This document shows, one piece after another, positions 1 to 42,708 of a stretch of DNA of 42,708 nt. The position numbers were made by a program, and so were the translations under genes. The stretch's first letter is position 1; each line of letters opens with the position of its first letter. The stretch lies in assembly GCA_031266515.1 (NCBI GenBank), contig JAISAW010000087.1:1-42708 (forward strand), given 5' to 3'. The stretch comes from Eubacteriales Family XIII. Incertae Sedis bacterium (lineage in GTDB: Bacteria; Bacillota; Clostridia; Peptostreptococcales; Anaerovoracaceae). Under the pieces are notes generated by a model that saw only the letters and a list, made by a program, of their open reading frames with translations, did no database searches and was not told the origin of the DNA.

Positions 1-2754
1 TCTCGAATCCGTTCAAGTTTTGAAAGCCATGAGAAAGAAGCGGCTGAGGAACAGAAAAGCCGCTTGATGCCGAGGCGAAAACCGAAAGCCATCGTCGAGG
101 AAGAAAAGAGGCAGGCTGAAGAGTCGGAAGAGCCCGAAGTTGAAGCCTCTGAGAGCGGAGGCGGAGAAGCCATTCCCGCGCCTGTCCTCGAAGCGGCCGC
201 CGCTTCGGAGGACGAGCCCCTGGCACAGGAACCAGTGCCTGCGGATAGTGGGCCCGAAACCGCCGAGACGAAATTGGAAATGCCTGAACAGGAAATCGCC
301 GCCTTGCCTGAAGACAAAACGGAAGAGCCTGCGGCGGATATCACGATGGGCGAAACTACGGCAGAAACGGTGGCGGAAGGGCTTCCCCTTGCCACAGGCA
401 AGCCGGAGGGGCAACCCGTCTCAGAGACGCCCACGCCTGTGTCCGCGCAGCCTGATGTGAAAGCGGCTGGAGATGGGCAGCCGACGGCACCCGAAACGCC
501 CGGGGCTGCGGCCGCCGAACCGAGAGCGCCTGAGGCCACTGCCGATCCTTCGGGCGGTGGTGATGCCGCTTCGGGCAAAAATGAAAAGCCCGAAACTGCT
601 GTGTCAGATCCGGTGTCCGCGGATATTCCAGTTGAAGCTTCAATGCCTGTTGCATCTTCAGCGTCCACAGCATCCGCAACGCCTGCAGAGCCGGGGAAAA
701 AGCCCGCGCCCGCACAGGATGCAAAATCCGAAAAGGCCCATAAATCAGGCAAACCAAAGGACAAGAAAGGCGGCAAGGGGAAAGAAGCCGCAAAGAAACC
801 GGAAGACCAAAAATCCCGTCCGCACAAGAAGGGCGGCAAGCCCGACAGGAAAGGCGGCGCGGTTACGGACTCCAGAGGCGGCAAAAGAGCGCCTATACTG
901 GAATCCCGTTCGCTCGAAAAAAAGCCTCTCAGGTCGGCGCACAGGCACAGGCCTCAGCAGAAACCCGATCAGGGAGCCGATTCAAGGTTTGAAAACCTCG
1001 AACCCGGCACTGTAATAGTAAACGTGCCTATCACTGTGGCCGGTCTGGCTGAGCAAATCGAAGTGACGACGTCAGAGATAATCCTCGCGCTGATGAAGAT
1101 GGGCATTATGGCGAATATCAACCAAAACCTAGATGAAGAGACGGTGGAGCTTCTCGCAATCGAGCTTGATGTGAAAGTGGTGATCGGAGTAGACGAAGGC
1201 GAGATCATCGAAGAGGGGCTCGACGAGTTCGAAGACGATCCGGAAGACCTCGTCGCAAGGCCTCCGATCGTGACGGTCATGGGGCACGTCGACCATGGCA
1301 AGACCTCCCTGCTTGACGCCATCCGGAAGACGAACGTGACGGACAGGGAAGCGGGAGGCATCACTCAGCATATAGGTGCTTCTGAAGTCTATATCAATGA
1401 ACACAAGATAGTTTTCCTGGACACGCCTGGCCACGAAGCTTTCACGGCCATGAGGGCGAGAGGCGCGCACGTCACCGATATAGCCGTGCTCGTGGTGGCG
1501 GCGGACGACGGAGTCATGCCGCAGACGCTCGAATCCGTGAGCCACGCGAAAGCTGCCGGCGTCCCCATCATTGTGGCTATAAACAAGATCGACAAACCTG
1601 GCGCGAACCCCGAGAGGGTGAAGCAGGAGCTGTCGCAGCACGGAGTGGTGGTGGAAGACTACGGCGGGGAGACCATCTCCGTGCCCGTCAGCGCGAAGAC
1701 CGGCGACGGGATCACAGAACTGCTCGAAATGATCCTGCTCCAGGCGGACGTCCTGGAGCTGACGGCAAACCCGGACAGGCTTGCAGTGGGGACCGTGATT
1801 GAGGCCCGTCTCGACCGCAACAAGGGCCCGATATCCACAGTCCTTGTCCTCAATGGCACACTGACCAGGGATCTCAGCATAGTGGCCGGCGTCACAAGCG
1901 CAAAGATCAGGACGATGACCGACTACAAAGGAAAGCCCATAAAGAAAGCGGGGCCCGCCACAGCCGTGGAGATAACAGGATTTTCCGACGTGCCTCAGGC
2001 TGGCGACAAATTCAATGCCCTCGACGACGACAGGCTGGCCCGCGAGATAGCGGAGAAGAGGCGTATCAGGCAACGCGAACAGGTGATGGCGAAGACATCC
2101 GGCGCAAGCCTTGAAAACCTGTTTTCGAGGATACAGGAGGGCGAGACCAAAGAACTGAATGTGGTGCTGAAAGCTGATGTGATAGGATCCGTCGGCGCCA
2201 TTGCCGCTTCGCTCGAACAAATCGATATCGAAGGGGTGAAGGTACACATCATCCACAGGGGCGTAGGCACCGTCACAGAATCCGACGTCATGCTCGCGGG
2301 GACGGCGGGCGCGATCATCATAGGGTTCAATGTGAGGCCTTCGACTACCGTGATGTCCCTCTCCGAAACGGAAGGGGTGGAAATCCGCCTGTACAGGGTC
2401 ATATATGACGTGATCGATGAAGTCACTTCCGCAATGAAAGGCATGCTCGATCCGGAGTACAGGGAAGTGGTGCTCGGCAAGGCTGAAGTCCGAGAGACCT
2501 TCAAAGTCCCGAACATCGGTCTGGTGGCGGGCTGTTACGTCCAGGAAGGGAAGATACTGAGGAACACGGAAATAAGATTGGTCCGTGATGGCATAGTCAT
2601 ACACGAGGGAAAGATATCCTCTCTCAGAAGGTTTAAGGACGATGTGAGGGAAGTCGCACAGGGTTACGAATGCGGCATAGGAATCGAGAATTTCAATGAC
2701 ATCAAGATAGCCGACGTCATTGAAGCTTTCATGATGGAAGAAATAGAAAGGTAG
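1..2754 (+). CDS. infB: Translation initiation factor IF-2 (5' end outside window)
   Basis: IF-2 is the GTPase that places initiator fMet-tRNA on the 30S subunit and promotes subunit joining. The frame is open from base 1, so the TTG/ATG at 64/67 in the ORF track is probably internal and the true start lies upstream. Counting from 64, residues 1-300 are a low-complexity linker, first Glu/Pro/Ala-rich and then Lys/Gly-rich. An IF2N domain follows at about 310-375 and the G domain from about 400, with [17 protein letters not shown] and SAK motifs. Domains II-IV and the C-terminal fMet-binding region run to the stop. The next gene starts one base after the stop, as expected for the nusA-infB operon. 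The linker explains the long antisense ORFs listed over it. Identification is certain; only the start is unknown. Confidence 0.97.
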
Positions 2755-2755
2755 C

Positions 2756-4102
2756 ATGAGAAAGAACCACAGGGGCGAACGCCTTGGCGAAGAAATCCGC
2801 AAGATAGTAAGCGAGCTTGTCGTGAGGGGCGAATTGAAATACGCTTCGCCCGGGGACATGCTGAGCGTCACCCACGTCAAAGCTGCAGACGACGGCAGCT
2901 TTGCGACGGTTTACTATACTTCCCTGAACCACGATGCCGATTCATCCCTTCTCGCGTTTGAGAAGGCAAAGGGCTTCATCAGGACGGAAGTGGCAGGCAA
3001 GCTGCGCCTGAGACACGCCCCCGAGCTCAGATTCAAACGGGACGAGGCGCTTGAGTACGGCATGAAAATCGACAGACTCCTGGATACCCTCGATATCAGG
3101 AAAGACGAAGAGGTTCCCGTCGGCGATACTGTTGATTACAACGCCATGTTTGAAATCATCGACGATCATGAGCTTATTTTCGCTGTCCCGCATATACGCG
3201 TCGATGGAGACACCCTGGGGTCAGCCGTGGCTCTCGCCCTCACCTTGAGGGAACTCGGAAAAGAAGTATATGTGGTCATAGACGAGGAGATCCCCCGCAA
3301 CCTGAGGATAGTGGATACGAGGGTGTGCATCACTTCAGAGAAGGCTGATATGATCATTTCGGAGAAGCCGGAGTATTTGGCTGTCGCGGTCGACTACGCG
3401 GAAAAAACACGCACTGAAGGGCGCGAGAAATACTTCGATGGCGCAAAGGCAACGGTTTGTTTCGATCACCATGCTACATCAAGCCCGGTATGTGATTTCA
3501 ATATCATTGAAGCGGATTCAGGCTCGACCGCCGAAGTGGTATTTCATTTCATTGAGGCAAATGACCTGCCGTTTACCGAGGAAATAGCTGTGGCGCTCTA
3601 CGTGGGGATTGTGACGGACACTGGCAAATTCCAGTATTCCTCAGTCACGGCCGAAACCCACCGGATCGCCGGCGCGCTGATAGGCCTGGGTGCCGACGTC
3701 GCCGAAATAAACAACTGCGTCTACGACAATGTCGCCATGGGCCAGATCCTCCTGGAAAGGTCGCTGCTCGATTCCCTGGAGTTTGAAGCCGAAGGGAAGA
3801 TCGCGGTGGGCATCGTCACGAGGGCCGACTTTGAGAAGACGGGAGCAGGTGACAGCGATACAGAAGGCCTGGTGGAAAAGCTCCGTAGCATAGAGGGTGT
3901 GGAAGTCGCGGTATTTCTGCGCGAAACGAAAGACGGCAAAGTGAAGGCTTCGCTGAGATCGAAAGGCAGCTTCGACGTGTCATCTCTGTCGGCGGGGTAC
4001 GGCGGTGGCGGGCATGAGCGTGCTGCGGGCTTTACAGTTGACGAGGGTATTGAAAGTATCCGCAGCAAGCTGGTCGCGGAAGTGAAGGCAGGCCTTGGAT
4101 AG
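2756..4102 (+). CDS. rbfA: RbfA fused to NrnA-type DHH/DHHA1 phosphoesterase
   Basis: This single 448-residue frame joins two proteins. Residues 1 to about 122 match RbfA, the 30S maturation factor, including the RHAPELRFKRDEA segment and the closing I-x-x-LLDTL helix. Residues from about 135 to 448 are a DHH-family phosphoesterase of the NrnA type (oligoribonuclease and 3'-phosphoadenosine-5'-phosphate phosphatase). That half shows a motif I variant HIRVDGDTLGS near 145, FDHH near 237, and the DHHA1 signature GGGGHERAAG near 417. In related bacteria rbfA and nrnA are usually separate adjacent genes between infB and truB, so the order is kept while the boundary is lost. I see no stop or frameshift at the junction around residues 122-135. 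The start is the first ATG after infB, with a GAAAGG-like ribosome site inside the infB end. Confidence 0.93.
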   Translation: MRKNHRGERLGEEIRKIVSELVVRGELKYASPGDMLSVTHVKAADDGSFATVYYTSLNHDADSSLLAFEKAKGFIRTEVAGKLRLRHAPELRFKRDEALEYGMKIDRLLDTLDIRKDEEVPVGDTVDYNAMFEIIDDHELIFAVPHIRVDGDTLGSAVALALTLRELGKEVYVVIDEEIPRNLRIVDTRVCITSEKADMIISEKPEYLAVAVDYAEKTRTEGREKYFDGAKATVCFDHHATSSPVCDFNIIEADSGSTAEVVFHFIEANDLPFTEEIAVALYVGIVTDTGKFQYSSVTAETHRIAGALIGLGADVAEINNCVYDNVAMGQILLERSLLDSLEFEAEGKIAVGIVTRADFEKTGAGDSDTEGLVEKLRSIEGVEVAVFLRETKDGKVKASLRSKGSFDVSSLSAGYGGGGHERAAGFTVDEGIESIRSKLVAEVKAGLG

Positions 4103-4216
4103 AAGCGCGGTATGCTCTGGAGTGCGAAAAAGTATCTGTGCCAACTCAAATTGCAAAGAGACGAGTCTGAAATATATGCGAGACGCATGCGAGGGAAGGG
4201 CGCGATAGCTTACTGA

Positions 4217-5173
4217 ATGAATGAAATCAACGGCATCATCATAGTCGACAAACCCTCGGGGATCACATCACACGACGTGGTCTACCGCCTCAGAAAAGCG
4301 TCAGGAATAAAACGGGTGGGGCATTCGGGGACTCTTGACCCGATGGCGACGGGAGTCCTTCCCGTATTCTTCGGCAAAGCCACAAGGATAATAGAATACC
4401 TCAGCCCGCCGGATGACGACGCGGCAAAAGTATATGAATGCACCATGCTTCTCGGCAGCGAGTATGACACCCTGGATACGACCGGGACATTGACCGCCGT
4501 TCATGCCGGGAGCTTCCCCGGCGACAGTGAGATAGAGGAAGTCTTGCTTGGAATGGCAGGAGAGAGTGAGCAGTACCCGCCGGCTTACAGCGCGGTAAGC
4601 GTGGACGGCAAAAGGCTCTATACCTATGCGCGGCGCGGGGAGGAGATCCCAAAGGAGAAACTGCGCCCGCGGAAAATCCGCATTAAAAGCATTGAGTCTG
4701 TCAGTGTGAACCGTTTCGGGGACGCGCCCGAGGCGAGCTTCACCGTCACCTGTTCGAAAGGGGTCTATATCCGGACGCTTTGCTCCGACGCCGGGCGACT
4801 GCTCGGTTGCGGTGGGGCTATGAGCGCCCTCAGGCGGACGGCGAGTGACGGCTTTTCGATAGAAAATGCCGTGGTGCCCGACAACTTGAAATCTCCCGAA
4901 GATGTGCACCGCGCGCTTATGCCGATTGACAGTGCGCTGGCCCATATGCCGAAAGTGGAGCTTGACGCCGCAAGTGCGGCGAAATTTGCTAACGGGCTTG
5001 CTGTGAATGTGCGTCTTGCCTGCGGCGCTTCTGAAGGAACGCGGGCGGGTGACCGTGAAAGCCCTGGGCCAAAAGCAGCCGCCCGAACGGTCAGGGTTTA
5101 TTCCGGCGAAGTGCTGACAGGGATTGGAACCCTCTGTTCCGGCCAGGTGCGGCCGAAAAAGGTATTGCGCTGA
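4217..5173 (+). CDS. truB: tRNA pseudouridine(55) synthase TruB
   Basis: TruB isomerises U55 in the T-loop of tRNAs. The protein opens with the typical GIIIVDKPSGITSHDVV strand and carries GHSGTLDPMATG, in which Asp41 is the expected catalytic residue. YPPAYSAVSVDGKRLYTYAR and the CSKGVYIRTLCSDAGRLLG segment are also family hallmarks. Its 318 residues are normal for a TruB with a C-terminal PUA-like extension. The gene is last in the infB-rbfA-truB series. The ATG has no good Shine-Dalgarno site at normal distance and sits directly after a TGA closing a 34-codon frame (see findings), so translation by coupling is possible. The C-terminal part is more divergent and Ala/Arg-rich. Confidence 0.95.
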   Translation: MNEINGIIIVDKPSGITSHDVVYRLRKASGIKRVGHSGTLDPMATGVLPVFFGKATRIIEYLSPPDDDAAKVYECTMLLGSEYDTLDTTGTLTAVHAGSFPGDSEIEEVLLGMAGESEQYPPAYSAVSVDGKRLYTYARRGEEIPKEKLRPRKIRIKSIESVSVNRFGDAPEASFTVTCSKGVYIRTLCSDAGRLLGCGGAMSALRRTASDGFSIENAVVPDNLKSPEDVHRALMPIDSALAHMPKVELDAASAAKFANGLAVNVRLACGASEGTRAGDRESPGPKAAARTVRVYSGEVLTGIGTLCSGQVRPKKVLR

Positions 5174-5183
5174 TTCTTCTGTT

Positions 5184-5321
5184 ACGCCTAAGCGGAGTCG
5201 CCTTTTTGCCCCGAAGCTCTGCTTCGGCTGGCAAAACGGACAGCGAAGCGAGCAAAGCGAGCGTAGGAGTGAACGAAGCGAACGTTGCAGCAAGCGAGAT
5301 GCAATTGCCCCGCTTAGGCGT
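5184..5321 (+). repeat. Structured 138-bp element with 12-bp inverted ends
   Basis: The arms ACGCCTAAGCGG (5184-5195) and CCGCTTAGGCGT (5310-5321) are perfect inverted repeats. Inside is a second hairpin at 5204-5236 pairing TTTTGCCCCGAAGC with GCTTCGG plus GGCAAAA across a 2-base bulge. A run of GCGAAGCGAGC/AAAGCGAGCG-like short repeats follows. The element occupies the gap between the convergent genes truB and ribF, so it may act as a two-way terminator or be a REP-like insertion. No clear U-tract follows either hairpin. Confidence 0.6.
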
Positions 5322-5339
5322 ATGTGTGAACTCTTCTTT

Positions 5340-6353
5340 TTAACATCGAGCAATAAACCAGCTTGTCGCCGTATCTATATCAGCATGGATACCGCGTTTG
5401 AGTTCGTCCAGGCCCGCGTACTTTTTTTCGCCTCTTATCATTGACAGGAAATCCACCGTCAGGCACTTCCCGTAGATATTTGCGTCAAAGCCTATGATAT
5501 GGCTTTCCACTGTTATTGACTTGCCACCGACAGTGGGATTCATCCCGACATTTGTCACCGCAGGAAGCCTCGTGGGGACATCCGCATCCCAGGCGGCCGG
5601 GTTCGTCCTGTCGTTTGTCATCGCCGGCCGTTCAGTCGAAGCTGAATCTCCAATTATAACTTCCGTGACATACACACCGGGCTTCGGGATAGTCATCCCG
5701 GGATCCGGCAGGATGTTTGCTGTCGGTGCGCCCAGGGTCTTCCCCAGCTGTTTGCCCTTCACTATTTGCCCGGACATGGAGTAAGGCCTGCCAAGCATAG
5801 CCGCCGCGTCCTCTGCAAGGCCTTCTCCGAGCAGGCTTCTGATAGCTGTGCTGCTGACTTCCATACCGTCGACTTTCACGGCTTCCACGATAGTGATTCC
5901 AATGCTGAGTTCCACGCCGAGTGTTCGCAGCAGAGCTGCATCGCCTCTCGCCCGTGCTCCGAAGCGATGGTCCGGCCCCGTCACTATATGTGCCGCGTGA
6001 AGGCGTGAAGCCAGTACATCCCGTACATATTCTTCGGCGAGGATATTCATGAAGTCCTTCGAAAACGGAACGTTGAAAACCCGGTCGATCCCGAGGGCGG
6101 AAATCAATTCGATTTTCTGCTCTTCGGTGATGAGCCTTGAAGGTTCTCTGTCCGGGGCGATCAGCGAGAGCGGGTTTTTTGTAAATGTGAGCACTGCGGA
6201 AAGAAGCCCGTTTTTCTCGGCGATTTCTCTTGCGGCCTTTATGACCTTGACGTGCCCGAGATGCATTCCGTCAAACAGCCCGAGCGCGACGGCAATCGGC
6301 TCGCAGGCCGCGGCGACGCCGTCAATATTTCTGATTATCTCTATATTTCCCAT
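5340..6353 (-). CDS. ribF: Bifunctional riboflavin kinase / FAD synthetase RibF
   Basis: RibF phosphorylates riboflavin to FMN and adenylylates FMN to FAD. The N-terminal nucleotidyltransferase half (about 1-185) has GLFDGMHLGHVKVI and the TGPDHRFG motif. The C-terminal kinase half has GKTLGAPTANI, PGVYV and the NVGMNPTVGG segment. Between the latter two sits an extra stretch of about 25 residues rich in Thr, Asn and Pro (around residues 235-262), longer than the usual loop. The gene normally follows truB on the same strand; here it points the other way and lies between two repeat elements. No Shine-Dalgarno site precedes the ATG; a TATACT hexamer sits 7 bases upstream, so a leaderless or very short-leader transcript is possible. 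Confidence 0.94.
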   Translation of the reverse strand: MGNIEIIRNIDGVAAACEPIAVALGLFDGMHLGHVKVIKAAREIAEKNGLLSAVLTFTKNPLSLIAPDREPSRLITEEQKIELISALGIDRVFNVPFSKDFMNILAEEYVRDVLASRLHAAHIVTGPDHRFGARARGDAALLRTLGVELSIGITIVEAVKVDGMEVSSTAIRSLLGEGLAEDAAAMLGRPYSMSGQIVKGKQLGKTLGAPTANILPDPGMTIPKPGVYVTEVIIGDSASTERPAMTNDRTNPAAWDADVPTRLPAVTNVGMNPTVGGKSITVESHIIGFDANIYGKCLTVDFLSMIRGEKKYAGLDELKRGIHADIDTATSWFIARC

Positions 6354-6360
6354 AGAGGTG

Positions 6361-6390
6361 AGTATAACAGTTTCGTACCGGCTTATGCCA
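6361..6390 (-). promoter_or_regulatory. Candidate ribF promoter
   Basis: On the minus strand TGGCAT and TATACT are separated by 18 bases, and TATACT ends 7 bases before the ribF ATG. The -35 box is poor. If used, the transcript would start at or next to the start codon. Confidence 0.35.
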
Positions 6391-6507
6391 GAGTCTCAGA
6401 GATGCGGATAGCGCGGAAAGTATCCCATAACCTGCTTTTATATATTATTTTTCCGAAAGAAAAGCCAATATGTGTAAACTGTGACTAAGTATATACAGGC
6501 AGGGAAA

Positions 6508-6833
6508 TTATTACCCCGGCAGCAAATAGCAGGAAGTCGCGCCGGTCTTTCCGCTAATCTGCTTTGTTGGCGAAATCCTTACATACTGCCCGCTTAGGAT
6601 GAGACTCGTCTTCGACTCGCAGCTGCTTAGGATGAGACTCGTCTTCGACTCGCAGCTGCTTAGGATGAGACTCGTCTTCGACTCGCAGCTGCTTAGGATG
6701 AGACTCGTCTTCGACTCGCAGCTGCTTAGGATGAGACTCACTTCGTTCGCAGCTATATGCGCGGTTTCGCCGCCGCGCATATCAGCTGAAACCCTCGGCA
6801 CTTTATTCCTGCTATTTGTTGCCGGGGTAATAA
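6508..6833. repeat. 326-bp element with 27-bp terminal inverted repeats
   Basis: The left end (6508-6534) and right end (6807-6833) are inverted copies matching at 26 of 27 bases, beginning TTATTACCCCGGCAGC. Between them are the 33-bp tandem array and a hairpin at 6755-6782 (ATATGCGCGG paired with CCGCGCATAT). No transposase is encoded and I see no clear target-site duplication. This architecture fits a non-autonomous, MITE-like element or a large folded structure. It sits directly upstream of the toxin-antitoxin promoter. Apart from this element and the flanking promoters, the 544-bp gap between ribF and the antitoxin holds nothing I can recognise. Confidence 0.65.
6592..6754. repeat. 33-bp tandem repeat array, about five copies
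   Basis: Four identical 33-bp units start at 6592, 6625, 6658 and 6691, each beginning GCTTAGGATGAGACTCGTCT. A fifth, degenerate unit runs from 6724 to 6754. Every junction makes the 8-bp palindrome GCAGCTGC. Because 33 is divisible by 3, the array stays open in several frames and creates the repetitive ORFs listed on both strands, which I do not regard as genes. There are no spacers, so it is not CRISPR. Confidence 0.85.
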
Positions 6834-6847
6834 CTTTCTTTAGACAA

Positions 6848-6877
6848 TTGACCTTTATAGCTGAATTATGCTATGAT
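6848..6877 (+). promoter_or_regulatory. Promoter of the toxin-antitoxin pair
   Basis: TTGACC and TATGAT are separated by 18 bases, a good sigma-A-type match, ending 20 bases before the antitoxin ATG. GGAGGTG follows in the short leader. Phd-family antitoxins usually bind and repress their own promoter, so an operator probably overlaps this site. Confidence 0.65.
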
Positions 6878-6897
6878 ACGACTATGGAGGTGTTTAC

Positions 6898-7197
6898 ATG
6901 AAAATACAGTCATCTGCTGAACTTAGAAATAACTACCGCAAGGTCGCCGACGAGTGCATCAGGAGCGGGGAGCCAATCTATATCACAAACAACGGAGAGG
7001 GCGAACTCGTCGTCATGTCGATACAGGCATACAGCGAAGAGCAGACCCGGTTGAAAATCAAGAAGGAATTGCTGCGTATCCAAGTTGAAAAGGCTGCCGG
7101 CAAATTCGAGTATATCCCGTATGATGAATTCAAGGAACGTCTCGGCAAATCCTCCCGGGTAGCCGAAGATTTTGACATCGTAAAAGACTATGAGTAG
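6898..7197 (+). CDS. Phd/YefM-family antitoxin
   Basis: This 99-residue protein has the N-terminal Phd/YefM fold signature: a strand and helix with LRNNYRKVADECIRSGEPIYITNNGEGELVVMS, followed by a charged C-terminal arm that would wrap the toxin. The family neutralises a partner toxin and autoregulates the operon by binding DNA. A GGAGGTG site lies 7 bases before the ATG. The toxin gene overlaps its last 8 bases, the usual coupled arrangement. The pair stands between a repeat element and rpsU, consistent with acquisition as a small mobile module. Confidence 0.85.
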   Translation: MKIQSSAELRNNYRKVADECIRSGEPIYITNNGEGELVVMSIQAYSEEQTRLKIKKELLRIQVEKAAGKFEYIPYDEFKERLGKSSRVAEDFDIVKDYE

Positions 7198-7495
7198 TGG
7201 TATTTATAAGGTCAGGGTCAGCACTCAGGCGTATTACGCTCTTGACGCGCACATAGAGTTCCTCTCTCGCGTCAGCCCGAAAGCCGCCGCCACGCAAAAG
7301 AAAAAGTTGTTTGCGAAGATTTCGAATCTTGGACTCAACCCATACCGCCACCCTGTTTTCGATGCCGATCCAGATATGCCCGAATACCGGAAGATGGTCA
7401 TAGACCGTTACATTATCCTCTACCTCATCAACGAAAAAGATAAAGCCGTCGAGGTGGATCTGGTATGGGACTCGCGCATGGACAACCTTCTCTAG
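7190..7495 (+). CDS. RelE/ParE-superfamily toxin
   Basis: The 101-residue protein has the RelE/ParE core: a basic two-helix N-terminal part (AYYALDAHIEFL...KKKLFAKISNLGLNPYRHP), then YRKMVIDRYIILYLINEKDKAVEVDLVWDSRMD, which is the family's C-terminal sheet. RelE-type members cut mRNA on the ribosome and ParE-type members poison gyrase; the sequence does not decide between them, although the helical hairpin and VIDRYIILYLI strand look ParE/YoeB-like. Translation is coupled to the antitoxin by an 8-base overlap. Confidence 0.82.
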   Translation: MSSGIYKVRVSTQAYYALDAHIEFLSRVSPKAAATQKKKLFAKISNLGLNPYRHPVFDADPDMPEYRKMVIDRYIILYLINEKDKAVEVDLVWDSRMDNLL

Positions 7496-7582
7496 CGTAT
7501 CAATGCAATGAAGTTTAGAAAAGGAGCCTTAAAGAAACTCAAAACCAACATTTTGTTTGCCATATAGGAAATTGATTTTTAC

Positions 7583-7611
7583 TTGAAAAACCGTAACGCG
7601 CAGAGTATTAT
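7583..7611 (+). promoter_or_regulatory. Promoter of rpsU
   Basis: TTGAAA and TATTAT are separated by exactly 17 bases. The predicted start would leave a leader of roughly 55 bases ending in AAGGAGGTG before rpsU. Confidence 0.6.
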
Positions 7612-7671
7612 AACGAAGCACGTTAAAATCGTTGAAGACGTAGTAAATGCAGTGAAGGAGGTGACGAAGTA

Positions 7672-7851
7672 ATGGCGCAGGTGATAGTTCGCGAGAATGA
7701 AAGCCTCGAGAGCGCTCTCAAAAGGTTCAAACGCTCTTGTGCAAGAGACGGAGTTATGTCCGAGCTGCGAAAGAGAGAGCACTACGAGAAGCCGAGCGTA
7801 CGCAGGAAGAAAAAGTCCGAGGCGGCGCGCAAGAAGGCAAGAAAATATTAA
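7672..7851 (+). CDS. rpsU: 30S ribosomal protein S21
   Basis: This 59-codon gene is missing from the ORF track because it is short. The product begins [20 protein letters not shown] and ends in a strongly basic [16 protein letters not shown] tail, both typical of S21 in Bacillota. S21 is a small subunit protein near the anti-Shine-Dalgarno end of 16S rRNA. AAGGAGGTG (7655-7663) gives ideal spacing to the ATG. It has its own promoter upstream and a hairpin with a T-run immediately downstream, so it is probably expressed largely alone. rpsU next to phoH/ybeY/era is a common arrangement. Confidence 0.95.
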
Positions 7852-7865
7852 GGGCAAGATGAAAA

Positions 7866-7891
7866 GGGCGGTGGAGACACCGCTCTTTTTT
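7866..7891 (+). terminator. Intrinsic terminator after rpsU
   Basis: GGGCGGTG pairs with CACCGCTC across a GAGA loop, followed directly by a run of six to seven T. It would end the abundant rpsU transcript before phoH. Confidence 0.8.
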
Positions 7892-7917
7892 AAAACAGGC
7901 GGCAAATATGGTATAAT
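7889..7917 (+). promoter_or_regulatory. Candidate phoH promoter
   Basis: A perfect TATAAT (7912-7917) lies 7 bases before the phoH ATG. A weak TTTAAA is placed 17 bases upstream of it. Use of this box would give an essentially leaderless message. Confidence 0.45.
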
Positions 7918-7924
7918 CCGACCG

Positions 7925-8893
7925 ATGGAAAAAGACACTGCAGAAATCATCCGCATACCACTTAATTCACAAACGGACGCCGGCGCGGTTTTCGGCGCTC
8001 ACGATACCAACCTCAGGCTTATAGAGAACGCTTTTGGCGTGGATGTCGTCCTTCGAAGGGATGAACTCGTCGTCAGCGGCGGGAGAGCCGCCCTCGCCGC
8101 AGGCGCTATTGAAGACATCATCTGGATCACCGGCGCGGGGGAGAGCATTGACGAACAAAAACTCGACTACGTGATTGACCTGGCCCAGGGCGGTTCGTCC
8201 TATCGTGAGAGCGGGGTGAACAAGGATATCGTGGCTTTTTCCCACAAAGGGAAGCCCGTCAAGGCGAAGACCCTTGGGCAAACCAAATACGTCGAAGCCA
8301 TCAAAGGCCGGGACATCGTGTTTGGCATAGGCCCCGCAGGGACAGGAAAGACCTACCTCGCCGTGGCTATGGCGGTGAGCGCCTTTAAAGGAAGAAGCGT
8401 TGAGAAGATCATCCTTGCAAGGCCAGCCGTCGAAGCGGGCGAAAGGCTCGGCTTCCTTCCCGGCGACCTGCAGGAAAAAGTCGATCCCTACCTGAGGCCT
8501 CTCTACGACGCCCTCTACGATATCATGGGCAGGGACCAGACATTGCGGCTAAAGGAAAAGGAAGCGATCGAGGTAGTGCCACTCGCTTATATGAGAGGCC
8601 GGACTCTGGACAATTCTTTTATCATCCTCGATGAAGCGCAAAACACCACGAGGGAACAGATGAAGATGTTTTTGACGAGGATGGGCTTCGGGTCAAAGAT
8701 GGTGATCAACGGGGACGTCACGCAGATCGACCTCCCGGAGGGCAGGCAGTCCGGATTGCTCCACGCCGGGAAGGTGCTTGAAGGTGTACGGGAAATATCA
8801 TTTTGCACACTCAGTGAAAGCGATGTCGTCCGCCATAAACTCGTGAAGAAAATAATCGGCGCTTACGAAAAATACGAAAAGAAAAACAGATGA
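7925..8893 (+). CDS. phoH: PhoH-like ATPase
   Basis: PhoH-family proteins are P-loop ATPases resembling superfamily I helicase cores and are tied to RNA metabolism; the gene regularly precedes ybeY. The 322-residue product has an N-terminal domain (FGAHDTNLRLIENAFGVDV), Walker A GPAGTGKTYLAVAMA near residue 133 and Walker B IILDEAQN near 231. The C-terminal region has TRMGFGSKMVINGDVTQIDL, a family signature. I start at ATG 7925, where homology begins; the ORF track extends to 7697 only by running through rpsU and its terminator in another frame. The stop overlaps ybeY in an ATGA. No ribosome site is seen, only a TATAAT 7 bases upstream. Confidence 0.92.
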   Translation: MEKDTAEIIRIPLNSQTDAGAVFGAHDTNLRLIENAFGVDVVLRRDELVVSGGRAALAAGAIEDIIWITGAGESIDEQKLDYVIDLAQGGSSYRESGVNKDIVAFSHKGKPVKAKTLGQTKYVEAIKGRDIVFGIGPAGTGKTYLAVAMAVSAFKGRSVEKIILARPAVEAGERLGFLPGDLQEKVDPYLRPLYDALYDIMGRDQTLRLKEKEAIEVVPLAYMRGRTLDNSFIILDEAQNTTREQMKMFLTRMGFGSKMVINGDVTQIDLPEGRQSGLLHAGKVLEGVREISFCTLSESDVVRHKLVKKIIGAYEKYEKKNR

Positions 8894-9564
8894 ATTTGAT
8901 TGTTGACGACGAGAAAGGGCTGCTTCGGCTTGACCGGGCGCTTTTGACACGCATGGCGGAGACAGCCGTCCGCGCAGAGATTGCCGCCGCAAAAACCGCC
9001 ACAGCCACAACCATCGCTGTAGCCGCAGAGATCGCCGCCGAAGCAACAGAAGCCGCCGCAGTCGCTACAGAAGCCACAACAGCATCCTCCACAAAAACCG
9101 CCGCCGCCGAAATCAGCCTTTCAGTCGTCACCCCCGAAGAAATGCGCGAGTTGAACAAAACCCACAGAGGCATTGACGAGTCCACGGACGTTCTCTCCTT
9201 CCCGCAGTTTGAAAGCGCAGGCGAGGTGAGGGCTGCGGCCGAAGCAGGGCGGGCGTTTTCCCTCGGCGACATTGTGATAAATACCGAAGCGGCCGAAGCC
9301 CAGGCCGAGGACTACGGGCATTCGGCGGAGCGTGAGCAAGCCTACCTGTTCATACACGGTTTGCTCCACCTGCTCGGCCATGACCATGAAGATGAGGCGG
9401 GCAAAGCCGCTATGCGCGAAGCGGAGGAGTCAGCCCTTTCGGAAGCCGGCCTCGGAGACCGGAATCCATTATTTAACACGGGGCTCAAAAAGCCCGGATT
9501 TCACCCGGAGCCCAAAGGGCCAAAAGAACTCAAAGAGTCCAAAGAACGCGAAGAGAAGGGATGA
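8890..9564 (+). CDS. ybeY: Endoribonuclease YbeY with Ala/Thr-rich insertion
   Basis: YbeY is a zinc-dependent endoribonuclease for 16S rRNA 3'-end maturation and ribosome quality control. The metal motif HGLLHLLGHDHE (about residue 155) and the preceding STDVLSFP and LGDIVI segments are intact. At 224 residues it is longer than the usual 150-170. Residues about 30-78 are an insertion made almost only of Ala, Thr, Glu and Val, and the C-terminus adds a Lys/Glu/Pro-rich tail of about 35 residues. Both extras are low-complexity and lie outside the catalytic core. The start overlaps the phoH stop, so translation is coupled; era follows 10 bases after the stop. Confidence 0.92.
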   Translation: MNLIVDDEKGLLRLDRALLTRMAETAVRAEIAAAKTATATTIAVAAEIAAEATEAAAVATEATTASSTKTAAAEISLSVVTPEEMRELNKTHRGIDESTDVLSFPQFESAGEVRAAAEAGRAFSLGDIVINTEAAEAQAEDYGHSAEREQAYLFIHGLLHLLGHDHEDEAGKAAMREAEESALSEAGLGDRNPLFNTGLKKPGFHPEPKGPKELKESKEREEKG

Positions 9565-9574
9565 GGAAACAGCG

Positions 9575-10459
9575 ATGAGAAGCGGATTTGTCTGTATAGC
9601 CGGCAGGCCGAATGTCGGGAAATCAACCCTGCTGAACAGCCTGATAGGAGAGAAGGTCGCCATCACTGCGGACAAGCCCCAGACCACACGGAACAGGATC
9701 AGGGGTATTTACAGCGGCGAAGGCATCCAGGTGGTCTTTATAGACACCCCGGGTATCACGCGCGCAAAGAACAAGCTCGGCGAATATATGGCGGAAGCGG
9801 CGCTCGGAGCCTTTGCGGACGTGGACCTCATCCTCTTCATCACCTGCGAGAAACCGGGCGAAAAGGGCGGGGACAGGTTCATCCTGGATCGGCTTGCGGG
9901 CACAAAGATCCCCAAAATCGCCGTCATAAACAAAATCGACACGATGTCCCCGGATGAATTTCGCGACGTCTACGAAGCATACGAAGAGACAGGGCTCTTC
10001 AATGAAGTGGCCGGCATTTCGGCTTTGACCGGCCATGGAGTGGAGAGGTTGATGGAAAATATCAGTGCTTATATTGGCGAAGGCCCCGCTTTTTTCCCGG
10101 AGGGCATGATCACCGACAGGCCGGAGAGGTTTCTCGCGTCCGAGATCATCCGCGAAAAGGCGCTGCGCTATCTCGGCGACGAAGTCCCACACGGGGTCGC
10201 GATAGAGATAGAGAGCTTTGAAGAAAAGCCTTCCCTGACCCGGATTTCGGCGGTGATATATATAGAGAAGAAGTCCCACAAAGCCATAGTCATAGGAAAA
10301 GGCGGGCGCAAGCTCAAAGGCATAGGAAAGGCTGCAAGGGAGGAAATAGAAGACCTGCTCGGCTGCAAAGTCTACCTGAGCCTATGGGTCAAGGTCCGCG
10401 AGAAATGGCGCGACAGCGACCTGGCTCTTGCTTCGCTCGGATACGGTGGCAGGGATTGA
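9575..10459 (+). CDS. era: GTPase Era
   Basis: Era is an essential GTPase that binds 16S rRNA near its 3' end during 30S assembly. The start at ATG 9575 has GAGGAAA upstream and gives a normal 294-residue protein; the longer listed frame begins inside ybeY. Motifs are GRPNVGKST (G1), FIDTPG (G3) and NKID (G4), followed by a C-terminal KH domain with the IVIGKGGRKLKGIG loop. It sits between ybeY and recO, the classical order, without the intervening cdd/dgkA genes seen in Bacillus. The stop overlaps the recO start codon. Confidence 0.96.
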   Translation: MRSGFVCIAGRPNVGKSTLLNSLIGEKVAITADKPQTTRNRIRGIYSGEGIQVVFIDTPGITRAKNKLGEYMAEAALGAFADVDLILFITCEKPGEKGGDRFILDRLAGTKIPKIAVINKIDTMSPDEFRDVYEAYEETGLFNEVAGISALTGHGVERLMENISAYIGEGPAFFPEGMITDRPERFLASEIIREKALRYLGDEVPHGVAIEIESFEEKPSLTRISAVIYIEKKSHKAIVIGKGGRKLKGIGKAAREEIEDLLGCKVYLSLWVKVREKWRDSDLALASLGYGGRD

Positions 10460-11121
10460 CAGAGAGTTGCCGCGGAGTGGTAGTCCGTCTTGTCAAGACT
10501 ACCGGCGGCCGGCGGATGGTCACCATCATCACGCGTGAGGCGGGCAAAATAGGTGCGGGCTCATCGATTTCAGAAAAAGGGAAATCAAAATCCGCGCTTG
10601 CGGTCAGGCCGTTTTCCCTCTCGCTGTTCAGGCTCGAAGAAAAAAGAAAAGGTTTTGTGTGGATCAAATCCGCAGAGGTCATCGACAGCCATTTCGCCCT
10701 CGCTGAGGATGCCGACAGGTACGCCGAAGCAGCGTTCGCCCTGGAGTTTACAGACAGGCTCCTTCCCGAAGGCATTGCCGCTGAGGGGATATTCGATTTG
10801 CTCACCGCACATCTTTCGCTGCTGTCGTCAAGAAAACGGAATTTCAGATTGGCTACTGTAGCGTTTTTAATAAAAGTATTTGACATATCGGGTATAATGC
10901 CTGACGAGGGCAGTATCAGAAGCGCCTTGTTGCCATCAAATGGCGATTTTGATATATTTGCAATAGTGGAGTTTATCAGGAATAACCCGCTCGACAGATT
11001 GTCAGGCCTCACGCTCGAACCGGCAAAGTGCAATGCGATATATTCGTTCCTCAGGGGATTTGCCGAAGAGCATCTGGAAATTGGGAAACTGAAGAGCGAC
11101 GTATTGTCAAAGCGAACGTAA
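10456..11121 (+). CDS. recO: DNA repair protein RecO (short, no zinc site)
   Basis: RecO helps load RecA at gaps and anneals SSB-coated strands. The N-terminal OB-fold is recognisable (RGVVVRL...VTIITREAGKIGAGS), followed by the helical region with FALEFTDRLLPEG and FDLLTAHLSLLSS. I start at TTG 10456, which overlaps the era stop and is in frame where homology begins; the listed ATG at 10384 lies inside era. The product is 221 residues, slightly short, and lacks the CxxC...CxxC zinc finger found in many RecO proteins. Position after era supports the assignment despite weak conservation. Confidence 0.85.
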   Translation: MTESCRGVVVRLVKTTGGRRMVTIITREAGKIGAGSSISEKGKSKSALAVRPFSLSLFRLEEKRKGFVWIKSAEVIDSHFALAEDADRYAEAAFALEFTDRLLPEGIAAEGIFDLLTAHLSLLSSRKRNFRLATVAFLIKVFDISGIMPDEGSIRSALLPSNGDFDIFAIVEFIRNNPLDRLSGLTLEPAKCNAIYSFLRGFAEEHLEIGKLKSDVLSKRT

Positions 11122-11131
11122 GGAGGGCGCC

Positions 11132-11746
11132 ATGGAAATCACACTTGAAAAGATCGAATTGGTAAAAGACCGGACAGGAGTCAGCTATAAGGAAGCAAAG
11201 GACGCTCTTGAAGCGACCGAAGGCAATGTTGTAGATGCCATAATCAAGATCGAAGAGGAAATCAATGAAAAGGTCGGGAAAAGGGTCACCGACAAAGGAG
11301 AGGCCCTCGTCGCAAAGATCAAGGAGTATATCAAGAAAGGCAATATCTCCAAGATAGTTGTGAAAAAAGACGATGAAGTATTCCTAAGGGTCCCCGTCAC
11401 CGTCGGGGTAGTCGGCACTGTCCTCGCGCCATGGGTGACGGCGATCGGCGCTATTGCCGCGCTCGGCGCCAAGTGCACTGTGGTGCTCATCAAAGACGAC
11501 GGCGATATCATTGACCTCTCAGGCCTTGCAAACGACACCATCGACGACGTCAAAGACAGCGTCAAGGATGCCGCAGGGAAAGCAGGCGCCGTAAAGGACG
11601 GGGTCGCCGACAACATAGACGATATCAAAGATATCGTGAAGGACGCGGCAAGCCAGATCAAGGATACCGTAGCGAAGGGCAGGGAAGAATCCGCAGATGT
11701 CGTGGCTGAAGCGGGCGACGAGCCCGAAGAAGAGCCGAACGACTGA
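11132..11746 (+). CDS. DUF4342 protein with N-terminal UBA-like domain
   Basis: Residues about 1-45 (LVKDRTGVSYKEAKDALEATEGNVVDAI) form a UBA-like three-helix domain like that at the N-terminus of EF-Ts and related ribosome-associated proteins. Residues about 55-125 match DUF4342, with the hallmark VPVTVGVVGTVLAPWVTAIG hydrophobic stretch and VVLIKDDGDIIDL. The rest is an acidic region with repeated D-x-V/I-K-D-x-V/A-K-DAA heptad-like units, likely an amphipathic helix. The function of DUF4342 is not known to me. An AAGGAGGGCG site precedes the ATG, and the gene lies between recO and glyQS on the same strand. Confidence 0.75.
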   Translation: MEITLEKIELVKDRTGVSYKEAKDALEATEGNVVDAIIKIEEEINEKVGKRVTDKGEALVAKIKEYIKKGNISKIVVKKDDEVFLRVPVTVGVVGTVLAPWVTAIGAIAALGAKCTVVLIKDDGDIIDLSGLANDTIDDVKDSVKDAAGKAGAVKDGVADNIDDIKDIVKDAASQIKDTVAKGREESADVVAEAGDEPEEEPND

Positions 11747-11802
11747 CCCGGGATCCCCTGCAATATGGTTCGCCATAACATAAATTAGAAAGCAGCAAAA
11801 TA

Positions 11803-13203
11803 ATGACAGAAGTGAGTATGGAGAAAGTCGTGGCTCTTTGCAAGAGCCGCGGCTTCATATATCCGGGTTCGGATATTTATGGCGGGCTGGCCAACAGCTG
11901 GGACTACGGCCCGCTCGGAGTGGAGCTGAAAAACAACATCAAAAAAGCGTGGTGGAAAAAATTCGTGCAGGAGAGCCCGTACAATGTGGGGCTTGACGCC
12001 GCGATTTTGATGAACAAAGAAGTCTGGGTGGCGTCCGGCCATGCTGCAGGGTTTTCCGACCCGCTTGTCGACTGCCGGTCATGCAAGAGCAGGTTCCGCG
12101 CGGACAAGCTGATTGAAGGCCATATGGCGAAAGCGGGGGAAGAATCTGTCGCCGTTGACGGATGGCCGAATGAAAAGATGGAATCGTACCTGGAAGAACA
12201 TGCAGTGAAATGCCCTGAGTGCGGCAAGAGCGATTTCACTGGCATCCGGCAGTTCAATCTGATGTTCCGCACCCATGCGGGGGTCACTGAAGACAGCGCA
12301 AACGAACTTTATCTGCGCCCTGAAACGGCGCAGGGGATCTTTGTAAACTTCGCAAACGTGCAGCGGACTTCGCGAAAAAAAATCCCTTTTGGGATAGGCC
12401 AGATAGGCAAGTCGTTCCGAAATGAGATCACGCCGGGCAACTTCATATTCAGGACCCGTGAGTTCGAACAGATGGAGCTTGAGTTTTTCTGCAAGCCGGG
12501 GACTGATCTCGAATGGTTTTCATACTGGAAAAATTTCTGTGCGGACTTCCTCAGGGCGCTCGGCATCAAAGACGAAAGGTTCAGGCTTCGCGACCACGGC
12601 GAGGAAGAGCTCTCGCACTACAGCGCGGCTACCACGGACATAGAGTTCCTCTTCCCATTCGGGTGGGGGGAGCTGTGGGGGATCGCCGACCGTACTGACT
12701 TTGATTTGAAGAGCCATATGGAACATTCAAAAAAGGATCTTTCATACAGGGATCCCGAGACAAATGAAAAATACATCCCTTACTGCATCGAGCCTTCCCT
12801 CGGCGCGGACAGGGTGCTGCTCGCATTCCTCGTAAACGCTTACGGCGAAGAAGAGTTGCTTGATGAAAAAAGTACCGACGATGCGAGGACTGTGCTTCAC
12901 CTGCACCCGGCGCTTGCGCCTTTCAAAGCCGCAGTGCTGCCGCTTACGAAAAAGCAAGCCGCCAAAGCTGAAGAGGTATACGCGGATTTGTCGAAGCATT
13001 TCATTATCGACTACGACGCTTCGGGAAATATCGGCAAGCGCTACCGCAGGGAAGACGAGATCGGGACACCCTTCTGTATCACGATAGACTTTGATACCGA
13101 GACGGATGAAACCGTCACAATAAGGGACCGCGATACCATGGAGCAGGAGAGAGTCGGCATATCCGGGCTGAAAGAGTATATTGAAAGCAAATTGGAGTTT
13201 TAG
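11803..13203 (+). CDS. glyQS: Glycyl-tRNA synthetase, alpha2 type
   Basis: This class II synthetase charges tRNA-Gly. The single 466-residue chain is the homodimeric (eukaryote/Gram-positive) type rather than GlyQ/GlyS. Motifs include [12 protein letters not shown], the [13 protein letters not shown] motif, RNEITP of motif 2, the [10 protein letters not shown] strand, and motif 3-like EPSLGADR. An inserted zinc-type segment has CRSC and CPEC pairs. The C-terminal anticodon domain ends with [12 protein letters not shown]. Only 56 bases separate it from the preceding gene, and I see no T-box leader there. The next gene begins 7 bases after its stop. Confidence 0.97.
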
Positions 13204-13210
13204 TGACGGG

Positions 13211-14173
13211 ATGAATTACGACATAGGTGTGGACATAGGCGGTACGAAAATAGCTATCGCCCTTGTCGAGGACGGACGCTCGATAGCGTCAAAGACTTCA
13301 TTTCCTACATATGAATATATTGACCCGGCAAAGGCTGTGGAGCGCATAGCCGACGCCGTCCGCCTGCTCGTTTCGGCGGCGGAGCTCGAAATGAAGGATA
13401 TCAGGTCCGTAGGGATCGGGACGGCGGGCCTTGCGAACAGGAGGGACGGAATACTTGAGACGTCTCCAAACCTCGGATGGAAGGACGTGCCGCTGACGGC
13501 GATGCTTGAAGCGAAGCTTGGCATCATGGCCATCATCGAGAACGATGCGAACGCCGCTGCCCTGGGGGAGCATTTGGCTGGCGCTGCGACGGATGCGCAC
13601 ACGAGCCTTATGGTGACCCTCGGCACAGGTATCGGCGGTGGCTTCGTGATAGGTGACTACCTGCACAAAGGGATTAATTTCGCCGAGCTTGAAGTCGGGC
13701 ACATGGTCATCAAACAGGGCGGCAGGCATTGCCGTTGCGGCAGGAACGGTTGCTTCGAGAGATACGCCAGTGCCACCGGGCTGAACATCACCACCCGCCA
13801 CATCATGAAAAAATACCCGGAGTCAGCGATGTGGGAGGCTGTGGGCGGAGACGTCAAAAAAATAACGACATTCACGGCCTTCGACGCGGCGGCAAAGGGG
13901 GACGAGGCTGCAACAGTCGTGATAGACAAATTTTTGACGGACCTCTCTACAGGGATCACGAATTTGATAAACATCTTTCAGCCCGACGTACTCTGCATAG
14001 GAGGCGGGTTGGCGGCGAGAGACGACGAATTGTTAGTCCCTCTCAAAAGAAAGGCCGCAGAAGAGGTCTACAGCAGAGCGAGCGCTGTGAACACTGTCAT
14101 CAAAAAAGCGAAGCTGGGAAATGATGCAGGATTGATAGGCGCGGCGAACCTGGTTGGATTGAAAACATTTTGA
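13211..14173 (+). CDS. glcK: ROK-family glucokinase
   Basis: ROK sugar kinases phosphorylate glucose or related hexoses with ATP in the cytoplasm. The start at ATG 13211 gives 320 residues beginning IGVDIGGTKIAIALV, the phosphate-binding loop. ENDANAAALGE contains the expected catalytic Asp, GTGIGGG is the second ATP motif, and ELEVGHM with CRCGRNGCFERYAS is the ROK zinc signature. Length and motifs are typical of glucokinase, but substrate cannot be read from sequence. It follows glyQS by 7 bases and is likely co-transcribed. Confidence 0.9.
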   Translation: MNYDIGVDIGGTKIAIALVEDGRSIASKTSFPTYEYIDPAKAVERIADAVRLLVSAAELEMKDIRSVGIGTAGLANRRDGILETSPNLGWKDVPLTAMLEAKLGIMAIIENDANAAALGEHLAGAATDAHTSLMVTLGTGIGGGFVIGDYLHKGINFAELEVGHMVIKQGGRHCRCGRNGCFERYASATGLNITTRHIMKKYPESAMWEAVGGDVKKITTFTAFDAAAKGDEAATVVIDKFLTDLSTGITNLINIFQPDVLCIGGGLAARDDELLVPLKRKAAEEVYSRASAVNTVIKKAKLGNDAGLIGAANLVGLKTF

Positions 14174-14264
14174 CCCGTGGCTGCAGCGGGGTCCAGGGAA
14201 ACCCGGCTACCGGGGTTTGGCGGCAGGGATCCCCGGACAAGCCCCAAACAGAGGATATGGCTTT

Positions 14265-14402
14265 ATGAACGAACTCAGGATAATACTTTTGGCGGTGCTC
14301 TGCCTTCCCATACTGGTGTTGGCTGTGGTATTTTTCGTCAGCGCGCTCAGGCAGAGGCTTCCCGGGGAGAAGCAGAAACAGAAAAAGGAGAAGAGACGAT
14401 GA
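14265..14402 (+). CDS. Small single-pass membrane protein (45 aa)
   Basis: ATG 14265 has AGAGGA about 9 bases upstream and opens a 45-codon frame. Residues 5-27 form one hydrophobic segment (IILLAVLCLPILVLAVVFFV), followed by a basic tail rich in Lys, Arg and Gln, giving a predicted N-out/C-in membrane peptide. Its stop overlaps the tmk start by 4 bases in an ATGA, the same coupling used by other gene pairs here. These three properties make it a likely real gene. I do not recognise a family. The ORF track gives a longer version from 14217 without a ribosome site. Confidence 0.55.
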   Translation: MNELRIILLAVLCLPILVLAVVFFVSALRQRLPGEKQKQKKEKRR

Positions 14403-15037
14403 CAGGCGCTGGCGCGTTCATTACATTTGAGGGCGGGGACGGATCAGGGAAGTCCACCCAGATAAAGCTGCTGCACGACAGGCTTGTCGCCGAAAATATA
14501 GGCGTCGTAATCACAAGAGAGCCTGGCGGCACACTGATAGGGGAGCAGATAAGGAAGGTCATCCTTGATCCGCAGAATATTGAGATGACGTCAAAGACGG
14601 AGATGTTCCTCTATGCGGCTGCGCGGGCACAGATAGCTGATGAGGTCATATGGCCCGCGCTTCGAGAAGGGAAGGTCGTGATCTGTGACCGCTTCCTTGA
14701 TTCGAGCGTGGCTTACCAGGGCGTGGCAAGAGGCCTGGGGCGCATGGTGGAAGAAGTGAATATCCCCGCTGCGGGAGGTTTGGTCCCGGATCTGACCATT
14801 TACCTGAAGATAGAGCCCGACGAGGGGCTGGACCGGACTGGGAACAGGAAAGACCGCATGGAACTCCAGGATATCATGTACCACCGGTCTGTCGCGGAAG
14901 GCTACCGTATGATAGCGGAAAGAAACCCACTGCGTGTGAAAGTCCTCGATGCGACCGAGTCCATCACCCTGCTGAGAAACAAAATATGGGATACGGTGGC
15001 TGTACGTTTGGCGAAGAAAGGGTACAGTGTCAGATGA
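14399..15037 (+). CDS. tmk: Thymidylate kinase
   Basis: Tmk converts dTMP to dTDP. The start at ATG 14399 has AAGGAG at good spacing and yields 212 residues; the listed ATG 14177 extension has no homology. The P-loop is FEGGDGSGKST, the DRx motif is CDRFLDSSVAYQG, and TREPGG lines the nucleotide site. LDRTGNRKDRME is the lid region. It is followed by holB with an ATGA overlap, the typical tmk-holB-ricT arrangement linking precursor supply and replication. Confidence 0.95.
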   Translation: MTGAGAFITFEGGDGSGKSTQIKLLHDRLVAENIGVVITREPGGTLIGEQIRKVILDPQNIEMTSKTEMFLYAAARAQIADEVIWPALREGKVVICDRFLDSSVAYQGVARGLGRMVEEVNIPAAGGLVPDLTIYLKIEPDEGLDRTGNRKDRMELQDIMYHRSVAEGYRMIAERNPLRVKVLDATESITLLRNKIWDTVAVRLAKKGYSVR

Positions 15038-15837
15038 CAGGTGCCTTTCACGCGCAGCTCCTTTGCGGCGGCAGCCATGAATCAAGGTTGGACGCAGCAA
15101 AAGCCATCCTCAAAGAGCATTTTGCGGGCGACGGGCAGGCCGCAGCGCGGATAGATGCGGATGCCTTCGAGGATCTGCTCATCATCTCCGTAGACGACGA
15201 CAGGCGGGAGATCACCGTCGACAAGATAGCGCGGCTCACAGAGTTTCTGGCGACAAAGCCGTTCGCCTCCACATCGAGGGCGGCCCTCATCACAGACGGG
15301 GGCGCCATGAACGAGAGCGCGCAGAACAAACTGCTGAAAGTGCTCGAAGAGCCAGCCCTCGGAGACCTGATAATCATCCTCGTCGAAAATCCGGAAAAAC
15401 TGCTGCCAACGGTGAGGTCGCGGACGATCTTGAAGCGGGTCGCTGAGACGGAAACTATAATGGGGTATTCCGAGTCCGAGGAAGATGTGAGGAAAGTCCT
15501 CAGGGCGCTCATCTTCGGGGCAGGTTCGGCGGCAGAAGCCCTGCGGGTCATTGACAGCTACGATGCGAGGGGTGAGACCGTCGCATTTCTCGATGCCACA
15601 CTGCGTTTTCTAAGGGACTTGGCCGTAGGCGGGTATTCGGCGGAATTGCTGGAAAACGCCGGGCTTGGCGAAGCTTCGGGCAAGCTGAGGGCGCCCGAGA
15701 AAAAACTTGTCATTCAAGGTATAATACTTATTGAGTCCGCTATAGGCGATATCAACAGAGGATTCAGGGCAAAAAACGCCGCCCATAATGCGGCGTTAAA
15801 CATAGTGCGGGAAAGAGAAGCCGCAAAAAAGGAATGA
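15034..15837 (+). CDS. holB: DNA polymerase III delta' subunit-like (HolB)
   Basis: Delta' is the stator subunit of the clamp loader. The conserved central part is present: DKIARLTEFLATKPF, ALITDGGAMNESAQNKLLKVLEEPA and the TVRSRT sensor-like segment. The region where a Walker A loop would lie reads LCGGSHESRLDAAKAIL, so there is no nucleotide-binding lysine motif, and no zinc-binding cysteine cluster is seen. The 267-residue length is shorter than the usual 300-330. Start at ATG 15034 overlaps the tmk stop, which fixes it against the longer listed frame. Confidence 0.88.
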   Translation: MTGAFHAQLLCGGSHESRLDAAKAILKEHFAGDGQAAARIDADAFEDLLIISVDDDRREITVDKIARLTEFLATKPFASTSRAALITDGGAMNESAQNKLLKVLEEPALGDLIIILVENPEKLLPTVRSRTILKRVAETETIMGYSESEEDVRKVLRALIFGAGSAAEALRVIDSYDARGETVAFLDATLRFLRDLAVGGYSAELLENAGLGEASGKLRAPEKKLVIQGIILIESAIGDINRGFRAKNAAHNAALNIVREREAAKKE

Positions 15838-15844
15838 GGAAAGA

Positions 15845-16732
15845 ATGCAAAAGACAGTAGCGGTCAGATTCAGATCGGCACCGCGTCATTATTATTTTGA
15901 TCCACTCGATGAGGATCTGAAGAGCGGCGACAAGGTCATAGTAGAGACATCAATGGGAAAGGACATCGGCATCGTAGCAGGCACCCCTTCGGAAAAAGAC
16001 GAAAACGAGATCCCGGGGCCGCTTAAACCGATCATCAGAAAAGCGACCGAAGACGACCTTGAGACCGAAAAAGCAAATTCTGAAAAGAAAGCGGAAACAG
16101 TGGCGACGTGCAAGGAGATCATCAAGTCGAGAGGGCTTGATATGAAACTGATTGACGCAGAGTACACATTTGGCGACAACAAACTGATTTTCTATTTCAC
16201 ATCAGAAGAGAGGGTCGATTTCCGGGAGCTCGTCAAGGATCTTGCAAGCCGCTTCAGGACGAGGATCGAGTTGAGGCAGATCGGGGTCAGAGACGAGGCG
16301 AGGATGCTCGGCGGCCTGGGCGCCTGTGGCAGAGAGCTTTGCTGCAAGCGGTGGCTGCGCGACTTTGAGCCGGTTTCCATCAAGATGGCCAAGGTCCAGA
16401 ACCTGTCTCTGAATCCAACTAAGATCTCGGGTTGCTGCGGCAGGCTGATGTGCTGCCTCAAGTTCGAGAACGATATCTACAACGAGCTGAAGAAGGATAT
16501 GCCTTCAGCCGGGGAGATAGTCGAAACGACAAACGGCGCAGCCAAGATCACGGATGTGAATATATTGACCGGAATAATCAGAGCCAGATACTTTGACAGC
16601 GAAGGGGATTGGGACAATCCTGACAACCTGTCAGACGAACTCGTCGAAATAGACAAATCCGAGATAGTAAAAAAGCTCAGAAATGTGAAGAAGAATTCCG
16701 GGCGTAAATCACGCTCAGGAAACAAGTCCTGA
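15845..16732 (+). CDS. ricT: PSP1-domain regulator RicT (YaaT)
   Basis: RicT acts with RicA and RicF as an Fe-S-containing accessory complex for RNase Y-dependent mRNA processing in Bacillus. The protein has the PSP1 C-terminal domain with LGGLGACGRELCCKRWL and SGCCGRLMCCLKFE, carrying the cysteines involved in cluster binding. The C-terminus adds a basic KSRSGNKS tail. It starts 7 bases after holB with GAGGAAAG upstream, matching the conserved tmk-holB-ricT order. Confidence 0.94.
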   Translation: MQKTVAVRFRSAPRHYYFDPLDEDLKSGDKVIVETSMGKDIGIVAGTPSEKDENEIPGPLKPIIRKATEDDLETEKANSEKKAETVATCKEIIKSRGLDMKLIDAEYTFGDNKLIFYFTSEERVDFRELVKDLASRFRTRIELRQIGVRDEARMLGGLGACGRELCCKRWLRDFEPVSIKMAKVQNLSLNPTKISGCCGRLMCCLKFENDIYNELKKDMPSAGEIVETTNGAAKITDVNILTGIIRARYFDSEGDWDNPDNLSDELVEIDKSEIVKKLRNVKKNSGRKSRSGNKS

Positions 16733-16736
16733 GCGT
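16711..16736. terminator. Perfect 10-bp hairpin at the ricT end
   Basis: ACGCTCAGGA and TCCTGAGCGT pair perfectly around a 6-base loop and span the ricT stop codon, in the 56-bp gap between the convergent ricT and abrB-like genes. No T-run follows on the plus strand, so termination by this hairpin alone is uncertain. Confidence 0.4.
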
Positions 16737-16788
16737 GAAAAACAGCTTAGGGCTTGCCAAACACTAACTTGCGATTTTCCACTTGCCC

Positions 16789-17031
16789 TTACAGTTCTTT
16801 CAGCTCGCTGATGCACTTGCTGCATATGTTTTTGCCGCGTATGTTTGTGATGTCGTCCGCGTTTCCGCAGAAGATGCATGAAGGCTCATACTTTTTCAGC
16901 ATGATCGTATCCTTTTCGACGAATATTTCGAGGGGATCTTCTTTGCCTATGCCGAGCGTTCTCCTGAGTTCCATCGGGAGGACTATCCTGCCCAGTTCAT
17001 CAACTTTTCTTACTATACCAGTCGCTTTCAT
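16789..17031 (-). CDS. AbrB-type transition-state regulator with zinc ribbon
   Basis: The N-terminal swapped-hairpin DNA-binding domain is very close to AbrB: MKATGIVRKVDELGRIVLP followed by MELRRTLGI. The C-terminus has two Cys pairs (CIFCG and CSKC) forming a probable zinc ribbon, as in many clostridial AbrB-like proteins, instead of the AbrB multimerisation tail. Such proteins repress many post-exponential genes. I prefer the start at 17031, which has GAGG six bases upstream; an in-frame ATG at 17043 is the alternative. It is convergent with ricT and has its own promoter. Confidence 0.88.
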   Translation of the reverse strand: MKATGIVRKVDELGRIVLPMELRRTLGIGKEDPLEIFVEKDTIMLKKYEPSCIFCGNADDITNIRGKNICSKCISELKEL

Positions 17032-17090
17032 TGTCTGCCTCATTTCTTCTACCTTAGTTATAAAATATTAAATACATACGAATTATGGCA

Positions 17091-17119
17091 ATAATACCAT
17101 TTCTTGCCAGTTAATGCAA
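17091..17119 (-). promoter_or_regulatory. Promoter of the abrB-like gene
   Basis: On the minus strand TTGCAT and TATTAT are separated by 17 bases, about 60 bases before the start codon. The AT-rich leader between them and the gene could carry AbrB-type autoregulatory binding. Confidence 0.55.
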
Positions 17120-17169
17120 GCCCTCCCCAACATATAGTTGCATTTTTTTAAAGCCGCACAGCTGTTTGC

Positions 17170-17616
17170 TCAATTTCCGGAAGCTTTCTTTGAGGCTTTC
17201 TTCGGGGTTTCGCCGGAACTCTTCTTGCCCTCTTTCTCTTTCAGCCCTTCCGGCGCTTTCTCTTTTTCCTCCCCTGCCTCTTCTTCGGCTTTTTCCTTTT
17301 CCGCAGCCGCTGCAATATTCTTTATCGCCATGATAAGGCTTCCAACGGAAGAGGCAGCTTTGATTATGTTCTTGTTCCCTCTGATCTTGACGTTTGTCTC
17401 TTTGATCGTCTCCACCACGTCGTCGACCACTTCGTTGACCTGTTTGCTTCGCTCTGCGGCAATGTCCGTCATGACTTGCACGTCTGCGAGGATCCCGTTG
17501 ACGCCTTTCAGCGTCTTGATCATATTCGCAACCGCTACGGTGATAAACACGATAAGCACGACGCCTGCGATTATGAGAAGTGACAGTAATAAAAGTTTCA
17601 AATCCAATGTGACCAT
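17170..17616 (-). CDS. Membrane-anchored coiled-coil protein (YtxG/DUF948-like)
   Basis: The 148-residue protein has one N-terminal transmembrane segment (about 7-31), a predicted coiled coil with ADVQVMTDIAAERSKQVNEVV, and a low-complexity Lys/Glu/Ala tail (about 105-148). This layout resembles the YtxG/DUF948 group of small envelope proteins, but the resemblance is of architecture and I cannot claim a firm family. GGAGGT precedes the ATG at ideal distance. A TTGAAG-N17-CATAAT promoter lies upstream, so it is transcribed separately from the divergent murA. Confidence 0.7.
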   Translation of the reverse strand: MVTLDLKLLLLSLLIIAGVVLIVFITVAVANMIKTLKGVNGILADVQVMTDIAAERSKQVNEVVDDVVETIKETNVKIRGNKNIIKAASSVGSLIMAIKNIAAAAEKEKAEEEAGEEKEKAPEGLKEKEGKKSSGETPKKASKKASGN

Positions 17617-17656
17617 TGCGCTACCTCCGTGTCAGTCAAATATTACCAATTGCTAC

Positions 17657-17685
17657 ATTATGGCAAGTAATGGAAGCTACTTCAA
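17657..17685 (-). promoter_or_regulatory. Promoter of the coiled-coil membrane protein gene
   Basis: On the minus strand TTGAAG and CATAAT are spaced by 17 bases, ending about 40 bases before the start codon at 17616. Confidence 0.5.
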
Positions 17686-17981
17686 TCAGAAAATCGATTT
17701 TGTTAAATCAATGTTACCCTTTTGGCATATTCGAAGGGGTATTGGCTTCATGTAGTAAAATTGGAAACGCTTTTATTGCACCTGTGCTTGCCAGACAATG
17801 CGATGCGATAGTTTCATGCCGCAATTTGGCCGGAAGGTTTCATTGCTTTGGCACGTGCAGTGAAATGCGTCCAGACAGGCGGGTCTATAAGCAGGAAATA
17901 TCTTTGAGGCCGTTTCAGGGATCAGTGGGCGCTTGCCGTGCAGACGGAAACGGACAGCAGAATTTGAAAGTGAAAAACAAT
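17686..17981. other. Gap upstream of murA, no gene recognised
   Basis: The gap between the divergent coiled-coil gene and murA holds an open plus-strand frame continuous with murA, but it has no ribosome site and no MurA homology. It is probably leader DNA containing the murA promoter, which I could not place. Confidence 0.4.
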
Positions 17982-19265
17982 ATGTCGCAGAGCAGGATCG
18001 TCGTTGAAGGAGGCATTAGCCTGGCGGGAAAAGTTGGTATTTCCGGTTCGAAAAATGCGGTGTTGCCATTGCTTGCAGCCACAGTACTCACCGACGCGCC
18101 ATGCCTGGTCTCAAGTGTACCCGGGCTCAAGGACGTTGAAGTGATGAGCGAGATCCTGCGAAACCTCGGCTCGGAAGTCCACTTTGACGCAGAGGCTGGA
18201 GAGATAAGGACCCTGGCTACAGACATAGCGACGAGCGAAGCCCCCGCACACCTGGTCAAATCCATGAGGGCGTCAGTCGTCTGTATGGGCCCGATGCTTG
18301 CTCGCACAGGTGCCGCTTCTTTCCCTTTGCCGGGAGGCTGCGCCATAGGCGAGAGGCCGATAGACCTGCATATAAAGGGCTTCATGGCGCTGGGTGCGGA
18401 CATAGAGGTGAAGAGCGATGACAGCGGCGACGGCTTCGTGGAAGCGCGCTGCAAGAAACTGAAAGGTGCGGAAGTCTATCTCGACTTCGCGAGTGTGGGC
18501 GCCACCCAAAATATCATGATGGCCGCTTCTCTCGCCGAAGGGTTCACGATTATCGAAAATGCCGCGCAGGAACCCGAGGTGGTCGACCTCGCAAATTTTC
18601 TGCGGAAAATGGGCGCGAGGATCAAAGGCGCGGGGACCGATGTGATCAAGATAAAAGGGGTCGAAAAACTGCACGGCGCAGAGCACCACGTCATCCCCGA
18701 CAGGATAGAAGCAGGGACTTATATGCTTGCCGCCGCCATAAGCAGAGGCAATGTGCTGATCGACAATATGGTGCCGGACCACGTAGTGCCCATCACGGCC
18801 AAGCTAAGGGAGACGGGCGTCAGGATATCTGAAGAGAACGGGGGCGTCAGGGTAAAGGCGGACGAAGCCCTGCTGAGGATGACGGACATCAAGACGCTTC
18901 CTTATCCGGGATTCCCGACGGATATCCAGCCGCAATTCATGGCGTTCCTGTCGACGGTCAACGGCCCCAGCGCTGTGATTGAGACTGTATTTGAAAACAG
19001 GTTCATGCATGTCGCCGAGCTGAACAAGATGAACGCGAACATCATTGACGACGGGCGCAGGGCGATAGTAAAAGGAAACGCGAAGCTGAAGGGGGCAAAG
19101 GTGAGGGCGACAGACCTCAGGGCCGGCGCGGCGCTTGTAATAGCGGGGCTTGCGGCTGAGGGGACGACAGAGGTTTCCGATATATACCACATAGACCGCG
19201 GATATGAAGATATCGTCGGCAAACTGCGTTCGCTTGGTGCCTCAATAGAGAGGATCGATACCTGA
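17982..19265 (+). CDS. murA: UDP-GlcNAc 1-carboxyvinyltransferase MurA
   Basis: MurA transfers enolpyruvate from PEP to UDP-GlcNAc, the first committed peptidoglycan step. The 427-residue product has the inside-out barrel repeats, the N-terminal GSKNAVLPLLAA motif with the substrate-binding Lys-Asn pair, and the active-site loop LPGGCAIGERPIDLH with Cys at about 120, the fosfomycin target. GYEDIVGKLRSLGA ends the fold. I start at ATG 17982; GTG 17970 and TTG 17964 are in-frame alternatives because no clear ribosome site marks the start. The ORF track's extension to 17616 is not supported. Arg codons are mostly AGG, typical for the core part of the window. Confidence 0.95.
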   Translation: MSQSRIVVEGGISLAGKVGISGSKNAVLPLLAATVLTDAPCLVSSVPGLKDVEVMSEILRNLGSEVHFDAEAGEIRTLATDIATSEAPAHLVKSMRASVVCMGPMLARTGAASFPLPGGCAIGERPIDLHIKGFMALGADIEVKSDDSGDGFVEARCKKLKGAEVYLDFASVGATQNIMMAASLAEGFTIIENAAQEPEVVDLANFLRKMGARIKGAGTDVIKIKGVEKLHGAEHHVIPDRIEAGTYMLAAAISRGNVLIDNMVPDHVVPITAKLRETGVRISEENGGVRVKADEALLRMTDIKTLPYPGFPTDIQPQFMAFLSTVNGPSAVIETVFENRFMHVAELNKMNANIIDDGRRAIVKGNAKLKGAKVRATDLRAGAALVIAGLAAEGTTEVSDIYHIDRGYEDIVGKLRSLGASIERIDT

Positions 19266-19313
19266 GGATCCGCCGTAGAGGCTTGGATGTGGTTTCAGCC
19301 CTGGATTTTGGCC

Positions 19314-19619
19314 CTATGCGGGCTCGGAATCATATACGGGTTCTTCAGTCTCTTCCTCAAGCCCCGAAAGCTGTTTTTCGTACTCTGAAAAGATGGCGTC
19401 CCTTATACGGCTTCTCATCTCGGAGCAGAGGGGATGCGCTACGTCGCGGTATTCACCTTCGCCAATTTTCCTGCTGGGCATCGCCAGGAAGGTCCCGTTT
19501 TGCCCTTCGATGATCTTGATGTCGTGAACGACGAACTCTCCGTCAAATGTGACTGACGCCACCGCTTTCATCTTGCGGTCGTCATCTGTGATGCGAAGCC
19601 TGACATCTGTTATATTCAT
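19314..19619 (-). CDS. spoVG: Septation/RNA-binding regulator SpoVG
   Basis: SpoVG is a small conserved nucleic-acid-binding regulator linked to septation and sporulation control. The N-terminus [14 protein letters not shown] with [23 protein letters not shown] and the [10 protein letters not shown] segment are diagnostic. The 101-residue length is normal and the C-terminus is acidic and variable. AAGGGGAT lies just before the ATG. It is divergent from murC and convergent with murA; in other Bacillota it is usually on the same strand as glmU and prs, so orientation differs here. Confidence 0.95.
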
Positions 19620-19688
19620 GATAATATCCCCTTGCGGTCAAAACCGCCTCCTTGCGTCTCGCCCCCTGTAGATGCATTAGCGAGTTGC

Positions 19689-19720
19689 TTCATTATAGCA
19701 TTCTCTTATGCTATAATCAA
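19689..19720. promoter_or_regulatory. Overlapping divergent promoters of spoVG and murC
   Basis: A perfect 10-bp inverted repeat (ATTATAGCAT and ATGCTATAAT, 6-base loop) places a TATAAT on each strand. The minus-strand box pairs with TTGATT at 17 bases (spoVG). The plus-strand box pairs with a weaker TTCATT at 17 bases (murC). The two promoters occupy the same DNA, so polymerase binding should be mutually exclusive. Confidence 0.6.
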
Positions 19721-19782
19721 AGCAATGTGAAATCCCTTTCACACATCACGTCGGCAAAAATGAGGCAGGAAATGAGAAAAGA

Positions 19783-21174
19783 ATGATCGAATTATCGAAC
19801 ATACGTCACGTTCATTGCGTGGGAATAGGCGGTATCGGGTTATCCGCAATCGCAGAGATACTGCTAAGCAGAGGATACGAAGTATCAGGCTCGGACATGA
19901 AGGCGAGCGATACCACAAGCAGGCTGAAAGGCAAGGGCGCGACGGTATTCCTGGGACATGACAAGATGAACGTCGGCGATGCAGACCTGCTCGTCTATAC
20001 ATCGGCAGCATCGCGCGACAACCCCGAAATAACAGAAGCCATTGATAGAAATATTCCCGCAGTCAGCCGCGCCGAGCTGCTCGGGACGCTGATGGAAGGC
20101 GCGAAAAACAGCATTGCCGTTGCGGGCACGCACGGAAAGACCACGACAACCTCGATGGTTTCCCTGATACTCAACGATGCGGGTTTCGACCCGACCATAC
20201 TTGTAGGGGGGAACCTGGCGCAGATCGAAGGCAATGTCCGCTCCGGCGGAAACGAATATTTCGTCACTGAAGCGTGCGAGTACATGGACAGTTTCCTTGA
20301 ATTACGTCCCAAATATGCCATAGTCCTGAATATCGATACAGACCATCTTGACTATTTCAAGGACCTCGACCATATCGTAAATTCATTCATGCGTTTCATC
20401 GATCTTGTGCCGAAGGACGGCGCGATATTTGCGTATGACTCAAACCCTCTTGTCAGCAGCCTCATAAAGGGCATAGACAAGAGGGTCGTCACGTTCGGTT
20501 TCCATGATGACTGCGACGTCTACGCGTCAAACATCAAATTCAGCGAGGAAGGCATGCCCGGGTTTGACCTGCACTCCGGCGGCCTCGGCCTCGGCCGTAT
20601 AGAATTGAAGATACCCGGCGAGCACAACATAGCGAATGCGCTTGCGGCTTTTTCATGCTGTGCGCATATAGGCGTCGCGGACGAAAAGATAAAAGAGACG
20701 CTGGAGGGCTTCACCGGCACGCAGAGGCGCTTCGATATCCAGGGCTACACCAGGGGAGGCGTCAAGATCGTCGACGACTATGCCCATCACCCTGCTGAGA
20801 TCACAGCGACCATCAAAGCTGCAAAAAACGTCCCTCATGAGAAGATGTGGGTGCTCTTTCAGCCGCATACATACACGAGGACTATCGCGCTCCACGATGA
20901 TTTTGCCGAAGCCCTGCTGCAAAGCGACCGTGTGGTGCTGGCCGAGATATATGCTGCGAGGGAAAAGAATATCCACAAGATAAGCTCAAGGTCCCTTGTC
21001 GACAAAATCAGGAAACTCGACCCCTCCAAAGAGGTGTATTACTTCAATGATTTCAGCGACATCGCAGCCTTCGTTCTGAACAATGCGGGAGAGGGCGACC
21101 TTGTCATCACCATGGGCGCGGGTGACATATATAAGGTAGGGGAGACGATACTTGAAATCGACGGCGGCACCTGA
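19783..21174 (+). CDS. murC: UDP-N-acetylmuramate-L-alanine ligase MurC
   Basis: MurC adds L-Ala to UDP-MurNAc with ATP. The 463-residue protein starts with a Rossmann-type [15 protein letters not shown] motif. It has the ATP loop [11 protein letters not shown] near residue 114, the EACEY metal/lysine region, and the Mur ligase C-terminal domain with [10 protein letters not shown] and FQPHTYTR. It is transcribed divergently from spoVG. The start at ATG 19783 follows GAGGCAGGAAATGAG. Confidence 0.96.
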
Positions 21175-21257
21175 GGCGGATCCGGCATCGGCCGGAAAAG
21201 GCAGGTGCCCAGTGGCGCCAGGGAGTTATCAGATCATCGAACCAGAGGAAAGCGGTT

Positions 21258-21917
21258 ATGGACAGGCAGAAAGAAATAAATTTGTCGTTTGCGGAAAAAG
21301 GCGTGATTTTTGAGGATATACACAATGCTTATATAGAAGAAGGCGTGACTATAGGGAGCGGGACGTACATCGGGCCCGGCGTCATCATCAAAGGCGGGAC
21401 GGCTATAGGGAAAGGCTGCCGTTTCCCGCAAGGCGGCAGGATAGAGGGCTCCGAGATAGGCGATGGCGTCACCATCGACAATTCAGTGGTGCTTGAAAGC
21501 AGCATAGGCGACGGTACAGGAATAGGCCCGTTCGCGTACGTCAGGCCCGGGAGCAGGATCGGCGGAAATGTGAGGATTGGAGACTTCGTAGAAATAAAAA
21601 ACTCCACGATCGGGGACGGCTCCAAGGCGAGCCACCTCACTTATGTGGGCGATGCGGACCTTGGGCAAAATGTGAACCTCGGCTGTGGCGTGGTGTTTGT
21701 GAATTACGACGGCAGGGAGAAACACCGCTCGGCCGTCGGCGACGGGGCGTTCATAGGATGCAATGTGAATATCATCTCCCCGGTGCATATCGGCGAAGGC
21801 GCATACATTGCGGCAGGTACGACAGTGACGCGCGATGTCCCCGCAGGGGCGCTTGCGATAGCGAGAAGCGAGATGGTGGTAAAAGAAGGCTGGACTGCAA
21901 GGAAAGGCTATCGGTAG
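21258..21917 (+). CDS. glmU: Stand-alone GlmU C-terminal acetyltransferase
   Basis: This 219-residue left-handed beta-helix protein matches only the C-terminal half of GlmU, which acetylates glucosamine-1-phosphate with acetyl-CoA. Active-site segments are intact: [28 protein letters not shown] and VNYDGREKH, then [22 protein letters not shown] and VVKEGW. The uridylyltransferase half is absent, and only 83 bases separate this gene from murC, so it is not merely frameshifted off here. AGAGGAAAG lies before ATG 21258. The position just before prs and pth is where full-length glmU normally sits. UDP-GlcNAc formation would need a separate uridylyltransferase elsewhere. A different acetyl acceptor is possible. 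Confidence 0.88.
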
Positions 21918-21944
21918 TAAAGAGTAAGGAGATTATGATCTGAG

Positions 21945-22895
21945 ATGAAAATGAACAATGCTCCCGAGTACAAGATTTTCACAGGTAACTCAAACAAGAA
22001 GCTGGCGGATGAGATAGCTTCCGAGATAGGGAAACCGCTTGGGAGGGTGGTCATTGACAGGTTCAAAGACGGTGAGATTTCAGTAAGTATTTTCGAAACA
22101 GTCAGAGGCAAAGATGTTTACCTCATCCAATCGACAAGCGAGCCCGTAAACGAAAACCTCATGGAGCTCCTCATCCTCATCGATGCTATGAAGAGGGCTT
22201 CCGCAAACAAGATCAACGCGGTGATACCGTATTTCGGCTATGCGAGGCAGGATAGAAAGGCGAAGGCCAGGGATCCCATCACAGCGAAGCTCGTGGCGAA
22301 CCTGCTGACCGCGGCGGGGGCTGACCGGGTGGTGACCATGGATCTCCACGCCGACCAGATACAGGGGTTTTTCGACATCCCGATAGACAACCTCCAGGGG
22401 CTTCCCATCCTCATCAAATACTTCAAAAGGAAAAAAATAAAAGACCTGGTGGTCGTTTCGCCGGACCACGGCAGCGTGAAACGCGCGCGCGCGATGGCCC
22501 TGCCGTTTGAAGCCCCTATCGCCATCATCGACAAGAGGCGCCCGAAAGCAAATGCCGTCGAGATAATGAACGTGGTCGGGGAGATCAAAGGCAAAAACTG
22601 CATACTTGTAGACGATATGATAGACACCGCCGGCACGATAACCGCAGCCGCCAACCAGCTCATAAAGATGGGTGCGAAGGATGTCTACGCCTGCGCCTCC
22701 CATGGAGTGCTTTCAGGGCCCGCGATCAAGAGCATCAAAAAATGCGCCATCAAAGAGATGGTGCTGCTCGACACCATCCAGATCCCCGAAAAGAAATTGA
22801 TCGACAAGATAACAGTGCTCTCGGTAGCACGGCTGTTTTCGGATGCGATGACGAATATCCTGAACAACGAATCTGTGAGCAAGCTGTTTGTATGA
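21945..22895 (+). CDS. prs: Ribose-phosphate pyrophosphokinase
   Basis: Prs makes PRPP from ribose-5-phosphate and ATP. The 316-residue protein contains the KIFTGNSNKKLADEIA start, RQDRKAKARDPITAKLVANL, the metal-binding MDLHADQIQGFF and the PRPP loop VDDMIDTAGTI. AAGGAG is 13 bases before ATG 21945, and a two-codon ATG-ATC-TGA frame lies between them. pth follows after 19 bases. Confidence 0.97.
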   Translation: MKMNNAPEYKIFTGNSNKKLADEIASEIGKPLGRVVIDRFKDGEISVSIFETVRGKDVYLIQSTSEPVNENLMELLILIDAMKRASANKINAVIPYFGYARQDRKAKARDPITAKLVANLLTAAGADRVVTMDLHADQIQGFFDIPIDNLQGLPILIKYFKRKKIKDLVVVSPDHGSVKRARAMALPFEAPIAIIDKRRPKANAVEIMNVVGEIKGKNCILVDDMIDTAGTITAAANQLIKMGAKDVYACASHGVLSGPAIKSIKKCAIKEMVLLDTIQIPEKKLIDKITVLSVARLFSDAMTNILNNESVSKLFV

Positions 22896-22914
22896 GGCGT
22901 CCTGAAGCAGGCAT

Positions 22915-23478
22915 ATGATATTTGTGATTGGCCTTGGAAACCCAGGCAGAGAATATGAAAACACCAGGCACAACCTCGGCTTCATTACGATAGACCGTCT
23001 GGCTGAACGGCATGATATCAAGGTATCAAAGCTGAAGCACAAGGCACTCACAGGGACAGGGATGATATCCGGAAGCAAGGCCATGCTTGTAAAACCGCAG
23101 ACTTACATGAACCTTTCAGGCGAGACGGTGAGATCCCTCATCCATTACTATGGCGCGCGGCCCGAAGACATCATCATCATCTACGACGATGTGGACATTC
23201 CCACAGGATCCCTTCGGATCCGGAAAAAGGGCAGCGCAGGCTCACACAACGGGATGAAAAGCGTGATCTACCATATAGGCGACGATTCGTTCGCAAGGTA
23301 CCGCATAGGGATAGGAAAACAGGACAGAGGCCGGCAGCCGCTGAGGGACTATGTCCTGGGCGGGTTTTCGCCGGATGATACGGTGCCGTTGAGGGACGCT
23401 GTGGACAGGTGCGCCCGCGCGATAGAGGAACAGATCGCGAACGGTGTGGACGCCGCTATGCAAAAGTACAATGGGTGA
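22915..23478 (+). CDS. pth: Peptidyl-tRNA hydrolase
   Basis: Pth frees tRNA from peptidyl-tRNA that drops off ribosomes. The 187-residue protein starts IFVIGLGNPGREYENTRHNLGF, carrying the catalytic His, and has KPQTYMNLSG, YDDVDIPTG and GSAGSHNGMKS. All key residues are present. The mfd start codon lies 8 bases inside its 3' end. Confidence 0.97.
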   Translation: MIFVIGLGNPGREYENTRHNLGFITIDRLAERHDIKVSKLKHKALTGTGMISGSKAMLVKPQTYMNLSGETVRSLIHYYGARPEDIIIIYDDVDIPTGSLRIRKKGSAGSHNGMKSVIYHIGDDSFARYRIGIGKQDRGRQPLRDYVLGGFSPDDTVPLRDAVDRCARAIEEQIANGVDAAMQKYNG

Positions 23479-26400
23479 AAAAACCAGGCTCACAGGCCTT
23501 TCAGATCTTCAATCCGTCCCCGTCATCGCAGAAATGGCCAGGGAATTGGTGCAGGCCCGTGAAGAGGGCGTGTCGGTGCCCCCAAATATACTCATCGTGA
23601 CTGCGACTGCGGCAGCAGCGGCTTCTTTCGCGAAAAACTACGAGTACTTTTCCGGCCAAAGCGCAGTGGCGCTGCCCGAAGACGACGCTCCGTTTCAAAG
23701 ATATGAGGCGAAGAGCAGCGAGCTTGCGGTCGCCACTCTTGCCGCAGAGTCAACCTTTGCGTCAATGAGCGGCGTACCTGTGATAGCGCCGGTTTCCGCC
23801 GCCATCAAACTCACTGAAACCCCGGATGCATACAGAGAAGGAGAGGTCAAAATAACGGTTGGCGACGGCCTTAGCATTGAAAGACTCAGGGAAAGGCTTG
23901 CCGCAGCCGGCTACAGGGGAGAACATTTCACGGAAAATCCGGGCGAAGCAAGCACAAGGGGCGGGATAGTTGATATCTTTCCCATGCAGGCGGACAGCCC
24001 ATACAGGATAGAGTTTTTCGGGAACGTGGTCGACAGTATCAGAAGCTATGACCCTGAAACCCAACTTGCCACTGGGAAGGTTGAGTCGGTGACTGTCTCT
24101 GCAGCGTTTCAGAAAGGGCTCGGGGCAGAGGCTGGACCTCGCGGAAAGGGCGTCCCGCTTTTTTATCACGCAGGAAGCGATGCGATTGTTTTTGTCATCG
24201 ACCCGACCCGTATCGAATCCGTGCTCGACATGAGGAGGCGCGAGGCGGAAGACGATTTCCTCATGCTGCTTGAGAAGGGCGAGGTGGACAGTGAGGACCT
24301 GGAAATGCTCCCGGGCAAGGACGAATACGATGAGTTGCTTGGCTTTGCGGGGACCCTTACGGTGGTCGAGCCTTACACAAACCTCCCGGAGAACCGCTAC
24401 CCCGGCTTTGCCGCCACCCGCGAATACAGGGCAAGCACACCGGCACCGCTCTTCGGACAGATGGATCTCCTTGCTGCGGAACTGAAAAGATACCGAAGGC
24501 TTCACTATGATACGGTGCTTGTCTGCGGGACGCCCGGCCGCGCGGAGAAACTAAAAGATTTTCTCGACCAGAAAAATTTGTCCGGTGCGGCCGCAGTGGC
24601 CCTCGGCGAGATATCGGGCAGCATCGAAATAGAAAGCCTGAAAAAAGTATGGCTCAGCGATGCGGATATCTACGCGACAGGCAAGAAGGCCCGGCGACCG
24701 CGCATCAGGGACGGGGAAAAGATCAAGGCCTTTTCGGATATATCCCATGGGGACTACGTCGTCCACGAGAGATACGGGATAGGCGTATACCGGGGGCTCA
24801 GGACGATAACGGCGGACGGCAAAGACAAGGATTTTTTGACTATAGCCTACACGGGCACTGATGTGCTCTATATACCCGTGGACCAGATTTCCGAGGTGCA
24901 GAGATATATCGGCAGCGGCGAGAGGAAACCGAAAATCAGCCGTCTCGGCACGGACGAGTGGGTGAACACAAAGAAGAGGGTGCAGCGTGAGATCGAGGAG
25001 TACGCCACGGAGCTTTTGGCTGTTGCGGCGCGAAGGAAGCTGGCGAAGGGTTTTTCTTTCGAGGAAAGCTCACCGTGGCAGGGGGAGTTTGAGGACCGTT
25101 TCCCATACGAGCCGACCCCCGACCAGCAGAGATGCTTTGAGTCCGTCGCCAGGGCCATGGCCCAGGAATACCCGATGGACATGCTTATCTGTGGGGATGT
25201 CGGCTATGGCAAAACGGAGGTCGCGCTTAGAGCCGCATTCAGGGCGGTGATGAACGGGAAGCAGGTCGCGATGCTCGTACCGACTACGATACTTGCCGCG
25301 CAGCACGGAAGGACTTTCGAAGAACGGTTCAAAGGGTTTCCCGCAAAGGTGAAGACCCTCTCGAGGTTCCTCTCTTTTTCGGAAAAAAAGGTGCTTATCG
25401 CCGGATTGAAAACAGGCGAAATCGACGTGGTGATAGGGACTCATGCCCTGCTCGGCAAAAATGTCGGGTTCAAAGACCTCGGGCTGCTGGTCATAGATGA
25501 GGAGCAGCGCTTCGGCGTGAAGCACAAAGAAAAGGTCAAAGCCCTGAAAGCGGGGGTCGATGTCATCACGCTCACGGCGACGCCCATCCCCAGGACGCTT
25601 CAGATGTCGCTGACGGGGATGAGGGATATGGAGCTTATCGCCGACCCGCCGGACGAGCGCCTTCCTGTGAGGACGTATGTGGCAGAGGAGAATGAGGAAA
25701 CCATGGCAGAGAGCATCCGCCGTGAGCTTGACAGGGGCGGCCAGGCATATGTGGTCTTCAACAGGATAAGCGGCATTGACAGGGTGGCGGGAAGGCTCTC
25801 GGAGCTCGTTCCCGAAGCGCGTTTCGGAGTCTGCCACGCGGCTATGCACAGCCGTGAGATCGAGAGGCTAATGCTTGATTTCCTGGCGGGCGATTTCGAT
25901 GTGCTTGTTTCGACTTCGATCATCGAGTCCGGCCTTGACATCCCGAATGTGAACACAATATTGATAATGGATTCTGACAGGTTCGGCCTCACCCAGCTCT
26001 ACCAACTGCGGGGCAGGGTCGGCAGGATGAACAGGACAGCTTTCGCCTGGCTGCTTTACAGGAGAGACAAGATCCTGACCGAGAGTGCGGAGAAAAGGCT
26101 CAAAGCCATCAGGGAATTCACTGAATTTGGAGCCGGATTCAAGATCGCGATGAAGGACCTTGAGATGCGCGGCGCAGGAAACCTGCTCGGGGTCAGCCAG
26201 AGCGGGCATATGGTTTCTGTCGGCTTCGAGTACTACTGCAAGATGCTCGACGAAGCAGTCAGGATCCTCGGAGGGGAAAATGCGGAAGGGCTGCCGCCGG
26301 GCGACAAGAGGGATATGAAAGTCCGGTTTGACCTGCCGGCGTCAATTCCCGAAAGCTATGTGGACGACGAAGTGGTGAAGCTGCTTCTGTACAACAAAAT

Positions 26401-26755
26401 AGCGGCGCTGGGCGACGAGGCGGAAGCCGGTGGACTGAAGAGGGAGCTCGAAGACAGGTTCGGCCCCATCCCCGAGGAAGTGGATGTCCTCATATTGTCG
26501 GCGCTCGTCAAAAATACAGCTTTTGCGGCGGGGGCCTCGTCGATATCCGTTGACAGCGAATCCTCAGAGGTGCTGTTTGACGAACCGCCGGAGGGGTTTG
26601 CGGAGGCTGCCTTCAAAGCTTCGGAAGCCTTTGGCGAAAGGGTCGCAATATTCGCGGCGGGCAGGACAGGGATAAGCCTTTTCCCGGATATCCGCAAATA
26701 TACGAATACATTACAGGAAACGTTGGAATTGCTGAAAATTATCGCGGCGTGTTAA
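23471..26755 (+). CDS. mfd: Transcription-repair coupling factor Mfd
   Basis: Mfd removes stalled RNA polymerase and recruits UvrA. The start at ATG 23471 overlaps pth by 8 bases and gives 1,094 residues, slightly shorter than typical. Order: divergent UvrB-like N-terminal domains, the polymerase-interaction domain near 422 (GDYVVHERYGIGVYRGL), the translocase core with GDVGYGKTE near 575, DEEQRFG, TATPIPRTLQMSLTG, IESGLDIPN and QLRGRVGR, and a C-terminal TRCF domain with RFGPIPEEV. The N-terminal domain is Ala-rich and less conserved. Confidence 0.97.
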   Translation: MGEKTRLTGLSDLQSVPVIAEMARELVQAREEGVSVPPNILIVTATAAAAASFAKNYEYFSGQSAVALPEDDAPFQRYEAKSSELAVATLAAESTFASMSGVPVIAPVSAAIKLTETPDAYREGEVKITVGDGLSIERLRERLAAAGYRGEHFTENPGEASTRGGIVDIFPMQADSPYRIEFFGNVVDSIRSYDPETQLATGKVESVTVSAAFQKGLGAEAGPRGKGVPLFYHAGSDAIVFVIDPTRIESVLDMRRREAEDDFLMLLEKGEVDSEDLEMLPGKDEYDELLGFAGTLTVVEPYTNLPENRYPGFAATREYRASTPAPLFGQMDLLAAELKRYRRLHYDTVLVCGTPGRAEKLKDFLDQKNLSGAAAVALGEISGSIEIESLKKVWLSDADIYATGKKARRPRIRDGEKIKAFSDISHGDYVVHERYGIGVYRGLRTITADGKDKDFLTIAYTGTDVLYIPVDQISEVQRYIGSGERKPKISRLGTDEWVNTKKRVQREIEEYATELLAVAARRKLAKGFSFEESSPWQGEFEDRFPYEPTPDQQRCFESVARAMAQEYPMDMLICGDVGYGKTEVALRAAFRAVMNGKQVAMLVPTTILAAQHGRTFEERFKGFPAKVKTLSRFLSFSEKKVLIAGLKTGEIDVVIGTHALLGKNVGFKDLGLLVIDEEQRFGVKHKEKVKALKAGVDVITLTATPIPRTLQMSLTGMRDMELIADPPDERLPVRTYVAEENEETMAESIRRELDRGGQAYVVFNRISGIDRVAGRLSELVPEARFGVCHAAMHSREIERLMLDFLAGDFDVLVSTSIIESGLDIPNVNTILIMDSDRFGLTQLYQLRGRVGRMNRTAFAWLLYRRDKILTESAEKRLKAIREFTEFGAGFKIAMKDLEMRGAGNLLGVSQSGHMVSVGFEYYCKMLDEAVRILGGENAEGLPPGDKRDMKVRFDLPASIPESYVDDEVVKLLLYNKIAALGDEAEAGGLKRELEDRFGPIPEEVDVLILSALVKNTAFAAGASSISVDSESSEVLFDEPPEGFAEAAFKASEAFGERVAIFAAGRTGISLFPDIRKYTNTLQETLELLKIIAAC

Positions 26756-26861
26756 AATGGCGAAGGCTGAGATTAGAAATGTGTTCAGTGAAACGGGGAA
26801 CGCGAGGGCAAGTGATGGATATTTCCAAACGGCTCTTGCGGAAGTGAAGGAAAAGGGAAAA

Positions 26862-27920
26862 ATGAGACGTAGAAGTATCATGGCAACAATCCTGTGTATC
26901 GTGATGGTGTTTTCGTTTGCTGCCTGCAGCGGAAGCGACGCTCTGGCGACGGTGGGAAGCTCAAAAATTACGGACAAAGAGATTGAGACGTATTCCGCAA
27001 TGGTTGCGATAATGAGCGGGGCCACTTATGAAGAGCTTGACGAAACCACCAAGGCGTACCTGAGCAACAGTGTTTTGCTCTGGCTTGCCGACAAAGCCTG
27101 TATCGAAGAGCATTTCAAAAACGAAGGCAAGGATGTCATCACGGAAGAAGACCAGAAAGAGATCGATACGAATTCGGGCGACATGCTTGAAAGCCTCAAG
27201 TCCATGGCCGGCGAGAATGAATTGTCGAGATACGGAATCACTGAGAAACTGCTGAAAAGCTACATCGAAGCCCAGTATTACGACGACGCTTTCAGAGAAG
27301 AAATCCTTGAAGCTGACCCCGTGACGGATGAAGAAGCCGAAAAATATTACGAGGAGAACAAAGACTCATACGTGAGGACGAGCAAGAGCGTGACGACGAG
27401 CCACGTCCTGATCGGAGACTCGGAACACAAAGCCGAAGACCTTGAGCTTGCGGAGCAAATCAAAGCCAGGGCCCTCGCTGGCGAAGACTTTGCGGCTTTG
27501 GCGACGGAGTACAGCAAGGATGCCGGAAGCGCGGCAAACGGCGGCGACATAGGCGAGAATGACGAGACGAGCAGCCTGGTGGATCCGTACAAAAATGCCA
27601 TGCTTGCATTGGCTGAAGGGCAGATATCTGATGTGGTGGAATCGGAATTTGGATACCACATCATCAAGGCTACCAAGGTGAATGAGCCCGGGCAGAAAGC
27701 ATTTGACGAAGTAAAGGATGAAATAGTAGCGCAGCTTGAACAGCAGCGTGTGCTTGACGCATACCCGGGGCTCCGCGAGGAGACCTCACTTAAATGGAGC
27801 GACAAGCTGAAGCTCAATGAGGAGACGGGATTGCCGGAGCCTGTGCTTCCCGAAGAAGAGCCTGCGCCGGAAACCGACGACAGCGCCAGTGCTGACGATG
27901 GCTCAGGAAGCGAAGAATAA
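26862..27920 (+). CDS. prsA: PrsA-like foldase lipoprotein (parvulin PPIase)
   Basis: This is a predicted extracytoplasmic lipoprotein foldase. The start at ATG 26862 gives a lipoprotein signal with a basic n-region, hydrophobic core and FAAC lipobox, which the longer listed frame (from 26757) would bury. A SurA-N-like helical domain follows. The parvulin domain spans about residues 165-265 (TTSHVLIGD, AALATEYSKDAGSAANGGDIG, FGYHIIKA). The C-terminus is an acidic Pro/Glu/Asp/Ser tail. AAGGAAAAGGG precedes the start. prsA after mfd is common in Clostridia. Confidence 0.9.
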   Translation: MRRRSIMATILCIVMVFSFAACSGSDALATVGSSKITDKEIETYSAMVAIMSGATYEELDETTKAYLSNSVLLWLADKACIEEHFKNEGKDVITEEDQKEIDTNSGDMLESLKSMAGENELSRYGITEKLLKSYIEAQYYDDAFREEILEADPVTDEEAEKYYEENKDSYVRTSKSVTTSHVLIGDSEHKAEDLELAEQIKARALAGEDFAALATEYSKDAGSAANGGDIGENDETSSLVDPYKNAMLALAEGQISDVVESEFGYHIIKATKVNEPGQKAFDEVKDEIVAQLEQQRVLDAYPGLREETSLKWSDKLKLNEETGLPEPVLPEEEPAPETDDSASADDGSGSEE

Positions 27921-27929
27921 CAAACAGCA

Positions 27930-29012
27930 ATGGATTGCGGGACATGGGAAAGAAGGCTGTATGACGGTGAGCCGTATATCAGCGGGGAACAGCCGGATGC
28001 GGAGGTGCTCACAAAACTGAACTCCAACGAAAATCCGTATCCGCCGTCGGCTGCGGTGTTGGCGGCGATAGCTGGTTTTGACGGCGGTCAGCTGAGGCTG
28101 TATCCCCGTAGTGACGGCGGAACGCTGAGGGCTGCGCTCGCAGACCTTCATGGGGTGCCGCGCGAACGCGTATTTGTCGGCAACGGATCAGACGAAGTGC
28201 TTGCGCTTGCGTTCAGGGCCTGTTTCGGAGGGGAAGGCGGCATACTCTTTCCTGACATCACGTATTCCTTTTATCCCGTGTGGTGCGATTTTTTTGGAAT
28301 CGGGTTTGAAACGCGGCCTTTGGATGGGGCGTACAGGATAAATGCGGACGACTACGCCGGAGAGAAGCGCGGCGTAGTGATAGCAAACCCGAACGCGCCG
28401 ACGGGTATAGGCGAAGGCGAGGGCTTCATCAAAAAGATAATGGAGGCGAGCCCGGGCTGCGTCGTGATCGTAGATGAAGCTTATGCCGATTTCTCGGAAT
28501 ACTCGGCGGTGCCGCTCGTGGACAGATATCCGAATCTGCTCGTGACGAGGACATTTTCGAAGTCAAGGTCGCTCGCAGGGATGAGGATCGGATACGCTGT
28601 CGGAAGCCCTCGTACCATCGAGGCCCTCAAAGCCGCAAAGGATTCTTTCAATTCCTATCCGATAGACAGCGTTGCGATAGCCGCCGGCGTCGCAGCCCTT
28701 GGAGACAGCGGCTATTATTCGGACAGGATCGGGGAGCTTAAGCAGACGAGGGATTTGTCGGTGGAAAAGCTTTCGCGGCTCGGGTTCAAAGTCCTCCCGT
28801 CGCAGGCAAACTTCATCATGGTTTCCCCGCCGGCCGGCAGCGCCGAAGGCCTGTTTCTCCATCTCAGGGAAAAGAGGATATTCGTCCGCTATTTCGCCGG
28901 GGAACGGCTGAAAGATTTTCTAAGGATAACCATAGGAACGCCGGAGCAGATGGACGCTTTGATATCGGAAGCGGAGGGCTACGTCTCGGGCGGACGGAGC
29001 GCCGGCACTTGA
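27930..29012 (+). CDS. hisC: Histidinol-phosphate aminotransferase-like
   Basis: A fold-type I PLP aminotransferase of the HisC group, which makes histidinol phosphate from imidazole acetol phosphate. The LNSNENPYPPS opening, VGNGSDEVL, VDEAYADF and FSKSRSLAGMRIGYA (with the PLP lysine) are characteristic, and LRITIGTPEQMD ends the fold. No other histidine genes are near, so the enzyme may serve another amino acid or aromatic transamination. It starts 9 bases after prsA with no clear ribosome site. Confidence 0.85.
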   Translation: MDCGTWERRLYDGEPYISGEQPDAEVLTKLNSNENPYPPSAAVLAAIAGFDGGQLRLYPRSDGGTLRAALADLHGVPRERVFVGNGSDEVLALAFRACFGGEGGILFPDITYSFYPVWCDFFGIGFETRPLDGAYRINADDYAGEKRGVVIANPNAPTGIGEGEGFIKKIMEASPGCVVIVDEAYADFSEYSAVPLVDRYPNLLVTRTFSKSRSLAGMRIGYAVGSPRTIEALKAAKDSFNSYPIDSVAIAAGVAALGDSGYYSDRIGELKQTRDLSVEKLSRLGFKVLPSQANFIMVSPPAGSAEGLFLHLREKRIFVRYFAGERLKDFLRITIGTPEQMDALISEAEGYVSGGRSAGT

Positions 29013-29037
29013 GCCTTCCGGCAGTGGAGTCGTTCAC

Positions 29038-30681
29038 TTGAAAAGAAAAACGGTAATGCACGGTGCGATAATACTCAGTGTCGCGGGCATATTTTCCAAA
29101 GTGCTTGGTGCCTGTTTCAGGATACCTCTGGGAAACATGATCGGCGCGGACGGCATGGGCTACTATCAGGCTGTCTACCCGATCTACATACTTCTGCTCA
29201 CAATAGCGACTACAGGCATACCCGTCGCGATTTCGCGGATGGTCTCGGAACGGCTTGTCGCGGGGGACCGCGGCGGGGCACAGAGGGTATTTCGGGTGAC
29301 CCTCGTCATAATGTCCATACTGGGCGCGGCACTGTTTGCTGTCATGTTCATAGGCGCGGAATACATCACTTCGAACATAAAAGACATGGAGGGGTCGGTA
29401 TACGCGATGAAAGCCATCGCCCCGGCTCTCCTCATCGTCCCTGTCATGGCGACATTCAGGGGATACTTCCAGGGCTCGCAAAACATGAAGCCCACTGCCG
29501 TATCCCAGATCACAGAGCAGCTTTTCAGGGTCACTATAGGCTTGATAGCCGCCTATGCGCTCCTTTCGGCGGGAAAGAATTTTGCCGCAGCGGGCGCTAC
29601 GTTCGGGGCTACCGCCGGCTCGCTGGCCGGGCTTGCGGCCATTTTCTTTATTTATAAAAGGTACAGGAGCAGCGTGAATTTTCGCGGCAGGCGCGAAGAG
29701 ACAAGACAGGCAAAAAACCTTCGCCGCGAGAGTACCGGCAATATCATCGCCACGCTGTTTGTGATCGCCGCGCCCATCACCCTCGGAGCAGCCATCATGC
29801 CCGTGATGAACTTCATCGACGTGCACATAGTCACGAACCGCCTTGCGAACTCAGGGCTGGATGCCCTGCAGGTCAGGACTCTGTACGGCCAGTTGACGGG
29901 CTTTGCGCAGCCTATAGTGAACCTCCCTGATTTCCTGACGCAGGCTGTGGCCGTGAGTATGGTGCCGGCTGTGGTCAGGGCCTACAAGGCAAGGGACAGG
30001 GAGTTCCTTCACCTCAATGTCCAGCTTGGGCTCAGGTTTGCGATGATCGTAGGGCTGCCGTGCTCAGTCGGACTGATGCTTCTGTCCGAACCGATAATGA
30101 AGCTTATATATTTCAGGCAGCCGGCTGACGCCGCAGGCGCTGCGCCGAGCATGACGATACTCGCCGTGGGCATAGTATTCCTCTCCACTTATGAGACCAC
30201 GTCAGGGGCGCTGCAAGGGGTCGGAAAACAGATGATCCCTGTGCTGAACCTCGTCATCGGGGCCCTTGTAAAAATAATGCTGACGTATACGCTGACGAGC
30301 GTGAAAGCCCTGAACATCAAAGGCGCTGCCATCGGGACGGTGGCGGCCTTCATCGTGGCTATGGCGCTGAATTACAGGGCGGTGAAGATTTACACCGGGA
30401 CGCGTTTCGATATCTCAAAAACATTCCTGCGGCCGTTGCTGTCTGTCGCTGTCATGGGCATCGTGTGCAAGGGTGTGCACCTGCTTATGTCTCAATTTGT
30501 CGGAAGCCATATTGCGACTTTCATAGCGATCCTCCTGGCGGCCGTCGTATATTTCGTCATGATCTTCGCCACGAAGTCGATCCATATAAATGAGCTCAGG
30601 TATCTGCCCAAAGGGGATAAACTGACCAGGCTGTATCTGCGGACCCGAAGGAAATTCAAGAGGCGCAGGACCCGCCTGTAG
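29038..30681 (+). CDS. spoVB: SpoVB/MurJ-like polysaccharide flippase (MOP family)
   Basis: This 547-residue integral membrane protein belongs to the MOP flippase superfamily that moves lipid-linked cell-wall precursors. It begins HGAIILSVAGIFSKVLGACFRIPLG, a SpoVB hallmark, and has about 12-14 hydrophobic segments with GYYQAVYPIY and FRGYFQGSQNM. The C-terminus is strongly basic. TTG 29038 is used as start because GGAG lies before it. The position before hup and rqcP matches the spoVB neighbourhood of Bacillota. The yabPQ sporulation genes usually found next are not in this window, so a spore role is not implied. Confidence 0.88.
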   Translation: MKRKTVMHGAIILSVAGIFSKVLGACFRIPLGNMIGADGMGYYQAVYPIYILLLTIATTGIPVAISRMVSERLVAGDRGGAQRVFRVTLVIMSILGAALFAVMFIGAEYITSNIKDMEGSVYAMKAIAPALLIVPVMATFRGYFQGSQNMKPTAVSQITEQLFRVTIGLIAAYALLSAGKNFAAAGATFGATAGSLAGLAAIFFIYKRYRSSVNFRGRREETRQAKNLRRESTGNIIATLFVIAAPITLGAAIMPVMNFIDVHIVTNRLANSGLDALQVRTLYGQLTGFAQPIVNLPDFLTQAVAVSMVPAVVRAYKARDREFLHLNVQLGLRFAMIVGLPCSVGLMLLSEPIMKLIYFRQPADAAGAAPSMTILAVGIVFLSTYETTSGALQGVGKQMIPVLNLVIGALVKIMLTYTLTSVKALNIKGAAIGTVAAFIVAMALNYRAVKIYTGTRFDISKTFLRPLLSVAVMGIVCKGVHLLMSQFVGSHIATFIAILLAAVVYFVMIFATKSIHINELRYLPKGDKLTRLYLRTRRKFKRRRTRL

Positions 30682-30767
30682 CCTGGCCGCCATCTCATTC
30701 TCGCGAGCGGGGAATCGATAATCGATTGACGAATGGCAAAATTTGGGGGATTTCGATATAAGTTCAG

Positions 30768-30796
30768 TTGACAGCGCCATGTTTCAATGAGAGAAT
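30768..30796 (+). promoter_or_regulatory. Promoter of hup
   Basis: A perfect TTGACA is followed after 17 bases by GAGAAT, about 50 bases before the hup start. A strong separate promoter suits an abundant DNA-binding protein. Confidence 0.5.
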
Positions 30797-30847
30797 AGGT
30801 TGGAATTTGAATACGATTCATCTCGTAGAGAAATAAGGAGGAATCAC

Positions 30848-31132
30848 GTGAATAAACAAGAACTGATTGCAGAGGTAGCCGCGAAATCGAGTGTCAGCAA
30901 AAAGGATGCCGAGACAGTGGTCAACAATACCATAGCCACGATCACAAAAACGCTCAAGAAGGGCGATAAAGTGCAGTTGATAGGGTTCGGGACATTTGAG
31001 ACTCGCAAGAGGAAGGCAAGGAAAGGAAGGAACCCGAGGAAACCTGAAGAGCTTATCAGTATCCCCGCATCGACAGCGCCTGTCTTCAAAGCGGGAAAAG
31101 CCCTCAAGGATGCAGTCAGCAAGAAAAAGTAA
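30848..31132 (+). CDS. hup: HU-family DNA-binding protein
   Basis: HU bends and compacts DNA as a dimer. The 94-residue protein begins MNKQELIAEVAAKSSVSKKDAE and has GFGTFETRKRKARKGRNP and IPASTAPVFKAGKALK, the arm and core signatures. The start is GTG 30848 with AAGGAGG seven bases upstream; the listed start at 30800 adds unrelated residues. A strong terminator follows, so it is largely a single-gene unit. Confidence 0.96.
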   Translation: MNKQELIAEVAAKSSVSKKDAETVVNNTIATITKTLKKGDKVQLIGFGTFETRKRKARKGRNPRKPEELISIPASTAPVFKAGKALKDAVSKKK

Positions 31133-31157
31133 TATTTTCTGCAATAGTGATGATATG

Positions 31158-31191
31158 CGCAGCGCGGGCAAAAACCGCGCTGCGTTTTTTT
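31158..31191 (+). terminator. Strong intrinsic terminator after hup
   Basis: CGCAGCGCGG pairs perfectly with CCGCGCTGCG and is followed by seven T. rqcP begins 19 bases later, so its expression needs readthrough or another promoter. Confidence 0.9.
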
Positions 31192-31210
31192 GGCTCAAGG
31201 CGTATGGACC

Positions 31211-31471
31211 ATGAGATTGGATAAATATTTAAAAGCATCGAGACTTATAAAGAGGCGTACCCTGGCAAAGAGCGCGTGTGACTCCGGCAGGGTACTCATA
31301 GGAGGCCGTGCCGCCAAGGCCGGCGCAGATGTAAAAGAAGGGGATGAGATCACGGTGCTTTTCGGCAACGGCGAGCTCGTGGCAAAGGTGCTTTCTCTGC
31401 GGGAAAGCGTCCGTAAAGAGGATGCGGCGCTGATGTATGAGATCATCTCCGGACGGAGGAATAGTAATTGA
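31211..31471 (+). CDS. rqcP: S4-domain RNA-binding protein RqcP (YabO/Hsp15-like)
   Basis: RqcP stabilises peptidyl-tRNA on split 50S subunits in ribosome quality control. The 86-residue product is nearly all S4 domain: MRLDKYLKASRLIKRRTLAKSACDSGRVLIGG, then KAGADVKEGDEITVLFG. I start at ATG 31211 where the S4 domain begins; the listed start at 31190 lies in the upstream T-run. Its stop overlaps the TTG start of folT. Confidence 0.9.
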   Translation: MRLDKYLKASRLIKRRTLAKSACDSGRVLIGGRAAKAGADVKEGDEITVLFGNGELVAKVLSLRESVRKEDAALMYEIISGRRNSN

Positions 31472-32001
31472 AAAGCAGGTTTTCAGTGAAAAGTTTGGCC
31501 GTACTTGCGGTCTTGCTGGCGGTCAGGGTCGTGCTGAATATGCCGTTTCTGACCATCTATCTCACACCCCAGTTCAAGCTGATCACTTTCGCATATTTAG
31601 CGGACGCGATGGCGGCGATGCTCTTCGGGCCGTTTGCAGCCCTTGCTTTTGGCTTTGCAGGGGATTTTCTCGGTTTTCTCGTGAGCGGAGGGGGAGGTGC
31701 CTATTTCCCCGGCTTTGCCCTCAGCGAAATGATAACCTGCCTCATTTTCGCACTGTTCTTCCACAAGAGGGAGATCACCCTGCCAAAGATAGCGGCGGCG
31801 TGGTTCATAGACCTCGGCGTGGTATTGCTCGGGCTCAATTCGCTGTGGCTCATCGTCATGTATGGCATGGAAGCCGGAAGCGTGTTTACCTTCGCGAGGT
31901 TTGTCAGTAATATCGTCCAGTCGCCTGTACATATCATGATACTGTGGCTCGTGCTGGCAAAGGTCATGAACAGGGACAGCATCAAACGGCTCCTGCCCTG
32001 A
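31468..32001 (+). CDS. folT: Folate ECF transporter S component (FolT-like)
   Basis: ECF S components are small membrane proteins that bind a vitamin and dock on a shared energising module. The 177-residue protein has about six hydrophobic segments. MLFGPFAALAFGFAGDFLGF and GAYFPGFALSEMI match the folate-type S family. TTG 31468 is preceded by GGAGGA at good spacing and overlaps the rqcP stop. Ligand specificity for folate is inferred from family resemblance. Its Arg codons are still AGG-rich, marking it as the last core gene before the codon-use change. Confidence 0.82.
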   Translation: MKSRFSVKSLAVLAVLLAVRVVLNMPFLTIYLTPQFKLITFAYLADAMAAMLFGPFAALAFGFAGDFLGFLVSGGGGAYFPGFALSEMITCLIFALFFHKREITLPKIAAAWFIDLGVVLLGLNSLWLIVMYGMEAGSVFTFARFVSNIVQSPVHIMILWLVLAKVMNRDSIKRLLP

Positions 32002-32020
32002 CAGCCTGAATAGAAATTAC

Positions 32021-32053
32021 CGTATGTTGCAGTTCAAGCATACGTGTTTTTTT
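32021..32053 (+). terminator. Intrinsic terminator after folT
   Basis: CGTATG pairs with CATACG (extended by TTG/CAA inside) and TGTTTTTTT follows. It closes the core gene block at the boundary with the repeat-rich region. Confidence 0.85.
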
Positions 32054-32133
32054 CAGAACTTTATTGCATCGAGGTTGTAGAAGTCCACTGAGCGCGTGAC
32101 CTCGCGGCTGCCCTCGGTTTGAACTCTTTCCTT
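32054..32133 (-). pseudogene. rhuM remnant, central piece
   Basis: On the minus strand this codes VQTEGSREVTRSVDFYNLDAI, which matches the conserved central segment of RhuM-family proteins, then stops. Only about 25 codons remain. The piece abuts the 73-bp direct repeat, which reads in frame ahead of it. Confidence 0.55.
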
Positions 32134-32206
32134 TATGGAAGGTATTCTCTCATACTGCTTAATTTGAAACGAGACGTGATTGCCTTGACGCTTACCTTTT
32201 TGTCCC
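32134..32206. repeat. 73-bp direct repeat, left copy
   Basis: This 73-bp sequence, beginning TATGGAAGGTATTCTCTCAT and ending in TTTTTGTCCC, is identical and in the same orientation at 41707-41779. In both places a different piece of rhuM lies immediately to its left. Confidence 0.9.
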
Positions 32207-32216
32207 GCAGATATAT

Positions 32217-32306
32217 ACGGCAAGACAAAATAGAACCGTCCCATTTTTGTCGACGGCAAGACAAAATAGAACCGTCCCATTTTTGTCGAACCGTCCCATT
32301 TTTGTC
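32217..32306. repeat. 35-bp interspersed repeat, two and a half copies
   Basis: A 36-bp unit starting ACGGCAAGACAAAATAGAAC occurs at 32217-32252 and 32253-32288, and a half copy AACCGTCCCATTTTTGTC follows at 32289-32306. Related copies lie at 41396-41426 (same strand, 30 of 31 matching) and 42507-42541 (inverted, 34 of 35 matching). The unit is bounded by GACAAAA and TTTTGTC, so it is partly palindromic. It is probably a REP-like element. Confidence 0.85.
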
Positions 32307-32356
32307 CTATCTGATCGACCTTATTTTTTTACTGGAAGTGTTTAAAACCCGGGCGG

Positions 32357-32941
32357 TTAACGCAGACCGTCAAACACGATATCGAGCATCCGGCCGACGC
32401 GCTTCCTGCACGCTTCTTCATCGTTTGGTTCAGTGAGCGGCGTTTCGTACAGTACGGAATAATAGACCCCGAGCAGACTGTCAACCGCTGTGTCGATCTC
32501 GATGTCCGCGCGGATGCTGCCCTCGGATTTTGCCTGTACGACAAGACAGATCAGCATGGAGCGGATACGCGCCTGCGTCTTGCCTGGTTCTTCCTCAAAG
32601 CTGTTGATCAGGAATACAATACGCCGCGTCAACACAAGGTAGGAAACGGCGTCAAGAATATAGGATTCAAGCAGCAGGCGGATACGTTCCGTTGCGCTCG
32701 CGTCCGTATCCACTGTCTCGGTGAACATCTTTTCGAGCGAAACCATTTCTTCCTCGGCGATACCGACGAGCAGGCTTCCCTTACTGGGGAAATAGTTATA
32801 GAGGGTCTGCCGCGCGACATGGGCGCTGTCAGCGATATCGTTCACCATCGTTTCTTCATAGCCGTTCTCGCGGAACATGTGGCGCGCCGTTTTCAGGATG
32901 CGTTCCCTCGTTCTGATTTTATTTCTTTCTCGCAATACCAT
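32357..32941 (-). CDS. TetR-family transcriptional regulator
   Basis: The 194-residue protein has an N-terminal helix-turn-helix (ILKTARHMFRENGYEETMVNDIADSAHVARQTLYNYF) and a helical ligand-binding part. TetR regulators usually repress a divergent operon until an effector binds. It is transcribed away from the aminotransferase/RLP cassette with about 120 bases between, so it is the obvious controller. No ribosome site is seen before the ATG, and a TATAAA sits 8 bases upstream. Arg codons are CGC/CGT-rich, unlike the core genes to the left. Confidence 0.88.
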   Translation of the reverse strand: MVLRERNKIRTRERILKTARHMFRENGYEETMVNDIADSAHVARQTLYNYFPSKGSLLVGIAEEEMVSLEKMFTETVDTDASATERIRLLLESYILDAVSYLVLTRRIVFLINSFEEEPGKTQARIRSMLICLVVQAKSEGSIRADIEIDTAVDSLLGVYYSVLYETPLTEPNDEEACRKRVGRMLDIVFDGLR

Positions 32942-32989
32942 ACAGATAGTTTATAGAAAAGTGGATATCTGCACAAGCGGTTTTTGTTC

Positions 32990-33018
32990 TTGACTACATC
33001 TTTGGACTTGAGTATAGT
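32990..33018 (+). promoter_or_regulatory. Promoter of the RLP catabolic cassette
   Basis: TTGACT and TATAGT are separated by 17 bases, followed by a leader of about 35 bases with GGAGG before the aminotransferase. The direct repeats CTTGACTA and CTTGAGTA overlap both boxes and could be a regulator site, although no clear palindrome typical of TetR is visible. Confidence 0.7.
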
Positions 33019-33060
33019 AATCGTAACAAATTGAACTACTCTGACAACAGGGAGGTATAT

Positions 33061-34518
33061 ATGATTGACTTGACTAAAAAAGGGTATTCGATATCCTGTT
33101 GGCCTGATGAGAAAGCCATTTACGAGAAGATGGGCCTTTTGGTAAACGGGGCCGATTACCATCTCAAGCCGGAGGCTTTACGGGAATACATGGGATATTT
33201 TGAGATCAAATGTGCCGGCTCCAAAAAATTGAACGAAGAAGCGAAACAGTATATTCCAGGCGGCGTTCAGCACAATCTCGCGTTCAATACGCCGTTTCCG
33301 CTCGCGGCGGCCAAGGCGGAGGGCGCTTATCTTTACGACGTGGACGGCAACCGGTATGTTGATTATCTGCAAGCCGGCGGTCCGACGCTGCTCGGCAGCA
33401 ATTACGCGCCTGTGCGCGAAAAAGCTATCGAGGTCATCAGCGAGAGTTCGCCGTGCACGGGTCTTTTCCATGAATATGAGATGAAACTCGCGCAGGAAAT
33501 TAATAAGCATATGCCGTGGGTCGAACAATTCCGCGCGTTGGCGAGCGGCACGGAATCCGACATGCTCGCGCTCAGGGTCGCGCGTTGTTATACCGGCAAG
33601 AAGAAGATAATCAAGGCGGGTGGCGCCTATCACGGTTGGAGCGACCAGCTCGTCTACGGATTGCACATTCCGTTTACGGGCAATTTTGAATCGCACGGTA
33701 TCCCGGGAGAGTGCTATGCCAACACGCAGGAGTTTTTCCCGAACGACATCGAAGGACTTCGCAAACTTTTCGAAAAGAACGAAGCCGATGGCGGCACTGC
33801 GGCTGTTATCCTTGAACCGTTTGGTCCGGAAAGCGGCACGAGGCCGGTTACACAGACGTTCAATTATGAGGTGAGAAAGCTGTGCGACGAGTTCGGCGCA
33901 TTGCTCATCTTCGATGAAGTCGTCACCGGTTTCCGCGTGGGGCCGGGCGGCGCGGCCGGGTTCTTTGACATCAAGCCGGATCTTGTCGTCTTTGGCAAAA
34001 TCGTCGCGGGGGGCTATCCGGCGGCAGGCGGCATCGGCGGCAGCAAAGACGTTATGAGCGTGGTCGCGGCGGGCGTCGATACGAGCAAGCCGCGCGCATA
34101 TTGCGGAGGCACCCTTTCAGCCAACCCCTTGAGCTGCGCAGCCGGATATTACGCGATAAAGGAGATCGTGGAGCGTGACGCCGCGGCTAAGGCGGGCAAG
34201 GCCGGCGACAGGCTTACGGAAGGCATCAACAAACTGATCGACAAGTACGATCTGCCGTTTGTGGCATGGAATACGGGATCCATTGTGCATTTTGAAGTTT
34301 CCGGGATGATGTATGTCGATGTGCGCAGGGAGGATGCAATGCAGCAGCTTCACCTGAAACGCAAGCGTGTCGAGGAGTTCGGCGCCGCGCTCACCGCGAA
34401 TGGCGTCATCACTCTTGCCGGCAGCCGCATCTATACGAGTATGGCCGATGATGACGAAACGCTTCAGCTCACGCTTCGGGCGTTTGACGATGTCATGGGC
34501 AATCTGACGTTGAGTTAA
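33061..34518 (+). CDS. Class III aminotransferase (GSA aminomutase-like)
   Basis: This fold-type I PLP enzyme resembles glutamate-1-semialdehyde 2,1-aminomutase and omega-amino transaminases. A 50-residue N-terminal extension precedes SKKLNEEAKQYIPGGVQH, where the family fold begins, making 485 residues against about 430. FDEVVTGFRVG holds the PLP Asp and FGKIVAGGYPAAGG the Schiff-base lysine; GTESDMLALRVAR binds phosphate. The start ATG has GGAGG five bases upstream. No heme genes are nearby, so haem synthesis is unlikely. As first gene of the cassette it probably moves an amino group on the pathway substrate or a late keto product. Arg codons are CGC/CGT-rich. Confidence 0.88.
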   Translation: MIDLTKKGYSISCWPDEKAIYEKMGLLVNGADYHLKPEALREYMGYFEIKCAGSKKLNEEAKQYIPGGVQHNLAFNTPFPLAAAKAEGAYLYDVDGNRYVDYLQAGGPTLLGSNYAPVREKAIEVISESSPCTGLFHEYEMKLAQEINKHMPWVEQFRALASGTESDMLALRVARCYTGKKKIIKAGGAYHGWSDQLVYGLHIPFTGNFESHGIPGECYANTQEFFPNDIEGLRKLFEKNEADGGTAAVILEPFGPESGTRPVTQTFNYEVRKLCDEFGALLIFDEVVTGFRVGPGGAAGFFDIKPDLVVFGKIVAGGYPAAGGIGGSKDVMSVVAAGVDTSKPRAYCGGTLSANPLSCAAGYYAIKEIVERDAAAKAGKAGDRLTEGINKLIDKYDLPFVAWNTGSIVHFEVSGMMYVDVRREDAMQQLHLKRKRVEEFGAALTANGVITLAGSRIYTSMADDDETLQLTLRAFDDVMGNLTLS

Positions 34519-34547
34519 TTGTATTTATTAGAGAAATGAGGTAAAAA

Positions 34548-35864
34548 ATGATCAGAAGACTTGAAGATGTGAACATGATGTACGCCTTTCCCGAGGTGGC
34601 GCTGGACGAAGGCTACGCGATCGGCACCTTCCAGGCCAAGGTGAAAACGAAGGACATCGAGAAGCTCGCAATGGCGATCGCCGATGAACAGACCACGGGT
34701 ACGTGGATAAAGGTCGGCGGCAGCTCGGATGAAAAGAACAAGATTTTCGGCGCGAAGGTCGTTTCGGTCTACGAGGTCCCGGACACCGCATCCGATTATA
34801 TGGCGGACGAACCGCCGATGTACCTCATACAAGTCGCCTTCCCCGTCAAGAATTTCGGAACCAGCATCCCGATGATGCTCTCAACAGTATTCGGCAACAT
34901 CTCCGCTTCGGGCATGCTCAAGTGGATTGACTGCGCGTTTCCGAAAAGCTATGTGGAGCAGTTCAAAGGACCGCAGTTTGGCGTGCAGGGCTTGCGCGAC
35001 GTGCTCAACATACCAGACCGACCGCTGCTCAACGCGATGATAAAACCCAATATCGGCTGGACGCCGGACGAGGGCGCGCAGATATTCTACGACACGGCGC
35101 GGGGCGGCGTGGACGTTATCAAAGATGACGAATTGTTGCCCGCAGACGAATCGTTCTGCCCGCTTAAAGAGCGTGTCACGAAATTCATGGCAATGGAAAA
35201 GAGAGCGTTTGAGGAGACAGGCGAACACACACTCTACGCGACAAACATCACGGACGATGTCGCGAAGATTCGCGATAACGCGCTCAGAGCTATCGAGTAC
35301 GGCACGAACTGCCTGATGATCAACGCGTACACGGCCGGGTTCAGCGCGCTGAAGATGCTTGCGGACGATCCCGACATCAACGTGCCGATTCTCGCGCATA
35401 TCGATTTTGTCGGCGCGATGGCCGGCAGCACGTACACCGGAATATCCGCGCCTCTGCTTATCGGAAAACTCGTGCGCCTCTCCGGCGGCGATTTCCAGAT
35501 CAACGGTCATCCGTGGGGCAAATTCCCCGTGCCGAATAAAATGTTCTTCCGCTCATTCAAATTCTTCACCCAGCCGTGGTGGAATATAAAGCCGATGATG
35601 TACGCGGCTTCGGGCGGCACGACGCAGCTTGCCGTACCACATATCATGAAGGCCGCGGGCACGGACGTCATTCTCGCCGCAGGCGGCGCTGTTCACGGGC
35701 ATCCGGACGGAAGTTTCGCGGGCGCTCGCTCGATGCGTCAAGCGATCGACGCGACGATGGACGGTATTTCTCTGCCGGAGGCGGCGAAGAAATACGAGGA
35801 GCTGGGCCGCATGGTCGCGTTCCTCGATCCGGATATTTTGAAGAACTTCGATCTGATGAATTAA
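34548..35864 (+). CDS. RuBisCO-like protein (form IV)
   Basis: A 438-residue homologue of the RuBisCO large subunit. Lys166 in MIKPNIG and the metal cluster Lys192-Asp194-Glu195 in GGVDVIKDDE correspond to the enolising base and carbamylated-Lys/Asp/Glu set of R. rubrum RuBisCO. The barrel end ASGGTTQLAVPHIM and AAGGAVHGHPDG keep the phosphate-binding glycines. The loop-6 GKMEG-type lysine motif is not recognisable, and KPKLG has become KPNIG, so CO2 fixation is unlikely. Known form IV members enolise, isomerise or decarboxylate sugar phosphates (MtnW and apionate-pathway RLPs). GAGG lies before the ATG, and the next start overlaps its stop in TAATG. Confidence 0.92.
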   Translation: MIRRLEDVNMMYAFPEVALDEGYAIGTFQAKVKTKDIEKLAMAIADEQTTGTWIKVGGSSDEKNKIFGAKVVSVYEVPDTASDYMADEPPMYLIQVAFPVKNFGTSIPMMLSTVFGNISASGMLKWIDCAFPKSYVEQFKGPQFGVQGLRDVLNIPDRPLLNAMIKPNIGWTPDEGAQIFYDTARGGVDVIKDDELLPADESFCPLKERVTKFMAMEKRAFEETGEHTLYATNITDDVAKIRDNALRAIEYGTNCLMINAYTAGFSALKMLADDPDINVPILAHIDFVGAMAGSTYTGISAPLLIGKLVRLSGGDFQINGHPWGKFPVPNKMFFRSFKFFTQPWWNIKPMMYAASGGTTQLAVPHIMKAAGTDVILAAGGAVHGHPDGSFAGARSMRQAIDATMDGISLPEAAKKYEELGRMVAFLDPDILKNFDLMN

Positions 35865-36508
35865 TGGCTATGTACGACACTATTGTATTTATAGACTTCG
35901 ATGGCACCGTGACGTCCGAGGAGACGCTCACGGGGTCATTGAAGCACCTCGATCCGCCGCCCGAAGGTGCGGCGGAAATCGAGCGCAAACTTACCGCGGG
36001 CGAATTGACGCTGAAAGAAGCGGTGACTTCCGTCTTTTCGTCCGTGCGGTCGGATCGGGTCGGCGAATTTACGCGATATATCAATTCCGTGCCGCTGCGG
36101 GCGGGATTCGGTGCGCTTTTGGACGCGCTTTGGTCGCGCGGTATCCCCGTCGTCATCGTGAGCGGCGGGCTTGACATTATGGTGAAGGAAAAACTCGCGC
36201 CGTACCGTGAGAAGCTGACGGATATTTGGGACGTTAAAGTCGATCTCTCCGAAGCGTATTTCAAGCTCGTCGCGGAACCGGAAGGGGAACTGGAGCTTAT
36301 CGACAAGGTCGCGGTTATGGGCAGATACACATACCGGCGCGCAGTCTGCATCGGCGACGGTTATACGGACATCCTGATGGCGCGAAACGCGGATGTGGTG
36401 TACGCGCGGGATGCGCTGGAGGTCTATCTCAAAGCGCATGACATACCGTATCGTCCATGGGAAGATTTCCGTGATATTTTGAAAGACGTTGAAAACAAAA
36501 ATGTTTGA
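35864..36508 (+). CDS. MtnX-like HAD phosphatase
   Basis: A 214-residue HAD-superfamily hydrolase with the nucleophile motif FIDFDGTVT (Asp11 and Asp13), motif II VIVSGG, and IGDGYTDILMARNADVVYARD as motif IV. This pattern, with a cap inserted between motifs I and II, resembles MtnX, which dephosphorylates the enol product of the RLP MtnW, and PSP-like phosphatases. The start overlaps the RLP stop by one base, so the two are translationally coupled, which supports consecutive steps. ATG 35870 is an alternative start. Substrate is unknown. Confidence 0.85.
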   Translation: MAMYDTIVFIDFDGTVTSEETLTGSLKHLDPPPEGAAEIERKLTAGELTLKEAVTSVFSSVRSDRVGEFTRYINSVPLRAGFGALLDALWSRGIPVVIVSGGLDIMVKEKLAPYREKLTDIWDVKVDLSEAYFKLVAEPEGELELIDKVAVMGRYTYRRAVCIGDGYTDILMARNADVVYARDALEVYLKAHDIPYRPWEDFRDILKDVENKNV

Positions 36509-36604
36509 AGTGTGATGAAATATAATATAATGTGACATATATGGAATAATTGTTTTGGCTGTCGGCGGCAGTTCATATGCCGTGACAGCGGAAATGAGGT
36601 AAAG
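36509..36604 (+). promoter_or_regulatory. Leader of the CYTH gene with hairpin
   Basis: A TATAATATAAT stretch (36521-36531) follows TTGAAG at a short 15-base spacing, a possible internal promoter. A hairpin of about 12 base pairs with one bulge at 36558-36589 (GCTGTCGGCGGCA with TGCCGTGACAGC) ends 5 bases before the GAGG ribosome site. It has no T-run and may affect translation. Confidence 0.35.
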
Positions 36605-37180
36605 GTGCGTGAAGTCGAACGAAAACTGAGAGTTGGAACGGCGGAGCAGGCACATATCGTCGATTTTTGTATGCGCGAAGGATTTACGGCTTTGGGCGAA
36701 ACTTCGCAGACAGACCTATATTTTACACCGTCAAACCGCAATATCTACGAGGAGGATATGGCTCTGAGGCTGCGTACCGATCGGATCTTCGGCGGGAAAG
36801 AAGAGTCAACGATAACATTCAAAGGGAAAGGACGCGATGACTCCTTTCACGACAGAACAGAAATCGAAACGGGCGTAGAGGACGGCAACGCGTTTGCCGG
36901 TATTCTGCGCTCGCTTGCATTTCAAGAGGTATTAACGGTCAGAAAGAAAAGGAGGTCTTATACAAAGGGCCCCGCCACGGTTTCGCTTGACGAAGTGGAG
37001 GGGCTCGGTTTTTTTGTTGAGGTGGAATATGTGGCGGAGGATACGGAAGCGGGTAAGGAACAGGCTGTCTCGGTGATCAACGGGCTGATCGAAAAGATGG
37101 ATATGGAATCTGCAGTGAACGAGCCGAAGAATTATCTGCAGCTTCTTGCTGCGAAAAAGATTGCGGAAGGGCGTGAATGA
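36605..37180 (+). CDS. CYTH-domain protein (CyaB/ThTPase-like)
   Basis: CYTH proteins are tunnel-fold metal-dependent enzymes acting on triphosphates, including class IV adenylate cyclases and thiamine or inorganic triphosphatases. The N-terminal ExExK motif is EVERK. Later strands have LRLRTD, TITFKGKG, RTEIETG and FVEVEYVAED, giving the alternating charged residues of the tunnel. The start is GTG with GAGG upstream. The next gene begins directly after its stop. Its role in a carbon-use operon is unclear: cAMP-like signalling, removal of a triphosphate, or a pathway substrate are all possible. Confidence 0.82.
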   Translation: MREVERKLRVGTAEQAHIVDFCMREGFTALGETSQTDLYFTPSNRNIYEEDMALRLRTDRIFGGKEESTITFKGKGRDDSFHDRTEIETGVEDGNAFAGILRSLAFQEVLTVRKKRRSYTKGPATVSLDEVEGLGFFVEVEYVAEDTEAGKEQAVSVINGLIEKMDMESAVNEPKNYLQLLAAKKIAEGRE

Positions 37181-38755
37181 ATGGAAGAACGATTAATAAT
37201 TGCCTATGATATGGGAACGACGGGCAATAAGGCATGCCTGTATTCACTCAGGGCTGGCGGCATTGAAAAGGTCGCCGAAAAACAGGTTCGGTATGGCGTG
37301 TCAATCCGTCCCGGAGGCGGCGTCGAGCAGAATCCTGAGGAACTTTGGGGCAGCATCCGCGGGGTGAGCAAAGCTTTGCTTTCGGAAACGGGGACTCGGC
37401 CCGAAGATATTGCGATGGTCTCATTTTGCACACAGATGCAGGCTGTCGTGCTTCTGGACAAGAACGGGAAACCCCTTCGCCCCATTATGAACTATATGGA
37501 TGAACGGGCCGCCGGCCAGTTTGAAAAATTCAACGAGGGGCCGATTCGAGTCGACGGGTTGAACGCGGTCAAAAACCTCGCGGCGATTCGCGAAAACGGC
37601 ATTACGGCCGCCAGCGCGAAAGACCCCGTTTACAAATACAAGTGGGTGCGTGAAAACGAGCCGGAAATTTTCTCGAAAATCTATAAATACGTGGATGTCG
37701 GAGGGTGGGTGTTGCATCGCTGTACCGGCAGGTATGTGACGACCGAGGACGTCGCGTATACCGCGCTCGTCTACGATGCCCGAGGGCATCATTGGAGTGA
37801 AAAGCTCTGCCGGATGCATCAGGTCGAGATGAGCCATCTGCCCGAAATCGTCGGCTCTACGGAATGCGTCGGAACCCTTACGGAAGCAGCGGCGGCGGAT
37901 ATGGGACTGACGACAAACTGCAAGGTCATAGGCGGCGGAGGCGATGTCGCGATGATCGCGCTTGGCGCCGGCTGCACGAAACTGGGCGACACGCTCGCCT
38001 ATATTGGGACTTCGGGCTGGGTGACGACGTGCGTCGACAAACTCGGCATTGACCTCGCCAACAGCATCGGTTCGACGGTGGGCGCGCAGCAGGGCGTTTA
38101 CCTGTATTTCGCCGAAATGGAACTCGCGGGCAAGAATATCGAATGGGCCAGAGATAATCTCATGCTCGACGGGGAAGGGGTTTACGCGGCAAAAGAATTA
38201 TCCGACGAGGATGTTATGCATAGAATCGGCGAGATCGCCGGCAGATCTTCTCCCGGCGCGGGCGGCGTCATTTTCATGCCGTATCTGCTCGGTAACAGAT
38301 GCCCTTTTGAGGATGTTTTCAGCCGCGCATCGTTCTACAACATCAGTTTGACGAACACCAAGGCGGATTTAATGCGCAGCGTTATTGAGAGCATAGCATA
38401 CCATATGTATTGGATGATCGAGCTGATTGAGAAGAAGAAACCGATGAATAACACCTTGCGGATTATCGGGGGAGGAGCGAAATCGGATCTTCTGTGTCAG
38501 ATACTCGCCGATATGAGCGGTCGCACCACAGAGCGTACAAGAGAACCACAGAACGCCGGTGTGCTTGGTGCGGGAATTCTTGCCGCAAATCATTTCGGGT
38601 ATCTCGATTCGCTTGAGGATGCCAAACGTCTCGCGCAGGTAGGGGATGTATTCGTGCCTGATCCTGAAACGAGAGGCCACTATATGAAAAACTATCAGAT
38701 CTATAAGCAGTGGCCAGCGCAAAACAAGAAAAATTTCAGATTTTTGAATAAATAA
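37181..38755 (+). CDS. FGGY-family carbohydrate kinase
   Basis: A 524-residue kinase of the xylulokinase/glycerol kinase family. The N-terminal phosphate loop is AYDMGTTGNKACLY, the catalytic region is PIMNYMDERAAGQ with the expected base Asp, and the second ATP site is IIGGGAKSDLLCQILADM. It would phosphorylate a sugar, sugar alcohol or ketose using ATP. It begins on the base after the CYTH stop, so the pair is coupled. The specific sugar is not deducible. In methionine salvage the analogous kinase MtnK belongs to another fold, so this points to a different starting compound. Confidence 0.9.
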   Translation: MEERLIIAYDMGTTGNKACLYSLRAGGIEKVAEKQVRYGVSIRPGGGVEQNPEELWGSIRGVSKALLSETGTRPEDIAMVSFCTQMQAVVLLDKNGKPLRPIMNYMDERAAGQFEKFNEGPIRVDGLNAVKNLAAIRENGITAASAKDPVYKYKWVRENEPEIFSKIYKYVDVGGWVLHRCTGRYVTTEDVAYTALVYDARGHHWSEKLCRMHQVEMSHLPEIVGSTECVGTLTEAAAADMGLTTNCKVIGGGGDVAMIALGAGCTKLGDTLAYIGTSGWVTTCVDKLGIDLANSIGSTVGAQQGVYLYFAEMELAGKNIEWARDNLMLDGEGVYAAKELSDEDVMHRIGEIAGRSSPGAGGVIFMPYLLGNRCPFEDVFSRASFYNISLTNTKADLMRSVIESIAYHMYWMIELIEKKKPMNNTLRIIGGGAKSDLLCQILADMSGRTTERTREPQNAGVLGAGILAANHFGYLDSLEDAKRLAQVGDVFVPDPETRGHYMKNYQIYKQWPAQNKKNFRFLNK

Positions 38756-38802
38756 GATACAGCAAAACGGGGGAAGACGGCCGGGAAACGGTGAAAAGCA
38801 AA

Positions 38803-39855
38803 ATGGATAAGAATACGGCAAAAGAGCAAGTAGTTCGCGCGGGACGCGAGCTTGTGGCGAAAAGGCTTGTGGCTCGTACCTGGGGCAATGTGAGTTGCCG
38901 CTGCGATGAGCATATGTTTGTCATCACGCCGAGCGGCATTGGTTATGAGCGTCTAACGCCCGATTTGATCGTGGCTGTAGACACGCGGGATGGATCTTAT
39001 CAGGGTGATGTCGCTCCTTCTTCGGAATACAAGATGCATACTGCGATTTATAGCGCCCGTCCGGATGTCGGCTTTATTATCCATACGCACCAAACTTATG
39101 CGACGTGCATAGGCCTTGCGGATCTTGAAAGGCTTGCGCCGACGCCGGAAGAGACGAAACGGCTTGGCGGATCGATCGGTATTGCTGAATATGCTTTCCC
39201 CGGCACCAACAAACTCAAAGAGAACGTGAAAAAGGAGATTGCAGTGAGAGGCGGCGTTGTACTCATGAAGCGACATGGCGCAATCGCTGTCGGTGATACC
39301 TCTGATAAAGCATTCGGCCGCGCCAATCTGCTCGAAGAAGTGGCAAAGCGTGCGATGCCGGGTATTGTCTATGCCGCAGACGAGCCTGCGGCTACAGCTT
39401 CGCGCCCTTCCGGCGGAAACGGTCATTGCGGCGCTGAGGCCGAAGATCATATCGCTCCATACGCGGCGGCAATTTTCGCGCGACACGCCGATGTTTCGCA
39501 GATACTGCTTTTGAATTCACCGTCAACCGTGGCGGTGATGGATCGGAGGCGCGCAATTCCCGCGCTGATAGATGATTACGCGTTCATTGTCGGGACGGAC
39601 GCGAAGGTAGTTGATCCGATTCCCGAAAAGGCTGCTGCCGCGCTTTCAAGCAGATCCGCAGTTTTCGTCCGAGGTCTTGGCGCACTCTGCTGCGCCGCAG
39701 AACTTTCTGACGCGGAGGCCGTCATGATGTTGGTCGAAAAGAACGTGATGGCTCTGCGCGCGGCCGAACAATACGGAAAAATCAAGGCAATCCCGTATTG
39801 GGAGCGGCTGCTGTTAAGGCAGGTATACGTATCGAAATACTCAAAGAAGAAGTAG
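38803..39855 (+). CDS. Two-domain class II aldolase/epimerase-like protein
   Basis: The first half (about 1-200) is a class II aldolase-fold domain of the fuculose-phosphate aldolase/MtnB group. TWGNVS is the phosphate loop, PSSEYKMHTAIY holds the catalytic Glu, and HTHQ with KRHGAIAVG supplies the zinc histidines. The second half (about 205-350) looks like a second, degenerate copy (DVSQILLLNSPSTVAV, then AVFVRGLGALCCA) without the metal ligands. The enzyme would cleave, dehydrate or epimerise the kinase product. GTG 38791 is an alternative start; neither has a strong ribosome site. Confidence 0.85.
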   Translation: MDKNTAKEQVVRAGRELVAKRLVARTWGNVSCRCDEHMFVITPSGIGYERLTPDLIVAVDTRDGSYQGDVAPSSEYKMHTAIYSARPDVGFIIHTHQTYATCIGLADLERLAPTPEETKRLGGSIGIAEYAFPGTNKLKENVKKEIAVRGGVVLMKRHGAIAVGDTSDKAFGRANLLEEVAKRAMPGIVYAADEPAATASRPSGGNGHCGAEAEDHIAPYAAAIFARHADVSQILLLNSPSTVAVMDRRRAIPALIDDYAFIVGTDAKVVDPIPEKAAAALSSRSAVFVRGLGALCCAAELSDAEAVMMLVEKNVMALRAAEQYGKIKAIPYWERLLLRQVYVSKYSKKK

Positions 39856-39913
39856 CAGGTGGTTCCATTTAATTAGGACTTGAGCTAAAGAAGTCTGAAG
39901 GAAGGCGAGTACG

Positions 39914-41152
39914 ATGAAACAGCAGGATGATTATAAGGTATACGGTTATCGTTGGGTGGTATTAGCGCTTTATGTCGCAGTCGCAACCATGATTCAGATT
40001 ATGTGGGCCACTTTTTTCGCCATTACGCTTGAAGCGGGCGCCTATTACGGCTTTGCGGCAGACGAGGCGGAATCGGCAATCAGTCTCTTTTCGATTATCT
40101 TCATGATTGGAATGATTGTGGTCTCCATACCATCTTTCGCGATGTTTGAGAAGTGGGGTTACAAAAAATCCGTCGGTTTCGGTGTGATACTCATGACAAT
40201 CGGAGCTATGTTGCGAGGCATCTTCGGGCATAATTATACGATTGTCCTGATTTGCACCATCCTGTTTGCTATTGCGCAACCCTTCATATTGAACGCGGTC
40301 GGTCTTGTCGCGGGCAAATGGTTCCCCGCAAAAGAACGTGCTACCGCGAACGGACTGGGACTGCTTTCAAATTATGTAGGCATCATGATAGGCCTGATCC
40401 TTGTACCGGTGATTCTGTCCGGAGGCACGGATATCCAGGGTATGCTAATGATCCTTGGCATTGTCGCCGCGATCTTTTCAGCGTTGTTTTGCATATTCAC
40501 CAAAGAGGCACCACCTACGCCACCATGTGCTGATGAGGACTATGTACGCGAAAAGTTTCTCAGCGGTATGAAGCAGTTGTTCAAGAAAAAAGATTTCATC
40601 AAAATAATGCTCGCGTTCTTTCTGACACTCGGTGTGTTTAACGTGTTTTTCACTCTCATCGAGCCGATTCTCCAATCTTTCGGAGGGAGCGTGATCAACT
40701 CCGTACAGGTCGGAATTATCGGAGTCATTATGCTTATCATGGCAATCGTTGGCAGCGTTGTGATTCCGATGCTGTCGGATAAAGACAGGCATCAGCGAAG
40801 AAAGCCATACATGGTACTCGGTATGGCTCTTGGGACATTGGGTCTCGGCTTTATGATAGTGTCACACAGCTTCGGTATGTTGACCACGTTCGCTATAGTC
40901 TATGGCTTGTTTGGTATCGGCGCCGGTCCAATCACTATGACGCTCGCGGCGGAGATAGGGTATCCTACAAGCGAGGGAACCTCGGAAGGTTTACTGTTGC
41001 TCGCGGGCAATATCGCGGGCGCGGTTTTCCTGATTGCTGCCGATGTTTTCAGCGGGAACTATACCGCGCTGATGATTGCGCTGACCGCGATGGATCTGAT
41101 TGCACTCGCGCTCATGATCGCTACAAGAGAAAAGAAAAAAGATGTAGCATAA
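39914..41152 (+). CDS. MFS transporter
   Basis: A 412-residue transporter with twelve predicted membrane segments in two six-helix halves and a charged central loop (EDYVREKFLSGMKQLFKKKD). The N-terminal half, with MWATFFAITLEAGAYYGF and WFPAKERATANGLG, resembles the FLVCR-like branch of the family, but substrate cannot be predicted. AAGGAAGG precedes the ATG. As the last cassette gene it probably imports the compound metabolised by the enzymes ahead of it. A long hairpin follows. Confidence 0.88.
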   Translation: MKQQDDYKVYGYRWVVLALYVAVATMIQIMWATFFAITLEAGAYYGFAADEAESAISLFSIIFMIGMIVVSIPSFAMFEKWGYKKSVGFGVILMTIGAMLRGIFGHNYTIVLICTILFAIAQPFILNAVGLVAGKWFPAKERATANGLGLLSNYVGIMIGLILVPVILSGGTDIQGMLMILGIVAAIFSALFCIFTKEAPPTPPCADEDYVREKFLSGMKQLFKKKDFIKIMLAFFLTLGVFNVFFTLIEPILQSFGGSVINSVQVGIIGVIMLIMAIVGSVVIPMLSDKDRHQRRKPYMVLGMALGTLGLGFMIVSHSFGMLTTFAIVYGLFGIGAGPITMTLAAEIGYPTSEGTSEGLLLLAGNIAGAVFLIAADVFSGNYTALMIALTAMDLIALALMIATREKKKDVA

Positions 41153-41179
41153 TCTCGTTTTCGACACTTGCAAAACTAA

Positions 41180-41222
41180 AGACAGGCACAAACCCACTAA
41201 AATAGCGGGTTTGTGCCTGTCT
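41180..41222. terminator. Perfect 16-bp hairpin after the MFS gene
   Basis: AGACAGGCACAAACCC pairs perfectly with GGGTTTGTGCCTGTCT across an 11-base loop. No T-run follows, so it may be a REP-like palindrome doubling as a terminator or 3'-end stabiliser. Confidence 0.5.
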
Positions 41223-41395
41223 GAGACATTACAGAATGTTGTATAAAAATCCTGTTTCGAAAGTTTTTTAATTTTTTTATTCAACTCCTTCGGAAGGTAA
41301 TATTTCTTGTCCAGACCAAGGGCATAAACACTGTTGATCGCCGTGCATACCTGGCTCCCCTTGTCTGCCCTTTTTGTCTATTAAGGGCGTCCCAA

Positions 41396-41426
41396 CAAGC
41401 CAAAATAGAACCGTCCCATTTTTGTC
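41396..41426. repeat. 35-bp interspersed repeat, right inner copy
   Basis: Matches 30 of 31 bases of 32221-32251 in the same orientation, followed by a further CTCCCTTTTTGTCTG partial unit. It interrupts the end of the right rhuM remnant. Confidence 0.8.
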
Positions 41427-41444
41427 TCCCTTTTTGTCTGCACG

Positions 41445-41706
41445 CTGTGTCTGACAAAGCCTGTTCGGAGCGGGAAACGCGCCCCTTGCCCTCAAAAACC
41501 TTACGGCGGTTGTTAGTGAGGAAGCGGTCAGTCTCACTGAGCCAGTCCGCCATGCTCATCAGCACCTCATCCTCCGCCATCAGTTCCGCGTAGTAGATGA
41601 ACATTGTAACAATGCGGTTCAAGCGGTAAAGTTCCTTCTCGTTGAGGTAGTTCTTTGCCACGGATACGTCCCGTTTGATGATTTTACTATCCGGAGCGGC
41701 CTTCCA
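41445..41706 (-). pseudogene. rhuM remnant, C-terminal piece
   Basis: On the minus strand the frame codes APDSKIIKRDVSVAKNYL, then LNRIVTMFIYYAELMAEDEV and a DWLSETDRFLTNNRRKVFEGKGRVS segment. This is the conserved C-terminal half of RhuM-family proteins. The N-terminal half is missing: the frame is joined directly to the 73-bp repeat, and the end runs into the interspersed repeat. It is therefore a broken gene, although the ORF track shows it as one open frame of 174 codons. Confidence 0.75.
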
Positions 41707-41779
41707 TATGGAAGGTATTCTCTCATACTGCTTAATTTGAAACGAGACGTGATTGCCTTGACGCTTACCTTTTTGTCCC
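41707..41779. repeat. 73-bp direct repeat, right copy
   Basis: Identical over 73 bp and in the same orientation as 32134-32206. Its left end also forms the 14-bp palindrome CTTCCATATGGAAG (41701-41714), which the left copy lacks. Confidence 0.9.
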
Positions 41780-41801
41780 AAATAAAAAATCATGTTCCAA
41801 C

Positions 41802-42188
41802 TCATTTTCCCGCCATGGTTTTGTCCGGTGGGGATCCGGCCTTGAATTTCGCGTTCTTATTGACGTATCGCAGCCACTTGGCCACACCGAGCAGATAGAA
41901 GGTGAGAACCGCCAGAATTATACCCAATCGCGCACGATCGCTTATCGCAGGAGGCGTAAAGAACGCGAAAAAAAATACTGCGAGCAAAAAAATGCCCGTC
42001 ACAATACAGAATATGCCCGACGAGCGAAACAGCGCATCCCGGTTCCATACCGCCCGTTCCTGTTCATTCATGGTGTTCCATCCCGAAAGCAGCTTATCGC
42101 CGCGCCCGGTGTAGAATGCCACGCCCATCGCGAGGCAAAGTGCGCAGCACAGAAAGGCAATTATGATTCCCGCTATCATTGCTTTCAC
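41802..42188 (-). CDS. DUF3784-like small membrane protein
   Basis: The 128-residue protein has three hydrophobic segments (about 4-27, 58-80 and 86-105). The first loop reads FYTGRGDKLLSGWNTMNEQER, which matches the G-[KR]-G-x-x-LI-x-G-[YW]-NTM pattern of DUF3784 membrane proteins of Bacillota. AAGGAAC lies before the ATG. Function is unknown to me. It stands alone between remnants and repeats, and its Arg codons are CGG/CGC/CGA, as in the acquired region. Confidence 0.7.
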   Translation of the reverse strand: MKAMIAGIIIAFLCCALCLAMGVAFYTGRGDKLLSGWNTMNEQERAVWNRDALFRSSGIFCIVTGIFLLAVFFFAFFTPPAISDRARLGIILAVLTFYLLGVAKWLRYVNKNAKFKAGSPPDKTMAGK

Positions 42189-42225
42189 GTTCCTTTATCC
42201 ATACGTTACGCCTCTTATCGCTTGA

Positions 42226-42408
42226 TTTTATCACAAATGGCAGGATTTCATCTTTGCCTGCAATCCCTATCCGCTGTATGACCAAAGTTTTTTAGACAAT
42301 GTGCGCGCCGAAGCAGAGGACAATATTCGCCGTCTGCGCCATCGGGCGAGCCTTGCGCCGTGGTGCGGGAACAATGAAGCGGAGGTCTGCGTCAGGTCCT
42401 GGCAATAA
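42226..42408 (+). pseudogene. GH2 beta-mannosidase remnant
   Basis: A 60-codon plus-strand frame without a start codon codes WQDFIFACNPYPLYDQSF, then VRRLRH-like IRRLRHRASLAPWCGNNEAE, before stopping. This is the conserved catalytic-domain segment around the GNNE acid/base motif of GH2 beta-mannosidases. Everything else of the roughly 800-residue enzyme is missing. It overlaps several shadow ORFs and marks a decayed glycosidase gene. Confidence 0.65.
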
Positions 42409-42447
42409 TATATCAATTGGCAAAATACGAAAGCTCAAGGATTTTCG

Positions 42448-42541
42448 GGACAAAAAGGGGACGACAAAAAGGGGACGGTTCAAAGGGGACAAAAAGGGGA
42501 CGGTTCGACAAAAAGGGGACGGTTCTATTTTGTCTTGCCGT
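42448..42541. repeat. 35-bp interspersed repeat cluster, inverted
   Basis: A complete unit at 42507-42541 is the inverse of 32217-32251 (34 of 35 bases). Upstream are several partial units of the type GACAAAAAGGGGACG. Between 42542 and the window end I see nothing further. Confidence 0.8.
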
Positions 42542-42708
42542 TCATCATGTCATATTTTATTTTTGCCCCAACTCTCAACAACCCCCTTGCCTAAACCCGT
42601 CACCCTTGCGATTTGGCGGATTGGTATAAGGCTCCCCCTCATTTCCATTGCGATTCGTCGTTGCTCCCCTATCGGCATCTTTTGAAAATCGCTTGTGTTC
42701 CGGGCCCC

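Follow-up and report, generated by a model that had tools for sequence, protein, structure and literature searches.

A clade of RuBisCO-like proteins from anaerobic Clostridia and its conserved kinase, aminotransferase, and phosphatase gene cluster

RuBisCO-like proteins (RLPs) have enediolate formation in common and then diverge, only a handful of them have a known function, and keto-shifted products are known as side products of RuBisCO (PMC10176493). In RuBisCO, carbamylated Lys201 takes the C3 proton, Lys175, Lys177, and His294 act in proton transfer, and Lys177 lies near the carboxylate (PMC8855871). The RLPs of the apionate pathway are described, in a passage of PMC6302742 that cites Carter 2018, as a decarboxylase and a transcarboxylase/hydrolase. 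The described systems with which we compare the present locus are MtnW, the 2,3-diketo-5-methylthiopentyl-1-phosphate enolase (form IV-YkrW), OiaX and the OiaX-like RLPs of the apionate pathway (form IV), and RuBisCO forms I to III. In RuBisCO, Arg295 and His327 bind the second phosphate of RuBP, and Glu60 is the partner of the loop-6 lysine.

The RLP and its place in the family

The window, by which we mean the whole stretch of DNA that was analyzed (42,708 nucleotides), comes from an anaerobic bacterium, probably of the gut. The draft genome of this host (1.79 Mb, 82% complete) contains a single gene of the RuBisCO family:

34548 to 35864, plus strand: RuBisCO-like protein (RLP), 438 amino acids (Pfam, AlphaFold2, Foldseek, 18-row clade)

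The ORF is intact, with an ATG at 34548 and a stop codon at 35862 to 35864, exactly where the earlier note on this DNA had placed it. Pfam recognized both RuBisCO_large (PF00016; E value of 3.9e-50, 171 bits versus a curated cutoff of 30.1) and RuBisCO_large_N (PF02788; E value of 4.7e-10, 40 bits versus 20.7). The AlphaFold2 model, for which plasmid-derived rows were left out of the input alignment, had a mean pLDDT of 91.6 and a pTM of 0.90, and in a Foldseek search, MtnW, form III RuBisCO, and further RLPs scored at a similar level (TM scores of ∼0.80 to 0.94). Both Pfam domains, the RuBisCO fold, the metal/carbamate triad, and an equivalent of K175 place the protein in the RuBisCO superfamily (residues of RuBisCO are given in spinach numbering throughout). 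At K177 and the second-phosphate residues R295 and H327, which mark carboxylating RuBisCOs (forms I to III), it carries N168, I285, and I318.

The best NCBIfam models were two for MtnW (320.5 bits, cutoff of 409; 286.8 bits, cutoff of 513.6), followed by form III RuBisCO and then OiaX, both far under their cutoffs (182.7 bits versus 700 for OiaX). In an IQ-TREE phylogeny, the RLP fell in an 18-row clade with a support of 100/100, nested within a larger Clostridia RLP group that MtnW joined weakly (90/79) on a long branch, and both OiaX with form I and the transketolase-linked RLPs branched separately. Among the named relatives, the closest (96%) comes from a Clostridiales Family XIII MAG, and further ones come from Anaerovorax, Sinanaerobacter, Emergencia, Mobilibacterium, Oscillospiraceae MAGs, and one Spirochaete MAG. 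As judged from these sequences, the RLPs form a distinct clade of anaerobic Clostridia. We regard it as a real form IV subfamily, so far uncharacterized, with a defined gene cluster.

Active-site residues and loop 6

We aligned the RLP with 46 relatives (47 sequences), including annotated form I, MtnW, OiaX, and OiaX-like proteins, and located the following elements:

35043 to 35045, plus strand: codon of Lys166, equivalent to spinach K175 and R. rubrum K166 (alignment, translation)
35049 to 35051, plus strand: codon of Asn168, in place of spinach K177 (alignment, translation)
35121 to 35132, plus strand: metal/carbamate cluster K192-D-D194-E195, equivalent to spinach K201, D203, and E204 (alignment, translation)
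35508 to 35534, plus strand: loop 6, HPWGKFPVP, residues 321 to 329, with K325 (35520 to 35522) equivalent to spinach K334 (alignment, AlphaFold2 limits, translation)

The earlier note had assigned the enolization lysine to KPNIG and the metal cluster to IKDDE, and had read the second lysine of KPK as replaced by Asn. The alignment bore out these assignments, and K166, K192, and D194 were invariant across the 47 RuBisCO-family sequences. Further residues of the RLP correspond to H294 (H284), E60 (E47), N123 (N117), and S379 (S355). Within the clade, Glu47 and Asn117 were invariant in 18 of the 18 aligned members, as likewise were the metal/carbamate triad and the equivalents of K175 and H294. 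The first-phosphate (P1) site is retained (Thr65, Trp66, Gly381, Gly403, and Gly404), and the second-phosphate (P2) site is lost, with Ile285 at Arg295 and Ile318 at His327; clade-wide, these positions hold I, V, or S and I, respectively. Thus, a substrate with one phosphate is expected. The published roles of the RuBisCO residues agree with a predicted enolizing site in the RLP.

Loop 6 had been described as lacking any GKMEG-like motif, which proved wrong: GGDFQINGHPWGKFPVPN of the RLP aligned with GVDHLHAGTAVGKLEGD of form I, with K325 (GHPWGKF) on Lys334. In the AlphaFold2 model, a strand at 316 to 320 (β6) leads into the loop HPWGKFPVP at 321 to 329 and then a helix at 330 to 341 (α6), and we identify K325 as the loop-6 lysine because the model places it between β6 and α6. 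This lysine was invariant (18/18 aligned clade members), and only Glu-Gly and a few further form I residues after the lysine are missing from the loop. The carboxylase-type pair K334/Glu60 is present as K325/E47. Across the 47 sequences, Glu60 and Lys334 were mostly kept or lost jointly, a pattern that amounts to at most two independent changes on the tree and is not significant. RLPs that likewise bear a loop-6 lysine include OiaX and OiaX-like proteins (L042 to L048).

A loop-6 lysine and metal ligands that fail to superpose were the two observations that the earlier note had named as speaking against its reading. The lysine is present, and the metal ligands appear superposable, as judged by alignment, secondary structure, and Foldseek scores. 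Since K325 is present, a lack of CO2 chemistry is not arguable from loop 6; it is the loss of Lys177 and of the P2 site that argues against carboxylation of RuBP. Accordingly, one part of the predicted mechanism stands, namely, a metal-dependent, enolizing RLP acting on a mono-phosphorylated carbonyl (the triad, the K175 equivalent, and the P1 site are kept, and the P2 site is replaced), but the proposal that CO2 addition is absent because the carboxylase loop is missing does not, as the loop-6 lysine and Glu60 are both there. Three features make carboxylation by the RLP unlikely: Asn168, the loss of the P2 site, and the surrounding genes.

The RLP shares with RuBisCO forms I to III the fold and the equivalents of K175, K201, D203, E204, H294, N123, E60, K334, and S379 but differs in having Asn at K177 and hydrophobic residues at R295 and H327, in lacking Glu-Gly after K334, and in a gene context that looks catabolic. 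With MtnW, to which it is 33% identical, it has in common the fold, the metal triad, the lost P2 site, and a gene for an MtnX-like phosphatase next downstream. In contrast, MtnW has G, K, and S at E60, N123, and K334, where the RLP retains E, N, and K. The lysine at the Asn123 position, occupied by Asn117 in the RLP, was found in L041 and in 2oek (K98, counted from the alignment), and we take K98 of 2oek to be the catalytic base in MtnW. The OiaX group (27 to 31% identity) resembles the RLP in its loop-6 lysine, its metal triad, and the replacement of K177, but it keeps Arg295 and mostly His327 and has Phe at Trp66. We rejected membership of the RLP in the MtnW family, given the two missed NCBIfam cutoffs and Asn117 in place of lysine, and in the OiaX family, given its low score with that model and an FGGY kinase gene instead of one for a four-carbon acid sugar kinase. 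The clade thus joins a carboxylase-type loop-6 lysine and Glu60 to a lost second-phosphate site, and it bears on which residues divide enolization from carboxylation in the RuBisCO fold.

The gene cluster and its relatives

Around the RLP gene, the window contains the following:

32357 to 32941, minus strand: TetR regulator, divergent (profile match)
32990 to 33018, plus strand: candidate operon promoter TTGACT-17-TATAGT (10/12 match; site count of the region not above shuffles)
33061 to 34518, plus strand: class III (GSAM-like) aminotransferase AT3 (ATG 33061 after GGGAGG; longest ORF from TTG 33031)
35864 to 36508, plus strand: HAD-IB phosphatase, MtnX-like (start codon shares one base with the stop codon of the RLP, TAATG)
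36605 to 37180, plus strand: CYTH-domain protein, CyaB/triphosphatase-like (profile match; recurrent neighbor)
37181 to 38755, plus strand: FGGY (XylB-like) carbohydrate kinase (profile match)
38803 to 39855, plus strand: two-domain class II aldolase (ATG 38803; longest ORF from GTG 38791)
39914 to 41152, plus strand: MFS transporter (profile match)
41180 to 41222, no strand assigned: candidate terminator, a 20-pair hairpin directly after the MFS gene (T tail on the minus strand)

The phosphatase has intact HAD motifs (DFDGT, SGG, and GDxxTD) and scored 98.5 bits with the NCBIfam MtnX model, which misses the equivalog cutoff of 292. In domain 1 of the aldolase, the catalytic Glu and the zinc His of the FucA/RhaD group are intact (PSSE, HTH, and HG). 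We searched between the divergent genes for an inverted repeat that could serve as a TetR operator and found none. An identical 73-bp direct repeat (32134 to 32206 and 41707 to 41779) flanks the operon, as do iterated GACAAAA/GGGACGGTTC elements (32217 to 32306, 41401 to 41426, and 42462 to 42541); these repeats are a possible footprint of an insertion of the operon or of a REP-like element. Elsewhere in the window, at 6592 to 6739, lies a tandem repeat of GCTTAGGATGAGACTCGTCTTCGACTCGCAGCT. Another gene for the aminotransferase (53%) lies elsewhere in the host genome (contig C78, L079:1121-2551), alongside its own TetR gene and with no kinase or RLP gene nearby.

Nearly every complete locus of the clade had the genes for TetR, the FGGY kinase, the aminotransferase, the RLP, and the HAD phosphatase as a group, and about half had the MFS gene; the order TetR, FGGY, (MFS), aminotransferase, RLP, HAD is common to several genera and one Spirochaete MAG. 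The aminotransferase gene adjoined the RLP gene in nearly all clade loci and was present in 14 of the 15 RLP-clade genomes versus 95 of 298 in the family overall (Fisher P = 6e-7, with genome relatedness ignored). More distant RLPs (44 to 46% identity) also adjoined this aminotransferase in L051 and L055, the phosphatase of L051 being a different HAD. In G875 and G803, the cluster had shrunk to TetR/MFS/RLP/HAD, with the aminotransferase, aldolase, and kinase genes elsewhere in the genome. The FGGY kinases were only 30 to 45% alike between clusters, so the substrates may differ among them. A CYTH gene recurred beside the cluster, in varying orientation, in most loci (L004, L005, L009, L010, L012, L014 to L016, L115, and L116). 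This set of RLP, kinase, aminotransferase, and phosphatase genes is apparently undescribed. It is tractable, and its carriers include the cultured anaerobes Emergencia timonensis, Anaerovorax, Sinanaerobacter, and Mobilibacterium.

Homologues of the aminotransferase (50 to 57%) also occurred without an RLP, in TetR-FGGY-class II aldolase clusters (L064, L065, L074 to L078, and L119 to L124). Such RLP-free clusters were found on Butyrivibrio and Burkholderia plasmids and in several genomes, mostly with TetR and in several cases with an aldehyde dehydrogenase. One of them encodes a fusion of a class II aldolase domain and an aldehyde dehydrogenase (L123:8465-11132), with genes for the aminotransferase, TetR, a GtrA-like protein, and an FGGY kinase next to it. 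The dehydrogenases are of the benzaldehyde/fatty-aldehyde type, with MdlD as the best model, under its cutoff. The sister clusters thus have the same types of TetR, kinase, and aminotransferase as the RLP clusters but an aldolase, with or without the dehydrogenase, where the latter have the RLP and the phosphatase. Because the aminotransferase homologues elsewhere cluster with an aldolase and without an RLP, the RLP and the phosphatase seem to substitute for the class II aldolase. Most RLP clusters indeed lack an aldolase, and the two occur side by side solely in the window and in L002, its 96% relative. Replacement therefore describes most of the clade but does not strictly apply to the operon in the window. 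Searches of the open-access literature returned nothing relevant on a pathway built from an FGGY kinase, a class III aminotransferase, and a class II aldolase, on a sphinganine degradation of such a type, or on gut RLPs.

Proposed reaction, alternatives, and other RLP types

We see about an even chance that the RLP enolizes a 1-phospho-2-ketone made by the kinase and the aminotransferase, after which the phosphatase takes off the phosphate. The kinase, the aminotransferase, and the DHAP-type aldolase point to an intermediate CH2(OP)-CO-CH(OH)-R, which would match what the RLP retains, since in RuBP it is this half that the P1 site and the metal engage. The use of an aldolase in the sister clusters likewise narrows the substrate to something that a DHAP-type aldolase can split. 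The MFS transporter would import a substrate of the amino-alcohol type, which the FGGY kinase and the class III aminotransferase would phosphorylate and deaminate, in one order or the other, to the phosphoketone. Carbamylated Lys192, Asp194, and Glu195 with Mg2+ would bind the carbonyl and the adjacent hydroxyl of CH2(OPO3)-CO-CH(OH)-R, with its phosphate in the P1 site and R in what was the P2 site of RuBisCO and has become hydrophobic. Abstraction of the C3 proton would yield an enediolate, to be held and reprotonated by Lys166, His284, and the loop-6 Lys325 (with Glu47). The outcome may be a tautomerization or a keto shift, and the MtnX-like HAD, whose gene overlaps that of the RLP, would then remove the phosphate. 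In this scheme, the sister clusters would process the same intermediate with the class II aldolase (and aldehyde dehydrogenase), for which the RLP and the phosphatase would be a substitute. Counting against the scheme are the coexistence of aldolase and RLP in the window, the location of the kinase and aminotransferase genes away from the RLP cluster in G875 and G803, and the low similarity among the FGGY kinases.

The altered P2 site and the dehydrogenases of the sister clusters, being of the benzaldehyde/fatty-aldehyde type, suggest that R may be hydrophobic. Together with a GtrA-like membrane protein (L064 and L123), the hydrophobic pocket and these dehydrogenases led us to consider sphingoid bases as the substrate, as a lead only.

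Of the alternatives, the one that fares best, though we think it unlikely, is that the RLP is an MtnW-type 2,3-diketo-1-phosphate enolase in a pathway like methionine salvage, the MtnX-like HAD dephosphorylating its product to an acireductone. MtnW and MtnX are the top NCBIfam models for the RLP and the HAD, and the gene order (aminotransferase-RLP-HAD) is similar to that of the MtnW operon of Priestia. However, the RLP falls under both curated MtnW cutoffs, has Asn117 in place of MtnW K98 and possesses the E60 and K334 equivalents that MtnW lacks, and its neighbors include an FGGY kinase and an aminotransferase of another class (class III). In addition, we found no acireductone dioxygenase in 11 out of 12 genomes of the RLP clade, which makes methionine salvage of the Bacillus type unlikely.

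Second in our ranking, and doubtful, is an OiaX-like decarboxylase of a 3-oxo acid 4-phosphate, the 3-oxo acid being made from a 3-amino acid by the aminotransferase. GSAM-like class III aminotransferases do include beta-amino-acid transaminases (PDB matches 4ao9 and 2yku), and the loop-6 lysine is kept as in OiaX and the OiaX-like RLPs, but the OiaX score lies far under its cutoff, the OiaX group is a separate branch with an Arg295 that the RLP has lost, and the kinase is of the FGGY type rather than the four-carbon acid sugar kinase of OiaX-type RLP neighborhoods.

The R. rubrum RLP reportedly has 5-deoxy- or 5-methylthio-ribulose-1-phosphate isomerase activity. An isomerase of 5-deoxy- or 5-methylthio-ribulose-1-phosphate tied to 5′-deoxyadenosine/MTA salvage appears distinctly improbable here; we keep this link as a rival because 10 out of 12 genomes of the RLP clade encode the MTR-1-P isomerase MtnA, and such ketose-1-phosphates bear the proposed 1-phosphate-2-keto-3-hydroxy motif. 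Against it, MtnA was found neither in the host genome (82% complete) nor in that of the nearest relative (72% complete), it was in none of the clade's RLP clusters that we read, and the kinase and aminotransferase partners would be left unexplained. We give the same low standing to the idea that the RLP, as a form IV protein of Clostridia from gut and sediment, makes or breaks a C-C bond (by carboxylation or hydrolytic cleavage) of a mono-phosphorylated, hydrophobic-tailed ketone, in place of aldolase and aldehyde dehydrogenase in an undescribed pathway of amino-alcohol degradation, with sphingoid bases as a possible class. Least probable of all is a true carboxylase converting CH2(OP)-CO-CHOH-R and CO2 to 3-phosphoglycerate and R-COOH, which would accord with the retained catalytic residues listed above and would replace aldolase and aldehyde dehydrogenase in one step but has against it the Asn at K177 and the lost P2 site, the grouping of the RLP among RLPs and not with carboxylase forms, and a conserved phosphatase that would be pointless were 3-phosphoglycerate the product.

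The RLP was also rejected as a member of the transketolase-linked short RLPs, as it keeps E195 at E204 and its cluster has no transketolase. These short RLPs, which adjoin split transketolase genes in L059, L061, L062, and L063, are apparently a further RLP type, in which His or Asp replaces the metal ligand Glu204 and Arg replaces Lys334; their loci contain MtnK/MtnA in Shinella and an FGGY kinase in Vibrio. In the RLPs of L056, L058, and L113, Gly takes the position of Glu60, and either Gly or Arg that of Lys334. A triosephosphate isomerase-like gene lies near each of them, and an RpiB-like gene in L056 and L058 (as judged by eye), neighbors that are suggestive of erythrulose-phosphate metabolism. 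Finally, UPF0261 and PEP-hydrolase-like genes accompany those for the RLPs of L108 and L109 (∼50% to that of the window).
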